DNA of 64,000 nucleotides. Origin: Methanosarcina horonobensis HB-1 = JCM 15518 (GTDB lineage Archaea > Halobacteriota > Methanosarcinia > Methanosarcinales > Methanosarcinaceae). A program made the position numbers and the translations under genes. Of the stretch, positions 1-64,000 are shown one piece after another. The notes beneath the pieces are model-generated. The model was not told the DNA's origin. It was given only the letters and a program-made list of their open reading frames with translations, and did no database searches. The DNA is taken from the NCBI RefSeq assembly GCF_000970285.1, contig NZ_CP009516.1, forward strand, positions 496,001-560,000. The letters are read 5' to 3'. Every line of letters starts with the position of its first letter. Positions within the stretch are counted from its first letter, which is position 1.

Positions 1-1
1 G

Positions 2-625
2 GGCTCCCTCGTAAACCCGGAAGTCCTTTATTACACAAGAGGAGAGACAGTTGACAGCTACGGGCTTACCCTTGATGAAACCACTAAAATAATTGCCGAC
101 GCCGTGGATGCAGGAAAGTTCGTGGTACGACTTCACAGTGGAGACCCATCTCTTTACGGGTCTGTTGTGGAGCAGATGGAAGAGCTGAGAAAGTATGACA
201 TCGAAGTCGAAAGGGTTGCCGGCGTTTCCTCGGTTTTTGCAAGTGCAGCTGCTCTTGGGACCCAGCTTACTCTTAACGGTGTTTCCGATACCCTCATCAT
301 TACTCGCCCTGCAGGAAAAACCCTGGAAAAAGACCTTATCCCCGAGCTTTCTGCCTATAACACCACCATGGCAATCTTCCTTGGCACCCAGAAGATCAGG
401 GAAATCATGGAAAAAGTCCGGTGCCCGAAGGATACGCCTGTTGCGGTTATTTTCCATGCGTCCTGGGAAGATGAAGAAGTCATTACAGGGACTGTGGAAG
501 ATATTGCAGATAAGGTCAAAGATGCAGGAATTATACGCTCGGCAATGATTATCATCGGCGGGGTTGTCGACCCTAAAAACTACAGGAGGTCCTACCTATA
601 CGGAGTGGCCCAGGAACCGCTGTAA
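2..625 (+). CDS. cbiF: Cobalt-precorrin-4 C11-methyltransferase, 3' part
   Basis: This SAM-dependent methyltransferase of corrin-ring synthesis methylates C11 of cobalt-precorrin-4 in the cytoplasm. The frame is open from the window edge, so the N-terminus lies outside. The visible part begins GSLVNPEVL and carries the tetrapyrrole-methylase motif [12 protein letters not shown], then [15 protein letters not shown], and ends [13 protein letters not shown]; these are typical CbiF/CobM sequences. It is followed at once by cbiG, cbiH and cbiC on the same strand with overlaps, so it is part of a cobalamin operon. An internal GTG at 104 is not a plausible start because conserved sequence precedes it. 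Confidence 0.93.
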
Positions 626-1161
626 TTACCTTTGAAAGGAACAGGGAAGTTGCATCAAAGATAGCAGAGCATCTTGAAGCTGACCTTCTTCTCTATGAAA
701 AAGGCATTTTTAGGAAAGCCTTTCAAAAATACGGGGCAATAGTTGCAGTCTTTGCTACGGGTATTGTGGTAAGGGATATCGCCCCTCTTCTCGATAATAA
801 ATGGTCGGACCCGGCAGTAGTCGTTGTGGACTCAAACCTTAATTTCGCAATTCCTCTTCTCGGAGGACATCACGGGGCAAATGAGATTTCCCGAAAGATT
901 GCAGAATTGGGGGCAGTTCCCGTGCTCACCACAGCTACTGAGGTTCACGGTAAACCCTCTGTTGAGGGGATTGCTGACAGGTTTGGCTGTGAGGTCTTCA
1001 ATAAGGAATCCACAATTGCTGTAAACTGTGCACTCCTCGACCAGCAGATAGAGGTTCTTGAGGTTAAGGGCCCCAGGATTGTTATTGTGGATGAAGATGT
1101 TTCCGTCCTCGTGAGAAAAAAACAGGCTGAAGCAAAGGACGAAAGTGCCGGAAACAGCTAA
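622..1161 (+). CDS. cbiG: CbiG, N-terminal and central domains (cobalt-precorrin-5A hydrolase)
   Basis: CbiG opens the delta-lactone of cobalt-precorrin-5A and releases acetaldehyde. Homology starts at [18 protein letters not shown], near base 622, and runs through the signature [13 protein letters not shown] and [19 protein letters not shown]. The C-terminal CbiG domain is absent here and lies in the next gene, so the protein is split. No ATG, GTG or TTG lies in frame between the upstream stop at 574 and an internal GTG at 766, which sits inside the conserved core. Translation probably starts at a rare codon such as ATA 598 or ATT 625, coupled to the cbiF stop at 623-625. The exact start is therefore uncertain, but the function is clear. 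Confidence 0.8.
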
Positions 1162-1254
1162 TAATGAAACATCTGATAATAAATACTGATTATTAACACT
1201 AACAGTCGATTAATACCGAAACTGCATAAAATAGCAGTGGATAAATGATTACTG

Positions 1255-1608
1255 ATGATTCTCGGAATCGGAACCCGCAGGGGCATTACAAAAGAAGAAG
1301 TTCTTGAAGCCGTAAATCAGGCGCTTGATGAATGCGGCCTGAATCTTCAGGAGATTACGGCTTTTGCTTCTGCGAAACTTAAAGAAAACGAGCGAGGTCT
1401 GCTGGAAGCAGGTGAACTGCTCGGCATTCCGGTAAACTTTTTGCCGGATGAAGTGCTGAACAGCTACAACCCTCCTTCGTCCTCCCAGGCTTCTCGCTTC
1501 GGATTAAAAGGGGTTGCAGAGCCTGCTGCGCTGGCCCTTTCGGAAAAACACGAATTGATTTGCAGGAAGAAAGTCTATGGCAGAGTCACAATCGCAATCG
1601 CAAGATAA
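1255..1608 (+). CDS. cbiG: CbiG C-terminal domain protein
   Basis: This 117-residue protein matches the CbiG C-terminal domain: it opens ILGIGTRRGITKEEVLEAV, has AFASAKLKENERGLLEA, and has the loop SYNPPSSSQASRFGLKGVAEPAA cut short here to its start (about residues 73-95). In many organisms this domain is fused to the CbiG core; here a 93-bp gap with stops separates them, so two polypeptides presumably form the hydrolase. The ATG at 1255 gives a good N-terminus. Its 3' end overlaps cbiH by 32 bp, which supports coupled translation. Confidence 0.88.
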   Translation: MILGIGTRRGITKEEVLEAVNQALDECGLNLQEITAFASAKLKENERGLLEAGELLGIPVNFLPDEVLNSYNPPSSSQASRFGLKGVAEPAALALSEKHELICRKKVYGRVTIAIAR

Positions 1609-2374
1609 GGCATCCGGAAAACTCTACGTTGTAGGGATAGGACCGGGCTCCGTGGAACAGTTAACACTCAAAGCCCGGGATGTAATCCTCAATGCCGATT
1701 ATGTTCTCGGGAACAGTACTTACCTGGACCAGATGGAAAGTCTTCTCGGCACCCAGGAGGTAATCCGGAGTTTTATGGGAAAAGAGGTTGAAAGAGCCCG
1801 GAAAGCTGTGGAACTTGCAAAAACCGCAAATGTGGTCATGATCAGTGGTGGAGATACCAATGTCTACGGTATGGCAGGCATCGTGCTTGAGGTTGCTGAA
1901 CACGAGAACCTTGATGTGGACATCGAAATCCTGCCAGGGGTCACAGCAGTCCTCGCCGGAGCAAGCATTCTTGGTGCACCCGTGGTTACGGACTTTGCAG
2001 TGATCAGTTTAAGTGACCTCTTAACTCCCTGGGAAGTCATCGAAAAGAGGCTTAATATGGCTGCAGATGCTGATTTTGTGATCGGGCTCTACAACCCAAA
2101 AAGCCGCAAGAGAAAGTCTAACTTTGCAAGGGCAATCGAAATCATCCGCAAGTACAAGGCTGATTTCGTACCTGTGGGGCTTGTTAAGAATGCCATGAGA
2201 GGCGAGGATGAGGACCAGATCGTGACAACCCTTGGAGAAGTCATGAATTATGAGGACTGGGTGGACATGAGCACAGCCATTCTCATAGGCAACGGGGAAT
2301 CCAGGATCTGGAAGTCTCCGAAAAAGGATATTATCATAACACCTAGGGGGTATCATAAGAAATATGACTACTGA
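1577..2374 (+). CDS. cbiH: Precorrin-3B / cobalt-factor III C17-methyltransferase
   Basis: CbiH methylates C17 and drives ring contraction in anaerobic cobalamin synthesis. The 265 residues form one tetrapyrrole-methylase fold: VVGIGPGSVEQLTLKA near residues 18-33, the SAM loop MISGGDTNVYGMAG near 87-100, and ILPGVTAVLAGASILGAPVV near 118-137. The family usually has GGDPG in the SAM loop; here it is GGDTN. Start ATG 1577 lies inside the end of the previous gene, and the 3' end overlaps cbiC by 11 bp. This tight packing indicates one operon. Confidence 0.93.
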   Translation: MAESQSQSQDKASGKLYVVGIGPGSVEQLTLKARDVILNADYVLGNSTYLDQMESLLGTQEVIRSFMGKEVERARKAVELAKTANVVMISGGDTNVYGMAGIVLEVAEHENLDVDIEILPGVTAVLAGASILGAPVVTDFAVISLSDLLTPWEVIEKRLNMAADADFVIGLYNPKSRKRKSNFARAIEIIRKYKADFVPVGLVKNAMRGEDEDQIVTTLGEVMNYEDWVDMSTAILIGNGESRIWKSPKKDIIITPRGYHKKYDY

Positions 2375-3095
2375 AAAAAAAGCGAATGAAAACGCAGGAA
2401 ACCTCGAAAATCTCGAAGAATTTACCGAGCTTACAGTGGAAGTAGACCCTGAACTTGTAAATATCTGCAATGACTCCGGGGCAAGGACTGACGAGGCAAA
2501 AGCCATCTACATGAAAAGCCGGACAATGATCCGGGAAATTGTCGGGAACTCCACGCCCGAAGACCGCTTCCGCCAGCGCTGTGTAATTGCAACCGGCGAC
2601 CTTTCGGTTGCTGATATCATGCGTTTTACGAACGACCCCATACCTGCGGGTGTAGAAGCAATTAAAAAAGGCGCTCCTATCTTTGTGGATATTAACATGG
2701 TAAAAGCCGGGATCACAAAAGCCGGGCACAAGTCCGAAATCATCTGTGTGCTTGATGAAGACCCTGATGCCAGAATCGCCAATAAATACGGGATAACCAG
2801 GACATCAGCAGGCTTCCTGGCGGCAAGGGAAAAACTCGATGGCAGCATTATAGCAATCGGAAATGCACCTTCTGCTCTCATCATGGTCTGCAAGCTTATT
2901 GAAAAAGGTGTAAGGCCTGCCCTTATAATCGGGCTTCCTGTAGGTTTTGTAAATGCAGCCGAGTCAAGGGAAATGGTCAGGAACCTGAAAATCCCCATCC
3001 CTTCAATCAGCTGTGTAGGGACCAGGGGAGGAACTCCGATGGCCGTTGCCTGCGTAAACGAGCTCGTAGCAATCGCAAGAGAAAGTGAAGAATAA
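2364..3095 (+). CDS. cbiC: Cobalt-precorrin-8 methylmutase
   Basis: CbiC moves the C11 methyl group to C12, giving cobyrinate. The 243-residue protein has a roughly 30-residue acidic N-terminal extension, then the methylmutase core: GAPIFVDINMVKAGI (about 114-128), GNAPSALIMVCKLIEKG (about 166-182) and GLPVGFVNAAESRE (about 190-203). The position that aligns with the catalytic histidine of CobH/CbiC (usual context VHATGD) reads RCVIATGD, with isoleucine at about residue 75. That may mean a variant active site. It is the last gene of the operon; a T-rich stretch follows the stop at 3093-3095. Confidence 0.92.
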   Translation: MTTEKKANENAGNLENLEEFTELTVEVDPELVNICNDSGARTDEAKAIYMKSRTMIREIVGNSTPEDRFRQRCVIATGDLSVADIMRFTNDPIPAGVEAIKKGAPIFVDINMVKAGITKAGHKSEIICVLDEDPDARIANKYGITRTSAGFLAAREKLDGSIIAIGNAPSALIMVCKLIEKGVRPALIIGLPVGFVNAAESREMVRNLKIPIPSISCVGTRGGTPMAVACVNELVAIARESEE

Positions 3096-3099
3096 TATT

Positions 3100-3130
3100 C
3101 GCTTTCTTTTTTTGGCTTTTTTCTTTTATC
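3100..3130 (+). terminator. T-rich terminator after cbiC
   Basis: Within 10 bp of the cbiC stop come several T runs (CTTTCTTTTTTTGGC and TTTTTTCTTTT). This is the usual archaeal intrinsic termination signal. No strong hairpin is seen. Confidence 0.5.
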
Positions 3131-3294
3131 TTATCTCACTTTTGTTTTCTCACACCTTTTTAGTTACTGCTGCAGGATATTATTTTTCTTTTGAATTAAT
3201 TTATATTTGTTGTCCCCCTTTTAGTATAAAGCTCAAGAACAAATAACAAGAAACAACGTACATATTTTTTTACTTTCTTCTTGGGGTGAACTAA

Positions 3295-3723
3295 TTGGGT
3301 AATAATTTCAATAAACAGGTTATTTCAGGTATCATTATTTTGATAGCTGTTTTTATTTTTTTATGCCTTTGTTTCCTTTATTTTAGAGGATCAGCAGCGC
3401 CGCTTTTCGTAATACACAATCACGATGTTAAGAACCATGAAGTAGTAATCGAGGTACTTGATCAGAATAACAACTCAATCATAAACGAAAGATACATTCT
3501 GGAGCCTGAAAGCGACCCGTCACGACCTCGTCCTCTAAGTCTACGGTTTCATCGGGAAAAAAGAGAGTATACATTTAAAGTAACTATGGATAACCAGATT
3601 ACAAATGCGGTTAAACTGGAGATTCCGAATAGTCATGCTTTAGTCGATATATGGTTGTACAGCAAGGAATATGAGTCCAGTGAAGCTGTTCCTATTTCCA
3701 TGGAAATCGCAGAAATGGTATGA
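3295..3723 (+). CDS. Membrane-anchored protein of unknown function
   Basis: I do not recognise the family. The 142-residue protein has one N-terminal membrane segment (ISGIIILIAVFIFLCLCFLYF, shown to its last residues, about 10-30), then a soluble domain rich in beta-strand-like sequence (VIHNHDVKNHEVVIEVLDQ). That resembles an extracytoplasmic immunoglobulin-like domain, though this is inference. The start is TTG 3295, chosen because GGGGTGA lies at 3283-3289 with good spacing and no other start fits. It stands alone between the cobalamin operon and the convergent ccdA gene. Confidence 0.7.
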   Translation: MGNNFNKQVISGIIILIAVFIFLCLCFLYFRGSAAPLFVIHNHDVKNHEVVIEVLDQNNNSIINERYILEPESDPSRPRPLSLRFHREKREYTFKVTMDNQITNAVKLEIPNSHALVDIWLYSKEYESSEAVPISMEIAEMV

Positions 3724-3791
3724 GAAGAATCATGTCAATTTACTTTTTTTTTGCCAAAATTGCATTTAAACATGCAGTACTTCTGAGAAAT

Positions 3792-4442
3792 TTAAAATAG
3801 CCACCAGAAGTGGTTCTGGTAGACCATCCAGAGTCCTACAAGGATGAGCACTATTCCGGCTCCTTTCTTGAGTACTGCATCATACCTTGATATAAGTTTT
3901 ATTTTCGAAGTTGAAAGGTGGGCTGAGTATGCTAGCAGGAGCATGGGTACCGCAAATCCTGCAGAATAGATAAGAAGAGTTAGTGCGCCTTTACTAATGC
4001 TTCCTTCCAGAGCTACCATTGTCAGGATTGAGGCAAGGACCGATCCAACGCAGGGGATCCAGAGGACTCCGAGGGAAAGCCCTAACAGAAGACCTGAAAC
4101 CGGGCCTTTGTCATTCATTCCTGCAAGCATGGGGAATCTTGAAAAGGCATTAAACAGGCCTATTTCAAAGAGCATTGCAAGGCCCATTGCAATGATAAGA
4201 ATCTCTGCCACGATCTTCAGGTAACCTGTATATGCCTGAAAAGCTGCTCCGAAAGCGGAGGTCACAATTCCCATAAGGGTAAAAGATATGGATACCCCAA
4301 GCACTATGGCAAGAGGCCTTAACCTTCCTTTTCCTGTCGAACTTGCCAGAACTGCAGGAAGAAGGGGGAGGATGCACGGGGACAGGACACTGAGAATTCC
4401 TGCACCGAATGCAACCGCAGGGGAAATAGCTTCATTAAACAT
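3792..4442 (-). CDS. CcdA-like thiol-disulfide transmembrane protein
   Basis: This is a CcdA/DsbD-type transporter that carries reducing equivalents across the membrane. The 216 residues form about six membrane helices. The two expected proline-flanked cysteines are present: SPCILPLLPAVL near residue 22 and WIPCVGSVL near residue 130. It lies downstream of, and on the same strand as, a thioredoxin-like lipoprotein with a CGPC site, its likely partner outside the membrane. The gap between them is 148 bp, so they may be co-transcribed or have separate promoters. Confidence 0.88.
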   Translation of the reverse strand: MFNEAISPAVAFGAGILSVLSPCILPLLPAVLASSTGKGRLRPLAIVLGVSISFTLMGIVTSAFGAAFQAYTGYLKIVAEILIIAMGLAMLFEIGLFNAFSRFPMLAGMNDKGPVSGLLLGLSLGVLWIPCVGSVLASILTMVALEGSISKGALTLLIYSAGFAVPMLLLAYSAHLSTSKIKLISRYDAVLKKGAGIVLILVGLWMVYQNHFWWLF

Positions 4443-4590
4443 GGTTCTGCTTCGACGTTTTGTAATTCAGTTTTCTTACGACGCTGTTTTTTGTCTGAAA
4501 GTTTGATTTTGAATCCAGGATCTACCGAAAATCTGAGTTTTTCAGCTGATAGGGAGAGCTTGAAGTTCGGCTTTCCGATAAGACCACTTC

Positions 4591-5121
4591 TTATTCTGCA
4601 TTTACGTTTTCATGGTAAAGAATAGCTCTGTCAAGAAGTTCTTCGTACACCTGCTTTTCTCTAAGTCCCATAATTCTTGCCTGGAACCTGTCTGTGGTAA
4701 CACTTCCGTCTTCCCGCATGTAAACATATTCTCCGTTTTCAATGCCCACAATCACAAATGAGTCAGGGATATAGTTTATTCCGAAGTATACTGCGATTTG
4801 AGGACTCTGATCTATATCTCCAGACATGACCGTAGCTTTTCCTGTGTATTCTGCTGCCAGATCGCTCAGGATAGGTTTCATCTGTCGACATGGACCACAT
4901 CTTTCGGACCCGATTTTCACAAAGACCGGCCCTTCCTGAACGGACGCGTTAATCTGTGCCAGATCGGTCATGTTTTCAACAACACTTATTTCCTGAGTTT
5001 CCTCCTGAGCATCTCTGAAATCTGGGGAAATCTCGTTTATGCCATTTTCCGAGTCTTCAGTACAGCCTGCCGTAAAGAGTACAGCCGCGAGCAGGATCAG
5101 TAATATAACTAACTTTTTCAT
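4591..5121 (-). CDS. Thioredoxin-like lipoprotein
   Basis: This secreted, lipid-anchored thioredoxin-fold protein has 176 residues. It has a signal sequence with lipobox LFTAGC (Cys about 20), a linker of about 35 acidic residues, then a thioredoxin core with active site SERCGPCRQMKP (CGPC about 75-78) and the cis-Pro strand GINYIPDSFVIV. It probably exchanges thiols with the CcdA-like protein encoded just downstream. CGPC is the redox motif of classical thioredoxins, which suggests a reducing role, but the substrate is unknown. Confidence 0.87.
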   Translation of the reverse strand: MKKLVILLILLAAVLFTAGCTEDSENGINEISPDFRDAQEETQEISVVENMTDLAQINASVQEGPVFVKIGSERCGPCRQMKPILSDLAAEYTGKATVMSGDIDQSPQIAVYFGINYIPDSFVIVGIENGEYVYMREDGSVTTDRFQARIMGLREKQVYEELLDRAILYHENVNAE

Positions 5122-5468
5122 GTTCTCAACGTTGATTTTTCATTTTGTAGTTCTTTTAGGCTTTTTGTACCAGTATTAGCTTTTTCTTATCTTTTAGCTC
5201 TTTTCTATCTCAAATAATTTTGTTCTATTGACTCTGAAAGCCCTAATTCTGCAATTGAATTATTTATGATACACAAATAATTAACTGTAAATAATGTAAC
5301 AGGTATCTACTTCCCAATTTAAGGTATTTAATACAGTAAAAATCAATAACTATATTAGACTCCTTAAGCCTTAGATTCCTTAAGCCTTAGACTCCTTAAG
5401 CCGGAATGGAAAAAGTACGTAGAGAAATGATGGAGTCAAAAAAGAAAAAAAGAGAATAAAGATGAGCT
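5122..5468. other. Intergenic region, 347 bp, with tandem repeat
   Basis: AT-rich DNA between the stop of mrp and the start of the lipoprotein gene, both on the minus strand. It should hold the lipoprotein promoter; the only notable structure is the 3 x 16-bp tandem repeat at 5355-5402. No RNA gene seen. Confidence 0.6.
5355..5402. repeat. Three tandem 16-bp repeats
   Basis: Three exact-length units, TTAGACTCCTTAAGCC, TTAGATTCCTTAAGCC and TTAGACTCCTTAAGCC, lie head to tail. Each contains the palindrome CTTAAG. The middle unit differs by one base. Confidence 0.92.
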
Positions 5469-6311
5469 TTACTCTTTTTCAAGGGTTTTTTCTACGGCGC
5501 TTACTACGTTTTCGAAATTCTTCTGCCATTCCGTGCTATGTTTAAGATAGTCCTGAACCACCGTGCCCTTATCTTCCATTTCTGCAATTTTGGGCTCTAT
5601 AGGGAGTCTGGCAAGAATTGGGACATTGAAGTCTTTTGAGGCTTTTTCAACGCCTCCGCTTCCGAATACATCTATAGGCTTGTCACAGTGGGGACAGATA
5701 AGCCCGTGCATATTGTCCACAAGCCCTATTATAGGCACGTTTAGCTTTTCCGAAAATGTGATTGATTTCCGGACACTGACAAGGGCTACATCCTGAGGGG
5801 TTGTAACAAGTACGGAGCCGTCGCAGTTAGGAATAAGCTGCGCTACGCTCAGGGGCTCGTCTCCAGTTCCCGGGGGCAGGTCGATAATCAAAAAGTCAAG
5901 CGCTCCCCAGAATACTTCTTCCAGGAACTGCTTGATTGCTCCCATTTTGGCAGGGCCTCTCCAGATTATGGGTGAGTCTTTATTTTCTAGCAGAAAACCA
6001 ATAGACATTACTGAGAGATTAGGAAGCACCTGAATCGGGAGAATTCCTTCTTCGTTTACTTCGGGTCTTGCGGACTCCAGTCCGAAAATCGTGGGGATGG
6101 TCGGGCCGTGGATATCACAGTCCAGAAGACCTACCCTGTGCCCGCGGAGAGCAAGCCCGACAGCGAGGTTTGCAGCAATTGTGCTTTTCCCTACCCCGCC
6201 CTTACCGCTCATTACCATGATCTTGCGTTTTATACGCCTGAGGTTGACTACGATTTTCGGTTCCTCGGGCTTTTTCGATAAGCTTTCCAGTGGTTGAACC
6301 TTATCTGTCAT
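5469..6311 (-). CDS. Mrp/NBP35-type P-loop ATPase (Fe-S cluster carrier)
   Basis: ApbC/Mrp family ATPase that binds and delivers [4Fe-4S] clusters to apoproteins. In the 280 residues the deviant Walker A MSGKGGVGKST is near 34-44, LLDCDIHGPTIPTIFG near 63-78, IIDLPPGTGDEPLS near 141-154, and the cluster-bridging pair CPHC near 205-208. These are full-length family features. The DUF134 regulator-like gene lies upstream on the same strand (60-bp gap), and the NifX/MinD cluster diverges on the other side. This points to a shared role in metal-cluster handling. Confidence 0.9.
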   Translation of the reverse strand: MTDKVQPLESLSKKPEEPKIVVNLRRIKRKIMVMSGKGGVGKSTIAANLAVGLALRGHRVGLLDCDIHGPTIPTIFGLESARPEVNEEGILPIQVLPNLSVMSIGFLLENKDSPIIWRGPAKMGAIKQFLEEVFWGALDFLIIDLPPGTGDEPLSVAQLIPNCDGSVLVTTPQDVALVSVRKSITFSEKLNVPIIGLVDNMHGLICPHCDKPIDVFGSGGVEKASKDFNVPILARLPIEPKIAEMEDKGTVVQDYLKHSTEWQKNFENVVSAVEKTLEKE

Positions 6312-6371
6312 TTTTATCGCCTGTCCAAAATTTCCGCAATTTTATGTTTTTCCCCTTTTCATAAGTCTCTT

Positions 6372-6710
6372 TCACGCGTCAGCATCTTCATTAATGTCAG
6401 CACCCTCAGCCCTGATATAGTTACCGCCTTTAATTTCTATTGCCTTTCCTGTGCTCAGGGCAAGAGCTACTTTCATTCTGGCAGCTTTCAGATCTTCCCA
6501 GAAAGCCCTTCTGGATACTCCTACCCTGGCGGCTGCGTCTTCTTGCCTCAGATCTTCGACATCTACAAGCCTGAGAGCCTCAAGCTCCTCTACCGTGAGG
6601 GACACCACTTCAAGCTCTGACAGTGGAACCCCTCTGGGCTTGAAATATGTGACATCAGGAGTTTGTTCAACGCGCCTCGGGCATTTAGGTCTTCCTCTGC
6701 ATTTTTTCAT
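6372..6710 (-). CDS. DUF134 family DNA-binding protein
   Basis: This 112-residue protein of the DUF134 (UPF0251) family starts with the basic motif [10 protein letters not shown]. It has a sigma-70 region-4-like helix-turn-helix around residues 45-75 ([20 protein letters not shown], then [13 protein letters not shown]). It is probably a transcription factor, but I know of no defined target. It precedes mrp, and its start faces the divergent NifX/MinD operon across 208 bp, so it may control both. A 10-bp palindrome sits in that gap. Confidence 0.82.
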
Positions 6711-6784
6711 AGGTTACTTATGCACATTGTAGAATAAATATATAACAATTTCTCTTTTCAAATGGAAAATTATAAATATTTACG

Positions 6785-6794
6785 CACATATGTG
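6785..6794. promoter_or_regulatory. Palindrome in a divergent promoter region
   Basis: CACATATGTG is a perfect 10-bp palindrome next to the TATA-like stretch ATAAATATTTA at 6771-6781. A related half site, TTATGCACAT, occurs close to the DUF134 start. It is a candidate operator between DUF134/mrp and the NifX-like gene; this is inference only. Confidence 0.35.
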
Positions 6795-6918
6795 TGAAAT
6801 TATACTTTGCATATCTCTGACTTCTCCACGCTGTGCGGGACTGAGTGCATTCACCCACTCTAAAGTTTACAGATGAATGCTCAATTGAGAGTCAGTAGAT
6901 TACATAGGAGCATAAAAT

Positions 6919-7290
6919 ATGAAAATCTGCATAAGTGCCTGTGGAAAGGACCCTGATTCTGAAGTAGACCCTCAATTCGGGAGATGCAATTATTTCGTAA
7001 TTATTGATCCGGATGCAGGTTCAGTAACATCAATCAAAAATCCAGGCTCAGAAGCTTCCAGTGGTGCGGGAATCAGGGCAGCAGAGGCAGTTGCGGGTGC
7101 AGGGATAGATACGCTCTTAACTGGAAGTGTGGGACCGAATTCCTTCTCTGTACTCTTTGAAGCAGGGATTGAAATCTACTCTGGAATCAGAAACACAGTC
7201 TCCTTTGCCCTTCGAGAGTATCAATCCGGAAAACTTCCCATTCTTAAGAGCCCGAACGTTTCCAATTATAACGGTATGAATAAGGTTTGA
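6919..7290 (+). CDS. NifX/NifB-type dinitrogenase cofactor-like protein 1
   Basis: A 123-residue single-domain protein of the dinitrogenase Fe-Mo cofactor family (NifX, C-terminal NifB, archaeal IssA-like). Typical segments are CISACGKDPDSEVDPQFGRC near the N-terminus, then YFVIIDPDAG and a GAGIRAAEAVAGAGIDTLLTG region cut here to its start. Such proteins bind metal clusters, but outside nitrogen fixation their partner is unknown. No nif structural genes are in the window. It leads a cluster with a second NifX-like protein and two MinD-like ATPases. Confidence 0.85.
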   Translation: MKICISACGKDPDSEVDPQFGRCNYFVIIDPDAGSVTSIKNPGSEASSGAGIRAAEAVAGAGIDTLLTGSVGPNSFSVLFEAGIEIYSGIRNTVSFALREYQSGKLPILKSPNVSNYNGMNKV

Positions 7291-7404
7291 ATTAAAGGTT
7301 CAAACTGAAAATTAAATCTTTCAAATATACAAAATTTTTTAGTAGTATTTCATTTTTTAGTAGTATTTCATGCGAAGTAACTGTAAAAATAAAAGGTGAT
7401 CTGT

Positions 7405-7770
7405 ATGAAAGTATGTGTACCCACAAGAGATAACAACGGCATGGAAGGGGCTGTAGAACAACACTTCGGAAAAGCTCCTACTTATACTATTCTGGATACT
7501 GATAGTGGAGAAGTTTCCGTGATCCCTAATACCAGCGATCACATGGGTGGAACAGACCTGCCACCTGAGTTACTTTACAAGAATGGTGTGGAAATTATGC
7601 TTTGTTCAGGACTGGGGTATAGAGCTGTCAAGATTTTCGAATCCTATGGAATCGATGTTTTCGTAGGAGCAAGAGGTACGGTTCAGGACACGATAGAAGC
7701 CTGGAAAGCAGGTCAGCTCAATAATGCCAGTGCCGAGAATACCTGTGCGGAACACGACCACCATCACTGA
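7405..7770 (+). CDS. NifX/NifB-type dinitrogenase cofactor-like protein 2
   Basis: A second protein of the same family, 121 residues. The family motif EQHFGKAPTYTILDTDSG lies near residues 20-37, with CSGLGYRAVKIFESYGIDV in the middle. The C-terminus CAEHDHHH is metal-ligand rich, as in many Fe-S associated NifX-like proteins. ATG 7405 is chosen because the sequence AAAGGTGAT at 7392-7400 is an anti-16S match just before it; the GTG at 7396 lies inside that site. The MinD gene begins 41 bp downstream. Confidence 0.87.
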   Translation: MKVCVPTRDNNGMEGAVEQHFGKAPTYTILDTDSGEVSVIPNTSDHMGGTDLPPELLYKNGVEIMLCSGLGYRAVKIFESYGIDVFVGARGTVQDTIEAWKAGQLNNASAENTCAEHDHHH

Positions 7771-7811
7771 GATAGCTTCTTAATTTGTGTGCATAGCAGA
7801 AGGCACAGTTC

Positions 7812-8666
7812 ATGAGAATTGCAATCGCAAGCGGCAAAGGCGGTACCGGAAAAACTACAGTTGCAGTGAACCTTGCCCTTGCTCTCGAAGACGTGCAGCT
7901 TCTTGACTGTGACGTGGAAGAGCCTAATTGCAACCTGTTTCTTGGGTTTGAACTGGAGCCCGTAGAAGAAGTGAACTGTCTGGTTCCTGAGATAGATCCT
8001 GATAGGTGTACACTATGCAGGAACTGTGCTAGTTTTTGCAAGTATAATGCTCTGGTTTCCCTTCCCAAAAAAATCCTTTCATTTCCTTCCCTTTGCCACG
8101 GCTGTGGTGGCTGTAGCCTTGTCTGTCCGGCAGGAGCTATAGAAGAAAAGCCCGAGCCTATCGGAGTTATCAAAAAAGCGCCCTGTGGATCTCCTCTTAC
8201 ATTTCTGTGCGGTACTCTGAACATAGGGAAAGCCATGGCAACGCCTGTAATAAGATCGCTTCAGAATCATATCGATGAGAGCAAACCTGTAATCATCGAT
8301 TCCCCTCCGGGGACGGCATGTCCTGTCCTTGAAGTTATGGAATGTGCAGATTATTGTGTGCTTGTAACAGAGTCCACACCTTTTGGTTTTCATGACTTCC
8401 TTCTTGCTCTGGAGGCTGCAAAAGCTCTTAATGTTCCCGTAGGAGTTGTTCTTAACCGGGATGGGCTTGGGGATTCAAGGGTGGAAGATTTTTGCAGGGC
8501 TGAAGGGATACCTGTTCTTCTCCGCATTCCTGATGATAGAACAATTGCCAGGCTCTATTCGGAAGGCATTCCCTTTGTTAAGGAAATGCCTGAATGGAAA
8601 AAGAAATTCGAACACATGTTCGGAACCATAAAAGGACTGGCTTGCAAAAATACGGGGGTACAATGA
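7812..8666 (+). CDS. MinD-superfamily ATPase with inserted ferredoxin domain 1
   Basis: This 284-residue NifH/MinD-type ATPase has Walker A SGKGGTGKTT at about residues 6-15. An inserted 2[4Fe-4S] ferredoxin domain at about 57-105 reads CTLCRNCASFCK and CHGCGGCSLVCPAGAI, followed by the nucleotide site IDSPPGTACPV. The architecture implies ATP-driven handling of electrons or clusters, probably with the NifX-like proteins upstream; the substrate is unknown. Its stop overlaps the start of the next ATPase (ATGA), so the two are translationally coupled and may act as a heterodimer. Confidence 0.88.
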   Translation: MRIAIASGKGGTGKTTVAVNLALALEDVQLLDCDVEEPNCNLFLGFELEPVEEVNCLVPEIDPDRCTLCRNCASFCKYNALVSLPKKILSFPSLCHGCGGCSLVCPAGAIEEKPEPIGVIKKAPCGSPLTFLCGTLNIGKAMATPVIRSLQNHIDESKPVIIDSPPGTACPVLEVMECADYCVLVTESTPFGFHDFLLALEAAKALNVPVGVVLNRDGLGDSRVEDFCRAEGIPVLLRIPDDRTIARLYSEGIPFVKEMPEWKKKFEHMFGTIKGLACKNTGVQ

Positions 8667-9595
8667 GGCAGCTGGCTATTATTAGCGGAAAAGGTGGTTG
8701 CGGAAAGACCACTCTTACAGCTGCCTTTTCATCTCTCTCGGAAAATGCCGCACTTGCGGACTGCGATGTTGATGCATCTGATCTGCCTCTTATCCTTAAG
8801 CCTCAGGTAATTAATAGAGAGAATTGTCCGGGACTCGAGCTTGCATCCATTGACCCGAATCTCTGTACCGGTTGTAGTATTTGCCGGGAGGTGTGCAGAT
8901 TTGGAGCAGTCCTTGAAAACTTCACAATAAACCCGTATGGCTGCGAAGGCTGTGCAGTCTGTACTGTCGCCTGTCCTGAAAATGCGGTATCTTTAGTACC
9001 TAGAGTTTCAGGGCAGGCAGTTTCCTCCATAACCCGTTTCGGGCCGATGGCTCATGCAAAACTGGATATCGGAGAGGAGGCAAGTGGAAAACTTGTGAAT
9101 ATGGTTAGAAAAAAAGCAGCAGAACTTGCAGATCAATATTGCTGCAAACTTATTCTTATTGACGGCCCTCCAGGTACCGGCTGCCCGGTTATGGCAGCAA
9201 TTACCGGAACTGACCTTGTCCTTGTAGTCAGCGAACCCACTGTTTCAGGACTCCATGACCTGAAACGGGCAGTCGAGCTTACCGCTCATTTCAAAATCCC
9301 TACTGTTGCCTGCATTAACAGATATGATATCAACAAAAAAAAGAGCCTTGAAATTGAGGCTTTTTGCAGGGAAGCCGGAATTCCTCTTCTTGCCTGTTTA
9401 CCTTATACGGACATAACTACAAAGGCAATGGTAAAGGAAGAAACCGTGATCGAATATGCCGCTCACTGGATGGATTCCGGGGCTGTGGAATTCGCAAACA
9501 TTGTCCGTAAGCTCTGGGAAGAGATCGAAATGAGGCTTTCAGAGTCTTTCGAAAAAGAAACGTGTTCAAGAGCTCTCAAAATCAGGAAATCTTAG
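8663..9595 (+). CDS. MinD-superfamily ATPase with inserted ferredoxin domain 2
   Basis: Paralogue of the preceding ATPase, 310 residues. Walker A SGKGGCGKTT is near residues 8-17, ferredoxin motifs CTGCSICREVCRFGA and CEGCAVCTVACPENA near 67-115, and IDGPPGTGCPVMAA near 167-180. ATG 8663 is chosen because it overlaps the previous stop as ATGA and gives the expected N-terminus MRQLAIISGKGG; an upstream in-frame start would run deep into the neighbour. These tandem ATPases are usually found together in anaerobes, next to NifX-like genes, as here. Confidence 0.88.
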   Translation: MRQLAIISGKGGCGKTTLTAAFSSLSENAALADCDVDASDLPLILKPQVINRENCPGLELASIDPNLCTGCSICREVCRFGAVLENFTINPYGCEGCAVCTVACPENAVSLVPRVSGQAVSSITRFGPMAHAKLDIGEEASGKLVNMVRKKAAELADQYCCKLILIDGPPGTGCPVMAAITGTDLVLVVSEPTVSGLHDLKRAVELTAHFKIPTVACINRYDINKKKSLEIEAFCREAGIPLLACLPYTDITTKAMVKEETVIEYAAHWMDSGAVEFANIVRKLWEEIEMRLSESFEKETCSRALKIRKS

Positions 9596-9717
9596 CCTTC
9601 TCGAATAATAGGAAATCAAAAGTTAGAAAGTTAAATAATATGGCAGCTGTTAATTAGTATAGCAGTTTCTTCTTTTTACATTGCTTGTAAATTGTAGATG
9701 ATTGAGCAATAATTTGG

Positions 9718-9779
9718 TAGTGAGTTCAATAAATAGTGAATTCAATAGTAACGAGTTCAAAAGTTAACGAATTTAATAG
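9718..9779. repeat. Four degenerate 15-16 bp tandem repeats
   Basis: The units TAGTGAGTTCAATAAA, TAGTGAATTCAATAG, TAACGAGTTCAAAAG and TTAACGAATTTAATAG run head to tail just upstream of the DUF169 gene. The consensus is TARYGARTTCAATAG. Its position close to the start could affect the promoter or leader. Confidence 0.75.
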
Positions 9780-9799
9780 ATAGTTGGTGAGGGAAGAAC

Positions 9800-10495
9800 A
9801 TGGATTATAATCAGCTTGCAGAGAAACTGGTCAAGTTCCTTGACCTTAAGTGTGAACCGGTAGCAGTCAAAGTTATTAAAAAAGGAGAGCCCATACCCGA
9901 AGGGTATCACGAACCCGATAAAAACCTCAGACACTGCCAGTCAATTATGAGAGCCAGGAAAGGGGAGTCTTTCGTAATTCCTGCAGATAAACATGCCTGC
10001 GTAGTAGGCGCCTCAAGCCTCGGGATTATTCCTACACCTGAAAAGGTAGCCTCAGGGGAGTTCCACTACAACCTGGGAATGTTTGACAGCGTGGAAGCTG
10101 CAGCCGCAATGATATCACAGCGTCCGGCTTTTGAACCCGAAAGCAGGACTGCAACCGTTGTAGGGCCTTTGAAGGATGCAAAAGTCGAGCCTGATGTGGT
10201 TGTTCTTGTGGACAAACCGGAAACTATTTACTGGATCATCCCTGCAAGTACCTACCATAAAGGTGGAAGGGTTAACTTTAGCAGCGCAGCTTTCCAGGCA
10301 ACCTGTGCCGACACAACTATCCTGCCAAGCCTGACAGGAGAAATAAATGTTTCTTTAGGTTGCTTCGGATGCAGGAAAGCTACTGATATAGAAAACAATG
10401 AAATGCTTATAGGTATTCCTTTCAACAAGCTTGAAGAAATCGTTAATGCTCTTGAAAAACTCTATGAAGGTCCTATGCCGAAAGCAAGGAAATAA
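9800..10495 (+). CDS. DUF169 family protein
   Basis: DUF169 protein of 231 residues, full length for the family. Recognisable parts are VKFLDLKCEPVAVKVIKKGE near the N-terminus, CQSIMRARKGESFVIPADKHAC (shortened here; about residues 48-69) and the C-terminal segment SLGCFGCRKATDIENNEM (about 193-210). Conserved cysteines suggest metal or cluster binding, but no reaction is known. ATG 9800 follows GAGGGAAG with suitable spacing. It stands alone, followed by two other cysteine-rich proteins of unknown function. Confidence 0.87.
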   Translation: MDYNQLAEKLVKFLDLKCEPVAVKVIKKGEPIPEGYHEPDKNLRHCQSIMRARKGESFVIPADKHACVVGASSLGIIPTPEKVASGEFHYNLGMFDSVEAAAAMISQRPAFEPESRTATVVGPLKDAKVEPDVVVLVDKPETIYWIIPASTYHKGGRVNFSSAAFQATCADTTILPSLTGEINVSLGCFGCRKATDIENNEMLIGIPFNKLEEIVNALEKLYEGPMPKARK

Positions 10496-10686
10496 CTTCC
10501 GGAGTTTTTAATTTTTTCTTATTTCTCAAACGAGAGTTTTTCTTTTCTCGTTAAGTTTTTTTAATCAGGTCTGCTCGTTATGAGTTCTACCAGTACATTT
10601 CTTATTTTCATGGAAATATTTATACCTGCAAAGTTTATTTATGATTGTAATACCTATGCATATTAAAAGCTCCGTGGAGAAAAAGT

Positions 10687-11220
10687 GTGCAGTGCGCGTT
10701 GTGCAGGAATAAGGAATGCCTTACAGGCAAAAACTGCTCCGTTATAAAATCGGGACTTGGTTATAATGGCGAGAATCTTAAGTCAATCCAGATTTCCGCC
10801 TGGCTTGAATCGGACCCTGTAAAGAGAACAAAGCTAGAGGAAATTGCAATTTACTCAAAAAGGCTTGGGTACAGAAAGATAGGAATTGCTTTCTGTATAG
10901 AGCATGAGAGGGAAGCCAGGCTGGTCTATGACATCCTCTCAAGATACTTTGAGGTATTTTCGGTTTGCTGCAAGGTTTGCAGTATTGAAAAAGAGAGCCT
11001 GAACATCAAAAAAACCGGTGACCTGGAGTTTGAGGCAGCTTGCAATCCTATCGGGCAGGCGCTGCTTCTTAATGATGATCGAACTGACCTGAATATTATG
11101 CTCGGCCTTAAAACAGGCTACGACATACTATTCTCTAAATATTCTGAAGCCCCTTCAATAACACTTCCTCTTCTGGAACTTCCCTATCAAGGGGATTCAG
11201 AAATTGATTTTATAGAATAA
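10687..11220 (+). CDS. DUF1847 cysteine-rich protein
   Basis: This 177-residue protein matches DUF1847, predicted to bind metal. The N-terminus is CALCRNKECLTGKNC, a compact cysteine cluster. Later come GIAFCIEHEREARLVYDIL and CCKVCSIEKESL, then a C-terminal ACNPIGQALLLNDDRTDLN, typical of the family. GTG 10687 is used because GGAG lies at 10676-10679. A TATA-like AAATATTTATA at about 10614-10624 gives a promoter. Function is unknown; the flanking genes are also small metal-binding proteins. Confidence 0.8.
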   Translation: MQCALCRNKECLTGKNCSVIKSGLGYNGENLKSIQISAWLESDPVKRTKLEEIAIYSKRLGYRKIGIAFCIEHEREARLVYDILSRYFEVFSVCCKVCSIEKESLNIKKTGDLEFEAACNPIGQALLLNDDRTDLNIMLGLKTGYDILFSKYSEAPSITLPLLELPYQGDSEIDFIE

Positions 11221-11269
11221 ACTTCGTATCTGGTTTTTAATTTGTGATATTCAAGCCCCGGAGAAATGC

Positions 11270-11722
11270 ATGTCAGAAAAATCCAAATCCAAATCGGAAA
11301 CTGATTCTGAACACGACTCTCAACTAATAAAGATCAGGGCTCATCACCTTTGCTGTATTCAGGGGTTCCAGGGGTATGGATACAGTCCTGCCTTTGTTGC
11401 CAATATGCGGGCTGTGATTTCGGATCTTGAAGCTCTTCCTTCCAGACTTCTTAAACTTGTAACCGAGTGTGATGCAATCTGTATTTCCTGCCCCAGCAAA
11501 AGGGAATGCACTATTCAGGAATCTGTCCTTTCGCGCAGGATCAGACAGATGGATCTTACTGTTCTGGAAAAACTAAAGATAGAAGATGGAACTTTTGTAA
11601 AAGCAGATGAAGCTTTCAGGCTCATAAATTCCAAACTTAATAACGCTTCTGATATTGAAGAGGTCTGTGGAACCTGCAAGTGGAGGCAAAAATGCCTCTG
11701 GTACATGCAGGCCGGCAGATAA
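11270..11722 (+). CDS. DUF1284 Fe-S binding protein
   Basis: A 150-residue protein with the DUF1284 signature IRAHHLCCIQGFQGYGYSP (about residues 22-40), a middle CDAICISCPSKREC and a C-terminal CGTCKWRQKCLWY, together a plausible cluster-binding cysteine set. An extra N-terminal stretch rich in Lys/Ser (MSEKSKSKSETDSEHDSQ) precedes the domain. The ribosome site CCGGAG lies at about 11259-11264. No function is established. The downstream hdrCB operon is convergent, with a 60-bp gap. Confidence 0.83.
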   Translation: MSEKSKSKSETDSEHDSQLIKIRAHHLCCIQGFQGYGYSPAFVANMRAVISDLEALPSRLLKLVTECDAICISCPSKRECTIQESVLSRRIRQMDLTVLEKLKIEDGTFVKADEAFRLINSKLNNASDIEEVCGTCKWRQKCLWYMQAGR

Positions 11723-11782
11723 GAATATGGCAGGAAGGCGAGAATCCAAAATATTTTCTTTCGGCCTTACTTTCCTGTGATT

Positions 11783-12685
11783 TCACCTTAAACCTGCACT
11801 TATCTCATAGATTTTTGCAAGAAACTCGATGTTCTGAACTGCGTTCTGCTCTATTCCCAGCTGGTCCGGGGAAAAGCCGAGAGCAAGGCCAAGGAGCTGG
11901 GAGTAATGGAGAACCGGGATAGAGTAGTCTGTTTCGAATTTCTCATTGACGGCAAGCTGCCCCCTGTCAAACTGAAGATGGCAGAAAGGACAGGCATTAA
12001 CTATACAGTCCACTTCTGCTTTCCGGATGCAGGCAAGTTTATGTTCAAGCATTTCCAGGGATTCGGCAGCGTACCCTGAACGGACTCCTCCTCCTGCTCC
12101 GCAGCACATCATTTTGTCTGTGTAATCCACACTTTTTGCGCCGGTGGCTTCAACCAGTTCATCAAAGAATACAGGTGATTCCGTTTCTCCGAGATTCCTG
12201 TCCTTTGAAGGTTTGATCAGATGACATCCATAGTGCAGGGCTACTTTCAGGTCAAGTGGAGTTGTAATGTAACCTTTGAGTTTTTCAGGTCCGAGTTCCC
12301 TGTATAGAAATTCGATTATGTGTCTTACCTCGGCAGTCCCTTTAAACTCCATACCTATTCCTTTGAGACAGCTGTTTGTACAGGCTTTCATTTCAGGATC
12401 TTTTTTAAGTTCCATATTTGCATCTGCCAGAGAGCCATAACAGCCGTTGCAAACTGTCAGGATATCTCTATCCATTCTTTCCGAGAGGACTATATTCCGG
12501 CTGGCAAGGGCAAGCCATGTTGCTTTATCAAAAGACTTGAACACTCCCGGGGCAGGGCAGCAGGAAGCTCCGGGAAGGTCTGAAGCATCGATTTCAAGTC
12601 TCTCCAGGCAGAGTTTAGTTGCTTTCTCAATTCCCGGGTAGCGGTTGGGTACGATACAGCCAAGAAACAGCGATAATTTGTTCAT
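11783..12685 (-). CDS. hdrB: Heterodisulfide reductase subunit B
   Basis: HdrB carries the unusual cysteine-rich clusters that reduce CoM-S-S-CoB, the last step of methanogenesis. The 300 residues hold both CCG-type motifs: C10 then CCPAPGVFKSFDKATW from residue 42 and CNGCYGSL near 79, and the second set CHYGCHL-like GCHLIKPSKD, CCGAGGGVRSG and CPFCHLQFD in the C-terminal half. The hdrC gene precedes it by 13 bp. There is no hdrA or hdrD here, so the partner is encoded elsewhere or the pair is a soluble variant. Confidence 0.93.
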   Translation of the reverse strand: MNKLSLFLGCIVPNRYPGIEKATKLCLERLEIDASDLPGASCCPAPGVFKSFDKATWLALASRNIVLSERMDRDILTVCNGCYGSLADANMELKKDPEMKACTNSCLKGIGMEFKGTAEVRHIIEFLYRELGPEKLKGYITTPLDLKVALHYGCHLIKPSKDRNLGETESPVFFDELVEATGAKSVDYTDKMMCCGAGGGVRSGYAAESLEMLEHKLACIRKAEVDCIVNACPFCHLQFDRGQLAVNEKFETDYSIPVLHYSQLLGLALGFSPDQLGIEQNAVQNIEFLAKIYEISAGLR

Positions 12686-12698
12686 TATTTCTGCCTCC

Positions 12699-13184
12699 TT
12701 ATTTTTCAGCCGTCAGTTCATCGAATTTACAGGTTTTGAGGAGAGCTTTCAGCTCTTCAAGGGCTTCAGGATATTTCTGGACGGTCTCTGGTATGGGATC
12801 CAGCCCGAGTTCTTCCCTCTTTTTCTTTGTTTCTTCATCAAGGGGAACTGCATGTCCGCATTCAAGAACCATTTCCGAAACACGGCGGTGCTCGGGACGC
12901 ATAAACCCTTGCCTGACAGCCAGTCTCCTGAGCTCAAGAAGGGCATCTGTAATTGGTATTCCGCGCGGGCAGCGCTCCTGGCAGGTATAGCAGGTTGTAC
13001 AGAGCCACAGATCGTCGTCTGACAGAACAGCAGGTCTGTTCTTGCGTGCATCCCTAATTATTCTCCGGGTATTGAGCCCGGTATGCCGTCCCGAAGGACA
13101 GCTGCCTGTGCATGTACCGCAGTGCATGCAGGAAAGTACATCAAGCCCTGCAGCTTTTAACACTTTTAGCAGTTCTTCACTCAT
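12699..13184 (-). CDS. hdrC: Heterodisulfide reductase subunit C
   Basis: HdrC is the two-[4Fe-4S] ferredoxin-like subunit that passes electrons to HdrB. In 161 residues the two cluster motifs are CMHCGTCTGSCPSG (about 19-32) and CTTCYTCQERCPRGI (about 62-76). The tail after residue 110 is helical and variable. It is the first gene of a two-gene operon with hdrB; the next feature upstream is a 640-bp intergenic region. Together they form the cytoplasmic HdrCB module of an HdrABC-type enzyme. Confidence 0.93.
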   Translation of the reverse strand: MSEELLKVLKAAGLDVLSCMHCGTCTGSCPSGRHTGLNTRRIIRDARKNRPAVLSDDDLWLCTTCYTCQERCPRGIPITDALLELRRLAVRQGFMRPEHRRVSEMVLECGHAVPLDEETKKKREELGLDPIPETVQKYPEALEELKALLKTCKFDELTAEK

Positions 13185-13825
13185 ACAGGTTCACTGTCTG
13201 GTTTTGATATTGATTCTTCCGTTTTAGAAAAAGTAAAGTATAATCGAAAGAAGCATGTCGGATAAAACCCTGCGTTTAAGGGCAGAATATGATGGCAGAG
13301 TTTCTGATTTTTCAGAATGGATAACTTACTTCCATCGGATTTTTCCAGATAGTTTTTCAGTTAGATTCTTTAATGATGAACTCTTTACTAAAATAATTCT
13401 TCACTAAACGAATCCTTTATTAATTCTTTATTGTATGTTCGTATTACTCTTATGATATTTAACATGAGCTAATCTACTGGGTTAAAATTCGGATCAAAGG
13501 TAATTACAAATAAGGGTAATTACAAATTCTGATAGCTCTTTAGAAATCTTTTGAAAACAAAGATCTGATTCCTTCAGAGATCTGATGTCTTCAGGGGTGA
13601 AACTAACTCTATTTTTTGTTTTGCATCTCTATAGTTTAGTGACCTGTTTAATGACCTGGAGCAAAAGTTTTTTTTCTCTTCCGTATAACTCTCGTTTCTT
13701 AATTATATGTCTGATCTTATATATAAGATAAGTCATTTTGAGTAAATCCAACACCCCAGAAGTTTATTTTTCCCTGCAATCTTTTTCCAGATGTACGTTC
13801 TTCCGACCCTTTTAATCTGATATTT
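13185..13825. other. Intergenic region, 641 bp
   Basis: AT-rich region upstream of hdrC and downstream of npdG. It should hold the hdrCB promoter. Two direct repeats are visible: AGATCTGATTCCTTCAG with AGATCTGATGTCTTCAG at 13561-13594 (15 of 17 identical), and GGTAATTACAAAT repeated at about 13500 and 13517. No tRNA or coding frame seen. Confidence 0.6.
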
Positions 13826-14533
13826 TCAGGAGAAGTTTATTCCGAGGTCTTTAAGCCCATTCAGTTTTGCAAGATTGATGAGCAACGGTGTCAGAGATTC
13901 CATTGTACTTGCCTGTTTAAGAGGGCCTCCGTCAAGGGGTTTGAGGCATCCCATATGCCTTGTAAGTTCCATCACAAGCTCCTTTGCTTTTGCATCGTCA
14001 CTGCAAACAAGTGCATCGTGCACGGCTTTGCATTTAACAACATCTCTGAGTTTCCCTGCAGGGATGTTATGGAAGGCGGCAACAACTCTGGTGGACTCCG
14101 GGACATTTTTCTGAATTGCAAGGGCTGCTGAACCCTCTGCAGGAGGCCTGTATGCCATAAAGCTTCCTTCTTTTACCATCGGAACAACAGGCGAAATAAC
14201 GATCTTATTCTCCAGAGCCTCTTTTATTTCTTCTAGCAAAGGCAGAACGTGGTCAAAACGAATCGTGAGTATTATTACTTCGGCTGCCTGTGAGGCTTCA
14301 AGGTTGCCCATGCCGTTAATTGTCATTCTGGATGTATCGAACCCGCAGTTTTCAAGTTCTGATAATGCTTTTTTTGCGGCTTCATCCGCAGTTTCCAGAG
14401 ATCTGGACCCAATAATTATCTCATTCTTCACACCTTCAGGCATAAGGTTTTGAAGGGCAAGCCTTAACACCATTCCTTCTCCTATATTACCGGTTCCTCC
14501 AAGAACAGCTATTTTCAGCTTTTCAGAATTCAA
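13826..14533 (-). CDS. npdG: F420-dependent NADP reductase
   Basis: NpdG (Fno) transfers hydride between coenzyme F420 and NADP in the cytoplasm. The Rossmann motif KIAVLGGTGNIGEGMVLRLA lies at the N-terminus, followed by IIGSRSLETADEAA, ILTIRFDHVLPLL, the VISPVVPM loop and AAFHNIPAGKLRDV. With start TTG 14533 the protein has 235 residues, about the family length; GGAGGT lies 10 bp upstream. A longer version from 14611 would add 26 residues before the fold and lacks a good ribosome site. The gene appears monocistronic. Confidence 0.9.
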   Translation of the reverse strand: MNSEKLKIAVLGGTGNIGEGMVLRLALQNLMPEGVKNEIIIGSRSLETADEAAKKALSELENCGFDTSRMTINGMGNLEASQAAEVIILTIRFDHVLPLLEEIKEALENKIVISPVVPMVKEGSFMAYRPPAEGSAALAIQKNVPESTRVVAAFHNIPAGKLRDVVKCKAVHDALVCSDDAKAKELVMELTRHMGCLKPLDGGPLKQASTMESLTPLLINLAKLNGLKDLGINFS

Positions 14534-14872
14534 TTTGAACAAGACCTCCAGTTTGCTATGTCTTTCCATAACATATGTCAGGAAGTTAATATATCTTCTG
14601 TCTTCAATCATTAAATTATAATATTTAATGTTATAGCAAAATTATTTTGTTCAGTTTTAATGCTTTTTTCATGTTTTTGAAAAACAAAAATATTCAGATG
14701 CTACTGTTTAATCCTTTTGCTTTCGTTTTAACTGCTGTAAAAATTGATAGAAATATTTATAATGTATCTCGTTATATGTTAAAATAAATTAATTCCGTTT
14801 AAGTATTGCTTCATGAATTACTTCGCATATACCTGTGTCCTGTTTACAGCGTTGAGTACTACATAATCACTA
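14534..14872. promoter_or_regulatory. Divergent promoter region of npdG and protease
   Basis: The clearest signal is the TATA-like AAATATTTATAATG at 14751-14764, reading toward the protease gene about 110 bp downstream. The leader would be about 90 nt. Otherwise the region is AT-rich with no RNA gene seen. Confidence 0.5.
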
Positions 14873-16732
14873 TTGGGGGTAGTGTATCTGGGGAGTTACA
14901 CCACAAGAGTATTGTACCTGTTGACTTTGACCGCAGTCTTTACAGGCTTGTTTTCTTCTACCAGTTTTATGGTATATGGAGAAAAGGGATTTACAGGATC
15001 TGAACATGAAATTTCTGATTCTCAACTTTCAGGGTCTGCTCTATCAGACTTAGAACTACTTTACTCAGATTCATCTATTCTAATGTACTCAAACTCATCT
15101 GTTTTGAAACCCGTGGAGAAAGATTCTGGAACTATCTTTAAAGAAACAATAGAAAACCAGGAAGAAACAGAAGAGAACCTGACTGCATATATCCGTCTTT
15201 TTCCCGACACAGATAAAGAAGTCCTGACCTCCTGCGCCACAGTTAAAGAGTGGGATGAAGACTCCGGTACTGATGCAGTAAGTGTCAAGCTGGAATCACT
15301 TGAGACAGTATCCTCCCTTAAAGGGGTGTGTTCAGTCCAGCCGGCTATTTCTCCTATTATTAGAAAAATAGACAGAGGAGAAAAAGGGCTTTTTTCTTCA
15401 AGGAATTTCCGGAAACCTGATAGTTTTACTGGATCTGGAGTTAAAATAGGAATAATTTCTGATGGTGTAGAAGATATATCCGAAGCCGTAGCACTTGGAG
15501 CTCTCCCTGAAGATGTGCATATACTTTCCCCAGGAAAAGGAACTGAGGGTACAGTAATACTCGAAGTAGTCCATGAGGTATCTCCGGGTGCAGAACTGTA
15601 CTTTCATAGCGCAGGCGATAACAAGCTTGAGTTTAACAGAGCTGTTGATGCTCTTATTGCCGAAGGCTGCCAGATTATCTGTGATGATGTGGGATGGCCC
15701 GACGAACCTTTCTTCGAGGACGGAATTGTAGCTTCTCATGTCAGAGAAGTTATAGAAGATCAGGGTATTCTGTATGTAAGTGCAGCAGGTAACGATGCAG
15801 GACGACATTACCAGGGAATGTTTTTTGACAACGGATCGGGCTGGCATGATTTCAGTTCAGGAACCAGCACTTCCAGAAACATTTACATAGATATCCCTCA
15901 AGGGGAGAAGACGACTGTAGTCCTCCAGTGGAATGATTCTTGGAACAGTTCCGAAAACGATTATGATCTCTACCTCTATGACCTCTTCAGTGGGAAAGAA
16001 CTTGCCGCAAGTAAAAAGGTTCAGAGCGGTACAGGTACCCCTCTTGAATATGTCAAGTACACCAACACGGAAGAAACCTTAAAGAAAGTCAGTGTTTCCG
16101 TCAAAAAACATTCCGGAAAAGATAGGATACTGGAAGTTTACATTTATGCGAACTCTTCAGTAAAAATCCATCCTGATAACCTTGTTGAGGAGGACTCTGT
16201 CTTCGGGCATCCTGCCGTCCCGGAGGTTATTTGCGTTGGAGCTGTTGATTCGGGAAATCCACAAATTACAGGTATAGCATCCTATTCTTCGCGCGGTCCT
16301 GTAAGCATTTACTATCCCGAGTACGAGCTCAGGAACAAGATAGATTTCAGTGGGCCAGGTAGTGTGAGAGTTTCAGGCACAAATGGGATGGACAGCCTCT
16401 TTGCAGGTACAAGCGCTTCTGCTCCCTCTGTTGCAGGGATTTGTGCTCTTGTCTGGAGCATACATCCTGAGAAGAACAGCAGTGAAATCCGTGAAATTCT
16501 GTGCTCTTCAGCCGAAGACCTTGGAGAACCAGGTTATGATACTGTCTTCGGGTATGGTTCGGTCAATAGTAACACAGTCTACCTTCTTGAAAACCTTTAT
16601 ACAGGCAGCAGCTTATCATCGGAAAAATCCGGAATTTCACCCGCGGGAGCAAAAGGGATATTTACACTGAAAATTTCCGTGCCCCTTGAACAGATCTGCT
16701 ACGTGGCAAAATTACCCTCCGGGGAAAAGTAA
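14873..16732 (+). CDS. Secreted sedolisin/subtilisin-like serine protease
   Basis: This 619-residue protein has a signal-like N-terminus, a propeptide-like region to about residue 185, and a peptidase domain at about 186-590. It shows GVKIGIISDGVED, GTEGTVILEVVHEVSPGAEL, IICDDVGWPDEPFFEDG, SAAGNDAG and the nucleophile motif GTSASAPSVAG (Ser about 514). The classical subtilisin HGTHVAG block is replaced by GTEGTVILEVV, as in S53-like members of the S8/S53 clan where Glu replaces His. A 110-residue insert follows SAAGNDAG. TTG 14873 is used; GTG 14882 is an alternative start. The target is unknown. Confidence 0.85.
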   Translation: MGVVYLGSYTTRVLYLLTLTAVFTGLFSSTSFMVYGEKGFTGSEHEISDSQLSGSALSDLELLYSDSSILMYSNSSVLKPVEKDSGTIFKETIENQEETEENLTAYIRLFPDTDKEVLTSCATVKEWDEDSGTDAVSVKLESLETVSSLKGVCSVQPAISPIIRKIDRGEKGLFSSRNFRKPDSFTGSGVKIGIISDGVEDISEAVALGALPEDVHILSPGKGTEGTVILEVVHEVSPGAELYFHSAGDNKLEFNRAVDALIAEGCQIICDDVGWPDEPFFEDGIVASHVREVIEDQGILYVSAAGNDAGRHYQGMFFDNGSGWHDFSSGTSTSRNIYIDIPQGEKTTVVLQWNDSWNSSENDYDLYLYDLFSGKELAASKKVQSGTGTPLEYVKYTNTEETLKKVSVSVKKHSGKDRILEVYIYANSSVKIHPDNLVEEDSVFGHPAVPEVICVGAVDSGNPQITGIASYSSRGPVSIYYPEYELRNKIDFSGPGSVRVSGTNGMDSLFAGTSASAPSVAGICALVWSIHPEKNSSEIREILCSSAEDLGEPGYDTVFGYGSVNSNTVYLLENLYTGSSLSSEKSGISPAGAKGIFTLKISVPLEQICYVAKLPSGEK

Positions 16733-16826
16733 AAGTGTTCCTTTGATGACTTCTTATGGAACAGACAGTTACCTCGGCTTTAATTTCCTGTTTTGAAGTT
16801 TTAATTCCGGCTTTCCCGGTCATACT

Positions 16827-17366
16827 TCACTCTAACAACAGAATCCCGACACATGAGGTCTTTTCCGGTTTGCAGAATTCAAGAACAAGTCCTGCTTCTT
16901 CCATTGCTTTCTGGACATTTATTCCAACAGCCTCGGGTGCAAAGCGCCTCATTTCAGGCTTTATGCATTTTTCAAGGTTGCAGATCTCACATTCATTGCA
17001 GGAGCCGGGTCTCAGGAGGTGTGCAAAGGTAAAGCCTTCCCTGAAAGCTTCCTGTTCAAGCTCTAACATCTTATGAAAGGAATCCTTCCGAAGCCCTGAC
17101 CAGGCTTCAAGAACGTCCTGAATTCCTGATGTGTCATATTCGTCTACAAGGAGAAGGGCACTGCTGTACTCCCTTATGACTTTCCTGAACTCATCAATCG
17201 ACATGACATAGGGAGGGCAGCTCAACCTCTTTCCATAACCTCTGCATCCGTAAGCACACTTCAATGCAATCCTATTCTCAATAGGAATATCTCCTGCTTT
17301 CAAAAAATAAGCCTTAATTCCCATTTCCGATGCCTTTTCAACAAGGTCCTCATATTTCCCAAGCAT
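16827..17366 (-). CDS. DUF2284 metal-binding protein
   Basis: A 179-residue protein of the DUF2284 family, predicted to bind metal through several cysteines. Visible motifs are LKCAYGCRGYGKRLSCPPY (about residues 34-52) and CNECEICNLEKCIKPEMRRF (about 119-138), the latter a ferredoxin-like cluster. The last 30 residues contain two more cysteines. No reaction is known. It is convergent with the protease gene and has a 516-bp upstream region. Confidence 0.85.
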   Translation of the reverse strand: MLGKYEDLVEKASEMGIKAYFLKAGDIPIENRIALKCAYGCRGYGKRLSCPPYVMSIDEFRKVIREYSSALLLVDEYDTSGIQDVLEAWSGLRKDSFHKMLELEQEAFREGFTFAHLLRPGSCNECEICNLEKCIKPEMRRFAPEAVGINVQKAMEEAGLVLEFCKPEKTSCVGILLLE

Positions 17367-17883
17367 GATAACCCCTTTTCAAGCCCTGTCTACTTTGTTT
17401 CTGTTTATTTTACTTTTTGTTTCCTTTTAATTTGTCTCCCTTCTAATTATTTTTTCTGTTTTAGAAAAAAATGGGACTTACAATGTAATGATATTTCTTT
17501 CATCTTTTTACAGGGTAAATCTGAAAATCAAGTACTCTTACATATCTATTCATTAGTTTCTGTTAATCTCATTTTATGGATACATTTTCTATAGATTTAG
17601 AAAAATGGGAGATAAACCTGAAAAACTTACAAAAACTTCTGGAAAAATAGTGATAGTGGTAGAACAACCACTATCAAATGCGAAGGTTACATGTCAACTG
17701 CACTTAATTCTAAATTTGCACGTATAGGGTTATAATGCAAAAACATCCCATTGGCTGATTAATGAAATAATCAGGTTAAATCTCTAAACAAGTGGCATGA
17801 ACCTTTATACTATCTAAATCATGATATTTACGATATGTTTCTAGCGCTTACTTGCTTTCGAAGCACATAAGTTCTATCCGTTT
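17367..17883. other. Intergenic region, 517 bp, with a perfect hairpin
   Basis: AT-rich region between the DUF2284 start and the 3' end of the repeat-protein gene. It contains a perfect 10-bp inverted repeat at 17651-17676. No tRNA or convincing coding frame seen. Confidence 0.6.
17651..17676. repeat. Perfect 10-bp inverted repeat, 6-nt loop
   Basis: TGATAGTGGT and ACCACTATCA flank AGAACA. The stem is perfect, but no T run follows on either strand, so it does not look like a standard terminator. It could be an operator or part of a small RNA. Confidence 0.7.
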
Positions 17884-18570
17884 TCAGGCGGCTGGTCTCC
17901 AGAAGCCGGGGAAGTAATGTGGTTTATAGCTTATCTTCGATATAGTTTTCTTCTGTGTCGTCCCTGTCCAGAAACCTGGTATATAACGAGTTTTGCTCTC
18001 TATCCTTGAACTTTCCTTCGTTGTTCTCCAGAACCCTGGAATGTAGCGAGGTTTGTAGCCAGTTCTTGATGGGACTTTTTTTATTGTTATTCCTTTCCAG
18101 GATCCAGGGATATATCTGGGTTTACTCTCAACCTTCGGACTTTCCGTAACTGGACTCCAGAAGCCGGGAGTATAGCGAGGCTTATAGCTGAGCTTCGATA
18201 TCTTCTTTTTCTCTGTTATTCCTTTCCAGAAACCAGGGATATATCTAGGCTTACTCTCCGGAGCCGGTTTCCAGAATCCCGGAATATAACGAGGTTTATA
18301 AATGATCTTAGATAACTTCTTTTTCTCTACGGTTCCTTTCCAGGAGCCGGGAGTATACCTGGGTTTACTTTCTGCTGCTGGTTTCCAGAATCCGGGGACA
18401 TACCGGGGTTTGTAGCCAGTGTTCGATATAACTTTCTTCTGCGCTGTACCTTTCCAGGAACCTGGAATATAATGGGGCTTACTCTCTACTTTTGGAGATT
18501 TATTGACCTTTATCTCTGTTTTCTTAGCTGTGTTATCAGCCTTTGGTTTTACTATCTGTTCCTTAACCAA
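17884..18570 (-). CDS. Tandem-repeat protein with ten KPxYxPGxW motifs
   Basis: I do not recognise this family. The 228-residue basic protein has a 28-residue Lys-rich N-terminus with no signal peptide or membrane helix, then ten copies of a KPRYIPGFW-like motif. They alternate strictly between a form preceded by Ser (SKPRYIPGSW, followed by KGTxxKK) and one preceded by Tyr (YKPRYIPGFW, followed by KPA or similar). One pair makes a unit of about 37-44 residues, and there are five units. The only histidines replace Arg in the first and last motifs. ATG 18570 lies about 95 bp below a TATA box (ATATTTATTTATA, minus strand, near 18680-18695). Confidence 0.75.
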   Translation of the reverse strand: MVKEQIVKPKADNTAKKTEIKVNKSPKVESKPHYIPGSWKGTAQKKVISNTGYKPRYVPGFWKPAAESKPRYTPGSWKGTVEKKKLSKIIYKPRYIPGFWKPAPESKPRYIPGFWKGITEKKKISKLSYKPRYTPGFWSPVTESPKVESKPRYIPGSWKGITIKKVPSRTGYKPRYIPGFWRTTKESSRIESKTRYIPGFWTGTTQKKTISKISYKPHYFPGFWRPAA

Positions 18571-18900
18571 GATGCCGACCTCATAATATAATTTACTTTC
18601 TTTGACTATTAAATAGCATGTAAAAACATTAAATGCGTCAAATAACGCACTTAATAAGCTAGAATATGCTCTTAGACATATAAATAAATATTTAACAGTT
18701 TCTGTCGGCTTCCTGGCTATACTCAGAGTAATTTTCTGGCCAATGAATTTGATTTTGATTTAATTGAGTTCATACAGACAATATATTATTGCTAAAAAAT
18801 GTCATTAAAAAAGGCATTTTTTTTATAATTTCTGCTAAACTGGCTATTGTGGGTTACACTTCTATAATTGAGGGCAGATAAACCTAATAAAGGGATTCCC
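18571..18900. promoter_or_regulatory. Divergent promoter region, 330 bp
   Basis: Separates the repeat-protein gene (minus) from the M24 peptidase (plus). The minus-strand TATA box lies near 18680-18695. An inverted repeat, AAAATGTC near 18795 with nearby AAAGGCATTTTTTT, is AT-rich and not convincing. Nothing else is seen. Confidence 0.45.
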
Positions 18901-20103
18901 ATGATTAAGAAAATACCTTTAACCGAATTGAAAAACCGTATGAGATGCTTCAGAAAACAGATGGACTTATCAAACCCTGATTGGGAAATCGCTGTTATCT
19001 TTAGCAAAATCAATCTTTATTACTTTACCGGCACCATGCAGGACGGAATGTTAATCATTCCCAGGAACGAAGAGGCGACATTATGGGTGCGGCGCAGTTA
19101 TGAAAGAGCGGTGGACGAATCATTGTTTTCCAGTATAGAACCAATGAACAGTTTCCGTGATGCTATCGGGAGTGTAAGTAAAGCAAGCAAGCTTCCGGAT
19201 ACGGTATATCTGGAAACTGAAGTAGTCCCTCTGGCTTTATATCAAAGGTTTCAAAAATATTTCCCCTTTAAGAACGTTAAACCCGTTGATGCTCAGATTT
19301 GCGCTATCAGAGCAGTAAAAAGTGAGTATGAACTGTCTTTGCTGCGGGAAGCCGGCAGGATCCATCAGCATGTTCTTGAGAACCTTGTACCCGGGATGTT
19401 GCGGGAAGGAATGAGTGAAGCTGACCTGTCAACTGAGCTGTTTTCAGTTCTTGTAGAGAAAGGGCACCACGGAGCATGTCGTTTTGGCATGTTCGATACG
19501 GAGATGATCCTGGGAAATGTCTGTTTCGGGGAAAGCTCCATTTATCCGACTTACTTTAACGGACCCGGCGGAAAGTTCGGGTTGTGCCCAGCAGCACCCG
19601 TGCTCGGAAGCAGGGATCGGAAATTAAGAAAAGGTGACCTTGTCTTTGTTGACGTCGGATGCGGAGTTGACGGTTACCACACGGACAAGACAACAACGTA
19701 CATGTTTGGATCTTCCCTCCCGCAGTATGCGATAGACATCCACAATAAATGTGTGGATATACAGAATGAAGCTGCATCAATGCTGAAATCCGGAAATACT
19801 CCTTCCCAAATCTATGATGCCATAATGAATAGACTCGATAAGGAATTCCTGCAAAACTTCATGGGCTTCGGCAACCGTAAAGTTAAATTCCTCGGGCATG
19901 GAGTCGGCTTATTAATCGATGAAACTCCTGTAATTGCCGAAGGATTTGATGAGCCCTTGCAGGAAGGAATGGTATTTGCCCTCGAACCTAAAAAAGGAAT
20001 TGAAAATATCGGTATGGTCGGAATCGAAAACACCTTCATAGTAACTGCTGAAGGTGGAGATTGCATTACAGGAGATAATCCGGGTTTGATTCCTGTATAT
20101 TGA
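18901..20103 (+). CDS. M24 family metallopeptidase (Xaa-Pro dipeptidase-like)
   Basis: Creatinase/prolidase-fold protein of 400 residues: an N-terminal domain to about 145 and a catalytic domain after it. Metal ligands are visible: Asp in VDVGCGVDG and Asp in YHTDKTTTY, His in [14 protein letters not shown], Glu in FALEPKKG and Glu in VGIENTFIV. These suggest an active dimetal site that removes N-terminal residues before proline, though substrate specificity cannot be read. ATG 18901 is preferred; TTG 18868 would add 11 residues. It is flanked by unrelated genes. Confidence 0.88.
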
Positions 20104-20267
20104 TTATTACATACTGAATAAAAGCCAGGGTTTAATAGCTAATAGAAAATTGATAAGTGAGAAAGTACAGTTCTTAAGAACAAAGTATGGATTGCTTTGA
20201 TAGTTGCTATCTCTCTTTGCAGCTATCTAATTTCTTTTTTAACACAGAAAGAAAACCGTCTCATGCT

Positions 20268-20993
20268 TTATGTTTTAAGCCATTTTAGTAGATCTGGTTC
20301 CACAGCAGGGTTTATAATATATTTTGTGAACTTCCATTCTGCTTCGGAAATAATAATATCGTCTTCCCGTAACTTTTTTATATGCCAGTGAGTAGTACTT
20401 TTGTCTAAACTCAGCTTTTCTGAGATTTCCTGATTTGTAATCCCAGGATTTTCCAGAATATTAAGAAGTATTTGTTTTCTTGTATCGCCTTTAAGATGTG
20501 CTATCATTATTTTTTCGTTGTTTGTTAAAACATAGGAATTTTGAAAAGCTCTTGTGAACTTTCCTCCACTCATTAAAGTCAATTTCTCTTCACCTTTGAG
20601 TGCCTTCAGCTGATACCTCACAGATCCCCGGCTAATATTCAGGCCTTTTGAAATTTCGGATGGTGTGCATCCCGGCTTGTTCAGCACGTAATTAATAATT
20701 TCCTTTCTCTTTTTATATTTATTTATGTTCTTTATCTGGCCCAGGACTATTGGAACCAGTTTAAAAAAAGAAATAAAAGCAATCAGATATCCCACGATGT
20801 AAGCTATCTTGAATGATAAAGGGAATTCCCAGAAGGTAAGAGTCCTATCCGCCCCGCTCATATCGACGGTATCGCCCAGCTTTTCGAGCTCTTCATCAGG
20901 TGGGCAGGGACCAACAGTATATCCTCCAGCATCTGCACTAGCTGTGCCTACGGTACTCAAAACGAGAATAAAAAGTAAGCTCGCCTTCCACAT
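20268..20993 (-). CDS. Membrane-anchored tandem winged-helix regulator
   Basis: A 241-residue protein with signal-like N-terminus (MWKASLLFILVLSTVGTASA), a short external segment of about 35 residues, and one membrane helix near 60-85. Two cytoplasmic winged-helix DNA-binding domains follow: KRKEIINYVLNKPGCTPSEI (about 94-113) and TRKQILLNILENPGITNQEI (about 170-189). This layout is common in Methanosarcina, where such regulators sit beside secreted proteins. Here the gene follows an amber-containing secreted protein by 25 bp, so they form one operon. It may sense an outside signal and bind nearby mirrored operator-like sites. Confidence 0.85.
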   Translation of the reverse strand: MWKASLLFILVLSTVGTASADAGGYTVGPCPPDEELEKLGDTVDMSGADRTLTFWEFPLSFKIAYIVGYLIAFISFFKLVPIVLGQIKNINKYKKRKEIINYVLNKPGCTPSEISKGLNISRGSVRYQLKALKGEEKLTLMSGGKFTRAFQNSYVLTNNEKIMIAHLKGDTRKQILLNILENPGITNQEISEKLSLDKSTTHWHIKKLREDDIIISEAEWKFTKYIINPAVEPDLLKWLKT

Positions 20994-21018
20994 AATTTGA
21001 TTAATTCAATTTCTATAT

Positions 21019-21480
21019 TCAGATTGTATAATCTTCTGTCCCGGTTACCTTGTACCCGTATACTTCATACTTCCAGGTTCCTGGTTCAATTCCGTTTGGA
21101 TTTTGAATATTCAGGCGAATCCTGCCGTCAGTTGTGCCGTCTGCATTGTCGTAGTAAGGACCTAACACTGAGCCACTAGGTGTGTATATCTTAAGCCGAA
21201 GCGAATTAGTTTGGTATCCCCAGTTAAGGTCCACAACCAGAAGGGTTATGCTGCTACTTACAGTTTTTTCATGCAGGTTTGTCTCTCCCTGCCTGATCGT
21301 ATCATATATTGTCTGGATACCAGTATCCCCGTCAACTGTCTAGGTTTCAGTGTCAGTTACAGGTGTTACGGTATAGTTGCTTGAGATTTCTTCTTTATCT
21401 ATATTCTCAGTTGTTGCTGCTGCAGTGGAAGATAAAAAAAGCAAAGTTGTCAACATAATCAAAAATATCTTTCTTGACAT
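21019..21480 (-). CDS. Secreted protein with in-frame amber codon (possible pyrrolysine)
   Basis: Reading from ATG 21480 gives a signal peptide (MSRKIFLIMLTTLLFLSSTA, then AAA) and 46 codons to TAG at 21342-21340. The frame then continues without another stop to 21019, 153 residues in all. The downstream part (SLRLKIYTPSGSVLG, then DGRIRLNIQNPNG and TWKYEVYGYKVTGTEDYTI) looks like an intact beta-rich secreted domain seen in other Methanosarcina surface proteins. Amber can be read as pyrrolysine in this genus, so this may be one full protein; a nonsense mutation is the alternative. It precedes the membrane regulator gene by 25 bp. Confidence 0.65.
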
Positions 21481-21528
21481 TGTTAGCCCTCTTTTTAATA
21501 CTTGTCAAGATAGTTTACTTAAATTTTA

Positions 21529-21624
21529 TGACCAAATCGTCCAACTGACAATTTAATAGCCCTATAAATCTCCAAAAAACTCGGATTTAGGTTCACCTAT
21601 ACTCTCAGTTGGATGATTTGGCCA
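21529..21624. promoter_or_regulatory. Two mirrored 20-bp sites between divergent genes
   Basis: TGACCAAATCGTCCAACTGA at 21529-21548 is repeated in inverse orientation at 21605-21624 with 18 of 20 matches. The 56 bp between them include CCTATAAAT. The symmetry around a divergent promoter region suggests paired operators serving both the secreted-protein/regulator operon and the protease gene. Confidence 0.6.
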
Positions 21625-21842
21625 CAAATTAATTATAAGAGTAAATTCATGAAAAAAATGAACATTAAAAAGATGTTTAGTGGAGCTCAAATTCTCTCTG
21701 GAAAAGTCTATTTGAACCCCACGTCGCCCGGAGGCATGAGTTAGTGTTAGCCTTGCAATTATTTAAGGCTTGCTTGATCCGCCTCCTGGGAAATAAACAG
21801 GAGTGATTGTGACAATGAAGAAGAAATATTGGAATAGGAATA

Positions 21843-23015
21843 TTGTTTTTGACAATATTCCTGATGAGCACGGCCTTTGTGCCGGTGGCGAGTGCCGAAA
21901 TATTATCTGAAGATGCTATTGATATAGCAGTTGCAGAGCCAGGACTAATTACATCAGAGGAGCTAAACTCGATAATCAAACAGATTCCTCCAACAGATTC
22001 CCATATCCTGGAAAAAATGAGTGAAAATGAGGGCGCTTTAAGAACGTATGGCAAAGTTCCTGAAATTACAACAGGTACTGAAGTTTACAAATGGCTTAAT
22101 ACGTTGGATTGTATCAGGGTTAACCTGAATGAGAGCAATGAAATGAAGCCATACTTTTACCCTGCAGGCCCACTTGTAGCATACGGTACACATGCAGACG
22201 GTTATTTTTGGATTATTGTCGACGAAAGGTATGATATTAAAAACGAGGATTTTGATGCCATTGTCGATCTAATAAATAAACAAGCAATAAAACTAAACAT
22301 TAAAGATGTGCCAATTGTTTTTTCTACTGGCACCCCAATAAATATTACTTCTGCTTCCATTAATCAAGTTTCAACAAGTTCTGTAGACCCGTACCTTGTT
22401 TATCGTCGCCCTATTACAGGAGGGATAGCGCTTACTATAGTTAATGGGGGTTCTGGAGCTGACGGGACTATAGGATTTGCTGCTAAAAGAAATAGTGATA
22501 ATGCCAATGGATATGTAACTACTGGACATACATCTTGGTTCCAAACGGGCTTACCATCATACCAGCCAATATACGGCTCTGGAAATCAGGCTGGAACAGT
22601 TTCAAAAATCGGTACAAATACTGATGCAGCTTTTGTACCATATAGTAATGTTGCGGCTCGAATACATACCGGTGGAGGAAATTTTGTGAACGTAGATGGT
22701 TACTATTCGGGCGGAATTTCAGGCATGACTCTTACAAAATCTGGAAGAGCAAGTGGATCTGTGACAGGACAATACATCGGAGTTTTGACAGGTCAGACCA
22801 TTGGTGGGCATTATATGGATAAAATAGAATTAATGACTACAACATGCACAAGTGGAGATAGCGGTGGACCTGTATATGCTTATTATAATGGGAATTATAA
22901 GATCGTTGGAATAATATGTGGATGGACGACAGTAAATCAATCTATACCAGCCACTGTTTATATTCCATGCGGGGAAGTAACGTCTAAGCTCGGTGTAACT
23001 CCTCTTACAGCATAA
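21843..23015 (+). CDS. Secreted S1-type serine protease, frameshift at the start
   Basis: Trypsin/alpha-lytic-like protease with its triad in order: His in YVTTGHTSWF (about 227), Asp in NTDAAFVPY (about 259) and Ser in TSGDSGGPVYAYY (about 339). A propeptide of about 160 residues follows the signal peptide, as in streptogrisins. The reading frame opens at TTG 21843. The well-placed start is ATG 21815, behind GGAGTGAT at 21800-21807, but it encodes MKKKYWNRNI and is one base out of frame. Joining the two would make a classic signal peptide ending ASA. A recent one-base insertion, sequencing error or slippage could explain this. Confidence 0.8.
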   Translation: MFLTIFLMSTAFVPVASAEILSEDAIDIAVAEPGLITSEELNSIIKQIPPTDSHILEKMSENEGALRTYGKVPEITTGTEVYKWLNTLDCIRVNLNESNEMKPYFYPAGPLVAYGTHADGYFWIIVDERYDIKNEDFDAIVDLINKQAIKLNIKDVPIVFSTGTPINITSASINQVSTSSVDPYLVYRRPITGGIALTIVNGGSGADGTIGFAAKRNSDNANGYVTTGHTSWFQTGLPSYQPIYGSGNQAGTVSKIGTNTDAAFVPYSNVAARIHTGGGNFVNVDGYYSGGISGMTLTKSGRASGSVTGQYIGVLTGQTIGGHYMDKIELMTTTCTSGDSGGPVYAYYNGNYKIVGIICGWTTVNQSIPATVYIPCGEVTSKLGVTPLTA

Positions 23016-23388
23016 ACTTTAAGACGTAAATATTTGCGTCTTTTTCATTTTTAAAGAATTTCCGCGAGGAAAATCGGCAAATAAGTTGTACGTTTGTGTA
23101 CGTCTGCGGAGTTTGGATAGAAGATATCAATCGGATCTCAGAAACTGAGTTTAGAGTAAGTATAATAGTTTTCTTTCAGTGACTCTGTAGAAAACCTACC
23201 TAAGTCAGTTTCAGGAGGACGAAAATAACTAAGTAAAAATGAATCCGACCATTCAGTTAAAATTAATGGAGATTCATTGTATCAGAGGATTTCTACAGAG
23301 CCCTTTCAGTCGCAATAATTAAAAATCTGCAGTTATTTGTGTTTTTTTATTTTTTAATTGTTTCTGAATTTGCCTGCATAAGTTAAAA
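23016..23388. other. Intergenic region, 373 bp, holding a MITE-like element
   Basis: Between the protease stop and the DUF3160 start. Most of the middle is taken by the inverted-repeat element at 23181-23302 with its 8-bp flanking duplication. T-rich stretches after 23015 may end protease transcription. Confidence 0.6.
23181..23302. mobile_element. 122-bp MITE-like element with 8-bp target duplication
   Basis: Ends are GACTCTGTAGAAAACC (left) and, on the opposite strand, GGCTCTGTAGAAATCC (right): 14 of 16 match. The sequence CTTTCAGT occurs directly outside both ends, at 23173-23180 and 23303-23310, as an 8-bp target duplication. No coding frame lies inside. A transposase of an 8-bp-duplicating family would have to act in trans; none is in the window. 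Confidence 0.78.
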
Positions 23389-25743
23389 ATGGAGGGACTT
23401 TACCTGAAAATCAGAACATTGATAGTTATCTGCCTGCTTATGGTGTCACTGATACCTGGGTCGGGCTGCATTGACAGTAGTAGCGAACCAGTCAAAGAAG
23501 CCAAACTGGATGAAGTAACAGACAGTCAGGACACTTCATCCAATGCTACAGTAGAAACTGCTCATGAGGAAAACTTCTCGGAAGAAAGCAAAGCTATCAT
23601 TGAGTCTGAAAAAAAAAGCTCTTTTTTCGGATATTACAGTAAAAAAAGCCTACAGTTTGAGGCAGATGTTCCTCCTTATTCTTTACCTCTAAAAGCTTCT
23701 GAAATTGCAAATTATGAATATTTCTCCCAGAAAATTCCCCTGACAAACGACAGCAGGAATTTACTGTACAAAAATGGATTCGTTGTAATTGAAAGTGGAG
23801 CAGCCGGAGGACTGTTCGAAGCAGAGCCTGTGAGAGTAAACGAAACTTACAAGGATCTAAAAATGGCTGGCGTTCCTATCTTCATCACGACGGATTCTCT
23901 TCTTCATCTTTATCACATCCAGTTTGATGAAACTTTAAAACGGGTCGAAGAAAAGGAATTTTACGACATCCTTTGGAAACTTGATAAAGCTCTCCTTGAA
24001 GCCTCCATCGAGGATTATAACAGGTCGGTAGAGAATAAAGCTTCTGACGAAGTAGTAGAAGCTGCTAGAAGAAATGTTGCCTACTTTGCCGTAGCTTTGA
24101 GCCTACTTGAACCGAAACCAGAGCAGATAGAAGAAAAACTGGTAATTCCAGGGAAGAATTTCGATTCTCAGGATGCAAAACAATACAGTGTTGGAATCCC
24201 CTCATTTGTAAAAGATGATGTAGAGGCCGAAATACGCCTGATAGAGGCTCGAGAAGGTTCTGCACTTTCTCCGATTTTCAATTACGATGAAGATTACTCT
24301 CAGTACGCCCCACGGGGACACTATACATCTTCTGAGAAATTGAAGAACTACTTTAAGGCCATGATGTGGCACGGTAGAATAAGTCTGCTACTTCAACCGG
24401 ACATGATTACTGCAAAAGAATTAACGACGGAATATTCGGTTACAGAAAAGTCAGCTGCGGAAAAATCTGAAAAGCAGGCCAGAATTCAGACCATTCAGGC
24501 CCTTTTGATTTCTGACCATTTTGACAGGGACAAAAACCTTCAGGCTGAATGGGACAGAATCTATGACGTGACAGCTTTCTATGTCGGTTTTTCCGACGAC
24601 CTCGGGCCTTATGAATATGCAAAAGCTCTGGATACTGTCTTTGGGAATGATAGAGAAGAACCAAGCTTGGATAGAGAAAACCTTACAGCACTGAAGACCG
24701 AGCTGGAAAGATATGAAAGCCCGAAAATCTATGGAGGTACCGGAGAAATAATTCCAGTAGGTTCAGAAACTGAAAACAAAACTCTTGAGGCCACGAAAGG
24801 GTTCAGGTTCATGGGGCAACGCTACACTCCAGACTCTTATATTCTACAGAAACTCTATCCTCCAGCCCTGAACATCATGGATCTCCTCGGTTCTGAAAGA
24901 GCCAGAAAACACCTGAAAAACCTGAATGTTTCCGAAAACGAAGAATACAAAATGCACTATCTATCTCTGGAAAATGAATTTGGAGCTCTTGATGAAGATG
25001 ACTGGAATAAAAACCTTTACTGGGCCCAACTATACGCCTTAAAGCCTCTCCTTGTAAGTTATCCAGAGGGCTATCCTACCTTTATGCAGACCGAAGCCTG
25101 GGAAGATAAACAGCTGAATGCGGCTCTTGCTTCCTGGACCGAACTCAGGCACGATACTATTCTCTATTCAAAGCAGGCCTATTTCACAAGTGCATTCTAT
25201 AATCTGGAAGAAAAGCCTGTTCAAGGATATGTGGAGCCAGTACCTGAATTCTATGCCAGGATGCTTGCCCTTACAAAAATGGCACACAGCGGGCTGGCGG
25301 AAATGAAGGTGCTTGATGAGCAGTCGGATAAAGATTTTACAACTCTTGAAAGCACCCTTGAAAAGCTGATGGAAATCTCGGTTAAAGAGCTTGAAAACAA
25401 AGAGCTGACAGATGAAGAGTACGAATTCATCAAAAATTTCGAACAAAATATAGCCCCGATGCTTGAGAACGTGGAAGAGGACGCCCAGAGCTCTGTCATG
25501 GTCGCCGATGTCTATACAGATGGGGAAGGGAGGGTTTTGGAAGAAGGAACCGGAAAACTGGACCTGATAGTAATAGCTTATAAACAGCCTGATGGCAGGA
25601 TTGTACTTGGAGCAGGTCCTGTAATGAGTTATTACGAATTCTGGCAGCCCTCAGGGGAAAGATTAACGGATGAAGAATGGAGAGAAATGCTAGAAAGTAA
25701 TCCTCCTGGAAGGCCGGAATGGGTTAAATCCTTTAAGGTGTAA
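23389..25743 (+). CDS. DUF3160 lipoprotein
   Basis: A 784-residue secreted protein. The N-terminus has a signal sequence with lipobox-like SLIPGSGC (Cys about 27), an acidic linker, then the long helical DUF3160 domain from about 90 to the end. Its recognisable core is FITTDSLLHLYHIQFDETLK (about 165-184). The C-terminus LGAGPVMSYYEFWQPSG is also family-typical. Function is unknown; the domain occurs in bacterial and archaeal surface lipoproteins. ATG 23389 lies on GGAGG rather than behind it, so a leaderless transcript or a start slightly downstream is possible. Confidence 0.85.
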   Translation: MEGLYLKIRTLIVICLLMVSLIPGSGCIDSSSEPVKEAKLDEVTDSQDTSSNATVETAHEENFSEESKAIIESEKKSSFFGYYSKKSLQFEADVPPYSLPLKASEIANYEYFSQKIPLTNDSRNLLYKNGFVVIESGAAGGLFEAEPVRVNETYKDLKMAGVPIFITTDSLLHLYHIQFDETLKRVEEKEFYDILWKLDKALLEASIEDYNRSVENKASDEVVEAARRNVAYFAVALSLLEPKPEQIEEKLVIPGKNFDSQDAKQYSVGIPSFVKDDVEAEIRLIEAREGSALSPIFNYDEDYSQYAPRGHYTSSEKLKNYFKAMMWHGRISLLLQPDMITAKELTTEYSVTEKSAAEKSEKQARIQTIQALLISDHFDRDKNLQAEWDRIYDVTAFYVGFSDDLGPYEYAKALDTVFGNDREEPSLDRENLTALKTELERYESPKIYGGTGEIIPVGSETENKTLEATKGFRFMGQRYTPDSYILQKLYPPALNIMDLLGSERARKHLKNLNVSENEEYKMHYLSLENEFGALDEDDWNKNLYWAQLYALKPLLVSYPEGYPTFMQTEAWEDKQLNAALASWTELRHDTILYSKQAYFTSAFYNLEEKPVQGYVEPVPEFYARMLALTKMAHSGLAEMKVLDEQSDKDFTTLESTLEKLMEISVKELENKELTDEEYEFIKNFEQNIAPMLENVEEDAQSSVMVADVYTDGEGRVLEEGTGKLDLIVIAYKQPDGRIVLGAGPVMSYYEFWQPSGERLTDEEWREMLESNPPGRPEWVKSFKV

Positions 25744-25838
25744 AAGACGCTATCTTGAATAGCTTGTCTTTTTTATCCATTTTTTTCTTTTTAAGAATCT
25801 GTTGAAATACAAAAAATACCTAAATTGGGGAAAAATAA

Positions 25839-27016
25839 ATGAAGAATAGATTCAAAAGACATTTACTGCTCACCTTGTTCCTGATAACCTTCTCCATTTT
25901 TATTTCAGGTTGTGCAGAAGAGTCCGGTGCCGAAGAAGTTTCATCTAACATTCAACCCAGTGCTGAAGAAATTGTGTCTAACATGCAGATGGAAATGGAC
26001 AGTCTCGAAGACTATTCTTTTACTATGTATGTAAATTCAACTTCAAGGCAGCAGAATCCAGAAGTGCATGAAATTATATGGAAAAAACCCGATTTAATGA
26101 AAATGACTATTTTAAGCCCGGATAAAGATACGGAAGTAATTATGGCATTGACGGAGATTTCCAATGGATCTATAATTCCGAATCCAGGACTGTTTTCAAA
26201 ACGGAGATTTCTGATGATTTTAATGATTTGAAACTCTTCGAGCCTGATGTTTATGCTGAGTTTTTGAATGGTATTATTCTTAATGGGAAGCTACCTTCCC
26301 TCCTCGGGACCGAAAACATCGATGGGAATAACGCATATGTACTTGAGCTTACCCCTTCCGAGAAAAACGAATCGCTCCAATGGAAATCAAAAATATGGGT
26401 TGACGGAGAAAACTGGATGCTCATCAGGTGTGAACTGTATGACAATGAAGGGAATCCTTATCTTGAGATAGAAATCCGGGATGTGAAATTGAACGCTGGA
26501 ATTCCAGACTCTGAATTTAAAGTTCCAGATGGCGCGCAGGTAAAAGTACTGGGATCGGAAGACTTCAAAAATGAAACCGAAAAAATGACGCTTGAAGAAG
26601 CAAAACAGTTTATTGATTTTGAAATACTCACTCCTGAATATCTTCCGGAGGGCTACGAATTTAATTATTCAATGGTCTCTTCCAGTAAGGATATGCCTTA
26701 TTCGACTTTTGTCCATAGTGGTTTCAGCGTTTTTGCAGGGCAGCATTACGAAAAAATCACTCTCGTGTATACAAAAGGAGATAATGAAATACGTATCATT
26801 GAAGGCGTTTCTGAAAAAGGCTTACCTGAAATTCAGGATTTTGAAAATGAAGGAGAATATATTCAGGTAAATAACATGAACGGTACGATTTCTCCAATAT
26901 TTGGTGGAAATATGAAAGCTCTGACTTGGCAAGATGAAGAGCTTGAAGTCACTATCATCTCCTCTCTTGATAAGGCAGAGCTGCTTAATATAGCAGAATC
27001 TTTTCCTGAAGCTTAA
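25839..27016 (+). pseudogene. Frameshifted LolA-like lipoprotein
   Basis: The first part (25839 to about 26150) encodes a lipoprotein N-terminus with lipobox IFISGC and the start of an outer-membrane-lipoprotein-carrier-like domain (EEIVSNMQMEMDSLEDYSF). From about 26150 the homologous frame moves: GDFQWIYNSESRTVFKTEIS continues directly into the long second frame (KLFEPDVYAEFLNG) to 27016. A one-base deletion near 26152, after codons for MALT, accounts for this. As written, two proteins of about 130 and 262 residues result. The intact gene would encode about 392 residues, similar to DUF4367/LolA-type archaeal lipoproteins. Confidence 0.75.
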
Positions 27017-27079
27017 TGAGTTCTCAAAAAAGAATGAGTAAAGATGAAGCTCAAAGCTTCATCCTTCAAATTTATTCTA

Positions 27080-27240
27080 TTATTGTTCCTGTTTTCTTGC
27101 CATTTTCTTCTTTGCAAGCTTCTCAATAATTCCGAGGCTAACCTCGCTGCCACCTACGCTCAGTTTCCGTTGGCAACTGCGCTGTCAAGGAAGTGTTGTT
27201 CTGTCAGAATGCGGACAACAAGAGAGGTATGTCTTCCGGG
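27080..27240 (-). pseudogene. Decayed 3' fragment of an FrhB-like gene
   Basis: The minus-strand translation reads LVVRILTEQHFLDSAVANG, then after a one-base shift LSVGG and LGIIEKLAKKKMARKQE. This matches the C-terminus of the FrhB-like protein encoded at 31884-32921 (RTLVGQHLLDSAVANGKLSV and KLAKKKMARKQE). At DNA level 27031-27240 aligns with 31831-32043 almost without gaps. The rest of the gene is missing here, so this is a relic of duplication or of an insertion. Confidence 0.8.
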
Positions 27241-27615
27241 TCCTGACTGTTTCTCGTGAGAAATCAGATAAAGAATGATTTTGCGGGTTTCTGATTTAAC
27301 CACTCTATGGTGATGAAGAGGCGGTATTAGCCTAATTTTTGCTTTACTTTAAAAAGCTCCATGATAAAAAAGCTCATATATCTTAATCAGTAATTATCTT
27401 AATTATTAAGATACTTTTTGATTAAGAGGATATACCATGAAAAGAAGATCCCAAGGTGTAAGCACAGAAGTTCTCATCATTAAGATGCTTATAAAAAAAA
27501 TTAGTAGTTTTGTAAAGTGCAACGAACATTTACGAAAAGTCTCAAAATTGATGATATTACTAAACAATCTGCGAGAAATCCCTCTCTGCATAAGTCACAG
27601 GGTGGGTGAACGGTC
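27241..27615. other. Leader region of the CARDB/ABC cassette
   Basis: A 375-bp region with the operator-like palindrome, an imperfect AAATCAGA/TCTGATTT inverted repeat near 27262-27297, and a 60-codon frame at 27437-27619. That frame has a pilin-like start (KRRSQGVSTEV) but no hydrophobic helix and is not called as a gene. Confidence 0.4.
27395..27413. promoter_or_regulatory. 19-bp perfect palindrome upstream of the ABC cassette
   Basis: TATCTTAATTATTAAGATA is perfectly symmetrical around one base. Extra half sites (ATCTTAAT near 27379, ATTAAGA near 27422, ATTAAGATG near 27478) cluster around it. It is a likely operator for the cassette starting at 27616. Confidence 0.5.
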
Positions 27616-28923
27616 ATGAATCTGTCGAGAATTTCAATTAAGATAGCAGTGGTTATGCTCATTGTTATCTCAAATATAAATGTGGTTAGTGCAGGGACTT
27701 ATGAGCCATCACCAAATGCAAATTTTGAAATTCTCTCAGCTGAGGTTAGTCCGCAGCCGGCCAGACCCGGACAAGATATGTTTGTAAAAATCAATATTGA
27801 AAATTATGGAAGAAAACCTGCTGAAGGTATTGTTTTAGAGATAGAAGATAACTATCCATTTCATTTCAAATATTCAAATACAGAATACAATGTTTCAAAA
27901 CATTATACTGAACCAATCACAGTTATTCCGAAGATTTCCGAATACGGTAACTATGAAGCATTTTATCATTTCACTGTCGACCCAAAAGCAAAATCCGGAG
28001 AATATGAGCTAACATTCAGGATCTCCAGTAACGAGAATAATGCAATATCCAGAATGAAAAATGGTGAGGCAGGCTATATAAAAAATATAAAAATTTATGT
28101 TGAAGGGAAACCTGATCTTGAAATTGAGTCCCTGTTATCCGATGAGGTTATCCAGCCGGGAGAAAATTTTAACTTGTCAGTTAAAGTGAACAGTGTAGGG
28201 ACAGGAAATGCAAAAAATGCACGTATTAGTTTGGATCTGGATGAACTCCCGGAGATAGCCCCTCTGGATGACAACAGCAAATTTCTTTCTCTATTAGATG
28301 CGGGAAAGTCCGAGACTGTGAATTTCCATTTGCAGCTCAGTAAAGAGGCTGAGGCAAAAACATACAATATCCCGATTAGAGTATCTTTTACTGATGAAGC
28401 TGAACAGTTAAACCTCTCTACTATAGAAACAATAGGGTTTCTGTCCAGGGGCAGAGCAGAATTGAGTTTTGCTTCAATTAAAACTGACCCTGTTTTACCA
28501 AAAGAAGGAGATTCGGTCGAACTCACTCTGCGGGTGGAAAACCCGGGCACTGTATCTGCAAAATCAGTTCAGGTCTATGCGGATCATCCTTTCAGGGGAA
28601 ACAAACAGTCATTCGTTGGAACATTAGAATCCAATGAAGACGGACCTGCTATCTTCACTTTTATCATCGATAAAGAGGGAAAGTATGAATTTCCTATCGC
28701 TATCACCTACAGTGACGATTTCGGAGATCACGAGTTAAAAACCAATGTAACTATTTATGCGTCAGAAGGCGGTTCAAACACTGGAAGCTCTATAGCTATT
28801 ATATTTATACTTCTCATTATTGGCGGTCTTCTTTATCGCAACTCCCAAGCCGGAAAAGCAAAGGACAGGATTATTCGGTATTTGCACAAAGATCGCCACT
28901 CGGATAAAGAGAACACCAAATGA
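27616..28923 (+). CDS. CARDB-type surface protein of an ABC cassette
   Basis: A 435-residue secreted protein. A signal peptide (MNLSRISIKIAVVMLIVISN, then INVVSA) precedes three immunoglobulin-like CARDB/COG1361 repeats, seen as PQPARPGQDMFVKINIENYG (about 38-57), VIQPGENFNLSVKVNSVGTG (about 178-197) and VLPKEGDSVELTLRVENPGT (about 293-312). A C-terminal membrane helix (SIAIIFILLIIGGLLY) and a basic tail end it. It probably presents an external domain that works with the permease and ATPase that follow. The permease starts 7 bp downstream. Confidence 0.83.
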   Translation: MNLSRISIKIAVVMLIVISNINVVSAGTYEPSPNANFEILSAEVSPQPARPGQDMFVKINIENYGRKPAEGIVLEIEDNYPFHFKYSNTEYNVSKHYTEPITVIPKISEYGNYEAFYHFTVDPKAKSGEYELTFRISSNENNAISRMKNGEAGYIKNIKIYVEGKPDLEIESLLSDEVIQPGENFNLSVKVNSVGTGNAKNARISLDLDELPEIAPLDDNSKFLSLLDAGKSETVNFHLQLSKEAEAKTYNIPIRVSFTDEAEQLNLSTIETIGFLSRGRAELSFASIKTDPVLPKEGDSVELTLRVENPGTVSAKSVQVYADHPFRGNKQSFVGTLESNEDGPAIFTFIIDKEGKYEFPIAITYSDDFGDHELKTNVTIYASEGGSNTGSSIAIIFILLIIGGLLYRNSQAGKAKDRIIRYLHKDRHSDKENTK

Positions 28924-28930
28924 CCGGAAG

Positions 28931-30163
28931 ATGGTGAAAATGCTGAAGGATAATGTCAATGTCGGTTTTGTCAGTGCATCAACTTCCATCCGGAGAGGGA
29001 ACAAAAAAACTACTATCTTCATTATTCTTGTTCTCACTCTCATTTACCTGAATCTCGTATTTCTGCCTTCGCTGACACAGGGCATGGTGTACACTTTCAT
29101 ATTACCTATTAGGGACTATGAATTCGGAGACATTGTTGTTGAGCCCACAGGAGATAACGCCTATATAAGCGATGTTGATAATGTTTTGTTAAAAATAGAA
29201 AGTATTGATGGAGTGGAAGGAGCCACAAAGAGACTGGGTACCGGAGGTTCGCTGCAATATCGGCAAAAGGTTGTTCCGAGCGCCAGAATTTTGGGAGTTA
29301 TCCCCTCCGGTGAGGAAGCAGTATCCAAATATCCCGATATTGTGACCCAGGGAGAGTTCTTAGGTAAGCTCGCCAGGGATGAGATCATGCTTGGCGCCTC
29401 ACTGGCAGGCATTGGCGAATCGTCAGAAACCCTCGATACTCTTGAAGGTGTTACTGTCGGTTCGATAATCACTGTAAGATATAGTAATGGTGTTGAGAGG
29501 GAATACAAAGTCAAAGGAATTCACGGTAAAGGGACTGGGGATATAGAAGCTAAAGATGTAACTGCATTAGTCCACTATCAAGAACTTGAGTCAGTCCTTA
29601 ATATGTCCGGTGAAGGCAAAGCATCTTCTGTGATAGTAAAAACTGCTGTAGGAGAGGAAGACAGGGTTAAGGAAAAGATCATCACTGTTGGAGTAAAAGA
29701 ATATGTATCCACATGGCAGGAAAAAATCGAAGTCTCTATCGATCAAGGTCTGCAAAGTATGAGAGTCATTGATCTGATGTCAACTGTAGTCGGTTTAATT
29801 GTGGGTGCTGCACTGATCTTTATCATCATTTACATTAATACGCTAAACAGAAAAAGAGAAATTGGCATACTAAAAGCTATTGGAATCAGTCCCGGATCAA
29901 TAATTATTTCTTATTTTTTTATTAGTCTGTTTTATGTAATCTCCGGAGTTGGCCTGGGTCTGGTCTTATTTTTGGCCGTTGCCCTTTACTTACGGGCAAA
30001 TCCTCTGATATTCTTCGAGACACTTGAACTGGCTCCGGAAATCAACATTTCGCTGCTGGCTCAAAGTGCATTTGCCATGATCTTCATGGGAATAGTGGCG
30101 GGATTCCTCCCTGCGTGGTTCGTTACAAGGCAGAAAATGTTGGATGCTATATGGGGCAAATAA
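28931..30163 (+). CDS. FtsX/MacB-type ABC permease
   Basis: MacB/FtsX-family permease of 410 residues. The first helix is TIFIILVLTLIYLNLVFLP; a periplasmic-side domain of about 220 residues follows (YEFGDIVVEPTGDNAYISD). Three C-terminal helices are VVGLIVGAALIFIIIYINTL, SYFFISLFYVISGVGLGLVL and a last one with IFMGIVAGFLPAW. The segment KREIGILKAIGISPGSI is the family coupling motif. ATG 28931 is chosen as the first start after the previous stop; ATG 28940 is possible. It works with the ATPase encoded 1 bp downstream. Confidence 0.85.
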   Translation: MVKMLKDNVNVGFVSASTSIRRGNKKTTIFIILVLTLIYLNLVFLPSLTQGMVYTFILPIRDYEFGDIVVEPTGDNAYISDVDNVLLKIESIDGVEGATKRLGTGGSLQYRQKVVPSARILGVIPSGEEAVSKYPDIVTQGEFLGKLARDEIMLGASLAGIGESSETLDTLEGVTVGSIITVRYSNGVEREYKVKGIHGKGTGDIEAKDVTALVHYQELESVLNMSGEGKASSVIVKTAVGEEDRVKEKIITVGVKEYVSTWQEKIEVSIDQGLQSMRVIDLMSTVVGLIVGAALIFIIIYINTLNRKREIGILKAIGISPGSIIISYFFISLFYVISGVGLGLVLFLAVALYLRANPLIFFETLELAPEINISLLAQSAFAMIFMGIVAGFLPAWFVTRQKMLDAIWGK

Positions 30164-30164
30164 T

Positions 30165-30875
30165 ATGATAAAAGTAAAAGACCTGAAACGGTACTATGAA
30201 TCCGGGGAAGAAACTATAGCGGCTCTTGACGGCGTTTCCTTCGATATCGGGAAGGGGGAGTTCATCGCAGTTATGGGGGCAAGCGGGAGCGGTAAAACAA
30301 CGCTGTTGCGAATCTTAGGTTTGATCGATGGTTATACCACAGGGGAATATTTCATTGACTCTCTTGACACGGCTGGTCTGTCAGACACGGAAAAGACTAA
30401 CTACAGGTTAACGCAACTCGGTTATGTTTTTCAGGACTATGCATTGATCAATGAGATGACCGCACTGGAAAACGTGTATATCCTTTCTTTAATGGAAGGA
30501 AAGCCAAAAAAGGAATCGATAGAAATTTCACTGGAAGCATTAGAAAAAGTCGGTCTGGGAGGTAAAGCGAACAGAGTGCCAAACCAGCTCTCAGGAGGAG
30601 AAAAGCAGCGTGTTGCCGTTGCACGGGCTATTGCGAAAAATCCGGGTGTTTTATTTGCGGACGAACCCTGTGCAAATCTTGACACAAAAACCTCCGAAGA
30701 AGTGCTGGAATTATTTAAGGAATTAAACACTAAATACAGGCAAACGATCGTTATGGTGACCCACGAACCCTGGCACGTGAAGTATGTTTCCCGTGTCATC
30801 GAGCTTAAAGACGGTATCATCATCTCGGATGAGAAGACGGCAGACCGACATCGAAATAATGATATGGACGGATAA
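30165..30875 (+). CDS. ABC transporter ATPase (LolD/MacB type)
   Basis: A 236-residue ABC ATPase with Walker A GASGSGKTTLL (about 38-48), Q-loop VFQDYALINEM, signature LSGGEKQRVAVARA (about 138-151), Walker B VLFADEPCANLDT and switch His in VMVTHEPWHV. Start ATG 30165 gives the standard MIKVKDLKRYY; the TTG upstream overlaps the permease. This LolD-like class does not move solutes but drives mechanical work by FtsX-type permeases, for example on lipoproteins or surface complexes. It is the last gene of the cassette. Confidence 0.9.
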   Translation: MIKVKDLKRYYESGEETIAALDGVSFDIGKGEFIAVMGASGSGKTTLLRILGLIDGYTTGEYFIDSLDTAGLSDTEKTNYRLTQLGYVFQDYALINEMTALENVYILSLMEGKPKKESIEISLEALEKVGLGGKANRVPNQLSGGEKQRVAVARAIAKNPGVLFADEPCANLDTKTSEEVLELFKELNTKYRQTIVMVTHEPWHVKYVSRVIELKDGIIISDEKTADRHRNNDMDG

Positions 30876-30934
30876 TATTTGAGATAATTTACCATTTAAA
30901 AATGAAACTGCATTTTAAGGATGAATAACCCGAC

Positions 30935-30947
30935 TTTGACAGTTTTC
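30935..30947. promoter_or_regulatory. Half-palindrome TTTGACAGTTTTC
   Basis: TTTGACAGT matches half of the palindrome TTTGACTGTCAAA in front of the MarR gene. The wider 30925-30944 sequence (ATAACCCGACTTTGACAGTT) is also an approximate reverse complement of 31331-31348. It may be a second binding site of the MarR protein at the end of the ABC cassette. Confidence 0.35.
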
Positions 30948-31020
30948 ACTCCTTAATTTACAGTAATTCTGGTACACTACCCGTCCTCTCTTCCTGATCA
31001 ATCATATATCTCAGCCCCAT

Positions 31021-31250
31021 AAGCGTTACTATATCGACGAAAAGGTCAAAGAGTCCATAGAGCTGAATGTCAAAGAAGTCGAAGACATGGACGAAGAATA
31101 GATCAGCAAAAGAAGAAAAATTACAGGTAAATGTGAAAGACATTACTGAGTCAATCAAGAAAGCAACTGCGAAAATCGAAGAAGTCAAGGACATCATAGA
31201 GTTGGTTCACAGCCAGAATTATTCCGATGGGAAAGCATATATTCTCGTTG
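31021..31250 (+). pseudogene. Short decayed coding stretch, coiled-coil-like
   Basis: One frame from 31021 reads KRYYIDEKVKESIELNVKEV then EDMDEE and TAG at 31099. Another frame continues from about 31100 as AKEEKLQVNVKDITESIKKA then TAKIEEVKDIIELV. Both parts are amphipathic, and together they would form one small helical protein with a frameshift near 31095. There is no recognisable family; this is weakly supported. Confidence 0.3.
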
Positions 31251-31326
31251 GGAATAGTGTCAAATGTCCTTAATTTTGCCTGCATTTTTGGTTGAACACA
31301 ATAAAACTAAGAACACTTTTATTACT

Positions 31327-31339
31327 TTTGACTGTCAAA
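31327..31339. promoter_or_regulatory. MarR-type operator
   Basis: TTTGACTGTCAAA is a perfect 13-bp palindrome ending 11 bp before ATG 31351 of the MarR gene, at a position where binding would block transcription or its start. Autoregulation is the simplest reading. Confidence 0.55.
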
Positions 31340-31350
31340 GTTGGGTAACT

Positions 31351-31818
31351 ATGATTGACTCGAAGCGTGATAAATTATTTGAAGAAATTATGCAGGCTGG
31401 CAGAGAAGAATCCCGTCTATCAATTCTTTTCAGGAACTTAATAGCAGAAAAAGTTGGAAGTAATATAACCGACCAGGAATGTATGGATTTTCTTATGGAA
31501 ATGGGAAAAGCAACTCCCGGAGATCTGGCCAGAATAACTGGTCTGACAACAGGAGCAATAACAAGCGTAATTGATAGGCTGGAAAGAGCAGGTTTTGTGA
31601 AAAGAGAAAGAGATACAAAAGACCGAAGAAAAGTCTTTGTCAAACCAATAGCTGGAAGCGCTGAAAAAGCAGAGAAGGTTTATAGTTCTTTTGTTGAAGA
31701 TATGCTTCAATATATGGATAAATATTCTGATTCGGAACTCGAGTTAATTAGAGATCACTATCAAAACATGGCTAAAATTTTTGCCAGGCAAATCGAAAAA
31801 CTGAATCAGGAAAAGTAA
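31351..31818 (+). CDS. MarR family transcriptional regulator
   Basis: A 155-residue winged-helix protein. The DNA-binding domain reads TPGDLARITGLTTGAITSVI then DRLERAGFVKRERDTKDRRK (about residues 53-92), the MarR recognition helix and wing. A dimerising C-terminal helix ends KIFARQIEKLN. ATG 31351 gives a normal N-terminus; an upstream start at 31264 would place the operator palindrome inside the gene. It lies downstream of the ABC cassette and may control it in response to a small molecule. Confidence 0.88.
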   Translation: MIDSKRDKLFEEIMQAGREESRLSILFRNLIAEKVGSNITDQECMDFLMEMGKATPGDLARITGLTTGAITSVIDRLERAGFVKRERDTKDRRKVFVKPIAGSAEKAEKVYSSFVEDMLQYMDKYSDSELELIRDHYQNMAKIFARQIEKLNQEK

Positions 31819-31883
31819 AAGAGTAAAAATAGAATGAAATAAAGATGAAGCTCAAAGCTTCACCCTTCAAGTTTATTCTATTA

Positions 31884-32921
31884 TTATTCCTGTTTTCTTG
31901 CCATCTTCTTCTTTGCAAGCTTCTCAACAATCCCAAGGTTAAGTTCTGCACCGTCTACACTCAGTTTGCCATTGGCAACTGCACTGTCAAGGAGATGCTG
32001 TCCAACAAGAGTACGGACGATAAGAGTCGTGTAGCCGTCCGGGCTTCCTACGGCTCCGGCAGAGATGTCAGCTTTGAGGGCGGTAAAGTCCGTGCATACT
32101 CCACAGCCCGGGCGGACTGTATCCTCAAGTTCTGCAAGTGGGATCACATACTGGGTCCCGTCGTTGAGAGTGATTTCGAGCTTGCCTTTTACATCAATGC
32201 GGCAGACTTTCATGGGTTCGAGTGCGTACTCGCTTTTTAGCTTGCCTGCGATGAGCTTTTCGTAGTCGAAGTTTTCAGTACAGAAGAGCCCGAGCACGAA
32301 ACGTATGGAATTCTTGTACGGGCGCACAAGCTGGTGGTCGGTCTCAAGCATCTTGCGGACTGCCTGAACGACACAGGGGACTCCGACAACTGCAATGTTT
32401 CTGTACTTTCTCTTTATTACTGCTTCCTTGAGGGAAGAGACAAGAGGCACCCACCAGTTGTACCGGCTTCCTGCCTGACCGATAAGAGCTTCACTTTTAG
32501 TAATTACCATGGAGTGAGGCTTGAGGGTCCAGGGGTCTTCGGTGACTGTCACAACTGCATCAACAAGGCCGGTATCAAGGGCATTTGCAAGGATTGCAGT
32601 AACTGCTCCTCCGCTCTGTTTTTTCGGGATCTCGAATTCTGCTTTGCCGGCAGTGATTTCCAGGTAGTCTCCGAGCAGGCTTGAAGGCTGTTCATCTAAC
32701 CTCGGGCATACTTCATAGCAGGCTCCACAGGGTACATCGTCAACAGCAGCCTTGCAGTAATTGTTGCTTTTCGGGTGTGTGGAATTGCCACCGGTTTCGA
32801 AGTACAGGGAATCAGCAGGGCAGACTGCAACGCAGGCTCCGCAGCCTGAGCAGAGTCCTGTGTCCCAGACTTTTGATTTGAGATCAAGATAACTTTTACT
32901 GATTGGTTTCTTTTCTGCCAT
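31884..32921 (-). CDS. F420-oxidoreductase (FrhB/FpoF-like) subunit of glutamate synthase
   Basis: A 345-residue FrhB-family flavoprotein. Two [4Fe-4S] sets, CSGCGACVAVCPADS (about 23-37) and CGACYEVCPRL (about 69-79), precede the FrhB domains (KQSGGAVTAILANALDTGLV at 98-117, CGVCTDFTALKADISAGAVG near 272-291). FrhB/FpoF proteins take hydride from reduced F420. This gene ends a four-gene operon with three glutamate synthase pieces, so F420H2 rather than NADPH may feed glutamate synthesis. That pairing is inference. A decayed copy of its 3' end lies at 27080-27240. Confidence 0.85.
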   Translation of the reverse strand: MAEKKPISKSYLDLKSKVWDTGLCSGCGACVAVCPADSLYFETGGNSTHPKSNNYCKAAVDDVPCGACYEVCPRLDEQPSSLLGDYLEITAGKAEFEIPKKQSGGAVTAILANALDTGLVDAVVTVTEDPWTLKPHSMVITKSEALIGQAGSRYNWWVPLVSSLKEAVIKRKYRNIAVVGVPCVVQAVRKMLETDHQLVRPYKNSIRFVLGLFCTENFDYEKLIAGKLKSEYALEPMKVCRIDVKGKLEITLNDGTQYVIPLAELEDTVRPGCGVCTDFTALKADISAGAVGSPDGYTTLIVRTLVGQHLLDSAVANGKLSVDGAELNLGIVEKLAKKKMARKQE

Positions 32922-32927
32922 TTCTGA

Positions 32928-33671
32928 TCACTCCCAGACATATTTGCTTGCGAAAGGCCGGCTGCTTGCAGGTCCGATCCTTGTGTAGTTTGTGTCCAGG
33001 AACTCTGCGGGGTCAAGATCAAAGTGTTCGCAGAAGCTCTTTATAACCGGGGAGATGCGCTCAAGGTCGCTCTCGGTGAACTCAAATTTCTTGGCTCCTA
33101 CTCCGAGGAGGTAATCATCCACATCACCGCGGATAATGATTTCTCCCCCGTGAATTCCGCTTCCTATGCCTCTGTCGGTCATGGCTTTTTCTTTGCCAAT
33201 GCCAAGCACGAGCACAAGGCCGCCTGCCATATATTCTCCGAGGAAGGAATGGGCTGTTCCGCCTACTACGAGTATGGGTCTTGCTTCAACCTCATACTGT
33301 TTCATGTGGATGCCGCCGCGGTATCCGATGTTGTTCTTTATAAAGACCTTTCCTCCGCGCATCCCGTGAGCAACCGCATCTCCTGCGCTTCCGTGAATTA
33401 CAAGCATGCCGCTGTCCATTGTGTTTCCGGGGGCGTGTTCGGCGTTCCCGTTTACTATACAGGTGGGACCACTCATGAACATTCCCAGGTCTCCTCCGGG
33501 AACTCCGTTAATTGTGATGCGGACATTGCCCCTTAAGCCATCTCCTATAAAGCGCTGTCCGAGTATATTGTCAAGGATAATCTCTTCTGCCCCGTCCGCA
33601 ACTGCAGCTCTGATCTTCTGGTTGAGGGGGGTGTAGTGCATACCTTTTGCGTCGATTCTTACCGTCTTCAT
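32928..33671 (-). CDS. Glutamate synthase, GXGXG domain subunit
   Basis: A 247-residue stand-alone version of the C-terminal beta-helix (GXGXG) domain of glutamate synthase. Repeats such as GQRFIGDGLRGNVRITINGV, GDLGMFMSGPTCIVNGNAEH and GTAHSFLGEYMAGGLVLVLG (about 148-167) form the right-handed helix that supports the ammonia tunnel. In bacteria this domain is fused to GltB; in archaea the enzyme is split, as here. It lies 6 bp upstream of the FrhB-like gene and 2 bp downstream of the FMN-domain gene. Confidence 0.92.
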   Translation of the reverse strand: MKTVRIDAKGMHYTPLNQKIRAAVADGAEEIILDNILGQRFIGDGLRGNVRITINGVPGGDLGMFMSGPTCIVNGNAEHAPGNTMDSGMLVIHGSAGDAVAHGMRGGKVFIKNNIGYRGGIHMKQYEVEARPILVVGGTAHSFLGEYMAGGLVLVLGIGKEKAMTDRGIGSGIHGGEIIIRGDVDDYLLGVGAKKFEFTESDLERISPVIKSFCEHFDLDPAEFLDTNYTRIGPASSRPFASKYVWE

Positions 33672-33673
33672 GT

Positions 33674-35185
33674 TCAGGCCCCCGCTGGCAGTACGTCCAG
33701 GATCTTAAGCATTCCTTCATCCAGCATATATCCGCGCAGGCGGTCCCTGTTTCCGCGCAGGCTTTCGATACTGTTGATTCCTGCCGCACCCATAAGTTCG
33801 CTGAGTTCCAGGGTCCAGCCGTGTATCAGGTTTGAAACCTGTGCTGCTCCGGCTTCGGGGTCAAGCCTGCTCACAAGGTCAGGACGCTGGGTTGCAATGC
33901 CCCAGGGGCAAAGGTTTCTGTAACAATTGCCACAGACCCTGCATCCCAGAGCAACCAGAGCTGCAGTTCCTACGTAGACTGCGTCAGCCCCGAGAGCAAT
34001 GGATTTGGCAAGGTCGGCGCTACTCCTTATCCCTCCGCTTGCAATGATGGAGATCTCGTTTCTTACTCCCTGGTCTCTGAGTTTCTGGTCAACGCTTGCG
34101 ATTGCGGCTTCAATGGGAATTCCCACGTGGTCCCTGAATACTTTCGGGGCTGCTCCGGTACCGCCGCGGAACCCGTCAATAACTACTGCGTCTGCAGATG
34201 ATCGGGCAATGCCTGCGGCAATGGGAGCCACGTTATGCACGGCTGCAATCTTCACAAAAACCGGCTTTTTCCATTCGGTTGCTTCTTTCAGGCTCCTGAT
34301 GAGCTGGACCAGGTCTTCAATGCTGTAAATGTCATGATGAGGAGCAGGACTGATTGCATCGCTTCCGAGAGGGATCATACGGGTCTTTGAGACTTCTTCG
34401 TTTACTTTTTCTCCTGGGAGGTGCCCTCCTATGCCCGGCTTTGCTCCCTGCCCTATCTTGATCTCAATTGCAGCGCCCCTTTCGAGGTAATCAATGTTCA
34501 CACCGAAGCGACCTGAAGCGACCTGGACAATCATGTGGTCCTGATAGGGGTAGAGCTCCTTGTGCAGACCTCCTTCTCCGGTCCCCATAAAAGTGCCGGT
34601 CTCTGCTACGGCTTTTGCCATGCTGAGCTGGGAATTCAGGCTGATAGCTCCGAAACTCATATGCCCTATCATTATCGGAGTGTCAAGCTTGAGGTTTGGA
34701 GCAAGTTTTGTATCCAGTTCCACGTCTCCACTTTCGGTCTTTCTGAATTTGAGCTTTGACGGTTTCTTTCCGATGTAAGTCCTGAGCTCCATGGGCTCTC
34801 TCAGGGGGTCAATGCTCGGGTTTGTGACCTGGCAGGCATCAAGGAGAAGGCGATCATATATAACCGGTAAATCCCTGGCATTTCCCATTCCTGACAGGAT
34901 GATTTTTCCGCTGCGTGCCTGGTTAATAATATCTTCTCTGGCTTCCCTTGTCCAGAGAGGGTGGCTGCGGTAATCCACTGGCTTTTCTGTCAGGGTTATT
35001 GCATCTCTAGGGCACATGGAAACACAGCGGAGACAGGCAGTACACTTTCTGGATTCTATCAGAATCCTGTCGCCTTCTCTCCTGTATACTCCATAGGAGC
35101 AGTTTTCAATGCAGCGACCACAGTCCATGCATTCATCGCGGTCAATGGTAACCTTAAATTTCGGGGGTACACTTCCGAGCGTCAT
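33674..35185 (-). CDS. Glutamate synthase, FMN-binding catalytic subunit with ferredoxin domain
   Basis: A 503-residue archaeal-type glutamate synthase core. An N-terminal 2[4Fe-4S] domain (CMDCGRCIENCSYGVYRRE, CTACLRCVSMCPRDAI, about 15-63) precedes the FMN-binding TIM barrel (MIGHMSFGAISLNSQLSMAK, GEGGLHKELYP, VIDGFRGGTGAAPKVFRDHV at about 334-353). A C-terminal cysteine set CRVCGNCYRNLCPWGIA binds the 3Fe-4S cluster. It makes glutamate from 2-oxoglutarate and ammonia delivered by the amidotransferase subunit. Its start overlaps the stop of that gene (ATGA). Confidence 0.94.
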   Translation of the reverse strand: MTLGSVPPKFKVTIDRDECMDCGRCIENCSYGVYRREGDRILIESRKCTACLRCVSMCPRDAITLTEKPVDYRSHPLWTREAREDIINQARSGKIILSGMGNARDLPVIYDRLLLDACQVTNPSIDPLREPMELRTYIGKKPSKLKFRKTESGDVELDTKLAPNLKLDTPIMIGHMSFGAISLNSQLSMAKAVAETGTFMGTGEGGLHKELYPYQDHMIVQVASGRFGVNIDYLERGAAIEIKIGQGAKPGIGGHLPGEKVNEEVSKTRMIPLGSDAISPAPHHDIYSIEDLVQLIRSLKEATEWKKPVFVKIAAVHNVAPIAAGIARSSADAVVIDGFRGGTGAAPKVFRDHVGIPIEAAIASVDQKLRDQGVRNEISIIASGGIRSSADLAKSIALGADAVYVGTAALVALGCRVCGNCYRNLCPWGIATQRPDLVSRLDPEAGAAQVSNLIHGWTLELSELMGAAGINSIESLRGNRDRLRGYMLDEGMLKILDVLPAGA

Positions 35186-36234
35186 TCGATAAACCTCCCT
35201 ATAATGGGTTCTCCTGCCCTGGGAGTGTAAATGTTTTTAACTTCGGGGTCAAGGACCCTTATTGCGGCTTCTTCACTGGAGATGTAAAGCTTGCTTCCGT
35301 TTTCGCCGACTACCAGAGGGCGCAGTTTAATCCTGTCAGTGAAGCCAACAATGCCGTCATCAGTGCCAACAACGATTGCAAAAGGTCCGTTCATAAGAGC
35401 AGACCCATAGGTCAGACGGACTGCCTTATTTAATTCTGCTTCTTTTTCAGGCATGCGGTCTATGTCGTCCCAGAATGGCGGAGCAAGAGCCCGGACAACC
35501 ATTTCGTGGGGAAGTTCGTGCTGCCTTCCAAGCAGGTCAAAGAGATAAGCTACAACCTCTGTGTCGGTAAAGAGAGTGCATTTGTATCCGTAGCCTTCGA
35601 CATAACGCTGGTTTGTACCGTATGAGGTAATTTCTCCATTGTGTACTACTGACCAGTTAAGCAGATTGAAAGGATGGGCTCCTCCCCACCAGCCCGGAGA
35701 GTTTGTCGGGTAGCGGTTGTGAGCAAGCCAGATATAGCCCTTGTAGTTCTCAATCCTGTAGAAGTTTGCTACATCCTCGGGCCAGCCTGAAGCCTTGAAG
35801 ACTCCCATATTTTTGCCAGAGGAAAAGATTGTGGCGCCTTTTACATTGGCGTTTACTTCCATGACTATATACGTGACAACATCCTTTTCGGAATCCATTC
35901 TTCCTGCCATCAGGTCTCCTGAGGGTTTGAAGAAGTATCTCCAGGGGGTATGGACTTTTCTTATTCCCGGCTGGGGGGTAGTCGGGATTTCTTCCTGGTG
36001 AACAATTTCTCCCCACTGCTGGAGGAGTTCATCAACCTTCTTTTTCGGTTCTGCCAGGTTGTCAAAGAAAACATGAAGAGCATAGTAGTCTGCATATTCA
36101 GGATAAATCCCGTATGCAGCATAGCCTGCCCCGTCTCCACTGCCTCTTTCATTCATGAGACTTAGGGCGGCTTTTATGCTCGACCCGTCCATTCTGGACT
36201 TTGTTCGATCTATAAAGCCTATTATTCCACACAT
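35182..36234 (-). CDS. Glutamate synthase, glutamine amidotransferase subunit
   Basis: A class II amidotransferase of 350 residues. Its catalytic N-terminal cysteine is residue 2 (MCGIIGFIDRTKSRMDG), which fixes ATG 36234 as the start; GAGTGATC lies just before it. Other motifs are WLAHNRYPTNSPG, NWSVVHNGEI (about 200) and LFTDTEVVAYLFDLL. It releases ammonia from glutamine for the FMN subunit. It leads the operon. A minus-strand TATA (ATATATATATTG) near 36561-36573 would give a leader of about 300 nt. Confidence 0.94.
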   Translation of the reverse strand: MCGIIGFIDRTKSRMDGSSIKAALSLMNERGSGDGAGYAAYGIYPEYADYYALHVFFDNLAEPKKKVDELLQQWGEIVHQEEIPTTPQPGIRKVHTPWRYFFKPSGDLMAGRMDSEKDVVTYIVMEVNANVKGATIFSSGKNMGVFKASGWPEDVANFYRIENYKGYIWLAHNRYPTNSPGWWGGAHPFNLLNWSVVHNGEITSYGTNQRYVEGYGYKCTLFTDTEVVAYLFDLLGRQHELPHEMVVRALAPPFWDDIDRMPEKEAELNKAVRLTYGSALMNGPFAIVVGTDDGIVGFTDRIKLRPLVVGENGSKLYISSEEAAIRVLDPEVKNIYTPRAGEPIIGRFIE

Positions 36235-37028
36235 TTTGATCACTCTAGAAATGAATAGAAATGAGTGTGATGCAAGTAATTTTCTGGATAATCTCCTGAT
36301 TTCCAGGTAATTTCCCCCAAAACTTACGTGGCTCATTTTTGAGAAATAGTTCAAAAAGTTTGCCAGCTGGATAAACTGGGTTTTCAGGGGGATATTCTAT
36401 AAGTTTTCGTAAGTTAAAGGGAAATCTTACTTAATTTTATCGATTTTTAATTATATAATTATCTTGAACTCGTGATAGCTTTCCTGCCTCTGCTTTTTTA
36501 TCTTCTGTAAAAATTGAGAGGGTCGCCGCTAAGGGAAGTAAGTAATTTAGTACCTATTTGACAATATATATATGTTTCTTTTTTTAGAACCGGAACTTCC
36601 TGACATAACACTGCGAAGCAGGGCGTTTTAAACCTTTAATTTTCTTTTTTGCCCCCGCTTTTCCCCTTACTGCAAGTCTATTTTACAGTTTACACTGCTT
36701 TTTTATTTCAGGGTTATAATCTCCTTCCCGGGAAGACATATCCTGCTTTTTTCCCTGCCAAATAATATCGAAAAAAGTAATGACTGAGTTAATAATGAAT
36801 CGAGATAAAGTGATTTCCCAGGGAAAGCATTTTTATATAGAAATTCTTTTTCGGTTCTTTTTCCCGAACGTAAAAAAGACGCTTCTATTTAATATATTTA
36901 TAAAATTCTCTGAAGTTCCTCAAAAAAATAGGGATACAGCTGCCGGAAAGCGCATCCCCGAATAACGTTTTTAAGACCTGAAGCAGATTCTTCCGACATA
37001 TTTTAAGTTTAAGGCTCTTCCTGTATGC
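36235..37028. promoter_or_regulatory. Intergenic region, 794 bp, upstream of glutamate synthase
   Basis: Holds the minus-strand TATA-like box near 36561-36573. The palindrome GGAACTTCC lies at about 36592-36600, just upstream of it, and CTTCCCGGGAAG lies at 36724-36735. The GGAA/TTCC halves recall nitrogen regulator (NrpR) sites, but the spacing is not the known six bases. A 61-codon frame at 36780 is not convincing. Confidence 0.45.
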
Positions 37029-38372
37029 TTACAGCGTAGGAAGGTATCTAGCAAGTTCCCAGGGGTGAACCATTGCTTTGTATTCGTCCCATTCTATCTC
37101 TTTTGCACAGAGGTAGTGGCTGAAGACATGTTCTCCGAGAGCTTCTTTTACAAATTTGCTGCCTCTCATTTCATCGATTGCTTCCTTGAGGTCTGCAGGC
37201 AGGGAGCGGATACCTCTCTCTTCGCGTTCTTTTTCCGTAAGGTGGAAAATGTTTACGTTGGTAGGCTCTCCGGGATCGATCTTGTTTTTAACTCCGTCAA
37301 GACCAGCTCTGAGCATGAGAGCAAATGCAAGGTAGGGGTTGCATGCCGGATCCGGACATCTGAGTTCGACTCTTGTCCCATTGCCTCGGGTAGCAGGAAT
37401 ACGGATCAGAGAACTCCTGTTCTTTGCAGACCAGGTGATATAAACCGGAGCTTCGTATCCCGGGACAATCCTCTTGTAGGAGTTTACTACCGGGTTTGTA
37501 ACAGCTGCAAATTCTCTGATGTGCTTCAGCAGTCCGCCAATGTAATACATTGCGTCCTGGGAAAGCTGAGTAGGAGTGTCAGGATCATAGAAAGCGTTCT
37601 TTCCGTTCTTGAACAGAGATTGATTGCTGTGCATACCTGACCCGTTTACACCAAAGAGGGGTTTTGGCATGAAGGTTGCATAGTAGCCTTTGTGGTAAGC
37701 AATTGACTTTACAACATATTTGAAGGTCACCACATTGTCTGCTGTGCAAAGTACGTCACTGAATCTGAAGTCAATTTCATGCTGAGAGGGTGCGACTTCG
37801 TGATGGGAAGCTTCTATCTGGAATCCCATGTGTTCCAGGGCATAGTCAATGTCTCTGCGGACATCCTGTGCACGGTCGAGGGGTGCGAAGTCGAAATATC
37901 CGCCCTGGTCAGTAAGTTCTGTTGTCGGGTTTCCGTTTGCGTCAAGCTTGAAAAGGAAGAATTCAAGTTCCGGTCCTACGTTCATCGAGAAGCCCATCTT
38001 TTCGGCTTCTTTGATTGCGCTCTTAAGAACGTATCTGGGGTCTCCCTCGAAGGGCTTTCCGTCAGGAAGGTATACGTCTCCGAGAATCCTGGCGACTGCA
38101 CCGGTTGCAGGTCTCCAGGGTAGGATTCTGAATGTTGAAGGGTCAAGTACGAGTTTCATGTCAGACTCTTCAATCCTTGTAAAACCCTGGATTGAAGATC
38201 CGTCGAACATTACACCGTTTTCAAAAGCTTCTTCCAGTTGTTCTGCAGGAATTGCCCAGCTTTTGATGATGCCGAGTGTATCCGTAAACTGAGTCCGGAT
38301 AAACTTTACGTCTCGTTCTTTTACAGCCTCTAACACATCTTCTTTAGTCGTACACTTTTTCATCTGCACCAT
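37029..38372 (-). CDS. glnA: Glutamine synthetase, type I
   Basis: Type I glutamine synthetase, 447 residues; it makes glutamine from glutamate, ammonia and ATP as a dodecamer. Motifs are FDGSSIQGFTRIEESDM (about 54-70), GPELEFFLF, the metal/ammonia site GSGMHSNQSLF (about 247-257; the family usually has GSGMHxHxS, so Asn replaces the second His), NSYKRIVPGYEAP and the ATP site NRSSLIRIPA. No adenylylation tyrosine motif is obvious. ATG 38372 follows GTGAGGAT. A TATA box (TTATAAATAAG, minus strand) lies near 38425-38435. Confidence 0.96.
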   Translation of the reverse strand: MVQMKKCTTKEDVLEAVKERDVKFIRTQFTDTLGIIKSWAIPAEQLEEAFENGVMFDGSSIQGFTRIEESDMKLVLDPSTFRILPWRPATGAVARILGDVYLPDGKPFEGDPRYVLKSAIKEAEKMGFSMNVGPELEFFLFKLDANGNPTTELTDQGGYFDFAPLDRAQDVRRDIDYALEHMGFQIEASHHEVAPSQHEIDFRFSDVLCTADNVVTFKYVVKSIAYHKGYYATFMPKPLFGVNGSGMHSNQSLFKNGKNAFYDPDTPTQLSQDAMYYIGGLLKHIREFAAVTNPVVNSYKRIVPGYEAPVYITWSAKNRSSLIRIPATRGNGTRVELRCPDPACNPYLAFALMLRAGLDGVKNKIDPGEPTNVNIFHLTEKEREERGIRSLPADLKEAIDEMRGSKFVKEALGEHVFSHYLCAKEIEWDEYKAMVHPWELARYLPTL

Positions 38373-38980
38373 TTGATTTCATCCTCACTAGGCATTAGGT
38401 AACCATTTACCTATCTAATCTTATTTATAATTTTCTATACTTCTATGACATAAGATACTTATGAAGCTCCCAGACAGGACTGCACAGACTTCAAAAATCT
38501 TTATGTGTTCATCCCCACTTCACTATGTATATTTCTCATATCCTGTATATAAATCTCATTCCAAAAGGGATGGATTCCTCAATAAAGCTTAAATTTTAAT
38601 TCTTTGACCTTGAAAATTTGCCAAAAGGCTTTAACATGCAGGAACAGGAGATTAAAGCTTTTTTTCCGCCTTAAAATTAATGAGTCTTGGGATTTAATTT
38701 TTTATCGATGTCTTATATACTTCAGAAAGTTAACGTATTTAAAACAGAAGTTTACCTTTTCGGACTACAGCTTGGCCTTAACACAATCTGATCTTTTCTG
38801 TTCTTCGGATTGAGATCTCCTTACTATGCCTTTGTTGAGATTCTCTTGCTCTGGGTTCAATCCTGTTGACAATTATACAATTCTGGAAGATTTCAAAAAC
38901 AGCGTCCCTCCTACTTGTTCCTTATATACTCTGAGTAAGTTTTGCGGTGCTGCTTAATTATCAGATCTGAGTATTCAATC

Positions 38981-39062
38981 CATGAATGTATGTTTCCATG
39001 GATATTTTCCACGAATGTATGTTTCCATGGATATTTCCATGAATGTATGTTTCTATGAATTA
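38981..39062. repeat. Nearly three 28-29 bp tandem repeats
   Basis: The core GAATGTATGTTTCCATGG is repeated at 38984, 39013 and, with two changes, 39041. Each unit is followed by ATATTTTCCAC or ATATTTCCAT. The units contain CCATGG palindromes. Confidence 0.85.
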
Positions 39063-39164
39063 GTATCTCACGCCAAAATTAAATTCCCAGTATAGAGTTA
39101 TGGCTCTACTGAATTCTTTTTTTGACTGAACCTGCATTTATGAAAGAGTTCTGAAAAAAGACCG

Positions 39165-39183
39165 TACCCGGATTCTCCGGGTA
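39165..39183 (-). terminator. Hairpin terminator of the DUF1059 gene
   Basis: TACCCGG and CCGGGTA form a perfect 7-bp stem around a 5-nt loop, 10 bp after the stop at 39193. On the minus strand a run of six T follows a few bases later. This is a good intrinsic terminator. Confidence 0.75.
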
Positions 39184-39192
39184 AACTTTGAG

Positions 39193-39420
39193 TTAAAAGG
39201 AATCTTCAGTATGGAGAGCACCGCAGCCGCAGCTTCTTCCCAGAAGGGTTGAAATCCGATGCTTGAGATGGTTAATATCATCTTCGGACATCTTTTCAAG
39301 TTCTTCTTTGTGTTCTTTTTCTATGTGGTCAAGCATGGTTTTTTCAACCTCTTCAAGTTCATTACCGGCAGCCATAAAGTTGCACTTGAACCCCAGGTCG
39401 CCGCATTTAACAATTTTCAT
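39193..39420 (-). CDS. DUF1059 small protein
   Basis: A 75-residue protein of the DUF1059 family (MKIVKCGDLGFKCNFMAAGN at the start, EVEKTMLDHIEKEHKEEL in the middle), with an added cysteine pair SCGCGAL near the C-terminus. The two N-terminal cysteines plus histidines in the helix could bind zinc. Function is unknown. It lies upstream of glnA and has its own terminator hairpin. Confidence 0.82.
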   Translation of the reverse strand: MKIVKCGDLGFKCNFMAAGNELEEVEKTMLDHIEKEHKEELEKMSEDDINHLKHRISTLLGRSCGCGALHTEDSF

Positions 39421-39551
39421 AGTATCTCCTCTCGCAGAAAACTTCTCAAAATAGCTCTTCCATTCAAAGTAAATATAATAAAATTAATTGGATATAAAAC
39501 TAAGTCTTCCGGACTTTTTCTTTATGCGGCGCTTTTGTCGTCTTCAAGTTT

Positions 39552-39860
39552 TTAATCTATAGGGACAAATCTTGCGCAAGCAAAACCTTCTTTGTAAGGG
39601 ACTTTTATCGTAAGCATTCCACTCTTGTTGACTGCAATAGCTTTTTCTGGGTCAACTGGCCCGTCCAGGAAGAAAGACCCCAGGTATTCGACAGTTTCAC
39701 TGTAAGCTTTGATGTAAAAACTATTTTCATGCATGATAAGAGTTATATGCTCATCCATGACGTCCGGAAGTTCAACCTCTACTGTAAGGCTTTCATGCTT
39801 ATCATCATGATACATGGCTATGAGCGGGGTTTTCATTATTCTGGGCACGGGATTCTCCAT
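39552..39860 (-). CDS. Hsp20/alpha-crystallin-like protein A
   Basis: A 102-residue small heat-shock-type protein with only the crystallin beta-sandwich: SLTVEVELPDVMDEHITLIM near the start, YLGSFFLDGPVDPEKAIAVN in the middle, and GMLTIKVPY near the end. The usual C-terminal IxI motif is not present. ATG 39860 is chosen because a GGGGG ribosome site lies just before it; the TTG at 39887 is not needed. A paralogue is encoded just upstream on the same strand, so the two may form one operon. Confidence 0.75.
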   Translation of the reverse strand: MENPVPRIMKTPLIAMYHDDKHESLTVEVELPDVMDEHITLIMHENSFYIKAYSETVEYLGSFFLDGPVDPEKAIAVNKSGMLTIKVPYKEGFACARFVPID

Positions 39861-39924
39861 TGACTGCCCCCTGAGAAAGTTTCTCAATCTTGAGTTTCAA
39901 AATGAATTTGTCTCAAACAACCAT

Positions 39925-40224
39925 TTAATCTATTTTTACGTCCACTGCTTTTTCAAAGGGCTGCTGATAAGGCACAGTGACTTTCAGGACTCCGTTTGAA
40001 TAGGTTGCAGTAGCTTTTTCAGGGCTTATAGGACAGCATACCGCATAGCTATCTGCATACTCAACTCCTTCTTTAGTTGCTCTTATATAGAATCCATCTT
40101 CCACAACCTTAAAAGAAATATCTTTCTTTTCCACGCCCGGAAGAACTACTTCGATTTTCAGGTTTTCATATGCATCGTCCGGATATGCACAAATAGCAGG
40201 TGATAATCTCAAAACATCAGCCAT
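39925..40224 (-). CDS. Hsp20/alpha-crystallin-like protein B
   Basis: A 99-residue paralogue of the next gene. Segments LKIEVVLPGVEKKDISFKVV, GFYIRATKEGVEYADSYAVC and GVLKVTVPYQQPF follow the crystallin fold, with the family motif GVLxVxVP clear. As in its neighbour there is little outside the core domain, which is unusual for a chaperone that forms large oligomers. ATG 40224 follows GGGGGAAT. The gap to gene A is 64 bp. Confidence 0.78.
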   Translation of the reverse strand: MADVLRLSPAICAYPDDAYENLKIEVVLPGVEKKDISFKVVEDGFYIRATKEGVEYADSYAVCCPISPEKATATYSNGVLKVTVPYQQPFEKAVDVKID

Positions 40225-40435
40225 AATATTCCCCCAAATAAAATCGCTGATTAAGATATTTATATTTATCTTATCTATTTATTTAATTATTCGGGATCGG
40301 AAGCAGCATTTTGTACAGCCGCCAGTGTGGTTTTGATGCTTATCACAAATTAAACTAGAAAAGTTCGGTGTATGAAAACAGACTGCAGCATGGAAAGAAA
40401 AAAGTATTGAAAGATTGTATATTGGAGAATCTTTT

Positions 40436-40867
40436 TCAGATTTTCAGGATTCCCAGATCAAGGCTTAGGGACAGGGCAATTGCTATTACTGAGAATACTG
40501 AAATTACAAAGTAATTTGCACGCTCTTTTGATACGGAAAGGCTCCAGAGGAGGTATTCCAGTCCTTCAAGTTCTTTTTCTGAAAGTTTCTGTCTGGTCCT
40601 TACCTTCTCAAACAGGTTCAAATCTTTGATTACGCCAAACCTTCTCTTTGCAATGTGGTATCTGTGTGTGAAGAACCAGAGGTAACCTGCAACTCCAAGA
40701 TACCATATTGCCTTTCCCCAGAAAATACTATAGTGGTCAGCTACGATTATACTTCTCAGCAGGATTGCGGAAATAAGTCCTACCCAGAAATACAGGTTGA
40801 TAACGGGCATGCCGTATCCTCTGGGAATCTCAAAGCTTGAGGTCTCTGATTTTAGTTCGGTCATCAT
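40436..40867 (-). CDS. Membrane protein of unknown function
   Basis: A 143-residue protein with about four membrane segments: LYFWVGLISAILLRSIIV (about 26-43), FWGKAIWYLGVAGYLWFF (about 49-66), and a C-terminal pair (LEYLLWSLSV, YFVISVFSVIAIALSLSL). A charged loop with RRFGVIKDLNLFEKVRTRQK lies between. I do not recognise the family. It follows glnK by 76 bp on the same strand, so the ammonium-transport operon may precede it. Confidence 0.65.
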   Translation of the reverse strand: MMTELKSETSSFEIPRGYGMPVINLYFWVGLISAILLRSIIVADHYSIFWGKAIWYLGVAGYLWFFTHRYHIAKRRFGVIKDLNLFEKVRTRQKLSEKELEGLEYLLWSLSVSKERANYFVISVFSVIAIALSLSLDLGILKI

Positions 40868-40943
40868 GTATATTGCCTTGATTCCGGGATCGTTTCCCTA
40901 TTTAATAATAAACTAAGATTAAAGAGAAAAAAGAGGTGCCAGG

Positions 40944-41291
40944 TTAAAGGGCATCTCCATTTCTTTCTCCGGTTCTTATCCTGACTACAGTTTCGATCGG
41001 GATTACGAAGATTTTTCCGTCTCCTATTTCTCCAGTATAGGCCGTGCTCTGGATCACCTGTATTATTTCTTCGACCTTCTCTTCCGGTATAACCACTTCT
41101 ACTTTGGTTTTTGGAAGGAGATCCACACAGTATTTTTTACCTCTCCACTGCTGCACGATCCCTTTTTGCTGGCCACGCCCTTTGACATCGGTAACTGTCA
41201 GGCTTGGAAAACCGGCTTCTTCCAGGGCATCTTTTACCTGATGCAGTTTCAGGGGTTTTATGATTGCTTCTACCTTGCACATTTTAGTCAT
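40944..41291 (-). CDS. glnK: PII nitrogen regulatory protein
   Basis: PII trimer protein of 115 residues that binds ATP/ADP and 2-oxoglutarate and blocks the ammonium channel. The T-loop reads GRGQQKGIVQQWRGKKYCVD (about 39-58), and the B/C loop ends RTGERNGDAL. The tyrosine uridylylated in enteric PII is replaced by Trp, so control is probably by ligand binding only. It starts 1 bp after the amt stop, an arrangement typical of amt-glnK operons. Confidence 0.95.
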   Translation of the reverse strand: MTKMCKVEAIIKPLKLHQVKDALEEAGFPSLTVTDVKGRGQQKGIVQQWRGKKYCVDLLPKTKVEVVIPEEKVEEIIQVIQSTAYTGEIGDGKIFVIPIETVVRIRTGERNGDAL

Positions 41292-41292
41292 G

Positions 41293-42702
41293 TTATTCCT
41301 CCCTCATCAGGTACTCGGGGTACGCTCTGATTCCGTGTTCGCAAATATCCAGACCCATAATTTCTTCTTCTTCACTAACCCTCAGCCCTATTACGGCATC
41401 AAGGATTTTGAAGATTATGAACGAGATTCCAAATGCCCAGATTATGGTACACAGTACCGATATCAACTGAATAAGCAGCAGGCTTATTCCTCCCCCATAG
41501 AAGAGTCCGGGAACTGCGGCAGCGTATGAGGCGTCTGCAAGGATGCCGTTTCCGATGCCTATCGAGAAAAGCCCGACAGAGATCAGACCCCAGCTTCCAC
41601 AGTATCCGTGTACGGCAATTGCACCTACAGGGTCATCGAGTTTCAGTTTGTTTTCATTGAACATGACTCCGGCATAGATGATTATTCCGGCGACAGCTCC
41701 GATTAACAGTGCAGCCCAGTTGTTAACCGATCCGCAGGGAGCAGTAATTGCTACAAGTCCACCGAGAAGCCCGTTTGCACTCAGCGAGGGATCTGGCTTT
41801 CCGGTCTTCATCCAGGTAATGACCATGGTCACAACTGCACCGGCAGCACCTGCCAGGAAGGTGTTGACTATGACAAGGTTCATGTAAGCATCGTTCCCGC
41901 TGAGGGTACTTCCACCGTTGAACCCTATCCACCCGAGGGCAAGGATCAGAGTTCCCAGGAAAGCAAAAGTAAGGTTGTGACCCGGAATTGGGACAGCTTT
42001 TCCATCCCTGAATTTACCTATCCTGGCACCCACAAGGAGCACGCCTGCAAGAGCCGAATATCCTCCGATTGAGTGCACGACTCCAGAGCCTGCAAAGTCA
42101 TGGCTTGCGACTCCTATTGCCCGCACAATAGGGCTGTCGGCTCCGCTAAGGAGGGCAAGGTCAGCTCCGCTCCATATCCAGTGACCATATACAGGGTAGA
42201 TTACGGCTACCATCAGGATACAATATACAAGGTATGCCTTGAAATTAGTCCTTTCAGCCATTGCTCCCGAAACTATAGTAGCTCCGGTGGCTGCGAAAAC
42301 CATCTGGAAGAACCAGCTATTCCAGAGCGCGTTGTCGGCACCTGCAAGGAAGAACTGGTTCGTTCCTATAAGTCCTGCTGCATCGGCTCCATACATTACA
42401 CCCCAGCCCACAGCCCAGTAGACTAAGATACCGAGGATTACGGTCATGAAGTTTTTCATCAGGATGTTAGCTGTGTTTTTACTTCTCGTAAGCCCGGTTT
42501 CTACCAGAGAGAAACCAGCATGCATAAAGAATACCAGTCCACTTGCTACAAGCAGCCATACGAATGTAAGTGCAGTTTGCAATCCTTCAATTGCTTCTGC
42601 ATTTTCCTCTACCGTTGCAGCAAGTGCCGGCGAGGACAGTGCTATAAGTAACATACAGATAATTATCAGGAATTTTCCTATTTTTTGTACATTTTTTAAC
42701 AT
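41293..42702 (-). CDS. amt: Ammonium transporter
   Basis: Amt/Rh-family ammonium channel of 469 residues with a cleavable-looking signal peptide (ALSSPALAATVEE) and eleven membrane helices. Typical pieces are HAGFSLVETGLTRSKNTANI (about 61-80), DFAGSGVVHSIGGYSALAG (about 205-223) with the conserved Asp and pore His, and HGYCGSWGLISVGLFSIGI (about 365-383) with the second pore His. It works with GlnK, which binds its cytoplasmic face. A TATA-like box (CTTATAAATAG, minus strand) lies at about 42762-42772. Confidence 0.95.
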   Translation of the reverse strand: MLKNVQKIGKFLIIICMLLIALSSPALAATVEENAEAIEGLQTALTFVWLLVASGLVFFMHAGFSLVETGLTRSKNTANILMKNFMTVILGILVYWAVGWGVMYGADAAGLIGTNQFFLAGADNALWNSWFFQMVFAATGATIVSGAMAERTNFKAYLVYCILMVAVIYPVYGHWIWSGADLALLSGADSPIVRAIGVASHDFAGSGVVHSIGGYSALAGVLLVGARIGKFRDGKAVPIPGHNLTFAFLGTLILALGWIGFNGGSTLSGNDAYMNLVIVNTFLAGAAGAVVTMVITWMKTGKPDPSLSANGLLGGLVAITAPCGSVNNWAALLIGAVAGIIIYAGVMFNENKLKLDDPVGAIAVHGYCGSWGLISVGLFSIGIGNGILADASYAAAVPGLFYGGGISLLLIQLISVLCTIIWAFGISFIIFKILDAVIGLRVSEEEEIMGLDICEHGIRAYPEYLMREE

Positions 42703-42908
42703 ACTTTTCTTTTGCCTCCTTTTTTTCCATCGGCAACCGGTAAGTGCTTGTCGACTTTATTCTATTTATAAGTTTCGCTAAACTTTTATAATTTTCTTAT
42801 TTTCTTCTCTGAAAACAAACTGCTGAACGCTCTATTTAAAAAATATTACATAGATATCTTCTTCTATAATATAATAATGTTTAGCTTTCAAAACCTGCAG
42901 GAGATTAA

Positions 42909-42965
42909 ATGCCAGAACCTTTTATGGAACGTTTCAATTCCGGAATCAGGCAGCTGCAAACTTAA
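42909..42965 (+). CDS. Putative 18-residue small protein
   Basis: ATG 42909 lies 5 bp after GGAGAT and starts an 18-residue frame, MPEPFMERFNSGIRQLQT, then TAA. A TATA-like box 30-45 bp upstream and a hairpin 2 bp after the stop make a compact transcription unit of about 100 nt next to amt. No family is known to me; very short frames often arise by chance, so this is a candidate only. Confidence 0.35.
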   Translation: MPEPFMERFNSGIRQLQT

Positions 42966-42966
42966 G

Positions 42967-42994
42967 CCGATCAGCTTCTTAGGGATCTGATCGG
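42967..42994 (+). terminator. Hairpin after the small frame
   Basis: CCGATCAG and CTGATCGG form a perfect 8-bp stem with a 12-nt loop. It is not followed by a long T run, so it may be a processing or stability structure rather than a terminator. Confidence 0.4.
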
Positions 42995-43366
42995 ATTCTA
43001 ATAGGCAGTTATGGAGCTTATATTCTTGAAGAGACCCTTAAAGTTCAGCCATTTTTTACTTCAGGCTAATTAAAAATAATTTTTAATTTCGGCTCTTATG
43101 AATGTATTTTTTACTTTTTCTTCTTTAACAGACCTGATTAAAAATTAATAGGAAGAGGACAATTTTTAAGTAATTATATTACTTTACTAAATACTGACAG
43201 TAATGAGTAATTGAATAACCGTTTATGAATCGGATTGACTGGGAATCTATTAGCGTTTATCAGCAGATTACAAACGCTTACTGACGAAACACAATGGCGA
43301 AACACATTGATATTATACAGCAATCAGTAAAACAATGTTCAAATTCTGGACAATAACGGAGCGGAT

Positions 43367-44158
43367 ATGGAGACTAAATCATTTGATCATAAGGTTGAAG
43401 AGTCTTTTAACTGCGAGTTGCCCGGTTCCAGTCGCTCGGACAATGATAGTGGAGGAAAAAATCTGCCCGGAGCTCCGGTAATTGAAGTTATCAATGTCAA
43501 AAAAAGTTATACTCTGGGAGATATGGAGGTCCCTATTCTTCGTGATATCAACCTGACAGTAAACGAAGGAGAATTTCTTGCTATAATGGGTCCTTCCGGG
43601 TCAGGAAAAAGCACACTTATGAACCTCATAGGTTTTCTTGACAGACCTACAGATGGGAAGATCATGATTAAAGGTCTTGATATCAGTGAACTGTCCGATA
43701 AGGAAGTTGCCAGGCTCAGAGGGCTTGAAATAGGTTTTATTTTCCAGACCTTTAACCTGATCCCAAGGCTTACTGCTCTTGAAAACGTTGAGCTGCCCAC
43801 CTATGCCAATGCAAGAGAGGGCGTGGATACGCGCAAAAAGGCAAAAGAACTTCTTAACATGGTCGGACTTGCGGACCGCATGCACCATAAGCCAGGCGAA
43901 CTTTCCGGAGGGCAATCTCAAAGAGTAGCTATTGCCAGAGCTCTTATCAATGACCCGGCAATCCTTCTTGCCGATGAGCCCACAGGAAACCTGGACTCCA
44001 GAACAGGCTGCGAAATCCTTGGAATGTTTACCAGGCTTAACAAGGATGGCAGGACTATTGTAATGATTACTCACGATCCTGAAATTGCGAAGTATGCTGA
44101 TAGGATAGTGCTCGTAAAAGACGGGATAATCCAGAGCAATTGGAGTAAGTTAGAATAA
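43367..44158 (+). CDS. ABC transporter ATPase (LolD/MacB type)
   Basis: A 263-residue ATPase with a 40-residue N-terminal extension before the domain. Walker A GPSGSGKSTLMNL (about 73-85), Q-loop IFQTFNLIPRLT, signature LSGGQSQRVAIARAL (about 177-191), Walker B LLADEPTGNLDS and switch VMITHDPEIAKYAD are all present, so it should be active. It begins a second cassette like that at 27616-30875, but here the order is ATPase, CARDB protein, and a permease that is broken and 3.5 kb away. Confidence 0.92.
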   Translation: METKSFDHKVEESFNCELPGSSRSDNDSGGKNLPGAPVIEVINVKKSYTLGDMEVPILRDINLTVNEGEFLAIMGPSGSGKSTLMNLIGFLDRPTDGKIMIKGLDISELSDKEVARLRGLEIGFIFQTFNLIPRLTALENVELPTYANAREGVDTRKKAKELLNMVGLADRMHHKPGELSGGQSQRVAIARALINDPAILLADEPTGNLDSRTGCEILGMFTRLNKDGRTIVMITHDPEIAKYADRIVLVKDGIIQSNWSKLE

Positions 44159-44318
44159 ACTCTGAATATTCGATACAATCAAAATAATAAATTGCTCAGA
44201 ATACAATTCCGATATTTAGAATAATTCGGGACATTCAAAACAATTCTGAGTAAGAAAGCCCTTGATAAAAAGCCTTTGATAATTAAATCTTTTATCTGGC
44301 CAATTAGGATGAGTTAGA

Positions 44319-45575
44319 ATGAAAGGACTGAAAACCTCAATTACTTTTGTTGTTACATTTCTGCTTTTAGTTTCATCTGTTTTTGCAGCACCTGCATCTG
44401 CGTCGACTGCAGGTGCTAACCTGAAAGTTACAATAATTGAAACAAACCCTTATCCTGCTAAAATAGGAGAGTATCTGGATCTTACAGTTCAGGTCGAAAA
44501 TATCGGTAGAGACAGGGCAGAAAACGTTGATATTGAAATAGTTCCTGAGTACCCTTTTTCCCTTGATTCCCAGAAAAACGCCGTGCAGAATATCGGGTCC
44601 CTCGCTCCTGAAAAATTCGCATCCAAAGAGTTTCACCTTTTCGTGGATAAGAATGCTCAGAAGGGAGTCCGGTCAATTGACATTCGCACGCGGATTGATA
44701 AAAACAGCCCATGGAGTGAGAGAACTTTTGATTTAAGGATAGGTACTGAGACTTTTGACAGCAAAGGAACTGTCGAGCTTTTGGAAATTGTCTCATCTCC
44801 TGAAGTCTTTATGCCCGGAGACCGGGGTACAATCACAGTAACACTGAAAAATACCGCAACAACTCCTACTGTTACTATCGATGGAAAAGATTACGACACC
44901 AATGCAAGGGTCCAGGCCGCAGTTCTAAGAACACTTTCTGATGAAGTAATCGTCCTTGATGCTCCTTATGAAGAAATGGGACTTCTTGGTCCCGGGGACA
45001 GCATCAAACTGACATTCAACGTTATGGCTTCTGAAGATGCAACAGAGGGGACTCACAACCTTGAACTTGCACTTGAAGGCAATTCTTTTGATTATAACAG
45101 CCGGAAGAATATTCCCCTTAAAGTTGACTCCTCAAACATAAAAGTAATTCCTTCAAGTCTCCTCAAACTCGTAAACGGTGAAGCTACCCTCAAGTTTGAT
45201 GTGGCAAACACTCATCCTAATGGTTTTAGCTCTGTTAGCATAAAGCCCGAAGCTGAAGGTGTAGACTTTTACCCGGCCGAATACTTCATCGGGCCTCTTG
45301 ATCCTGATGAACTTTTCACAATAGAGTTTGATGCTGTAGCAGATTCGCCTTCGGAAAACAAAAGAGGGTCCTCGGAACCTGTAAATCTCAGCCTTTCTGC
45401 AAGTTACGGCAATGGCATTAACAAACACGAAAATCTGGTAACCAATCTCCGCATTCAGCAGGTTGAAGAAAACAAGGGAGGTAACTCAGGTCTGATCATA
45501 GCTGGCATCCTGCTTGCCGCCCTTGCTGCTGCCGGTATACTGATTTACAGAAAAAAACAGGGGAAAAACAAATAA
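44319..45575 (+). CDS. CARDB-type surface protein of the second ABC cassette
   Basis: A 418-residue secreted protein with signal peptide (VVTFLLLVSSVFAAPASA), then three or so COG1361/CARDB immunoglobulin-like units, seen as PYPAKIGEYLDLTVQVENIG (about 46-65), VFMPGDRGTITVTLKNTATT (about 163-182) and a more divergent third (NGEATLKFDVANTHPNGFSS at about 286-305). The C-terminal helix is LIIAGILLAALAAAGILIYR with a basic tail. It is a counterpart of the protein at 27616-28923. Its permease partner is a pseudogene. Confidence 0.83.
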   Translation: MKGLKTSITFVVTFLLLVSSVFAAPASASTAGANLKVTIIETNPYPAKIGEYLDLTVQVENIGRDRAENVDIEIVPEYPFSLDSQKNAVQNIGSLAPEKFASKEFHLFVDKNAQKGVRSIDIRTRIDKNSPWSERTFDLRIGTETFDSKGTVELLEIVSSPEVFMPGDRGTITVTLKNTATTPTVTIDGKDYDTNARVQAAVLRTLSDEVIVLDAPYEEMGLLGPGDSIKLTFNVMASEDATEGTHNLELALEGNSFDYNSRKNIPLKVDSSNIKVIPSSLLKLVNGEATLKFDVANTHPNGFSSVSIKPEAEGVDFYPAEYFIGPLDPDELFTIEFDAVADSPSENKRGSSEPVNLSLSASYGNGINKHENLVTNLRIQQVEENKGGNSGLIIAGILLAALAAAGILIYRKKQGKNK

Positions 45576-45715
45576 GAAATATGAGAGAGCCTGCAGTTAT
45601 CTTCTGAAATCACTGTTAAGAGACTGTGAAAATCCAGGCGTTCATAAACAGGCTTTCTCCTTTTAACAGTATTTTTAATTTCGATTTACTTTTTTAAACG
45701 GTTCATTGAAGAATT

Positions 45716-46945
45716 TCAATTTTCAGCTTCGGTTGATGAGTTTGCTTTTTTCGACTTTTTTCCTTTTGGAGACGAGCCTGTTTTTTTATTTTCATCTTCT
45801 CGGAGGGAGAAATTCTCCGATTTTGTTGGAATGGTAAAGGTAAATGTACTTCCCTTTCCTACCTCAGAGTTCACATAGATCTTCCCTCCGTGAAGGTCTA
45901 CAAAGTTCCTTACAATAAATAACCCAAGGCCTGCTCCTCCATATCCACGGGCTGCAGAAGAATCTGCCTGTGTAAAAGGCATAAATATTTTCTCATGGCT
46001 TTCTTTTGAAAGCCCTATTCCGTTATCCGAAACCTTTACCTCGAGAACTCCTTCCTTTTTGCAAGCACTGATAACGACCTTTCCTCTCGCCGGAGTAAAC
46101 TTTATGGCATTGCTGACAAGGTTATAAAGGATCTGTCTGAGTTTCGTAATGTCTGCCTGAACGGTTCCCACGGAGGGATCTATCTTCAGTTCGACTGTAA
46201 TCTTCTTGACCGAAGCGGGAGAAAGGAGGCTCATTCTCACTTCTCCTATGAGGCTTGCAATATCTACATCCTCATATTTGAGGGTCTTTTCCCCGGCTTC
46301 AAGCCTCGATATGTCAAGCAGATTATTGATAATCTCAAGCAGGCTTTTCCCGCTTATCAGGATATTGTTGACATATTTTGATTGTTTTGTATTCATGGGC
46401 CCGAAAGCTCCTTCCAGCAGTAGATCCGAAAAGCCTATTACTGAATTGAGAGGGGTCCTGAGCTCGTGGCTCATATTCATTATAAAGCTGTTCTTTGCCC
46501 TGTTTGTAGCTTCAGCATCTTTTTTTGCTTTGAGAAGGGTCGTTTCAAGCTCTTTTTGCCCATTCAGGTTGCATGTGTACACCAGATATTCCCATTTGCC
46601 TTTTCTTTTAACGAGAATACCCTTTTCCTCAACCAGTTCAAGAAGTTTACTGCCTGATAGCTCTTCAAGGGGGAAAGTACAGAGGCATGTGAGTTTTCTT
46701 TTGCCGTCTTGGTTAATTTCTTTAAGACTTTTTTCTAACTTATCAAAGTCAGACTTGAGGGAACCTTCCATTCCAGTAATATCGAGATTTGTTCTTAAGC
46801 CGGAAAATCCTTCGGAAAAGGCTTTTTCATTCATCCCTCCAATGAGTTCTTTTATTGTTGACTCTGATAGAGGGGTGTTTTTTGAAAGTGCGCCGGCTGT
46901 AAGAATCTCCAGTTGAGATGAAGTTAGGAGATTTTCGAAATCCAC
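45716..46945 (-). CDS. MEDS-domain sensor histidine kinase, start unclear
   Basis: A soluble hybrid of an N-terminal MEDS-type sensory domain and a histidine kinase. The H-box SHELRTPLNSVIGF is at about 158-171 of the minimal frame, the ATP site has NLVSNAIKF, DNGIGLS and GYGGAGLGLFIV, and a Lys/Ser-rich tail follows. The coding frame clearly extends past GTG 46945 (FKQGIEQGEFCLWNVTDALE is MEDS-like) to about 47150, yet has no ATG, GTG or TTG there and ends at TAA 47177-47179. A start at ATG 47246, in another frame, would join it by one slip at the A6 run near 47145-47150. No response regulator is adjacent. Confidence 0.75.
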   Translation of the reverse strand: MDFENLLTSSQLEILTAGALSKNTPLSESTIKELIGGMNEKAFSEGFSGLRTNLDITGMEGSLKSDFDKLEKSLKEINQDGKRKLTCLCTFPLEELSGSKLLELVEEKGILVKRKGKWEYLVYTCNLNGQKELETTLLKAKKDAEATNRAKNSFIMNMSHELRTPLNSVIGFSDLLLEGAFGPMNTKQSKYVNNILISGKSLLEIINNLLDISRLEAGEKTLKYEDVDIASLIGEVRMSLLSPASVKKITVELKIDPSVGTVQADITKLRQILYNLVSNAIKFTPARGKVVISACKKEGVLEVKVSDNGIGLSKESHEKIFMPFTQADSSAARGYGGAGLGLFIVRNFVDLHGGKIYVNSEVGKGSTFTFTIPTKSENFSLREDENKKTGSSPKGKKSKKANSSTEAEN

Positions 46946-47633
46946 TCCTGCTTTCTCAAGTTCATTTTTTACCCTTTCGGCTTCGAGTGCATCCGTGACA
47001 TTCCAGAGACAGAACTCTCCCTGCTCAATTCCCTGCTTAAAATAAGCAACAAGTAACTCTGTAAGTTCTTCGATATTACTATATACGGCAGAGAGCTGGG
47101 GGCTCTGTGGAATGCTTGAAAAAAGTTCGAGATATTTATCAGTATTTTTTATCAGAATCTTTCCCCCTGCGTGTGTTTACAGTAAGCGCATCTTCAGCGC
47201 ACAGTCCGGGTTTGAATGGGGCATGAAACAGAGGCTGCGGAGACATATGATAACTTCCGGCGCTTTAAATTGGTTTAAGGTATACTTGGAAATATTTCTA
47301 AACTTTCAGAATAATTTCTTATTTAAATCTTTTAGTTTCCTTTAACTTTTTAAGTTTCATAAATATGCTTATATTTCTATCATATTACATCAGCATATAT
47401 AAGAAATGTGCTAATTTATAATGTTGTGAAGTTTGCCAATTTTTGATGCCTGTACCAAACAGAATGTCTGGAGAAATTTTTCCAATTTTTCTTATAGAGG
47501 CCTATTATATACTTATCAATAAATATCTACTTGGGTCCTCTGAATAATTAATATTGAACTGTCTGAAGATACAGGTTCTTAATATTTTTTACGTCTGCTT
47601 GAAGCTTCATTTTCATTTAGTGTGGGAGGTTGT
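46946..47633. other. Kinase 5' end and intergenic DNA
   Basis: Bases to about 47150 still code for the MEDS domain of the kinase in the same frame; 47150-47246 may code for its first 30 residues in a shifted frame. The remainder, to 47633, is AT-rich, with a TATA-like TATTATATACTTA near 47503-47515 reading toward the broken permease. Confidence 0.55.
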
Positions 47634-48261
47634 ATGCTGAAGGTGCGGCAAGCTGTAGGTGTATCTCTAGGGAGTATAGCAAGCTCAAAACTTCGCTCAG
47701 GTGACAACCCTTGGTATTGTCATAGGGATTGCTGCAGTAGTTGCAAATGTCTCTCTTGTGGAGAGTTTCAATGTTTTTTTGAAGCGGAGATAAATGCCCA
47801 GGGCTCCAATTTTATTATTATTTACAGCCAGGAACCTAACCTTTTTTACTCCAATAAGCTTCAAATAATTGAAAAAATTCCTGGAATCAGTGCGGTTTTT
47901 CCCATAAAACAGCAACTTGGGGATGTGACCTATTTTTCCCAGAGTAAAAACATCGATATTGCAGGGGTAACAGGTGACTATGAAGATACCGCTAATATCG
48001 TTATGGAAAGCGGCAGTTTCATAAGCGACCAGGATGCTTTTTCCGCAGCCATCGGGTTTGAAGTTGCAAACGAAATTCTACAGGAATATTTCTGCCCGCA
48101 GTTCAATAGACATCACCCTGCTACTGGAGGGAGGCAGGACGGTAACCCAGGTTTTCAAGGTAGGGATTCTGGTTGCAGTCATTGTGGGAGTTACTGCAGG
48201 AGTTTATCCGACAAACAAAGCAGCAAAACTCGCTCCTGTGGACTCGCTGAGGCATGAGTGA
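47634..48261 (+). pseudogene. Broken MacB/FtsX-type ABC permease
   Basis: Starts MLKVRQAVGVSLGSIASSKL behind GGAGGT. At about 47700 the frame shifts to VTTLGIVIGIAAVVANVSLV, and at the T run near 47777 it shifts back to FFEAEINAQGSNFIIIYSQ and further. The sequence then jumps from the external domain (AAIGFEVANE, about 48075) to the last helix in a third frame (LVAVIVGVTAGVYPTNKAAK, then LAPVDSLRHE, stop 48261). Two frameshifts plus a deletion of roughly 180-200 codons inactivate it. It was probably the partner of the ATPase at 43367 and the CARDB protein at 44319. Confidence 0.85.
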
Positions 48262-48606
48262 AAGAGGGCTTAAAACTTAAATTATTATAATTCAGAAGTT
48301 CCTTCTCAGTATTTTTGTTTTTACCTTTTGCTTTTGTCTCGTTTCCAGGTAAGTGTTTTTTTTCTCGAATTTTTATGCTCTCACTCCAGTGGGCACTTGT
48401 ATCCGGATCATTTGTATCTTTAATCCGATTGTATCTTATCCGGTTGAGTCTTAATTTATAATCGAACGAAAACCGGAATACTAATTACAGGTCTTGAGGA
48501 TACTTATAAAAAAGTACATTTATCTATAAATTCTGCCGCAGGTTCGTGGAAGTTGCCTATAAATGGATCAAACTTTTGTTTATGTAATTTTGTGGAGGAT
48601 GAAGAA
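48262..48606. other. Intergenic region, 345 bp
   Basis: AT-rich region between the permease pseudogene and the flavin reductase gene. T-rich stretches at about 48310-48370 may end transcription. The ribosome site GGAGGAT at 48594-48600 fixes the next start. No RNA gene seen. Confidence 0.5.
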
Positions 48607-49215
48607 GTGGAAGCCGGAGAGAAAAAAGCTATCGGAGCCAGAAATTTCCTTTACCCTATGCCCACTACCCTTGTAGGAGCCGATGTGAAAGGAAAGCCAA
48701 ACTACCTGACAGTTGCTTTTTGCGGAATCGTTCAGGCAGGTCCCCCAATGATTGCGGTTACTCTGGGGAAAATGCACTATACAAATGAAGGAATTAGGGA
48801 AAACAAATGTTTCAGCGTTAATATTCCTTCCAGACACATGCTTGAAGCTACGGATTATTGCGGCATAGTTTCCGGGAAAAAGACTGATAAATCGGGTATT
48901 TTTGAAACCTTCTACGGAAGGCTCGAAAAAGCTCCAATGATCCGGGAGTGCCCTGTAAACCTTGAATGCAGGCTGGTTGATACTCTGGACTTTGGCGGGA
49001 CCAATGAGGTTTTCATTGGTGAGATAGTGGAAAGCTATGCAGAAGAAAAATACCTCTGTAATGGGATTCCTGATATAGAAAAGATCGAACCTATTGTCTT
49101 TTCAATGTACGACAACAACTACTGGGGAATTGGCGAGCATCTTGGTAAAGCCTGGTGTGCTGGAAAAAAATTCAGTCAGAATATTAATGAGGATAGAAAT
49201 GAAAGTAACAGGTAG
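48607..49215 (+). CDS. Flavin reductase-like FMN-binding protein
   Basis: A 202-residue split-barrel flavoprotein (flavin reductase-like domain). Recognisable segments are FLYPMPTTLVGADVKGKPNY, NYLTVAFCGIVQAGPPMIAV (about 47-66), NIPSRHMLEATDYCGIVSG (about 90-108) and a C-terminal YWGIGEHLGKAWCAGK. Such proteins use FMN for electron transfer; the partner may be the flavodoxin-like protein encoded next. GTG 48607 is chosen because GGAGGAT at 48594-48600 is optimally placed; an upstream ATG at 48553 lacks this. Confidence 0.87.
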   Translation: MEAGEKKAIGARNFLYPMPTTLVGADVKGKPNYLTVAFCGIVQAGPPMIAVTLGKMHYTNEGIRENKCFSVNIPSRHMLEATDYCGIVSGKKTDKSGIFETFYGRLEKAPMIRECPVNLECRLVDTLDFGGTNEVFIGEIVESYAEEKYLCNGIPDIEKIEPIVFSMYDNNYWGIGEHLGKAWCAGKKFSQNINEDRNESNR

Positions 49216-49345
49216 AGAAAAATCCCTTTGAAGAAAGCTCTCTTTGGTGAAGTTAAAGAGTTTAAATAATAATTTTGAGAATTCCCGGGCTGAAATTACA
49301 GCTCGCACCAATTTCGGTTTTTATGGGACAACAGGGGGTTGTTAT

Positions 49346-50083
49346 ATGAAAGTAACAGTATTCAGCGGTAGCCACAAGGGCAGAGAAGGAAATACTCTCA
49401 TTATGGTTGAGGAGTTCCTGAAAGGGGCAGAAGAAGCCGGGGCAGAAACTGAAAACATTGTCCTTACCGAGAAGAATATTAAATACTGCAGGGGGAAATT
49501 CGAGTGCTGGCTTAAGACACCCGGAAGGTGTACTATTCATGATGATATGGATGATCTGCTTCCAAAATTTATGGCTTCGGATATCGTAGTATTTGCATGC
49601 CCGGTATATTTTGATAATATTCCTTCCGTAATGAAAAATTTCGTAGAGAGACTCGCTCCTGTTCTTCTACCTCAATTTGAAGAGGACGAGAAGGGTGAGT
49701 ACAGGCATGCCAAACGTTATGAAAAATATCCGAAATTAGTTGTAATTTCGAACGCAGGGCTGCCAGGACAGACAAATTTCGAGGTAGAGAGTCTTTTCTT
49801 CAGGCGGCTGGCAAGAACATTTCATACCGAACTTATTGCAGAAATCTACAGGGGAGAAGGGGAAATTTTCAGAGGCCAGAAGAATATCATGCTGAAACCT
49901 CTAATCGGGAAATACAAAAAACTGCTCAGATCTGCCGGTAAAGAGGTTGTTGAAAATCAGGAAATCTCAGATAAAGTAGTTGAAGATCTTGAAAAACCAA
50001 TTGTACCTCCGAGCCTGTACATAAAATTCGGAAACGAAGAATGGGACAGGCTTATAAAAGAGTGCCAGAAAGAAGAAAAATAA
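49346..50083 (+). CDS. Flavodoxin-fold NADPH/FMN oxidoreductase family protein
   Basis: A 245-residue protein of the NADPH-dependent FMN reductase/iron-sulfur flavoprotein superfamily. The N-terminus MKVTVFSGSHKGREGNTLIM has the FMN phosphate loop; CPVYFDNIPSVMKNFVERLA (about 85-104) is the family motif. A cysteine set, CRGKFECWLKTPGRC at about 47-61, resembles but does not match the cluster motif of Isf. The start ATG 49346 follows GGGGGTT; an upstream start at 49244 has none. It may be an electron carrier with the preceding flavin protein. Confidence 0.85.
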   Translation: MKVTVFSGSHKGREGNTLIMVEEFLKGAEEAGAETENIVLTEKNIKYCRGKFECWLKTPGRCTIHDDMDDLLPKFMASDIVVFACPVYFDNIPSVMKNFVERLAPVLLPQFEEDEKGEYRHAKRYEKYPKLVVISNAGLPGQTNFEVESLFFRRLARTFHTELIAEIYRGEGEIFRGQKNIMLKPLIGKYKKLLRSAGKEVVENQEISDKVVEDLEKPIVPPSLYIKFGNEEWDRLIKECQKEEK

Positions 50084-50225
50084 TTTAATCTCTTTAATTT
50101 TTGTCTGTTCTGAATTTTTAAGATAAACTGCAAAAGTCTTCTTCAACTGGTAACTATTCGTTATAGAAGCAAAAATAAGAAAAGAATCTGGAGCAGACTC
50201 TCAAATTACTAACTTTTCCGGTTGA

Positions 50226-51962
50226 TTACTTACTTTCCAGGTTGCCTTCAACCAGATCTTCCAGGCTGTGTTCCATATAGGGAGCATTGCTTCTGTTAAT
50301 CAGTTCCTGGCAGACTTCAATCGGCTTTCCGTCCATTACAAGAGCTCCGTTTTCTATTAACACGGCCCTGTGAGCAACTTCCCTGACAAAGTCCATATGG
50401 TGGCTTACGAGTACAATGGTCGTGCCAAAACGCTCGTTAATTCTTTTTAATGAGTTTGTTACATCTCTCAGGGTTACGGGGTCGAGGTCTCCGAAAGGCT
50501 CGTCAAGCATAAGGTATTCCGGAGAGGTTGCAAGGCTCAGGGCAATAAAAGCTCTGACATGTTCTCCTCCGCTAATCTGGTAAGGAGTTTTGTCAAGGAC
50601 TTCCATTGGCAGGTCAAGAGCTTCGAAGACCGGCTTTGCATAGGTATCAACATCAGTTACAGGGATAGCCGGGAAGAGTTCGAAGTAGATTGTATCACTA
50701 AGGTTCAGCTCCCTGAGTGCGTCGGTCTTTTCCTCTTCTGGCATATCGGGCAGGCGGTAAACAGTATCCAGAGTCTCATCTGAAAGTCCCATTTCTCTGG
50801 CTTTGTTTCTCGCGTATTCGATTGCACCCTGTTTTTTCATGCTCAGCCTGAAGCGGATCTGGTCTCTTACGGTTGAGTTTACGGACATTGAGAATTCCTG
50901 GTTCATAATGCTCATAATCCTCCTGAGTTCCATGCGCTTCGGACTATACTCGGTGACGTCCACCCAGTCACCCTTGCAGAGATACTCTACAGACCCGTTT
51001 TTCGGTTTGACCAGCCCCTCCATCAGCTTCATAATGGTTGTCTTTCCAGCTCCTGAAGGCCCGATGAATGCCAGAATTTCTCCTCTGTAAACGTCCAGAG
51101 AGAAGTTTTTGATATTAAGGACTTCACCCATACGGATAAGAGAATAACGTTTTGATATATCCCTTACTTTAATGCAGACTTCTTTATTTTCGGGCACTGA
51201 AAGTTCTTCCCTGGGTTTCATATCTCTCAGGAAGTTTTTAAGCACCCAGGCAGGTTCTCCGTCAGCTGCTATTTTCCCGTTTTCGAGGAAGATAAGCCTG
51301 TCTGCGAGATAGGCGTGAATTTCAGGAAGATGGGAGACCACTATAATCGGAATATTCAGTTTTTTTTTCAGGCTCCTTATTACATCAAGGACTTCCTGTT
51401 TGGTATCAGGTCCTGTCATTGTTACGGGTTCGTCCAGCAGAAGGACTTTTGGTTTTGCGGCAAGCTGCCTTGCCATTACAACCCTCTGCTTTTCCCCGCC
51501 GCTCAGGAGGTTGGTGGAATGAAGGGCTTTGTGTTCCAGGCCCACGAGTTTCATGTACTCCATTGCCTCAGCAAAAAGTTCATTGTAATCGTCAGTCTCA
51601 TTATGCGGAAGGGCTTCGTGCCCTATTCTGAGGTAATTCAGTTTTCTTATAATATTCTCTATTGCAGGCCCGTTCCAGAGCCCGAAATTTCGCTGGAGGT
51701 GTATTGCGGTTACACTTTTCAGAAACTTCTCTCCTTCAAATCCTGAATCCGGGGTTACAGTTTCTCCATCAACCTCTACACTTCCTTCATTAAAAGGTTC
51801 AACTCCGCGGATAATCCGCAACAGGGTAGATTTCCCGCTTCCGCTTCGACCTGTAATTCCGAGGATCTCTCCGTCCTCCACCATGAGGTCGATATGGTCT
51901 AACACCCTTATTTTTTCGGAACGTACCTCATAATCTTTTACCAGATTGGAAACTCTGATCAT
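50226..51962 (-). CDS. atwA: Methyl-coenzyme M reductase activation component A2
   Basis: AtwA is the ATP-hydrolysing component that helps reduce and activate the F430 nickel of methyl-CoM reductase. The 578 residues are two ABC ATPase domains in one chain. The first has GRSGSGKSTLLRII and LLSGGEKQRVVMARQL; the second has GPSGAGKTTIMKLM and a degenerate signature QISGGEHVRAFIALSL, then LMLDEPFGDLDPVTL. There are no membrane helices. ATG 51962 is chosen because AGAGGT lies 6 bp before it. The gene is monocistronic. Confidence 0.93.
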   Translation of the reverse strand: MIRVSNLVKDYEVRSEKIRVLDHIDLMVEDGEILGITGRSGSGKSTLLRIIRGVEPFNEGSVEVDGETVTPDSGFEGEKFLKSVTAIHLQRNFGLWNGPAIENIIRKLNYLRIGHEALPHNETDDYNELFAEAMEYMKLVGLEHKALHSTNLLSGGEKQRVVMARQLAAKPKVLLLDEPVTMTGPDTKQEVLDVIRSLKKKLNIPIIVVSHLPEIHAYLADRLIFLENGKIAADGEPAWVLKNFLRDMKPREELSVPENKEVCIKVRDISKRYSLIRMGEVLNIKNFSLDVYRGEILAFIGPSGAGKTTIMKLMEGLVKPKNGSVEYLCKGDWVDVTEYSPKRMELRRIMSIMNQEFSMSVNSTVRDQIRFRLSMKKQGAIEYARNKAREMGLSDETLDTVYRLPDMPEEEKTDALRELNLSDTIYFELFPAIPVTDVDTYAKPVFEALDLPMEVLDKTPYQISGGEHVRAFIALSLATSPEYLMLDEPFGDLDPVTLRDVTNSLKRINERFGTTIVLVSHHMDFVREVAHRAVLIENGALVMDGKPIEVCQELINRSNAPYMEHSLEDLVEGNLESK

Positions 51963-52303
51963 AATCATACCTCTTAGTGTTGATTGCAAGTTAGGGTCCG
52001 ATACTGGGGTTTGCAGGCTTCCTGCAAGAGCCTATTTTTTTGCCTGCTTTTGGACCCTGTTACATTATTAAACATTATATATTAACAAAATATGTTACTA
52101 AAATAGGAGCAAATATTACTTTTAAATCTATTTATTATAATTGGCTACTTGTGGGCTACCTGCAAACTGCTGATCTTACATATTCCAGAAAGTTAGCATC
52201 AGGATAGTTTCCAAGTATAAAAAAGGTTTAAGAAATAAAAAGTTTCGGTAAAGTAAAGATTATAGTAAATAGAAATCCTGTTATGTAACAGGTACCCTCA
52301 AAT
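51963..52303. promoter_or_regulatory. atwA promoter region, 341 bp
   Basis: A minus-strand TATA-like sequence (AATATATAATG) lies around 52074-52086, about 115 bp above the atwA start, so the leader would be about 90 nt. The rest is AT-rich with nothing else visible. Confidence 0.45.
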
Positions 52304-52543
52304 TTAGAGCCCTGCTCTTTCTACCAGGAGATCTGCTATCTGTTTTGCATTTTTGAATGGAAAATCTTTTTCAGTAATCAGGCTTTTTGCCTCTGCTGCC
52401 GTGACTTCAGTATCACCTATTATGCATGTGGTATCCAGCCCTTCGGGTAAAGCAGCTATCAGCTCATCAAGTGAGTTAATTGGAAATCTTGCATCTTTAA
52501 GGATTTCGATGATTTGTCCGTAAACTTCCTCTCTTACGTCCAT
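52304..52543 (-). CDS. MTH865-like family protein
   Basis: A 79-residue helical protein of the MTH865-like family, found mainly in methanogens. The family pattern is clear: the start MDVREEVYGQIIEILKDARF, FPINSLDELIAALPEGLDTT (about 20-39) and a C-terminal FPFKNAKQIADLLVERAGL. Its function is unknown. It sits between atwA and the GGGP synthase gene on the same strand, with its own 281-bp upstream region. ATG 52543 follows GGAGGAAAG at once. Confidence 0.85.
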   Translation of the reverse strand: MDVREEVYGQIIEILKDARFPINSLDELIAALPEGLDTTCIIGDTEVTAAEAKSLITEKDFPFKNAKQIADLLVERAGL

Positions 52544-52824
52544 CTTTCCTCCGATTTCGATTTTTTTTCTGCTGGTTCCGGGCTTTCTTAAGAGCCCATG
52601 TCCTCAGTTCTTGTTGGCAGGTCATTGCTTTATATTTAATCTTTAGTGTAAATGAACTATAGAATGTTATTTCGTTTACTCATCTGGGAAGGGCAGAAAA
52701 TCAAAAGAGCTAAAGCTATCCAAAATTGAAACTCAAAAAAATAATGTTTAAAATTGGTTGAGTCAAATGAATCTTTTTGACTGCTGAAAAGCAGGCAGCA
52801 CACCCCGAATTCCTTTTCAGAAAC

Positions 52825-53568
52825 TCATCTTTTTATGGCTGATACAATCTCAGCTACTTTTGCAGCAACGTCTTTTACTTCTTCAACGATTGTGCCGGTG
52901 ACGATCATATCCGCACCTGCAGAGGTACAGAGCTTTGCTGTTTGCGCGTCTCTTATCCCGCCGCCAACGATAAGCTTGTTTTCTCCGAGTACGTGTTTGA
53001 CAGCCCCTATCATTTCAGGATTGACTGGCGCATCGGCTCCGGATCCTGCTTCCAGGTAGGTATAGTGCATGCCAAGGTATTTGCCTGCAAGGGCATAGAC
53101 CGCAGCAATTTCAGGTTTCTTCTTGGGAATCAGTTTTGCATCCCCTACCCAGCCAACAGTGCCTCCTGGCTCGACTATAAGATATGCCATGGAGATTGGC
53201 TCTATCTGGCTTCTGTATACTAGCGGAGCTCCAAGCACCTGGTTTGTAATTACATATCCTATGTCCCTTGAGTTCAAAAGGCTCATGAAGAATACTGCAT
53301 CTGCGTAACTGCTGAGCCCGGCTGAACTTCCCGGGAAAAGGATGGTAGGGACGTTTACATTTTCTTTGATTTTTATTACAGTTTCATCTAATAGGGTTCC
53401 CGACGCTCCGGTTGAGCCCCCTATCATGATGGCATCAGTGCCTCCTTCAACTGCTGCAAGAGCAATTTCGGCGGCTCGTTCAGGCATCTGGGACGCCGGG
53501 TCGATAAGGGTAAGATGAACTTTTCCGTCCTTTTCAATAATCTTCTGGAGGTGTATTTCCACCTGCAA
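52825..53568 (-). CDS. Geranylgeranylglyceryl phosphate synthase
   Basis: GGGP synthase makes the first ether bond of archaeal membrane lipids, joining geranylgeranyl diphosphate to glycerol-1-phosphate. The 247-residue TIM barrel shows KVHLTLIDPAS near residue 16, AIMIGGSTGASGTLLDETV (about 46-64), GGTVGWVGDAKLIP, YTYLEAGSGADAPV (about 169-182) and LIVGGGIRDAQTA (about 199-211). The start is TTG 53568, giving the expected MQVEIHLQK. The L40e gene ends 6 bp upstream, so the two are co-transcribed. Confidence 0.95.
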   Translation of the reverse strand: MQVEIHLQKIIEKDGKVHLTLIDPASQMPERAAEIALAAVEGGTDAIMIGGSTGASGTLLDETVIKIKENVNVPTILFPGSSAGLSSYADAVFFMSLLNSRDIGYVITNQVLGAPLVYRSQIEPISMAYLIVEPGGTVGWVGDAKLIPKKKPEIAAVYALAGKYLGMHYTYLEAGSGADAPVNPEMIGAVKHVLGENKLIVGGGIRDAQTAKLCTSAGADMIVTGTIVEEVKDVAAKVAEIVSAIKR

Positions 53569-53574
53569 AAAAGA

Positions 53575-54273
<699 letters not shown>

Positions 54274-55620
54274 GTGGCTATCCATCCTATAGAATACCGG
54301 TACGGTACAGCGGAAATGAAATATGTATGGAGTCAGGAAAATAGACTAGCTAAGATCTTACAGACCGAGGCAGCCCTTGCCCGGGCAGAAGCGGATATGG
54401 GACTTATCCCGGCAGAAGCAGCTGAAGTTATATCCGAATGTATTACATCTGTAAAGGCCGGAAGGGTTGACGAAATTGAAGCCGAAATCCATCATGATAT
54501 GATGGCTGTTGTTGTTGCGATTTCAGAAAAGTGCAGAGATGATGCAGGCAAGTGGGTTCACTTCGGAGCGACTTCAAACGATATTCTTGACACGGCAACG
54601 GCTCTCCAGATAAAGGATGCAATTGATATATTGGAAGATAAACTCAAAATTCTGCTTAAAGTTCTGGTAAACCAGGCAGAAGTCCACAAAAATACGGTTT
54701 GCTGCGGAAGAACGCACGGGCAGATAGGCGTTCCAACAACCTACGGACTTCGTTTTGCAATCTGGGCTTCCGAGATTTCAAGGCACCTTGATCGTCTGTA
54801 CGAACTGACTCCAAGAGCTACCGTAGGGCAGATGACCGGAGCTGTCGGGACTCAGGCAGCTTTTGGAAAATCCGGGGTTCTGATCCAGAAACTTACAATG
54901 CAACATCTTGGTATCGGGGCTGTGGACGTCTCAAACCAGATCATCCAGAGGGACAGGCATGCCGAATTTGTTATGTGGATGGCAAATACTGTTACCACTA
55001 TGGATAAAATCGGGATTGAAATAAGGACGCTTCAGCGCAGTGAGATTGCCGAGATTGAAGAGAGCTTTGGGAAAAAGCAGGTAGGTTCTTCTACCATGCC
55101 TCACAAGCGCAATCCTATAAAGTCCGAGCAGATATGCGGGCTCGCGCGGATAGTAAGGGCAATGGTTGAACCTGAACTTCTTAACAACACATTATGGGAT
55201 GAACGGGATCTGACAAATTCTTCTTGTGAACGAGTTGTTTTCCCTGAAGCCTGTGTGCTTACGGACCATATCCTTAAACTCGGAATCAGTGTTCTTGAAA
55301 ACCTCAGGTTCTATCCCGAAAATATTCGTAGAAACCTTGACCTGCTAAGAGGTCTGAATATGGGCGAAGCTGTAATGATAGAACTTGCAAAAAGAGGTGT
55401 AGGCAGGCAGGAAGCCCACGAACTTGTCCGGACTGCAGCAATGAGAGCCCATGACACAGGCCAGCACTTCAAACAGGTTCTGCTGGATACTCCATCTGTT
55501 TCAAGGTATCTGAGTGCCGGAGATATTGAAAACCTTGTAAACCCTGATAAGTATATAGGAACAGCAGTGGAACAGGTTGAAGGGCTCGTTGTAAAACTTC
55601 GTGAAACTTACTCCCTCTAA
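54274..55620 (+). CDS. purB: Adenylosuccinate lyase
   Basis: PurB splits SAICAR and adenylosuccinate in purine synthesis. The 448-residue fumarase-fold protein has AIHPIEYRYGTAEMKYVWSQ at the N-terminus, the catalytic-His segment CCGRTHGQIGVPTTYGLRFA (about 143-162) and the signature GSSTMPHKRNPIKSEQ (about 269-284). GTG 54274 is chosen because GGTGAT at 54264-54269 would lie inside the gene if the GTG at 54265 were used. Monocistronic, with a large gap downstream. Confidence 0.96.
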   Translation: MAIHPIEYRYGTAEMKYVWSQENRLAKILQTEAALARAEADMGLIPAEAAEVISECITSVKAGRVDEIEAEIHHDMMAVVVAISEKCRDDAGKWVHFGATSNDILDTATALQIKDAIDILEDKLKILLKVLVNQAEVHKNTVCCGRTHGQIGVPTTYGLRFAIWASEISRHLDRLYELTPRATVGQMTGAVGTQAAFGKSGVLIQKLTMQHLGIGAVDVSNQIIQRDRHAEFVMWMANTVTTMDKIGIEIRTLQRSEIAEIEESFGKKQVGSSTMPHKRNPIKSEQICGLARIVRAMVEPELLNNTLWDERDLTNSSCERVVFPEACVLTDHILKLGISVLENLRFYPENIRRNLDLLRGLNMGEAVMIELAKRGVGRQEAHELVRTAAMRAHDTGQHFKQVLLDTPSVSRYLSAGDIENLVNPDKYIGTAVEQVEGLVVKLRETYSL

Positions 55621-55847
55621 CCTTTTCTTTTTTGCCATTTCTTTGTCAAGAAAGACTGTTTGATATTTTTTATATACATATTTCCTGAGCATTATATTCA
55701 TTTGGTTATCTTTTTTTACAAAAAACGTAATTTTTGCATACTGACGGCTCTATTTATTTAAAAAGCATATTGAATTACACAAAAATGTAAATGAATTTAT
55801 ACAAAAGTAGATAATTATTCATTACACTGCATATTATAGTCGAGATT

Positions 55848-55865
55848 AAATATAAATATTTATAT
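55848..55865 (+). promoter_or_regulatory. Promoter (TATA box) of RNA element 1
   Basis: AAATATAAATATTTATAT is identical over 18 bp to the sequence upstream of the second element. Conserved bases continue (GATGAATTCTAT). Transcription would begin near 55873-55878. Confidence 0.6.
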
Positions 55866-55921
55866 CCGATGAATTCTATCTATCTAAAACCTTTATCAAA
55901 AGTCTATCCGAATTGGGTGAT

Positions 55922-56014
55922 GAGGCATCTAAAAATAGGCGTTGCGTAATTTAAAAATCTATTTGGGCTAGATGTGGTAGATGATTTACGGTGCGAAAGT
56001 GGATTAGATGCCTC
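55922..56014 (+). ncRNA. Putative structured RNA, copy 1
   Basis: A 93-bp element bounded by GAGGCATCTAA and its exact reverse complement TTAGATGCCTC, so a transcript would close with an 11-bp terminal helix. Inside, GCGTTGCGTAA pairs with TTACGGTGCG around a hairpin ATCTA/TAGAT. A near-identical copy lies at 56538, with 6 of 93 bases different. Four of these six keep pairing (G-C to A-U, U-A to U-G, G-C to G-U). Both copies follow the same TATA box. No open reading frame of note. I know no matching family; the true transcript ends are unknown and probably extend to about 55875-56050. Confidence 0.6.
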
Positions 56015-56476
56015 CTTTACTCCTACGTACAGGTTATTTATAAAATTTGTGCTAATCTCACCAGTGATTCTTCTTAAAAAATTCCCTCTCCCCTTACCTA
56101 TTTTTATCATCTTTCATATCTTGTTTAGCCAGTAGAGTTTTATTTTGAAGCATTGGTCTTTACTGATCCTTCCAGAGTAAAGATTGCAGGTAAAGTTTTC
56201 TTTACAAGCAAGATTTTTCTGATTTTTATTCCTATCTGTATTTTGCAAAATATTTACCTGTCTGGATTTGCGGAATAATATCAACAGTATCGCTCTTACT
56301 AGTAATTCCAATGGGTTCTTTATGCCCTGACCCTGGTGAGTCGAGAAAAAGAGAGAAACAATTTTTGTAGGGATATTAAAGCTTTTGATTCTTCACAGGT
56401 TTTAATGCTCTACTCTATACAAAATTATTTCTTTTACTTTAAAAGAAGACTGACTTGATATTTTATTTTACGAAAA

Positions 56477-56494
56477 AAATATAAATATTTATAT
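56477..56494 (+). promoter_or_regulatory. Promoter (TATA box) of RNA element 2
   Basis: AAATATAAATATTTATAT, identical to the box at 55848-55865. Its distance to the element is 61 bp from box start, versus 74 bp for copy 1. Confidence 0.6.
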
Positions 56495-56537
56495 ATGATA
56501 ATTCTCTATCCAAGTAAGCACTGCTTTGTGTGGTATT

Positions 56538-56630
56538 GAGGCATCTAAAAAACGGCGTTGCATAATTTAAAAATCTATTTGGGCTAGATGTGGTAGATGA
56601 TTTGTGGTGTGAAAGTGGATTAGATGCCTC
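56538..56630 (+). ncRNA. Putative structured RNA, copy 2
   Basis: Second 93-bp copy, with the same perfect 11-bp ends and internal stem (GCGTTGCATAA with TTGTGGTGTG). Similarity to copy 1 also continues past the 3' end: AGGTTATTTATA then AATTTGTG is shared 15-40 bp downstream. That the promoter and downstream parts are duplicated with the element favours a duplicated gene over a transposed MITE. It lies in a 1.3-kb gap between purB and the convergent ramA. Confidence 0.6.
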
Positions 56631-56936
56631 AATAATTCCTTATGATGAGGTTATTTATATAATTTGTGTTTATTCTGCACACAACCGCCCAAAACTTCCT
56701 TCTTGTTAAACCTTACTTTTCTCTTTTGTTTTGAATTCATTAAATGAGCTTCCTATCCCGAATTTTTTCCCAGTGTTTATATATAAACAGAACAATACTT
56801 AACGGCACTTTTAAATACCTTCAGGCGGATTTGCCCACATCTATTACTCCAAAAATATGTATTTGCCAGTTTTAGACTGACATTTTTCTACACTATCAGG
56901 ATCTTGGAATGCCGGTTCAGTGGTGATAAAACAGTT

Positions 56937-58565
56937 TCACTCCTGTTGCTCTGGTTTGAACACCTCAAGGTTCTCCCAGCTAAATTTGTCCGGAGGGCAA
57001 GCCCTTATGCATTTCTGGCAGTGTGCGCCCTCGCAAAGATCTGTACTTATCATAACCCTGTTTTCTTCATCAATTGTGATGGCTTCGTTAGGGCAGACTC
57101 TAATACACTTCCTGCATTCCGGGCAGTCAGCAACGACCATGGTCATATAGGTCCCCACTCTCTCAAGCACATGCAGACCTTCTTCCCCGAGAATAGGAAT
57201 ATCTCTCTCCACACGCTTATCCACAACAGGGTTGCTTATGGGTTCATCAAGTGATGGAAGTCCTTTCTTTTTAAGATACTTCTTAAACATCTTGAACGGC
57301 ATTCCCTCTTCCCAGTACGCAAGTTCAAGGACATAAGCATCCCGGAATTCCGGGGCAGTAGCAAACATTATGTGAGTGCCTATTATCTGGCTTGCAATGT
57401 CCTGAAGTTCCCAGAGCCTTTCTTCCGAAAGCAGGATCTCCTTTGCAACTGCAAGCGAGGTATTCCCAAGCTGGGCAATTTTTCCTGTTGAGTAAGGGAT
57501 TAGGCCAATTTTCTGGGCTTTTTCTGCATCCATATATGTGCCGGCAGCTCCTGCCATATACGCAGTGTCAATATCTGTCAGTTGAATGCCCGCAGCCGCA
57601 CAGAGAGTGATATGTCCTGCCCTGATTGCACCGATTGCTTTTCCTGCCTCTTTAAGGTCTCTTTCCGAGAAGGTTATTCTGTCCTGCAGGTGAATCAGTC
57701 CGTCAGGAGTCTTGATTTTTGGGAGCTCAACCAGATCGTGCCCCATGGCTTTTTCTATAAGAGCAATAACTCCCGTGCCTGTGATTCCTTTTGCCCTGAT
57801 CTGCCCCTCATCAAGAACTTCTCCGGTTTTAGGGTCGATAAGGTCTCCTGGATCTGATTTCATCTCTTCACTCAATACGTAATTTCTCAATGCTCCGTTC
57901 TCGAATTCAAAATCCGAAATTGCAAAGGGAGATGCAAGGGTTCCGTGCTTTATCTGTTGCCCTTCAAGAGCAGGACCTGCAGCTGCCGAGCCTGTATAAA
58001 TGATATCTTTTACTTTGAGTGCCATCTCGGCGTTAGTTCCATAGTCTGTTGCAATTGAAATCTCATCGCTATCAAGCATTCCTGATTTAGTTATCAGAGC
58101 AAGGGCATCGGCTCCTACTTCATGTTTTATTGCAGGAGGGACTACAACTTCACAGTTGAACTCCTCAAGCCCTGAAATTTCGGAGCTGGATATTATTCTT
58201 GCATCCCTGTTCTGTTCCTGTATATTGTACTTCTTTTTCTTACGTTCCCCTGCATAAGCCAGGTCTTCAATACTGATTCCCTGAAAAATGGATAACTGGA
58301 TCGGGTTTCCGCAGATAGAAAGTCTGTCCAGTTCTCCGCTTTGCACATCAAGTGTCTGGAACAGATTTTTTACTGCATTTATTGAGAGTCCATGCGCAAG
58401 ATCCTGCCCGTAATGAATTGCGAAGTCCATGTGATCCATCACATTCGCTCCTGGAAGGGGGTTTCTCAGTGTTATTACTGTCCTTTTGATTTCTTTTGTA
58501 TCCAGGTCAATCTTTTGAGCTCGATATCCACTTGTTCCCAGGTCAACTGCAACTCCATATCTCAT
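56937..58565 (-). CDS. ramA: Methylamine corrinoid protein reductive activase
   Basis: RamA uses ATP to reduce the inactive Co(II) corrinoid proteins of methylamine methyltransferases to Co(I). The 542 residues start with an ASKHA-type ATPase domain (MRYGVAVDLGTSGYRAQKID) that continues through IATDYGTNAEMAL and AYMAGAAGTYMDAEKAQKIG (about 339-358). Two C-terminal [4Fe-4S] motifs follow: CPECRKCIRVCPNEA (about 485-499) and CEGAHCQKCIRACPPD. The length and domain order match RamA rather than bacterial RACE proteins, whose ferredoxin is N-terminal. No methylamine methyltransferase genes are adjacent. Confidence 0.93.
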   Translation of the reverse strand: MRYGVAVDLGTSGYRAQKIDLDTKEIKRTVITLRNPLPGANVMDHMDFAIHYGQDLAHGLSINAVKNLFQTLDVQSGELDRLSICGNPIQLSIFQGISIEDLAYAGERKKKKYNIQEQNRDARIISSSEISGLEEFNCEVVVPPAIKHEVGADALALITKSGMLDSDEISIATDYGTNAEMALKVKDIIYTGSAAAGPALEGQQIKHGTLASPFAISDFEFENGALRNYVLSEEMKSDPGDLIDPKTGEVLDEGQIRAKGITGTGVIALIEKAMGHDLVELPKIKTPDGLIHLQDRITFSERDLKEAGKAIGAIRAGHITLCAAAGIQLTDIDTAYMAGAAGTYMDAEKAQKIGLIPYSTGKIAQLGNTSLAVAKEILLSEERLWELQDIASQIIGTHIMFATAPEFRDAYVLELAYWEEGMPFKMFKKYLKKKGLPSLDEPISNPVVDKRVERDIPILGEEGLHVLERVGTYMTMVVADCPECRKCIRVCPNEAITIDEENRVMISTDLCEGAHCQKCIRACPPDKFSWENLEVFKPEQQE

Positions 58566-58878
58566 ACAAATCCCCTCATTTTTTACTTTGCCGAGTACTT
58601 ACATCTCACTTAAGCCGTTTGAGATTTTATGTAATATTACTTTGAAAAATGACATATAAATAAATACGGTGATTTATTCATCCTCGCATATTTTAATCCC
58701 TGGTTGATTTTCTCTTATTGCCTGATCTTATTTTTAAAAAAACGCCTTCTCTAGCTTTGTTTTCTCTGTTTTCTTTTTTGCAGGCAGATTGAATGTCTGG
58801 AATCATTTGCTAAAAAAACAGATATCGGGAGAGATACGGGTAGGATATTTTTATATACTACAAATGTCTTTGTATAGC
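58566..58878. promoter_or_regulatory. Divergent region of ramA and SRP RNA
   Basis: Contains the SRP RNA TATA box TTTTTATATACTA at 58848-58860, about 25 bp before the RNA 5' end, and the ramA promoter on the minus strand. No gene seen. Confidence 0.65.
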
Positions 58879-59193
58879 TGATGAGCTAGTCCGGGTAGCC
58901 CGGCGTTACCTGTAACCCGAAATCGCCGATACGCGGGGGACGAAGCCAAAGGAAGATGCGCCAGAGAGATTCCAGCCTGAAATCTCAACTGAGAAGCCCC
59001 GTCCTGCTTGGATGGTGCAGGTATGCGGACTTGCTGGAAAACAGGTTCTCATGCCCTAATCGTGGAAACCGGTCGAGGCCCGGAAGGGAGCAGACTTACC
59101 GTGGGCAACCGTCGCTTGCGGGGTCGCGGGGTGGAGAAGAGATTTCAGTCTACTGGAGCCTCCGAGGTACAACGACCTGAGGCGTGCTCATCA
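58879..59193 (+). ncRNA. Signal recognition particle (7S) RNA
   Basis: Archaeal-type SRP RNA of about 315 nt. The ends pair: TGATGAGC at 58879-58886 with GCTCATCA at 59186-59193 (helix 1). The highly conserved helix 8 sequence GTCGAGGCCCGGAAGGGAGC lies at about 59073-59092, followed by AGACTTACCG. The 5' Alu-like part CCGGGTAGCCCGGCG is also typical. A TATA box lies 20-30 bp before the 5' end. Open frames crossing this region are chance events. Confidence 0.93.
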
Positions 59194-59357
59194 CTATACA
59201 TATTATTAGATCTTTTTTATATTAGATCGTTTTTAATAGCTTGGCTTTATAATATAACTGTGATTTTTCTGGATTGACTTCTTAGACATGTTTTCTCTCC
59301 GGAAAAGGTTAAATATATGAAATGCATTTTAGGGGACGCGTTTCTAAAGTTCGATAT

Positions 59358-59442
59358 GACGAGATAGCCAAGCCCGGTATGGCGCGGGATTGCTAATCCC
59401 GTGATGCCCTGCATCCCGGGGGTTCGAGTCCCCCTCTCGTCG
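59358..59442 (+). tRNA. tRNA-Ser (GCT)
   Basis: An 85-nt class II tRNA. The acceptor stem is GACGAGA with TCTCGTC and discriminator G. The anticodon loop TTGCTAA gives GCT, which reads AGC/AGU serine codons. A long variable arm (about TGATGCCCTGCATCC) and T-arm GGGGGTTCGAGTCCCCC are present. CCA is not encoded. A TATA-like TTAAATATATGAAA lies at about 59309-59322. Confidence 0.95.
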
Positions 59443-59637
59443 TTTCTTTTTTCATAGATTCTTTTGTCTTAATTCTTATTTTTGTTTTTGTCTATAACTC
59501 TTAGTCTTCTGTATGTAAATTTTATATAAGATCTCACCTTATACCCTGTAATTAAAACTTCAATCTTATGCCTATTTATCAGTCTGGAAACTCAATGAGT
59601 TTAAGGCTTTATCGACAAAATAGATCGAGTCAAAACA

Positions 59638-60336
59638 ATGAAACGGATATCATCAGGAATACCTGAACTTGACGAAAGAATCGGCGGCGGATACCTGGCA
59701 GGCCGAGTCCTCCTTATCACCGGAGATACAGGGACCGGTAAGACGACTTTTACCATTCATTTTCTGCACAGGGCATGCCTTGACGGCAAGAAATGCGTTC
59801 TGGTCGCAACAGAGGAACTTCCTGAAGATATTCTCGACCAGTCTGAAATGCTGGGCCTCGGACTTACTAAATATCATGAAAACGGTCAGCTTACAATTGA
59901 GAGGTCTTTTCAGAACCGCTCAGAAAAGGTTCAGACTTCAAAATTTGGTTTTACTCCTGAAGGTCTGGAAATAGAACTGCCCACGCTCTCAGACTTTATA
60001 CCTGAAGGAACCGATGTTGTAGTTATCGATAATATCGGGGTTTTTACCCTCAGGCTTTCTATTCAGGACTTCAGAGATCAGTTTGATGCACTTAATTTTA
60101 TTTTGAGCACCAGAGGTGACTGTACGTCAATGTTTGTCATGGACGACACCGCATGCAAGATGACTCATAACCTTGCTGAATACTCGGTAAGCGGCTCTCT
60201 TCGGCTTATGGTAGATGAGAACCCGTATACGGGAAATATTGAGCGTTACATAAGGATTCCTAAAATGCGGAGGACATGCCTCAGTTTGAATCCCATCAGG
60301 TTTGAAATAACTTCATCAGGGATTAAACTCCTTTAA
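59638..60336 (+). CDS. Single-domain KaiC/RadA-type ATPase
   Basis: A 232-residue RecA-fold ATPase of the KaiC group. It opens RISSGIPELDERIGGGYLAG, with Walker A TGDTGTGKTTFTIHFL (about 29-44), LVATEELPEDIL (catalytic Glu pair near 61-62) and Walker B VVVIDNIGVF (about 121-130). A cysteine stretch RGDCTSMFVMDDTAC follows. Such proteins in archaea often act in signalling or with the archaellum (ArlH-like); this one lies before pilus/secretion genes but on its own promoter, so a link is only a guess. Confidence 0.87.
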   Translation: MKRISSGIPELDERIGGGYLAGRVLLITGDTGTGKTTFTIHFLHRACLDGKKCVLVATEELPEDILDQSEMLGLGLTKYHENGQLTIERSFQNRSEKVQTSKFGFTPEGLEIELPTLSDFIPEGTDVVVIDNIGVFTLRLSIQDFRDQFDALNFILSTRGDCTSMFVMDDTACKMTHNLAEYSVSGSLRLMVDENPYTGNIERYIRIPKMRRTCLSLNPIRFEITSSGIKLL

Positions 60337-60798
60337 AAAATCTGGTTCTCTAAGACTTTAATTTTTTTATTTTTTTCATTTTTCTTCTGCTTCTTCTTTT
60401 GTCCTTAATTTCTTCTCCATCTTTCCTGATTTTCTGTCCTTTTCAAACGTCTGTTTCTTGTGCTTCAAACTGATTTCTTTTTTGTTTAATTTTACGCAAA
60501 ATTTCTATCACATAATAAATATACTAAATCTAATATTATATTTTTTAATCAAAAGATTTATACTATTAAATCCTATTTCTTATTTGATTAATAATCAAAA
60601 GTTCAGTGGTTTTTTATTTTTGTTTCTCTAAAATGAGTGAATGCAACTTAAATTAATACATAAAAGTATTTGGTAATATAACTGATAATGTCGGAAAATT
60701 ATCAAAAACTAAACCAAAAGTTTAGGAAGAATTTAGATTATTATTTTATACTGATGGTCACTTTGTGAGGGGAATAATCCTCAGTGGGGTGAGCTTCT
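60337..60798. other. Intergenic region, 462 bp
   Basis: Very T-rich for about 120 bp after the KaiC-like stop, a likely terminator. Further on are AT-rich DNA, a repeated AATCAAAAG (near 60548 and 60593) and promoter sequence for the secretion ATPase; GTGAGGGGA at 60765-60773 and GTGGGGTGAG at 60783-60792 precede its start. Confidence 0.5.
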
Positions 60799-63318
60799 AT
60801 GGTTTCTAAAAACGAGAAATCTCCAGATGACTCAGAAAAATCAGATAATAATGTGCGTATAGATGAGGAAGAAGATATTCTGGCAGGAAACTCCTATCTT
60901 TTACAGGTGCCTGTCAAAAAAGTTCCTTATGACAGTACTCTTAATACCTCTATTATTGACAGCCTTCAAGCTGACAACAATAAAGATACAGACAATATCA
61001 TTCAGGAAGTTTCAGAGGATGAAACTGCAGTAAATGAAAATGAAGTAGATGAAACTACAAAAAACGAGAGTATAGGAAATGAGACTGCAGAGAATCAAAG
61101 TACAGAAAATGAGAGTACAGAAAATGGAAATACTCACCTTCCTGATATGAAAATCAAGATTGAAAATCGAAAAACTAAACCCGTACTCGAAACTGTCCAA
61201 TTCAAGAGCTTTTCTCCAGAAATTGAGGCTGAGGAGAATTCGGGAAACGAACTCATACCGGAAGCTCTTCTATTTGTGGATGAACAAGAAAGTAAAAAAA
61301 TAATCTCACTTGAAGGAGACGTAGTTCCTGAACCTGCACCTACCGTTTCCACAGAAGTCACTCTGGAGCCGAAACCTGAAGTCTCTACAGAGGCCACTCC
61401 TGAAAAGAAAGTTGAACTTATAATTGAAACAGAAAACAAAGGCATTTTTCCACCCCCAACCGGATCTCATAGCGAGGGAAGTACAGATCATAAAGGCGGG
61501 GAAGGGAAGTTAAAGACTTCTCAGAAGACAAAAGAGGAGAAAAAAGCCCGAACTTCAGGTAAAGCTAAAAAAGCTCCCCAAAAGGCAAAAGTCAAGAAAA
61601 AATCCGGATTCGCCGGAAACATGAGGGATCTGACCCGCGATATAGTAGGAATCAAAGAAGGCGAAAAGTTAAGTGATAAGCTCAAAGAATTCTTCGAGGA
61701 GGTAAAAACCTCCGAAGGGGCAAAAAAAAAGTTTGCAGAAATAATCCGGAGTTTGAAGGATGAGGAAATAAGGGTTCTTCCCCCTTATGACCCTGAAACC
61801 TGCGGTCCGCTTCTTGAATACGAAATTCCGGCGGGATTCACTGAAATCGAACGCTACTGGGTAGAAGAACCTTATGCCTTTGTCAGCATAATTGAAAACA
61901 GGGAAATGAGATATTATTATGCTGTTGAGCCAACACTGACGACCTATGAAAAGACTGTTCTTGAAAGGGTCAGAAATAACCTGGAAGACGTTCTCACGCA
62001 GGAGGATATGATCTCCGGAATAGAGAAAGATGTCATCCTTATTAACAGGGGCATGCGGCTTCTTGATCAGTACTACAGTACCCTTGAAGTCTCCTCTATC
62101 CATAAAATAATGTATTTTCTTAGAAGGAATTTCATCGGATATGAACGGATAAATCCACTGATCCTTGACCCGAATATTGAAGATATTTCATGCTCTGGGA
62201 TTGAGATTCCCATTTATCTTTACCATAGAAAGCACAACAACATTGTGACCAATATCCACTTTGGGGAGAAAGAACTTGACTCCCTGGTTGTCAAGCTCTG
62301 CCAGAGGAGCGGCAAGCACATCTCTATAGGAGAACCGATTGTAGATGCAACTCTTCCTGATGGGTCAAGGATTCAGGCAACCCTCGGAAAAGAAGTTACG
62401 ACAAGAGGCAGTTCTTACACTATCCGTAAGTTCAAAGGAGACCCGATAACTCCTATTGATCTGATCAGATATAGTACATGCAGTGTCGAGATGATGGCTT
62501 ACTACTGGATTGCCATTGAAAACAATATCAGTGTACTCTTTGCAGGAGGTACTGCTTCGGGTAAGACATCTCTTATGAATGCTATTTCCCTTTTTATCCC
62601 GAGGCTGTCAAAAGTAGTGTCCATTGAAGATACAAGGGAGATTATGCTCCACCACGAAAACTGGATCGCAGGCGCAACCAGAAAATCGTTCACTGTAGGT
62701 GGTACCGGAGAGGTCTCCATGTATGAGCTTCTGAAAGCTGCCCTCAGGCAACGTCCTGAGTATATCCTGGTAGGTGAGGTCCGCGGTAAAGAAGCTCTCA
62801 CTCTTTTCCAGGCGATGTCAACAGGGCATACTACCTATTCAACAATGCATGCAAGCGATGTGCAAACTGTGGTTAACAGGCTTGAAAACGAGCCTATCAA
62901 TGTTCCTCATGTAATGATGCAGGCTCTCGGAATAATCTGTATCCAGATGCAGACCTATGTCAATGAGACCAGAGTGAGGAGAACCAAAACGATTGTGGAG
63001 ATCACAGGGCTTGATGCAAGGACCGGAAGCCTCAGGATTAATGAACTTTACCGCTGGGAACCTGTTCATGATACCTTCAAGCGGGCAGGAGATTCCTATG
63101 TGCTCAATGAGATTATGAAAGCAAGGGGCTGGAGCCCTGATAAACTTTTCATTGAGTTCAAAAACAGGGAACAAATCCTCGCCTATCTCGCGGCAAAACA
63201 GATTCGTGATTATGTAAGCGTTTCTCTTATAGTACATATGTACGCTACAAACCCGCAGCTTGTAATGGAAGCGATTGGAAACGATACCTTGCGGGACATG
63301 ATAATGCACCACAGTTAA
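60799..63318 (+). CDS. Type IV pilus/archaellum-type secretion ATPase with long acidic N-terminus
   Basis: GspE/VirB11-family assembly ATPase of 839 residues. The first 270 or so residues are a low-complexity acidic and then basic extension with NES-like repeats (NESTENGNT, ENQSTEN), unlike ordinary archaeal ATPases of about 500-550. The core follows: Walker A AGGTASGKTSLMNAI (about 580), Asp box EDTREIMLHHENW, Walker B YILVGEVRGKEAL and His box STGHTTYSTMHASDV. It should power assembly of pili or export through the TadC-like protein encoded 12 bp downstream. Confidence 0.9.
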   Translation: MVSKNEKSPDDSEKSDNNVRIDEEEDILAGNSYLLQVPVKKVPYDSTLNTSIIDSLQADNNKDTDNIIQEVSEDETAVNENEVDETTKNESIGNETAENQSTENESTENGNTHLPDMKIKIENRKTKPVLETVQFKSFSPEIEAEENSGNELIPEALLFVDEQESKKIISLEGDVVPEPAPTVSTEVTLEPKPEVSTEATPEKKVELIIETENKGIFPPPTGSHSEGSTDHKGGEGKLKTSQKTKEEKKARTSGKAKKAPQKAKVKKKSGFAGNMRDLTRDIVGIKEGEKLSDKLKEFFEEVKTSEGAKKKFAEIIRSLKDEEIRVLPPYDPETCGPLLEYEIPAGFTEIERYWVEEPYAFVSIIENREMRYYYAVEPTLTTYEKTVLERVRNNLEDVLTQEDMISGIEKDVILINRGMRLLDQYYSTLEVSSIHKIMYFLRRNFIGYERINPLILDPNIEDISCSGIEIPIYLYHRKHNNIVTNIHFGEKELDSLVVKLCQRSGKHISIGEPIVDATLPDGSRIQATLGKEVTTRGSSYTIRKFKGDPITPIDLIRYSTCSVEMMAYYWIAIENNISVLFAGGTASGKTSLMNAISLFIPRLSKVVSIEDTREIMLHHENWIAGATRKSFTVGGTGEVSMYELLKAALRQRPEYILVGEVRGKEALTLFQAMSTGHTTYSTMHASDVQTVVNRLENEPINVPHVMMQALGIICIQMQTYVNETRVRRTKTIVEITGLDARTGSLRINELYRWEPVHDTFKRAGDSYVLNEIMKARGWSPDKLFIEFKNREQILAYLAAKQIRDYVSVSLIVHMYATNPQLVMEAIGNDTLRDMIMHHS

Positions 63319-63330
63319 ATGGGGATATCC

Positions 63331-64000
63331 ATGAGCGCTATAAATACCCTGGCATTCAGGATCTTCGGAGAAAAAATTCTTGAGAAAGAAGACCGGTTTG
63401 CGCTTCTCAAGATAAAGCTTCGTCAGGCTCAAATTCCTCTGCCTGTGGAACAGTATGTCTCAACTGCAGTTTTATTTTCCCTGCTTACGGGAATTTTTGG
63501 CGGGCTTGCAGGTTTACTTCTCGGAAGAGTGCTCTTCAGGGGCATTACTCCGGAAAGTATTGTCTCAACATTTGGCATCTCACACAGGGTGACCAGGGCG
63601 GTCGAGACCCCTGCGTTTATTGAATCTCATCTTCCCTTTCTCCTTACGGCTGTAGGTGGGCTCATTTTCTTTTCGATAATTGCTGCCCTTACCTACGGAC
63701 TTATTATGGCGTACCCGCCTATGAAAGCTGACAGCAGGAAGCGGGCTATCAATGCAGCAATGCCTCATGCAACAGCTTTCCTTTACGTACTGCAGAGGGG
63801 CGGGGGCATGACTATCTATGATATAATGAAGTCACTTTCGAAGCATTCTCATCTTTACGGAACCACTTCCCGGGAGTTCGGAAATATTGTCAGGGACATA
63901 GAGTACTTCGGAAAGGACCTTCAGGATTCTCTCTGGGATGCTGCTGACAGGACGCCATCCGAGCAGTTCAAAGACCTTGTTGACGGCCTGATTTCAATAG
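63331..64000 (+). CDS. TadC/GspF-type membrane protein, 5' part
   Basis: The polytopic platform protein of archaeal type IV pili or secretion systems, partner of the ATPase just upstream. The visible 223 residues run off the window. They include two membrane segments early (STAVLFSLLTGIFGGLAGLL, about 46-65) and a second pair (LPFLLTAVGGLIFFSIIAAL), then the GspF-like cytoplasmic region KADSRKRAINAAMPHATAFL and YVLQRGGGMTIYDIM. ATG 63331 is used, with ATG 63319, directly after the previous stop, as alternative. Confidence 0.88.
   Translation, partial: MSAINTLAFRIFGEKILEKEDRFALLKIKLRQAQIPLPVEQYVSTAVLFSLLTGIFGGLAGLLLGRVLFRGITPESIVSTFGISHRVTRAVETPAFIESHLPFLLTAVGGLIFFSIIAALTYGLIMAYPPMKADSRKRAINAAMPHATAFLYVLQRGGGMTIYDIMKSLSKHSHLYGTTSREFGNIVRDIEYFGKDLQDSLWDAADRTPSEQFKDLVDGLISI

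Follow-up and report, generated by a model that had tools for sequence, protein, structure and literature searches.

A conserved Methanosarcina gene encodes a repeat protein built from pairs of YxPGxW motifs

What kind of protein is made of ten copies of a short aromatic-proline motif, and what could such a chain do in the cell? The question is raised by a reading frame in the window, the whole stretch of 64,000 nucleotides of Methanosarcina horonobensis HB-1 that was analysed, which occupies positions 17884 to 18570 on the minus strand and, with TTG as its start codon, codes for 228 residues. Five pairs of YxPGxW motifs, with ten copies of the form [RH]YxPGxW, come after a Lys-rich N-terminus of about 32 residues, and the coding sequence is identified by its frame, by purifying selection and by its orthologs. 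When the same residues were shuffled 20,000 times, Y.PG.W occurred 0.005 times on average and once at most, and the frame, coordinates, length and motif number given in an earlier note on this DNA are correct. Seven bases 5' of the TTG, at 18578 to 18582 on the minus strand, a ribosome-binding site (GAGGT) can be read in the sequence, and the start sites of relatives are also preceded by a GAGG(T)-like site. These SD-like sites, together with a stop 4–10 codons upstream in most relatives, set the position of the start codon. The gene is single-copy in a genome that consists of one contig of 5,018,607 bases.

The motifs had been described as alternating strictly between Ser-K-P and Tyr-K-P forms, with regular linkers. 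Ser-Lys and Tyr-Lys do alternate before all ten motifs, whereas KP precedes only nine of them, motif 9 reading SKTRYIPGFW, with Thr in place of Pro. Likewise, the linker within a pair has a constant 16 residues, but the linkers between pairs measure 8, 8, 13 and 13 residues. The protein is strongly basic (pI 10.4, net charge +0.18 per residue), as is the family as a whole (pI 10.2–10.6 and +0.16 to +0.20 per residue in 11 members). Over 19 residues its Kyte-Doolittle mean never exceeds −0.28, and this lack of a hydrophobic segment agrees with the claim that a signal peptide and a membrane helix are lacking; no signal peptide-like or membrane segment was found in any of the 11 compared proteins (best 19-residue means of −0.28 to −0.63). 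The description as an unrecognised repeat protein rich in Lys, Tyr and Trp was also borne out.

Since omega lies at 0.25–0.43 in seven gene-pair comparisons, a chance frame can be ruled out and the frame is, as judged from sequence, almost certainly translated. None of the 11 compared frames has an internal stop. The repeat protein is constrained equally or more loosely than the neighbour genes, three of which, when compared with their G004 counterparts, gave dN/dS ratios of roughly 0.10 to 0.24. With a profile of nine relatives, we found long in-frame relatives in 12 of 30 Methanosarcina genomes (G000, G001, G004, G008, G012, G015, G019, G021, G022, G023, G040 and G041), the gene being missing from 18. 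Beyond the carriers of the genus, a search of 237 genomes from the class yielded nothing but weak matches interrupted by stop codons, and a two-pair profile run against 392 genomes of the phylum recovered six genus genomes and one stop-ridden place elsewhere. A pattern scan of one genome per species (84,980 species), which relies on short degenerate patterns that distant relatives can escape, gave seven loci, all titled Methanosarcina and including M. spelaei MC-15; a scan of species genomes with the single protein returned no relative, and the alignment-based scan returned seven. Weak stop-containing matches in G016, G117, G141 and G031, and at a second place in G012, were taken as chance. 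No relative was found in viral contigs, and phages and plasmids gave no match, which rules out a viral or plasmid origin. This is a real conserved gene, restricted to Methanosarcina in the genomes searched, and the protein is apparently undescribed as far as open-licence papers show: that literature yielded no description of the protein or of its motif, and nothing relevant on repeats, disorder or the nucleoid in Methanosarcina.

The number of motifs in relatives, a comparison that the earlier note had proposed, ranges from 8 to 18 and is even in all 11 complete genes, with 8 motifs in one gene, 10 in six, 12 in two, 14 in one and 18 in one; these eleven even counts come from related genes and are not independent events. 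The counts cover 124 motifs and leave out G008, in which a contig end cuts the gene. Two of the 18 motifs of G041 lie outside the pair pattern, so that its even number is in part an accident. The motif core is nearly invariant (Y in 123, P in 120, G in 124 and W in 122 of the 124 motifs), Arg stands before Tyr in 100 of 124, and the residue before Trp is Ser, Phe or Leu only, in all 124 motifs from the 11 genes. Column counts were made on the 55 pairs of 30 residues, omitting the 6 of 61 pairs that have 31: Ser precedes Trp in 37 first motifs, Phe or Leu does so in 51 second motifs, and Lys follows Trp in 48 first motifs. In 55 of the 61 pairs the second motif follows the first at a step of 23 residues; the step is 24 in the remaining six, which are the last pairs of genes at the second of the two chromosomal sites described below. 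Spacers between pairs measure 2, 8 or 11–16 residues over the 11 genes, and once 33, with an unpaired motif inside. The even counts and the constant internal step rule out the single motif as the repeat unit; the repeat unit is the motif pair.

In a tree of the 61 pairs (90 columns), in which many forks are unresolved, six second-site genes have their last pairs in one clade (100/98) and their first pairs in two clades. Because last and first pairs group by position in this way, we take the order of the pairs to be old. For the 228-residue protein, recent expansion had been claimed from DNA-level identity between units, and this is mostly false. Its own five pairs differ by a mean pS (synonymous difference) of 0.65, and position-matched pairs of this gene and its nearest ortholog, in G004, by 0.36–0.52. 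The divergence within the gene exceeds that between the orthologs, and most of the array therefore predates the split from G004; these values and the pair tree rule out a recent expansion of the whole array. Pairs 2 and 3 cluster weakly within the genome in both genomes (83/73 and 94/88), which may reflect local exchange. Arrays do grow from time to time, and recent expansion is real in G041, with identical or near-identical pairs, and in G012, with two pairs at 0.14. Elsewhere in the window, Tandem Repeats Finder located short tandem repeats at 38979–39060 and 54100–54172.

The gene is found at two chromosomal sites. The first, flanked by genes for a DUF2284 protein and an M24 peptidase, is occupied in G000, G004 and G041, and the second in eight carrier genomes; G023 is counted with neither group. 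In the window, homology breakpoints delimit a gained or lost module of about 1.4 kb between the DUF2284 and M24 genes (17471 to 18850, without strand): homology stops at 17317–17527 and restarts at 18829–18852 in 11 genomes whose first site lacks the gene. At the second site, an uncharacterised gene of 136 residues adjoins in seven genomes (not G022) and another of 108 residues in six (not G008, where the contig ends, and not G040). The two sites have unrelated neighbours, and among the genus genomes examined none has two copies or both sites occupied. We read for relics 17 gene-free first-site regions, which include the 11 breakpoint genomes and four regions from second-site carriers, as well as 12 stretches that surround the 108-residue gene. 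The sole relic in these regions is one YxPGxW motif at the second site of G018, beside transposase-like frames (L112, about 2516–3700), where the gene has apparently been disrupted or taken out. The M24 gene is absent from the G003 stretch that was read. In G040, the end of the repeat gene is lost and the last pair is missing, and the gene is separated by about 2.6 Mb from the 108-residue gene; the separation and the missing pair fit a rearrangement.

A DUF2284 tree of 27 of the 28 genomes with that gene (the broken G023 copy was omitted) groups the three first-site carriers within a nine-member clade (96/99); a fourteen-member clade (80/72) holds the eight carriers of the second site and the relic genome. 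Repeated loss and one early move would account for this pattern, the module consisting of the gene with its own promoter. Other features were noticed near carrier genes. On the downstream side of the G041 repeat gene lies a degraded 130-base direct copy of the start region of the M24 gene, with 75% identity (L056, about 10253–10803), which is possibly a scar, and the same stretch holds an inverted repeat whose ends resemble ACTAGTGTC and which might be a small mobile element. In G012, near-identical units of 16 bases form a long array that separates the repeat gene at the second site from the 108-residue gene (L018, about 8839–9144).

Upstream of the gene, a promoter-like block, AAATATTTATTTATATGT, is found at 18676 to 18693 on the minus strand, which we take to be a probable archaeal BRE/TATA core. 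It is common to all 11 compared genes, at both sites, with at most two changes, and sits roughly 85–105 bases 5' of the start, the block being conserved between the chromosomal sites and the leader about 100 bases long. The first-site genes and G023 also have in the leader an inverted repeat, TTAAATGCG-N8-CGCACTTAA (18629 to 18654, without strand), in which bases are changed and pairing is kept in G023; it was not seen in second-site genes. The folding energy of the leader in this genome is unexceptional (z −1.6), and a known RNA was rejected, the one match being sub-threshold and located inside the coding sequence. A second copy of AAATATTTATTTATATGT is absent from the genome at up to one mismatch, and its 15-base core occurs twice, against once for the reversed control, which rules out a regulon marked by the block. 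One of these occurrences is near the gene at 56937–58565: the sequence CCGTATTTATTTATATGT, at 58652–58669 of the window on the minus strand, has 15 bases in common with the promoter block and lies about 87 bases upstream of that gene.

AlphaFold2 gave a mean pLDDT of 40 and a pTM of 0.10 for the whole protein (11 alignment rows), and 48 and 0.11 for a two-pair unit (49 rows, alignment A3 omitting 1 of 50 two-pair windows), with no secondary structure in either case; the alignments are shallow and their rows closely related, and shallow input alone can lower pLDDT. By charge and hydropathy, all 11 members fall on the disordered side, compared with none of 30 control genes, which were hand-picked from the window's list of open reading frames. 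These predictions, as evidence and not proof, point to a disordered chain, and they speak against the fibrous nature suggested in the earlier note. Foldseek returned no match for a query that was a low-confidence model, a result that carries no weight, and a known fold was rejected on the absence of a sequence match among solved structures. NCBIfam gave no match to the 228-residue protein, and PHROGs only weak ones (best 0.0045). Against full disorder, the strict 23-residue step hints at folding of the pair, perhaps upon binding: because this step is constant, and such linker strictness is rare in disordered proteins, a pair may fold to some extent, at least when bound.

The net positive charge and the repeated aromatic motifs are observed, and fit the composition of multivalent polyanion binders. 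Our preferred reading, to which we give somewhat less than an even chance, is that the protein is a genus-restricted, cytoplasmic and disordered 'stickers on a string' binder of a polyanion, likely nucleic acid. Each YxPGxW would be a small Pro-Gly turn bracketed by an aromatic pair, with a Tyr-Trp contact, and by Arg/Lys. Two motifs and the constant 16-residue linker would make one bead, and beads separated by flexible spacers of varying length would bind the polyanion, most likely nucleic acid, with a valence tuned via the gain or loss of whole pairs. We infer here the turn geometry, the cytoplasmic location (from the missing signal), the polyanion binding and the nucleic acid partner. A core nucleoid function is argued against by the absence of the gene from 18 of the 30 genomes of the genus. 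A broader statement, which is doubtful when taken in full, would be that of a scaffold confined to Methanosarcina that uses its paired stickers to draw nucleic acid, or a single protein partner, into assemblies, with a valence that evolves pairwise from 8 to 18 motifs, a gene that was lost repeatedly and moved between sites with its promoter, and a motif grammar new for multivalent disordered proteins of archaea.

The main rival to polyanion binding is a docking scaffold, in which the motif or the pair would be a short linear motif for one folded protein partner and the chain would collect several copies of it. The conservation of the motif (G in 124 and W in 122 of 124) goes far beyond the need of a generic sticker, and the step within the pair is constant, as for a bivalent docking site. 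However, no partner gene co-travels, the neighbours at the two sites being unrelated, and sequence searches of Pfam, NCBIfam and solved structures gave no motif-binding family; we consider such docking a tentative possibility. It is unlikely that the protein acts at the surface or in a matrix, where it would bind an acidic polysaccharide coat or envelope by aromatic stacking and charge: neither a signal peptide-like nor a membrane segment is present in the 11 compared proteins, and SD-like sites, joined in most relatives by the upstream stop, fix the start codon. Polycationic aromatic repeats would nevertheless suit methanochondroitin, the acidic polysaccharide coat of Methanosarcina, and true WXXGXW proteins, with the same motif core, have N-termini that look signal-like by eye. 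A frame that is untranslated, or a decaying repeat without function, would explain the loss from most genus genomes, the relic in G018 and a constraint looser than that of the neighbours, but the seven omega values, the 11 frames free of stops and the conserved SD site and promoter block make it very hard to believe.

The protein could also be a divergent archaeal member of PF12779 (WXXGXW), by sequence the nearest known family, in which case the motif survived and both the step and the export signal disappeared. A clear match to a known repeat family, which would have refuted the earlier note, was only half realised: the 228-residue protein scores 13.5 bits, below the cut-off of 18, and the G004 ortholog 28.3 bits, above it; G041 reaches 14.0, and one of the 11 members passes. 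None of five linker-shuffled G004 copies reaches the cut-off, so that the G004 linker contributes to the score beyond motif and spacing. This match rests on a 15-residue step, which is missing in the second-site (type B) genes and in G023. Compared by hhalign with a reference alignment of just four rows, the profiles share six columns, the motif core, at a probability of 5.8% (1.2% for the full family). The comparison set consisted of four bacterial proteins that pass PF12779 (L156 was fetched and left unused, having no frame with two motifs). The aromatic-x-P-G-x-W core is present in these true members too, and Trp starts most of their motifs; the step is 14–15 residues in three, the fourth being degenerate, and all four have a signal-like N-terminus, judged by eye, which Pfam does not state as defining. 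The step of 14, the leading Trp and the export signal are all missing from our protein, which resembles WXXGXW in motif and departs from it in the features tested, the G004 score being the best counter-evidence. Such an origin is improbable on balance. A whole-genome search with PF12779 gave no match, its controls being silent too, and so carries no weight.

If the polyanion-binding reading is right, these genes offer a natural series relating motif number and spacing to the behaviour of a disordered protein, since among the eleven orthologs motif number varies by whole pairs and spacers from 2 to 16 residues, with the motif nearly constant. The gene also illustrates cleanly how an undescribed gene, confined to one lineage and held by purifying selection, is lost and changes place together with its own promoter. 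Repeat proteins peculiar to one lineage are nothing unusual; the moderate interest of this one lies in a paired grammar of varying valence that is neat and can be tested.

Among known systems, PF12779 (annotated on plasmids as 'YXWGXW repeat-containing protein', and one of the repeat families modelled in PMC8078820) has in common with our protein a repeated aromatic-x-P-G-x-W core in several copies per protein. In contrast, the first aromatic residue is Tyr in 123 of 124 motifs here and Trp in none, the steps are 23 and 15 or 20 residues instead of 14–15, and the units are paired, without a signal-like N-terminus. PF06013 (WXG100) gave weak matches in four of the 11 members, with 11.9 bits for the 228-residue protein and 26.4 for the best member, G041, against a cut-off of 27.3; membership was rejected on these scores and the match taken as chance. 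A WXG100 protein is a small hairpin of helices that carries a single WXG, whereas the protein described here is a long motif array. 'Stickers and spacers' proteins are multivalent, cationic, aromatic-rich and disordered, and our protein would work like them, with evenly repeated aromatic-basic stickers, flexible charged spacers and a high pI. Searches of Pfam, NCBIfam and solved-structure sequences showed no sequence relation to them, and what sets the Methanosarcina protein apart is its strictly paired, Pro-Gly-centred motif with a constant internal step.

Follow-up and report, generated by a model that had tools for sequence, protein, structure and literature searches.

To our knowledge, few archaeal small RNAs (sRNAs) have known roles. 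The architecture of Y RNA is one of paired ends around a large, pyrimidine-rich open loop. In Methanosarcina mazei, 199 intergenic sRNAs were listed in a 2009 study, as given in a table in PMC5867862. Among the described M. mazei RNAs, sRNA154 is intergenic, conserved in Methanosarcina and carries a loop with an anti-ribosome-binding-site sequence, and sRNA41 has been proposed to mask several ribosome-binding sites (PMC5867862). sRNA162 and sRNA171 are homologous intergenic sRNAs which arose by duplication and whose binding regions are diverging (PMC3510493).

We re-examined a window of 64,000 nucleotides (the whole stretch of DNA analysed) from Methanosarcina horonobensis HB-1, in which two 93-bp elements with inverted-repeat ends lie between purB and ramA. 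The element is probably a real and conserved small-RNA gene, present in duplicate and probably read from the minus strand. As with sRNA162 and sRNA171, there are two homologous intergenic genes. However, sRNA162 and sRNA171 are 191 nt long with three stem-loops and have only one copy in each of M. acetivorans and M. barkeri, whereas ours are about 93 nt with one clamp, and are present in two copies while missing from many Methanosarcina. Identity with sRNA162/171 was rejected, as length, fold and neighbours (MM2441/MM2448) all differ (PMC3510493), and location and anatomy rule out both these RNAs and sRNA154 (PMC3510493, PMC3177094). The likeness to sRNA154 lies in an intergenic archaeal sRNA conserved in Methanosarcina, with a loop proposed to reach ribosome-binding sites; in contrast, sRNA154 has two loops, while our pair sits at purB-ramA and has a different upstream motif. 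The NrpR operator GGTA-N6-TACC, a feature of sRNA154, was absent from the element promoter sequences when these were read by eye. The likeness to sRNA41, judged from its description, is the proposed masking of ribosome-binding sites.

The original prediction knew of no matching family, and the Rfam 15 covariance models likewise gave none above the gathering threshold, the best score being 18.5 bits against 88.5; the likeness to Y RNA is an analogy of shape only. A literature search found no paper describing RNAs at the purB-ramA locus, and an RNA from this locus may already be in the 2009 M. mazei list. The element is a new family of a known kind, set apart from sRNA162/171, sRNA154 and the Rfam 15 families, but not from sRNA41.

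The paired elements between purB and ramA

Both copies lie in the gap at 55621-56936 between the convergent purB (plus strand) and a ramA-like gene (minus strand). The features of the locus are as follows.

54265..55620, plus strand: purB (adenylosuccinate lyase), convergent neighbour, named as in the original prediction
55848..55870, plus strand: TATA-like palindrome left of A (AAATATAAATATTTATAT), candidate antisense promoter, predicted start about 55888
55922..56014, minus strand: putative small-RNA gene A, predicted 5' end 56014 (+/-2)
56004-56014 pairing with 55922-55932: clamp stem of gene A
56034..56051, minus strand: predicted BRE/TATA of gene A (CACAAATTTTATAAATAA), scoring 13.4 bits, with 34 nt from motif start to element
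56477..56499, plus strand: TATA-like palindrome left of B (AAATATAAATATTTATAT), candidate antisense promoter, predicted start about 56517
56538..56630, minus strand: putative small-RNA gene B, predicted 5' end 56630 (+/-2)
56651..56668, minus strand: predicted BRE/TATA of gene B (CACAAATTATATAAATAA), scoring 12.2 bits, with 35 nt from motif start to element
56664..56684, no strand assigned: palindrome TTGTGT-N9-ACACAA, overlapping the BRE of gene B, candidate operator
56677..56694, minus strand: conserved element upstream of gene B, TTTTGGGCGGTTGTGTGC, the sole exact genome match to TTTTGGRYGGTTGTGYRC
56937..58565, minus strand: ramA-like gene, convergent neighbour, named as in the original prediction, with orthologues found

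Re-examination recovered the pair of 93-bp copies, whose 11-bp ends (GAGGCATCTAA/TTAGATGCCTC) are perfectly complementary, and a recount of the differences between A and B again gave six substitutions. The duplication of the surrounding sequence, also part of the original prediction, was confirmed on both sides, with AAATATAAATATTTATAT common to 55848 and 56477 on the left and AGGTTATTTATAWAATTTGTG common to both copies downstream. In gene B the clamp is extended to 15 bp. A search of the 5.02-Mb genome itself returned the second copy at E = 7.8e-41 and no third. This value, together with the retention of both copies at the same place in other genomes, shows that the pair is not due to chance. 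An archaeal SRP RNA gene (58879-59193) and a tRNA-Ser gene (59357-59443) are found nearby, both on the plus strand.

Distribution among related methanogens

Fifteen related methanogen genomes retain the element, in almost every case as a pair. Exactly two copies were present in 10 of the 31 Methanosarcina genomes searched, this genome included, while most of the others have a short purB-ramA gap devoid of the element. purB orthologues are 83-97% identical in 28 other Methanosarcina genomes. Across the genus, the conserved islands in the purB-ramA gap are the two elements and their flanking motifs.

A covariance search of relatives, which the original prediction had proposed as a check, found two copies in each of four genomes of a sister genus (g5), and three copies over two genomes of another genus (g4). 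Matches in g4 and g5 had E values of 4e-18 to 3e-7, and those of pairs at purB-ramA reached as low as 1e-23. In all 13 genomes, from two genera, in which both neighbours were read intact, the pair sits between purB and ramA. One of the g4 copies follows purB, and the other two are relocated to other loci. G108 yielded a single copy; the other genomes have two, mostly at one locus. Private changes common to both copies of a pair in G022, G020 and G008 suggest occasional gene conversion between paired copies.

A wider model run over 186 genomes of the order found no further credible relatives. G062, at 27.5 bits with this model, is probably a chance match, G030 (30 bits) was not accepted as its sequence differs, and a Heimdallarchaeota match (L063) is due to chance and lies inside an apparent lysyl-tRNA synthetase gene. 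The viral contigs searched for the element gave no match.

Individual loci showed further variation. Just 3' of purB in G002 (L105), a relic minus-strand promoter and upstream motif are present and the element itself is gone. In G110 (L044), from the sister genus, tandem CTGTACAATCTAAAAA-type units stand before copy A, also just 3' of purB. The ramA-like gene beside the pair in G025 (L057) was matched only as short, partly overlapping pieces and is thus rearranged or replaced there.

Promoters and strand

Promoters were scored with a matrix of 15 positions, for which the sequences upstream of 14 tRNA genes and of the SRP-RNA gene, all from this genome, served as training set. Two minus-strand sites, 56048 with 13.4 bits and 56665 with 12.2 bits, rank within the best 1e-4 of positions, while the plus-strand sites at 55855 and 56484 scored 11.2 and 11.1 with the same matrix. 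In 30 of the 31 copies the start of the minus-strand BRE/TATA is 34 or 35 nt away from the element, the exception being G025_B, a copy from a fragmented MAG, which is without it. A single gene whose 5' end is defined, that of the SRP RNA, underlies the argument from spacing; it is itself in the training set, and its motif begins 33 nt before the gene. A motif 34-35 nt before the element would therefore place the RNA start at, or 1-2 bases before, the first clamp base. At the motif level, the element has its own predicted minus-strand promoter in an intergenic gap between convergent genes, which is a criterion for an sRNA.

The plus-strand TATA of the original prediction is genuine, and most purB-linked copies have kept it. 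However, its distance to the element varies, typically 54-72 nt where it is recognisable, and several copies, both relocated ones and G007_B among them, lack it or have no recognisable form of it. Both relocated copies retain the minus-strand promoter, and its fixed spacing, with no recognisable plus motif at these copies, indicates that it is the minus promoter which travels with the element. Being a palindrome, the plus TATA can be read leftward as well, which leaves its direction uncertain. In the sister genera the clamp is followed on the minus strand by U-tracts, most marked at the relocated copies (AATAGTTTTTTAGAATTTTTT); in Methanosarcina this position holds only short T runs and no strong U-tract. 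On these sequence grounds the minus strand is probably the transcribed one, a preference short of proof. The plus-strand transcription originally predicted is probably wrong, as a constant promoter on the other side puts the start at the element edge. Strand choice based on TATA boxes can thus err where an element whose ends are palindromic has promoter motifs of opposite direction on its two sides.

Clamp, loop and coding potential

Over 31 copies and nine pairs, 273 of 279 clamp cells are Watson-Crick. Of the six exceptions, five hold G-U on the minus strand and the sixth would hold G-U on the plus strand; since about two events account for the five, they are weak evidence of strand. One clamp pair varies between U-A, U-G and C-G and is the only compensatory change, the clamp being too conserved for covariation to test the rest.

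The loop is about 70 nt long, with conservation highest in its 5' half (AAUCCACUUUCACACC...AUCUACCACAU). The minus-strand loop has 8% G and 30% C and is mostly unpaired. The original prediction placed an internal stem here. The changes between A and B do keep plus-strand G-U or A-U pairs, and several changes near 55988 keep plus-strand G-U pairs, the strongest point still in favour of that strand, but covariation in the inner stem among 20 copies equalled that of shuffles (0.077 versus 0.079). Loop folding was no better than shuffles, with z = 0.03 for the plus strand and -0.54 for the minus strand, and the internal plus-strand stem was rejected.

No frame on either strand is open throughout all 31 copies. 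The best, minus frame 0, is open in 17 and broken in 14, and element lengths (81, 82, 86 and 91-95 nt) change in steps that are not multiples of three. Both argue against coding, and a small protein was rejected as a candidate.

Alternative explanations

The reading we consider probable from the sequence comparisons is a tandem pair of minus-strand sRNAs, each with a clamp and an open loop for mRNA pairing. The original prediction of RNA genes on the plus strand, with 20-34-nt leaders and the downstream motif being something else, can draw on AAATATAAATATTTATAT, kept left of most purB-linked copies, and on changes of the UACGG to UGUGG type that preserve plus-strand G-U pairs. However, the variable distance and lower scores of that motif, the lack of a strong motif in several copies (both relocated ones included) and a loop no more stable than shuffles all speak against it, and it leaves the minus promoter without explanation; we regard it as quite unlikely. 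Transcription of both strands from convergent promoters, the plus RNA silencing or sponging the minus RNA, would account for the conservation of both promoter motifs, which are both in the top 1e-4 of positions. An antisense RNA sharing the palindromic clamp and annealing over the whole loop might then tune a duplicated, differently regulated sRNA. Since the relocated copies and G007_B are without the plus motif and the leftward reading of the palindrome leaves its direction unsure, this scheme and the tuning it would entail both seem to us unlikely.

The element could also be a protein-binding or DNA-level repeat, or a small-peptide gene, instead of an RNA. The perfect inverted-repeat ends would suit the former and the 17 open copies of minus frame 0 the latter. 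This is, however, very improbable given the 14 broken frames and irregular lengths, the promoter spacing, which suits a gene, and the absence of MITE-like spread. MITE-type copies elsewhere with target duplications were sought and none found, and a MITE or transposon was rejected on the basis of two copies per genome with no dispersed spread. The paralogous small-RNA gene pair is well supported, and the original interpretation as a whole is partly supported.

Divergence of copy B

Within the minus-strand sRNA pair, the copies differ upstream. TTTTGGRYGGTTGTGYRC followed by the BRE precedes copy B and, in the sister genus, both copies, but has been lost before copy A in Methanosarcina. TTTTGGRYGGTTGTG is found in the promoter region of gene B. 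In the B copies of the sister genus both arms of the palindrome have changed together, to TTGTGC/GCACAA, so that across genera it reads TTGTGY-N9-RCACAA with co-changing arms. The natural reading of this pattern is a dimeric regulator that would bind at copy B. Copy B keeps the operator-like site and Methanosarcina A has lost it; thus A and B probably respond to different signals, and the site would give B separate regulation from A. A regulon of the upstream motif was rejected, as there is one exact site in the genome and near-matches were no commoner than for a reversed control.

Proposed mechanism and targets

On the observed conservation, promoter geometry and clamp, we infer how and from which strand the pair is transcribed, where its RNAs end, that they act by base pairing and how they are regulated, as follows. 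Tandem paralogous non-coding RNA genes would be transcribed leftward (minus strand) into RNAs of about 93-120 nt, each copy from its own BRE/TATA promoter, with the RNA start at the right edge of the element and transcription ending in U-rich sequence past the clamp. The RNA ends would pair as a 9-11-bp clamp, holding open the G-poor, C/A/U-rich, sequence-conserved loop of about 70 nt. Such a loop in a clamp is what would be expected if the RNA paired with G-rich ribosome-binding sites, and the loop most likely pairs with mRNAs, probably at such sites, as proposed for sRNA154 and sRNA41 (PMC5867862). The sRNA is unusually testable, being conserved past one genus and paired with diverged promoters, and genetics exists for M. 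acetivorans and M. mazei.

Targets were scanned at 982 predicted gene starts, about a quarter of the genome. Duplex energies at these starts were no better than those of dinucleotide-shuffled RNAs and exact loop matches were close to controls. Pairing with mRNAs is put forward as the probable function from the character of the loop. A gene at 2208905 was rejected as a target, having no orthologue above the cut-off. At genome position 262829, a GT2 gene has an 11-nt loop match at its ribosome-binding site that several species retain; the gene is not claimed as a target because close orthologues are missing in other genomes, including G001. The relocated copy in G108 (L061) has immediately on its 5' side a reading frame similar to the membrane tail of a GT2 glycosyltransferase. 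That a GT2 gene also carries the loop match at a ribosome-binding site with the best conservation is probably a coincidence.
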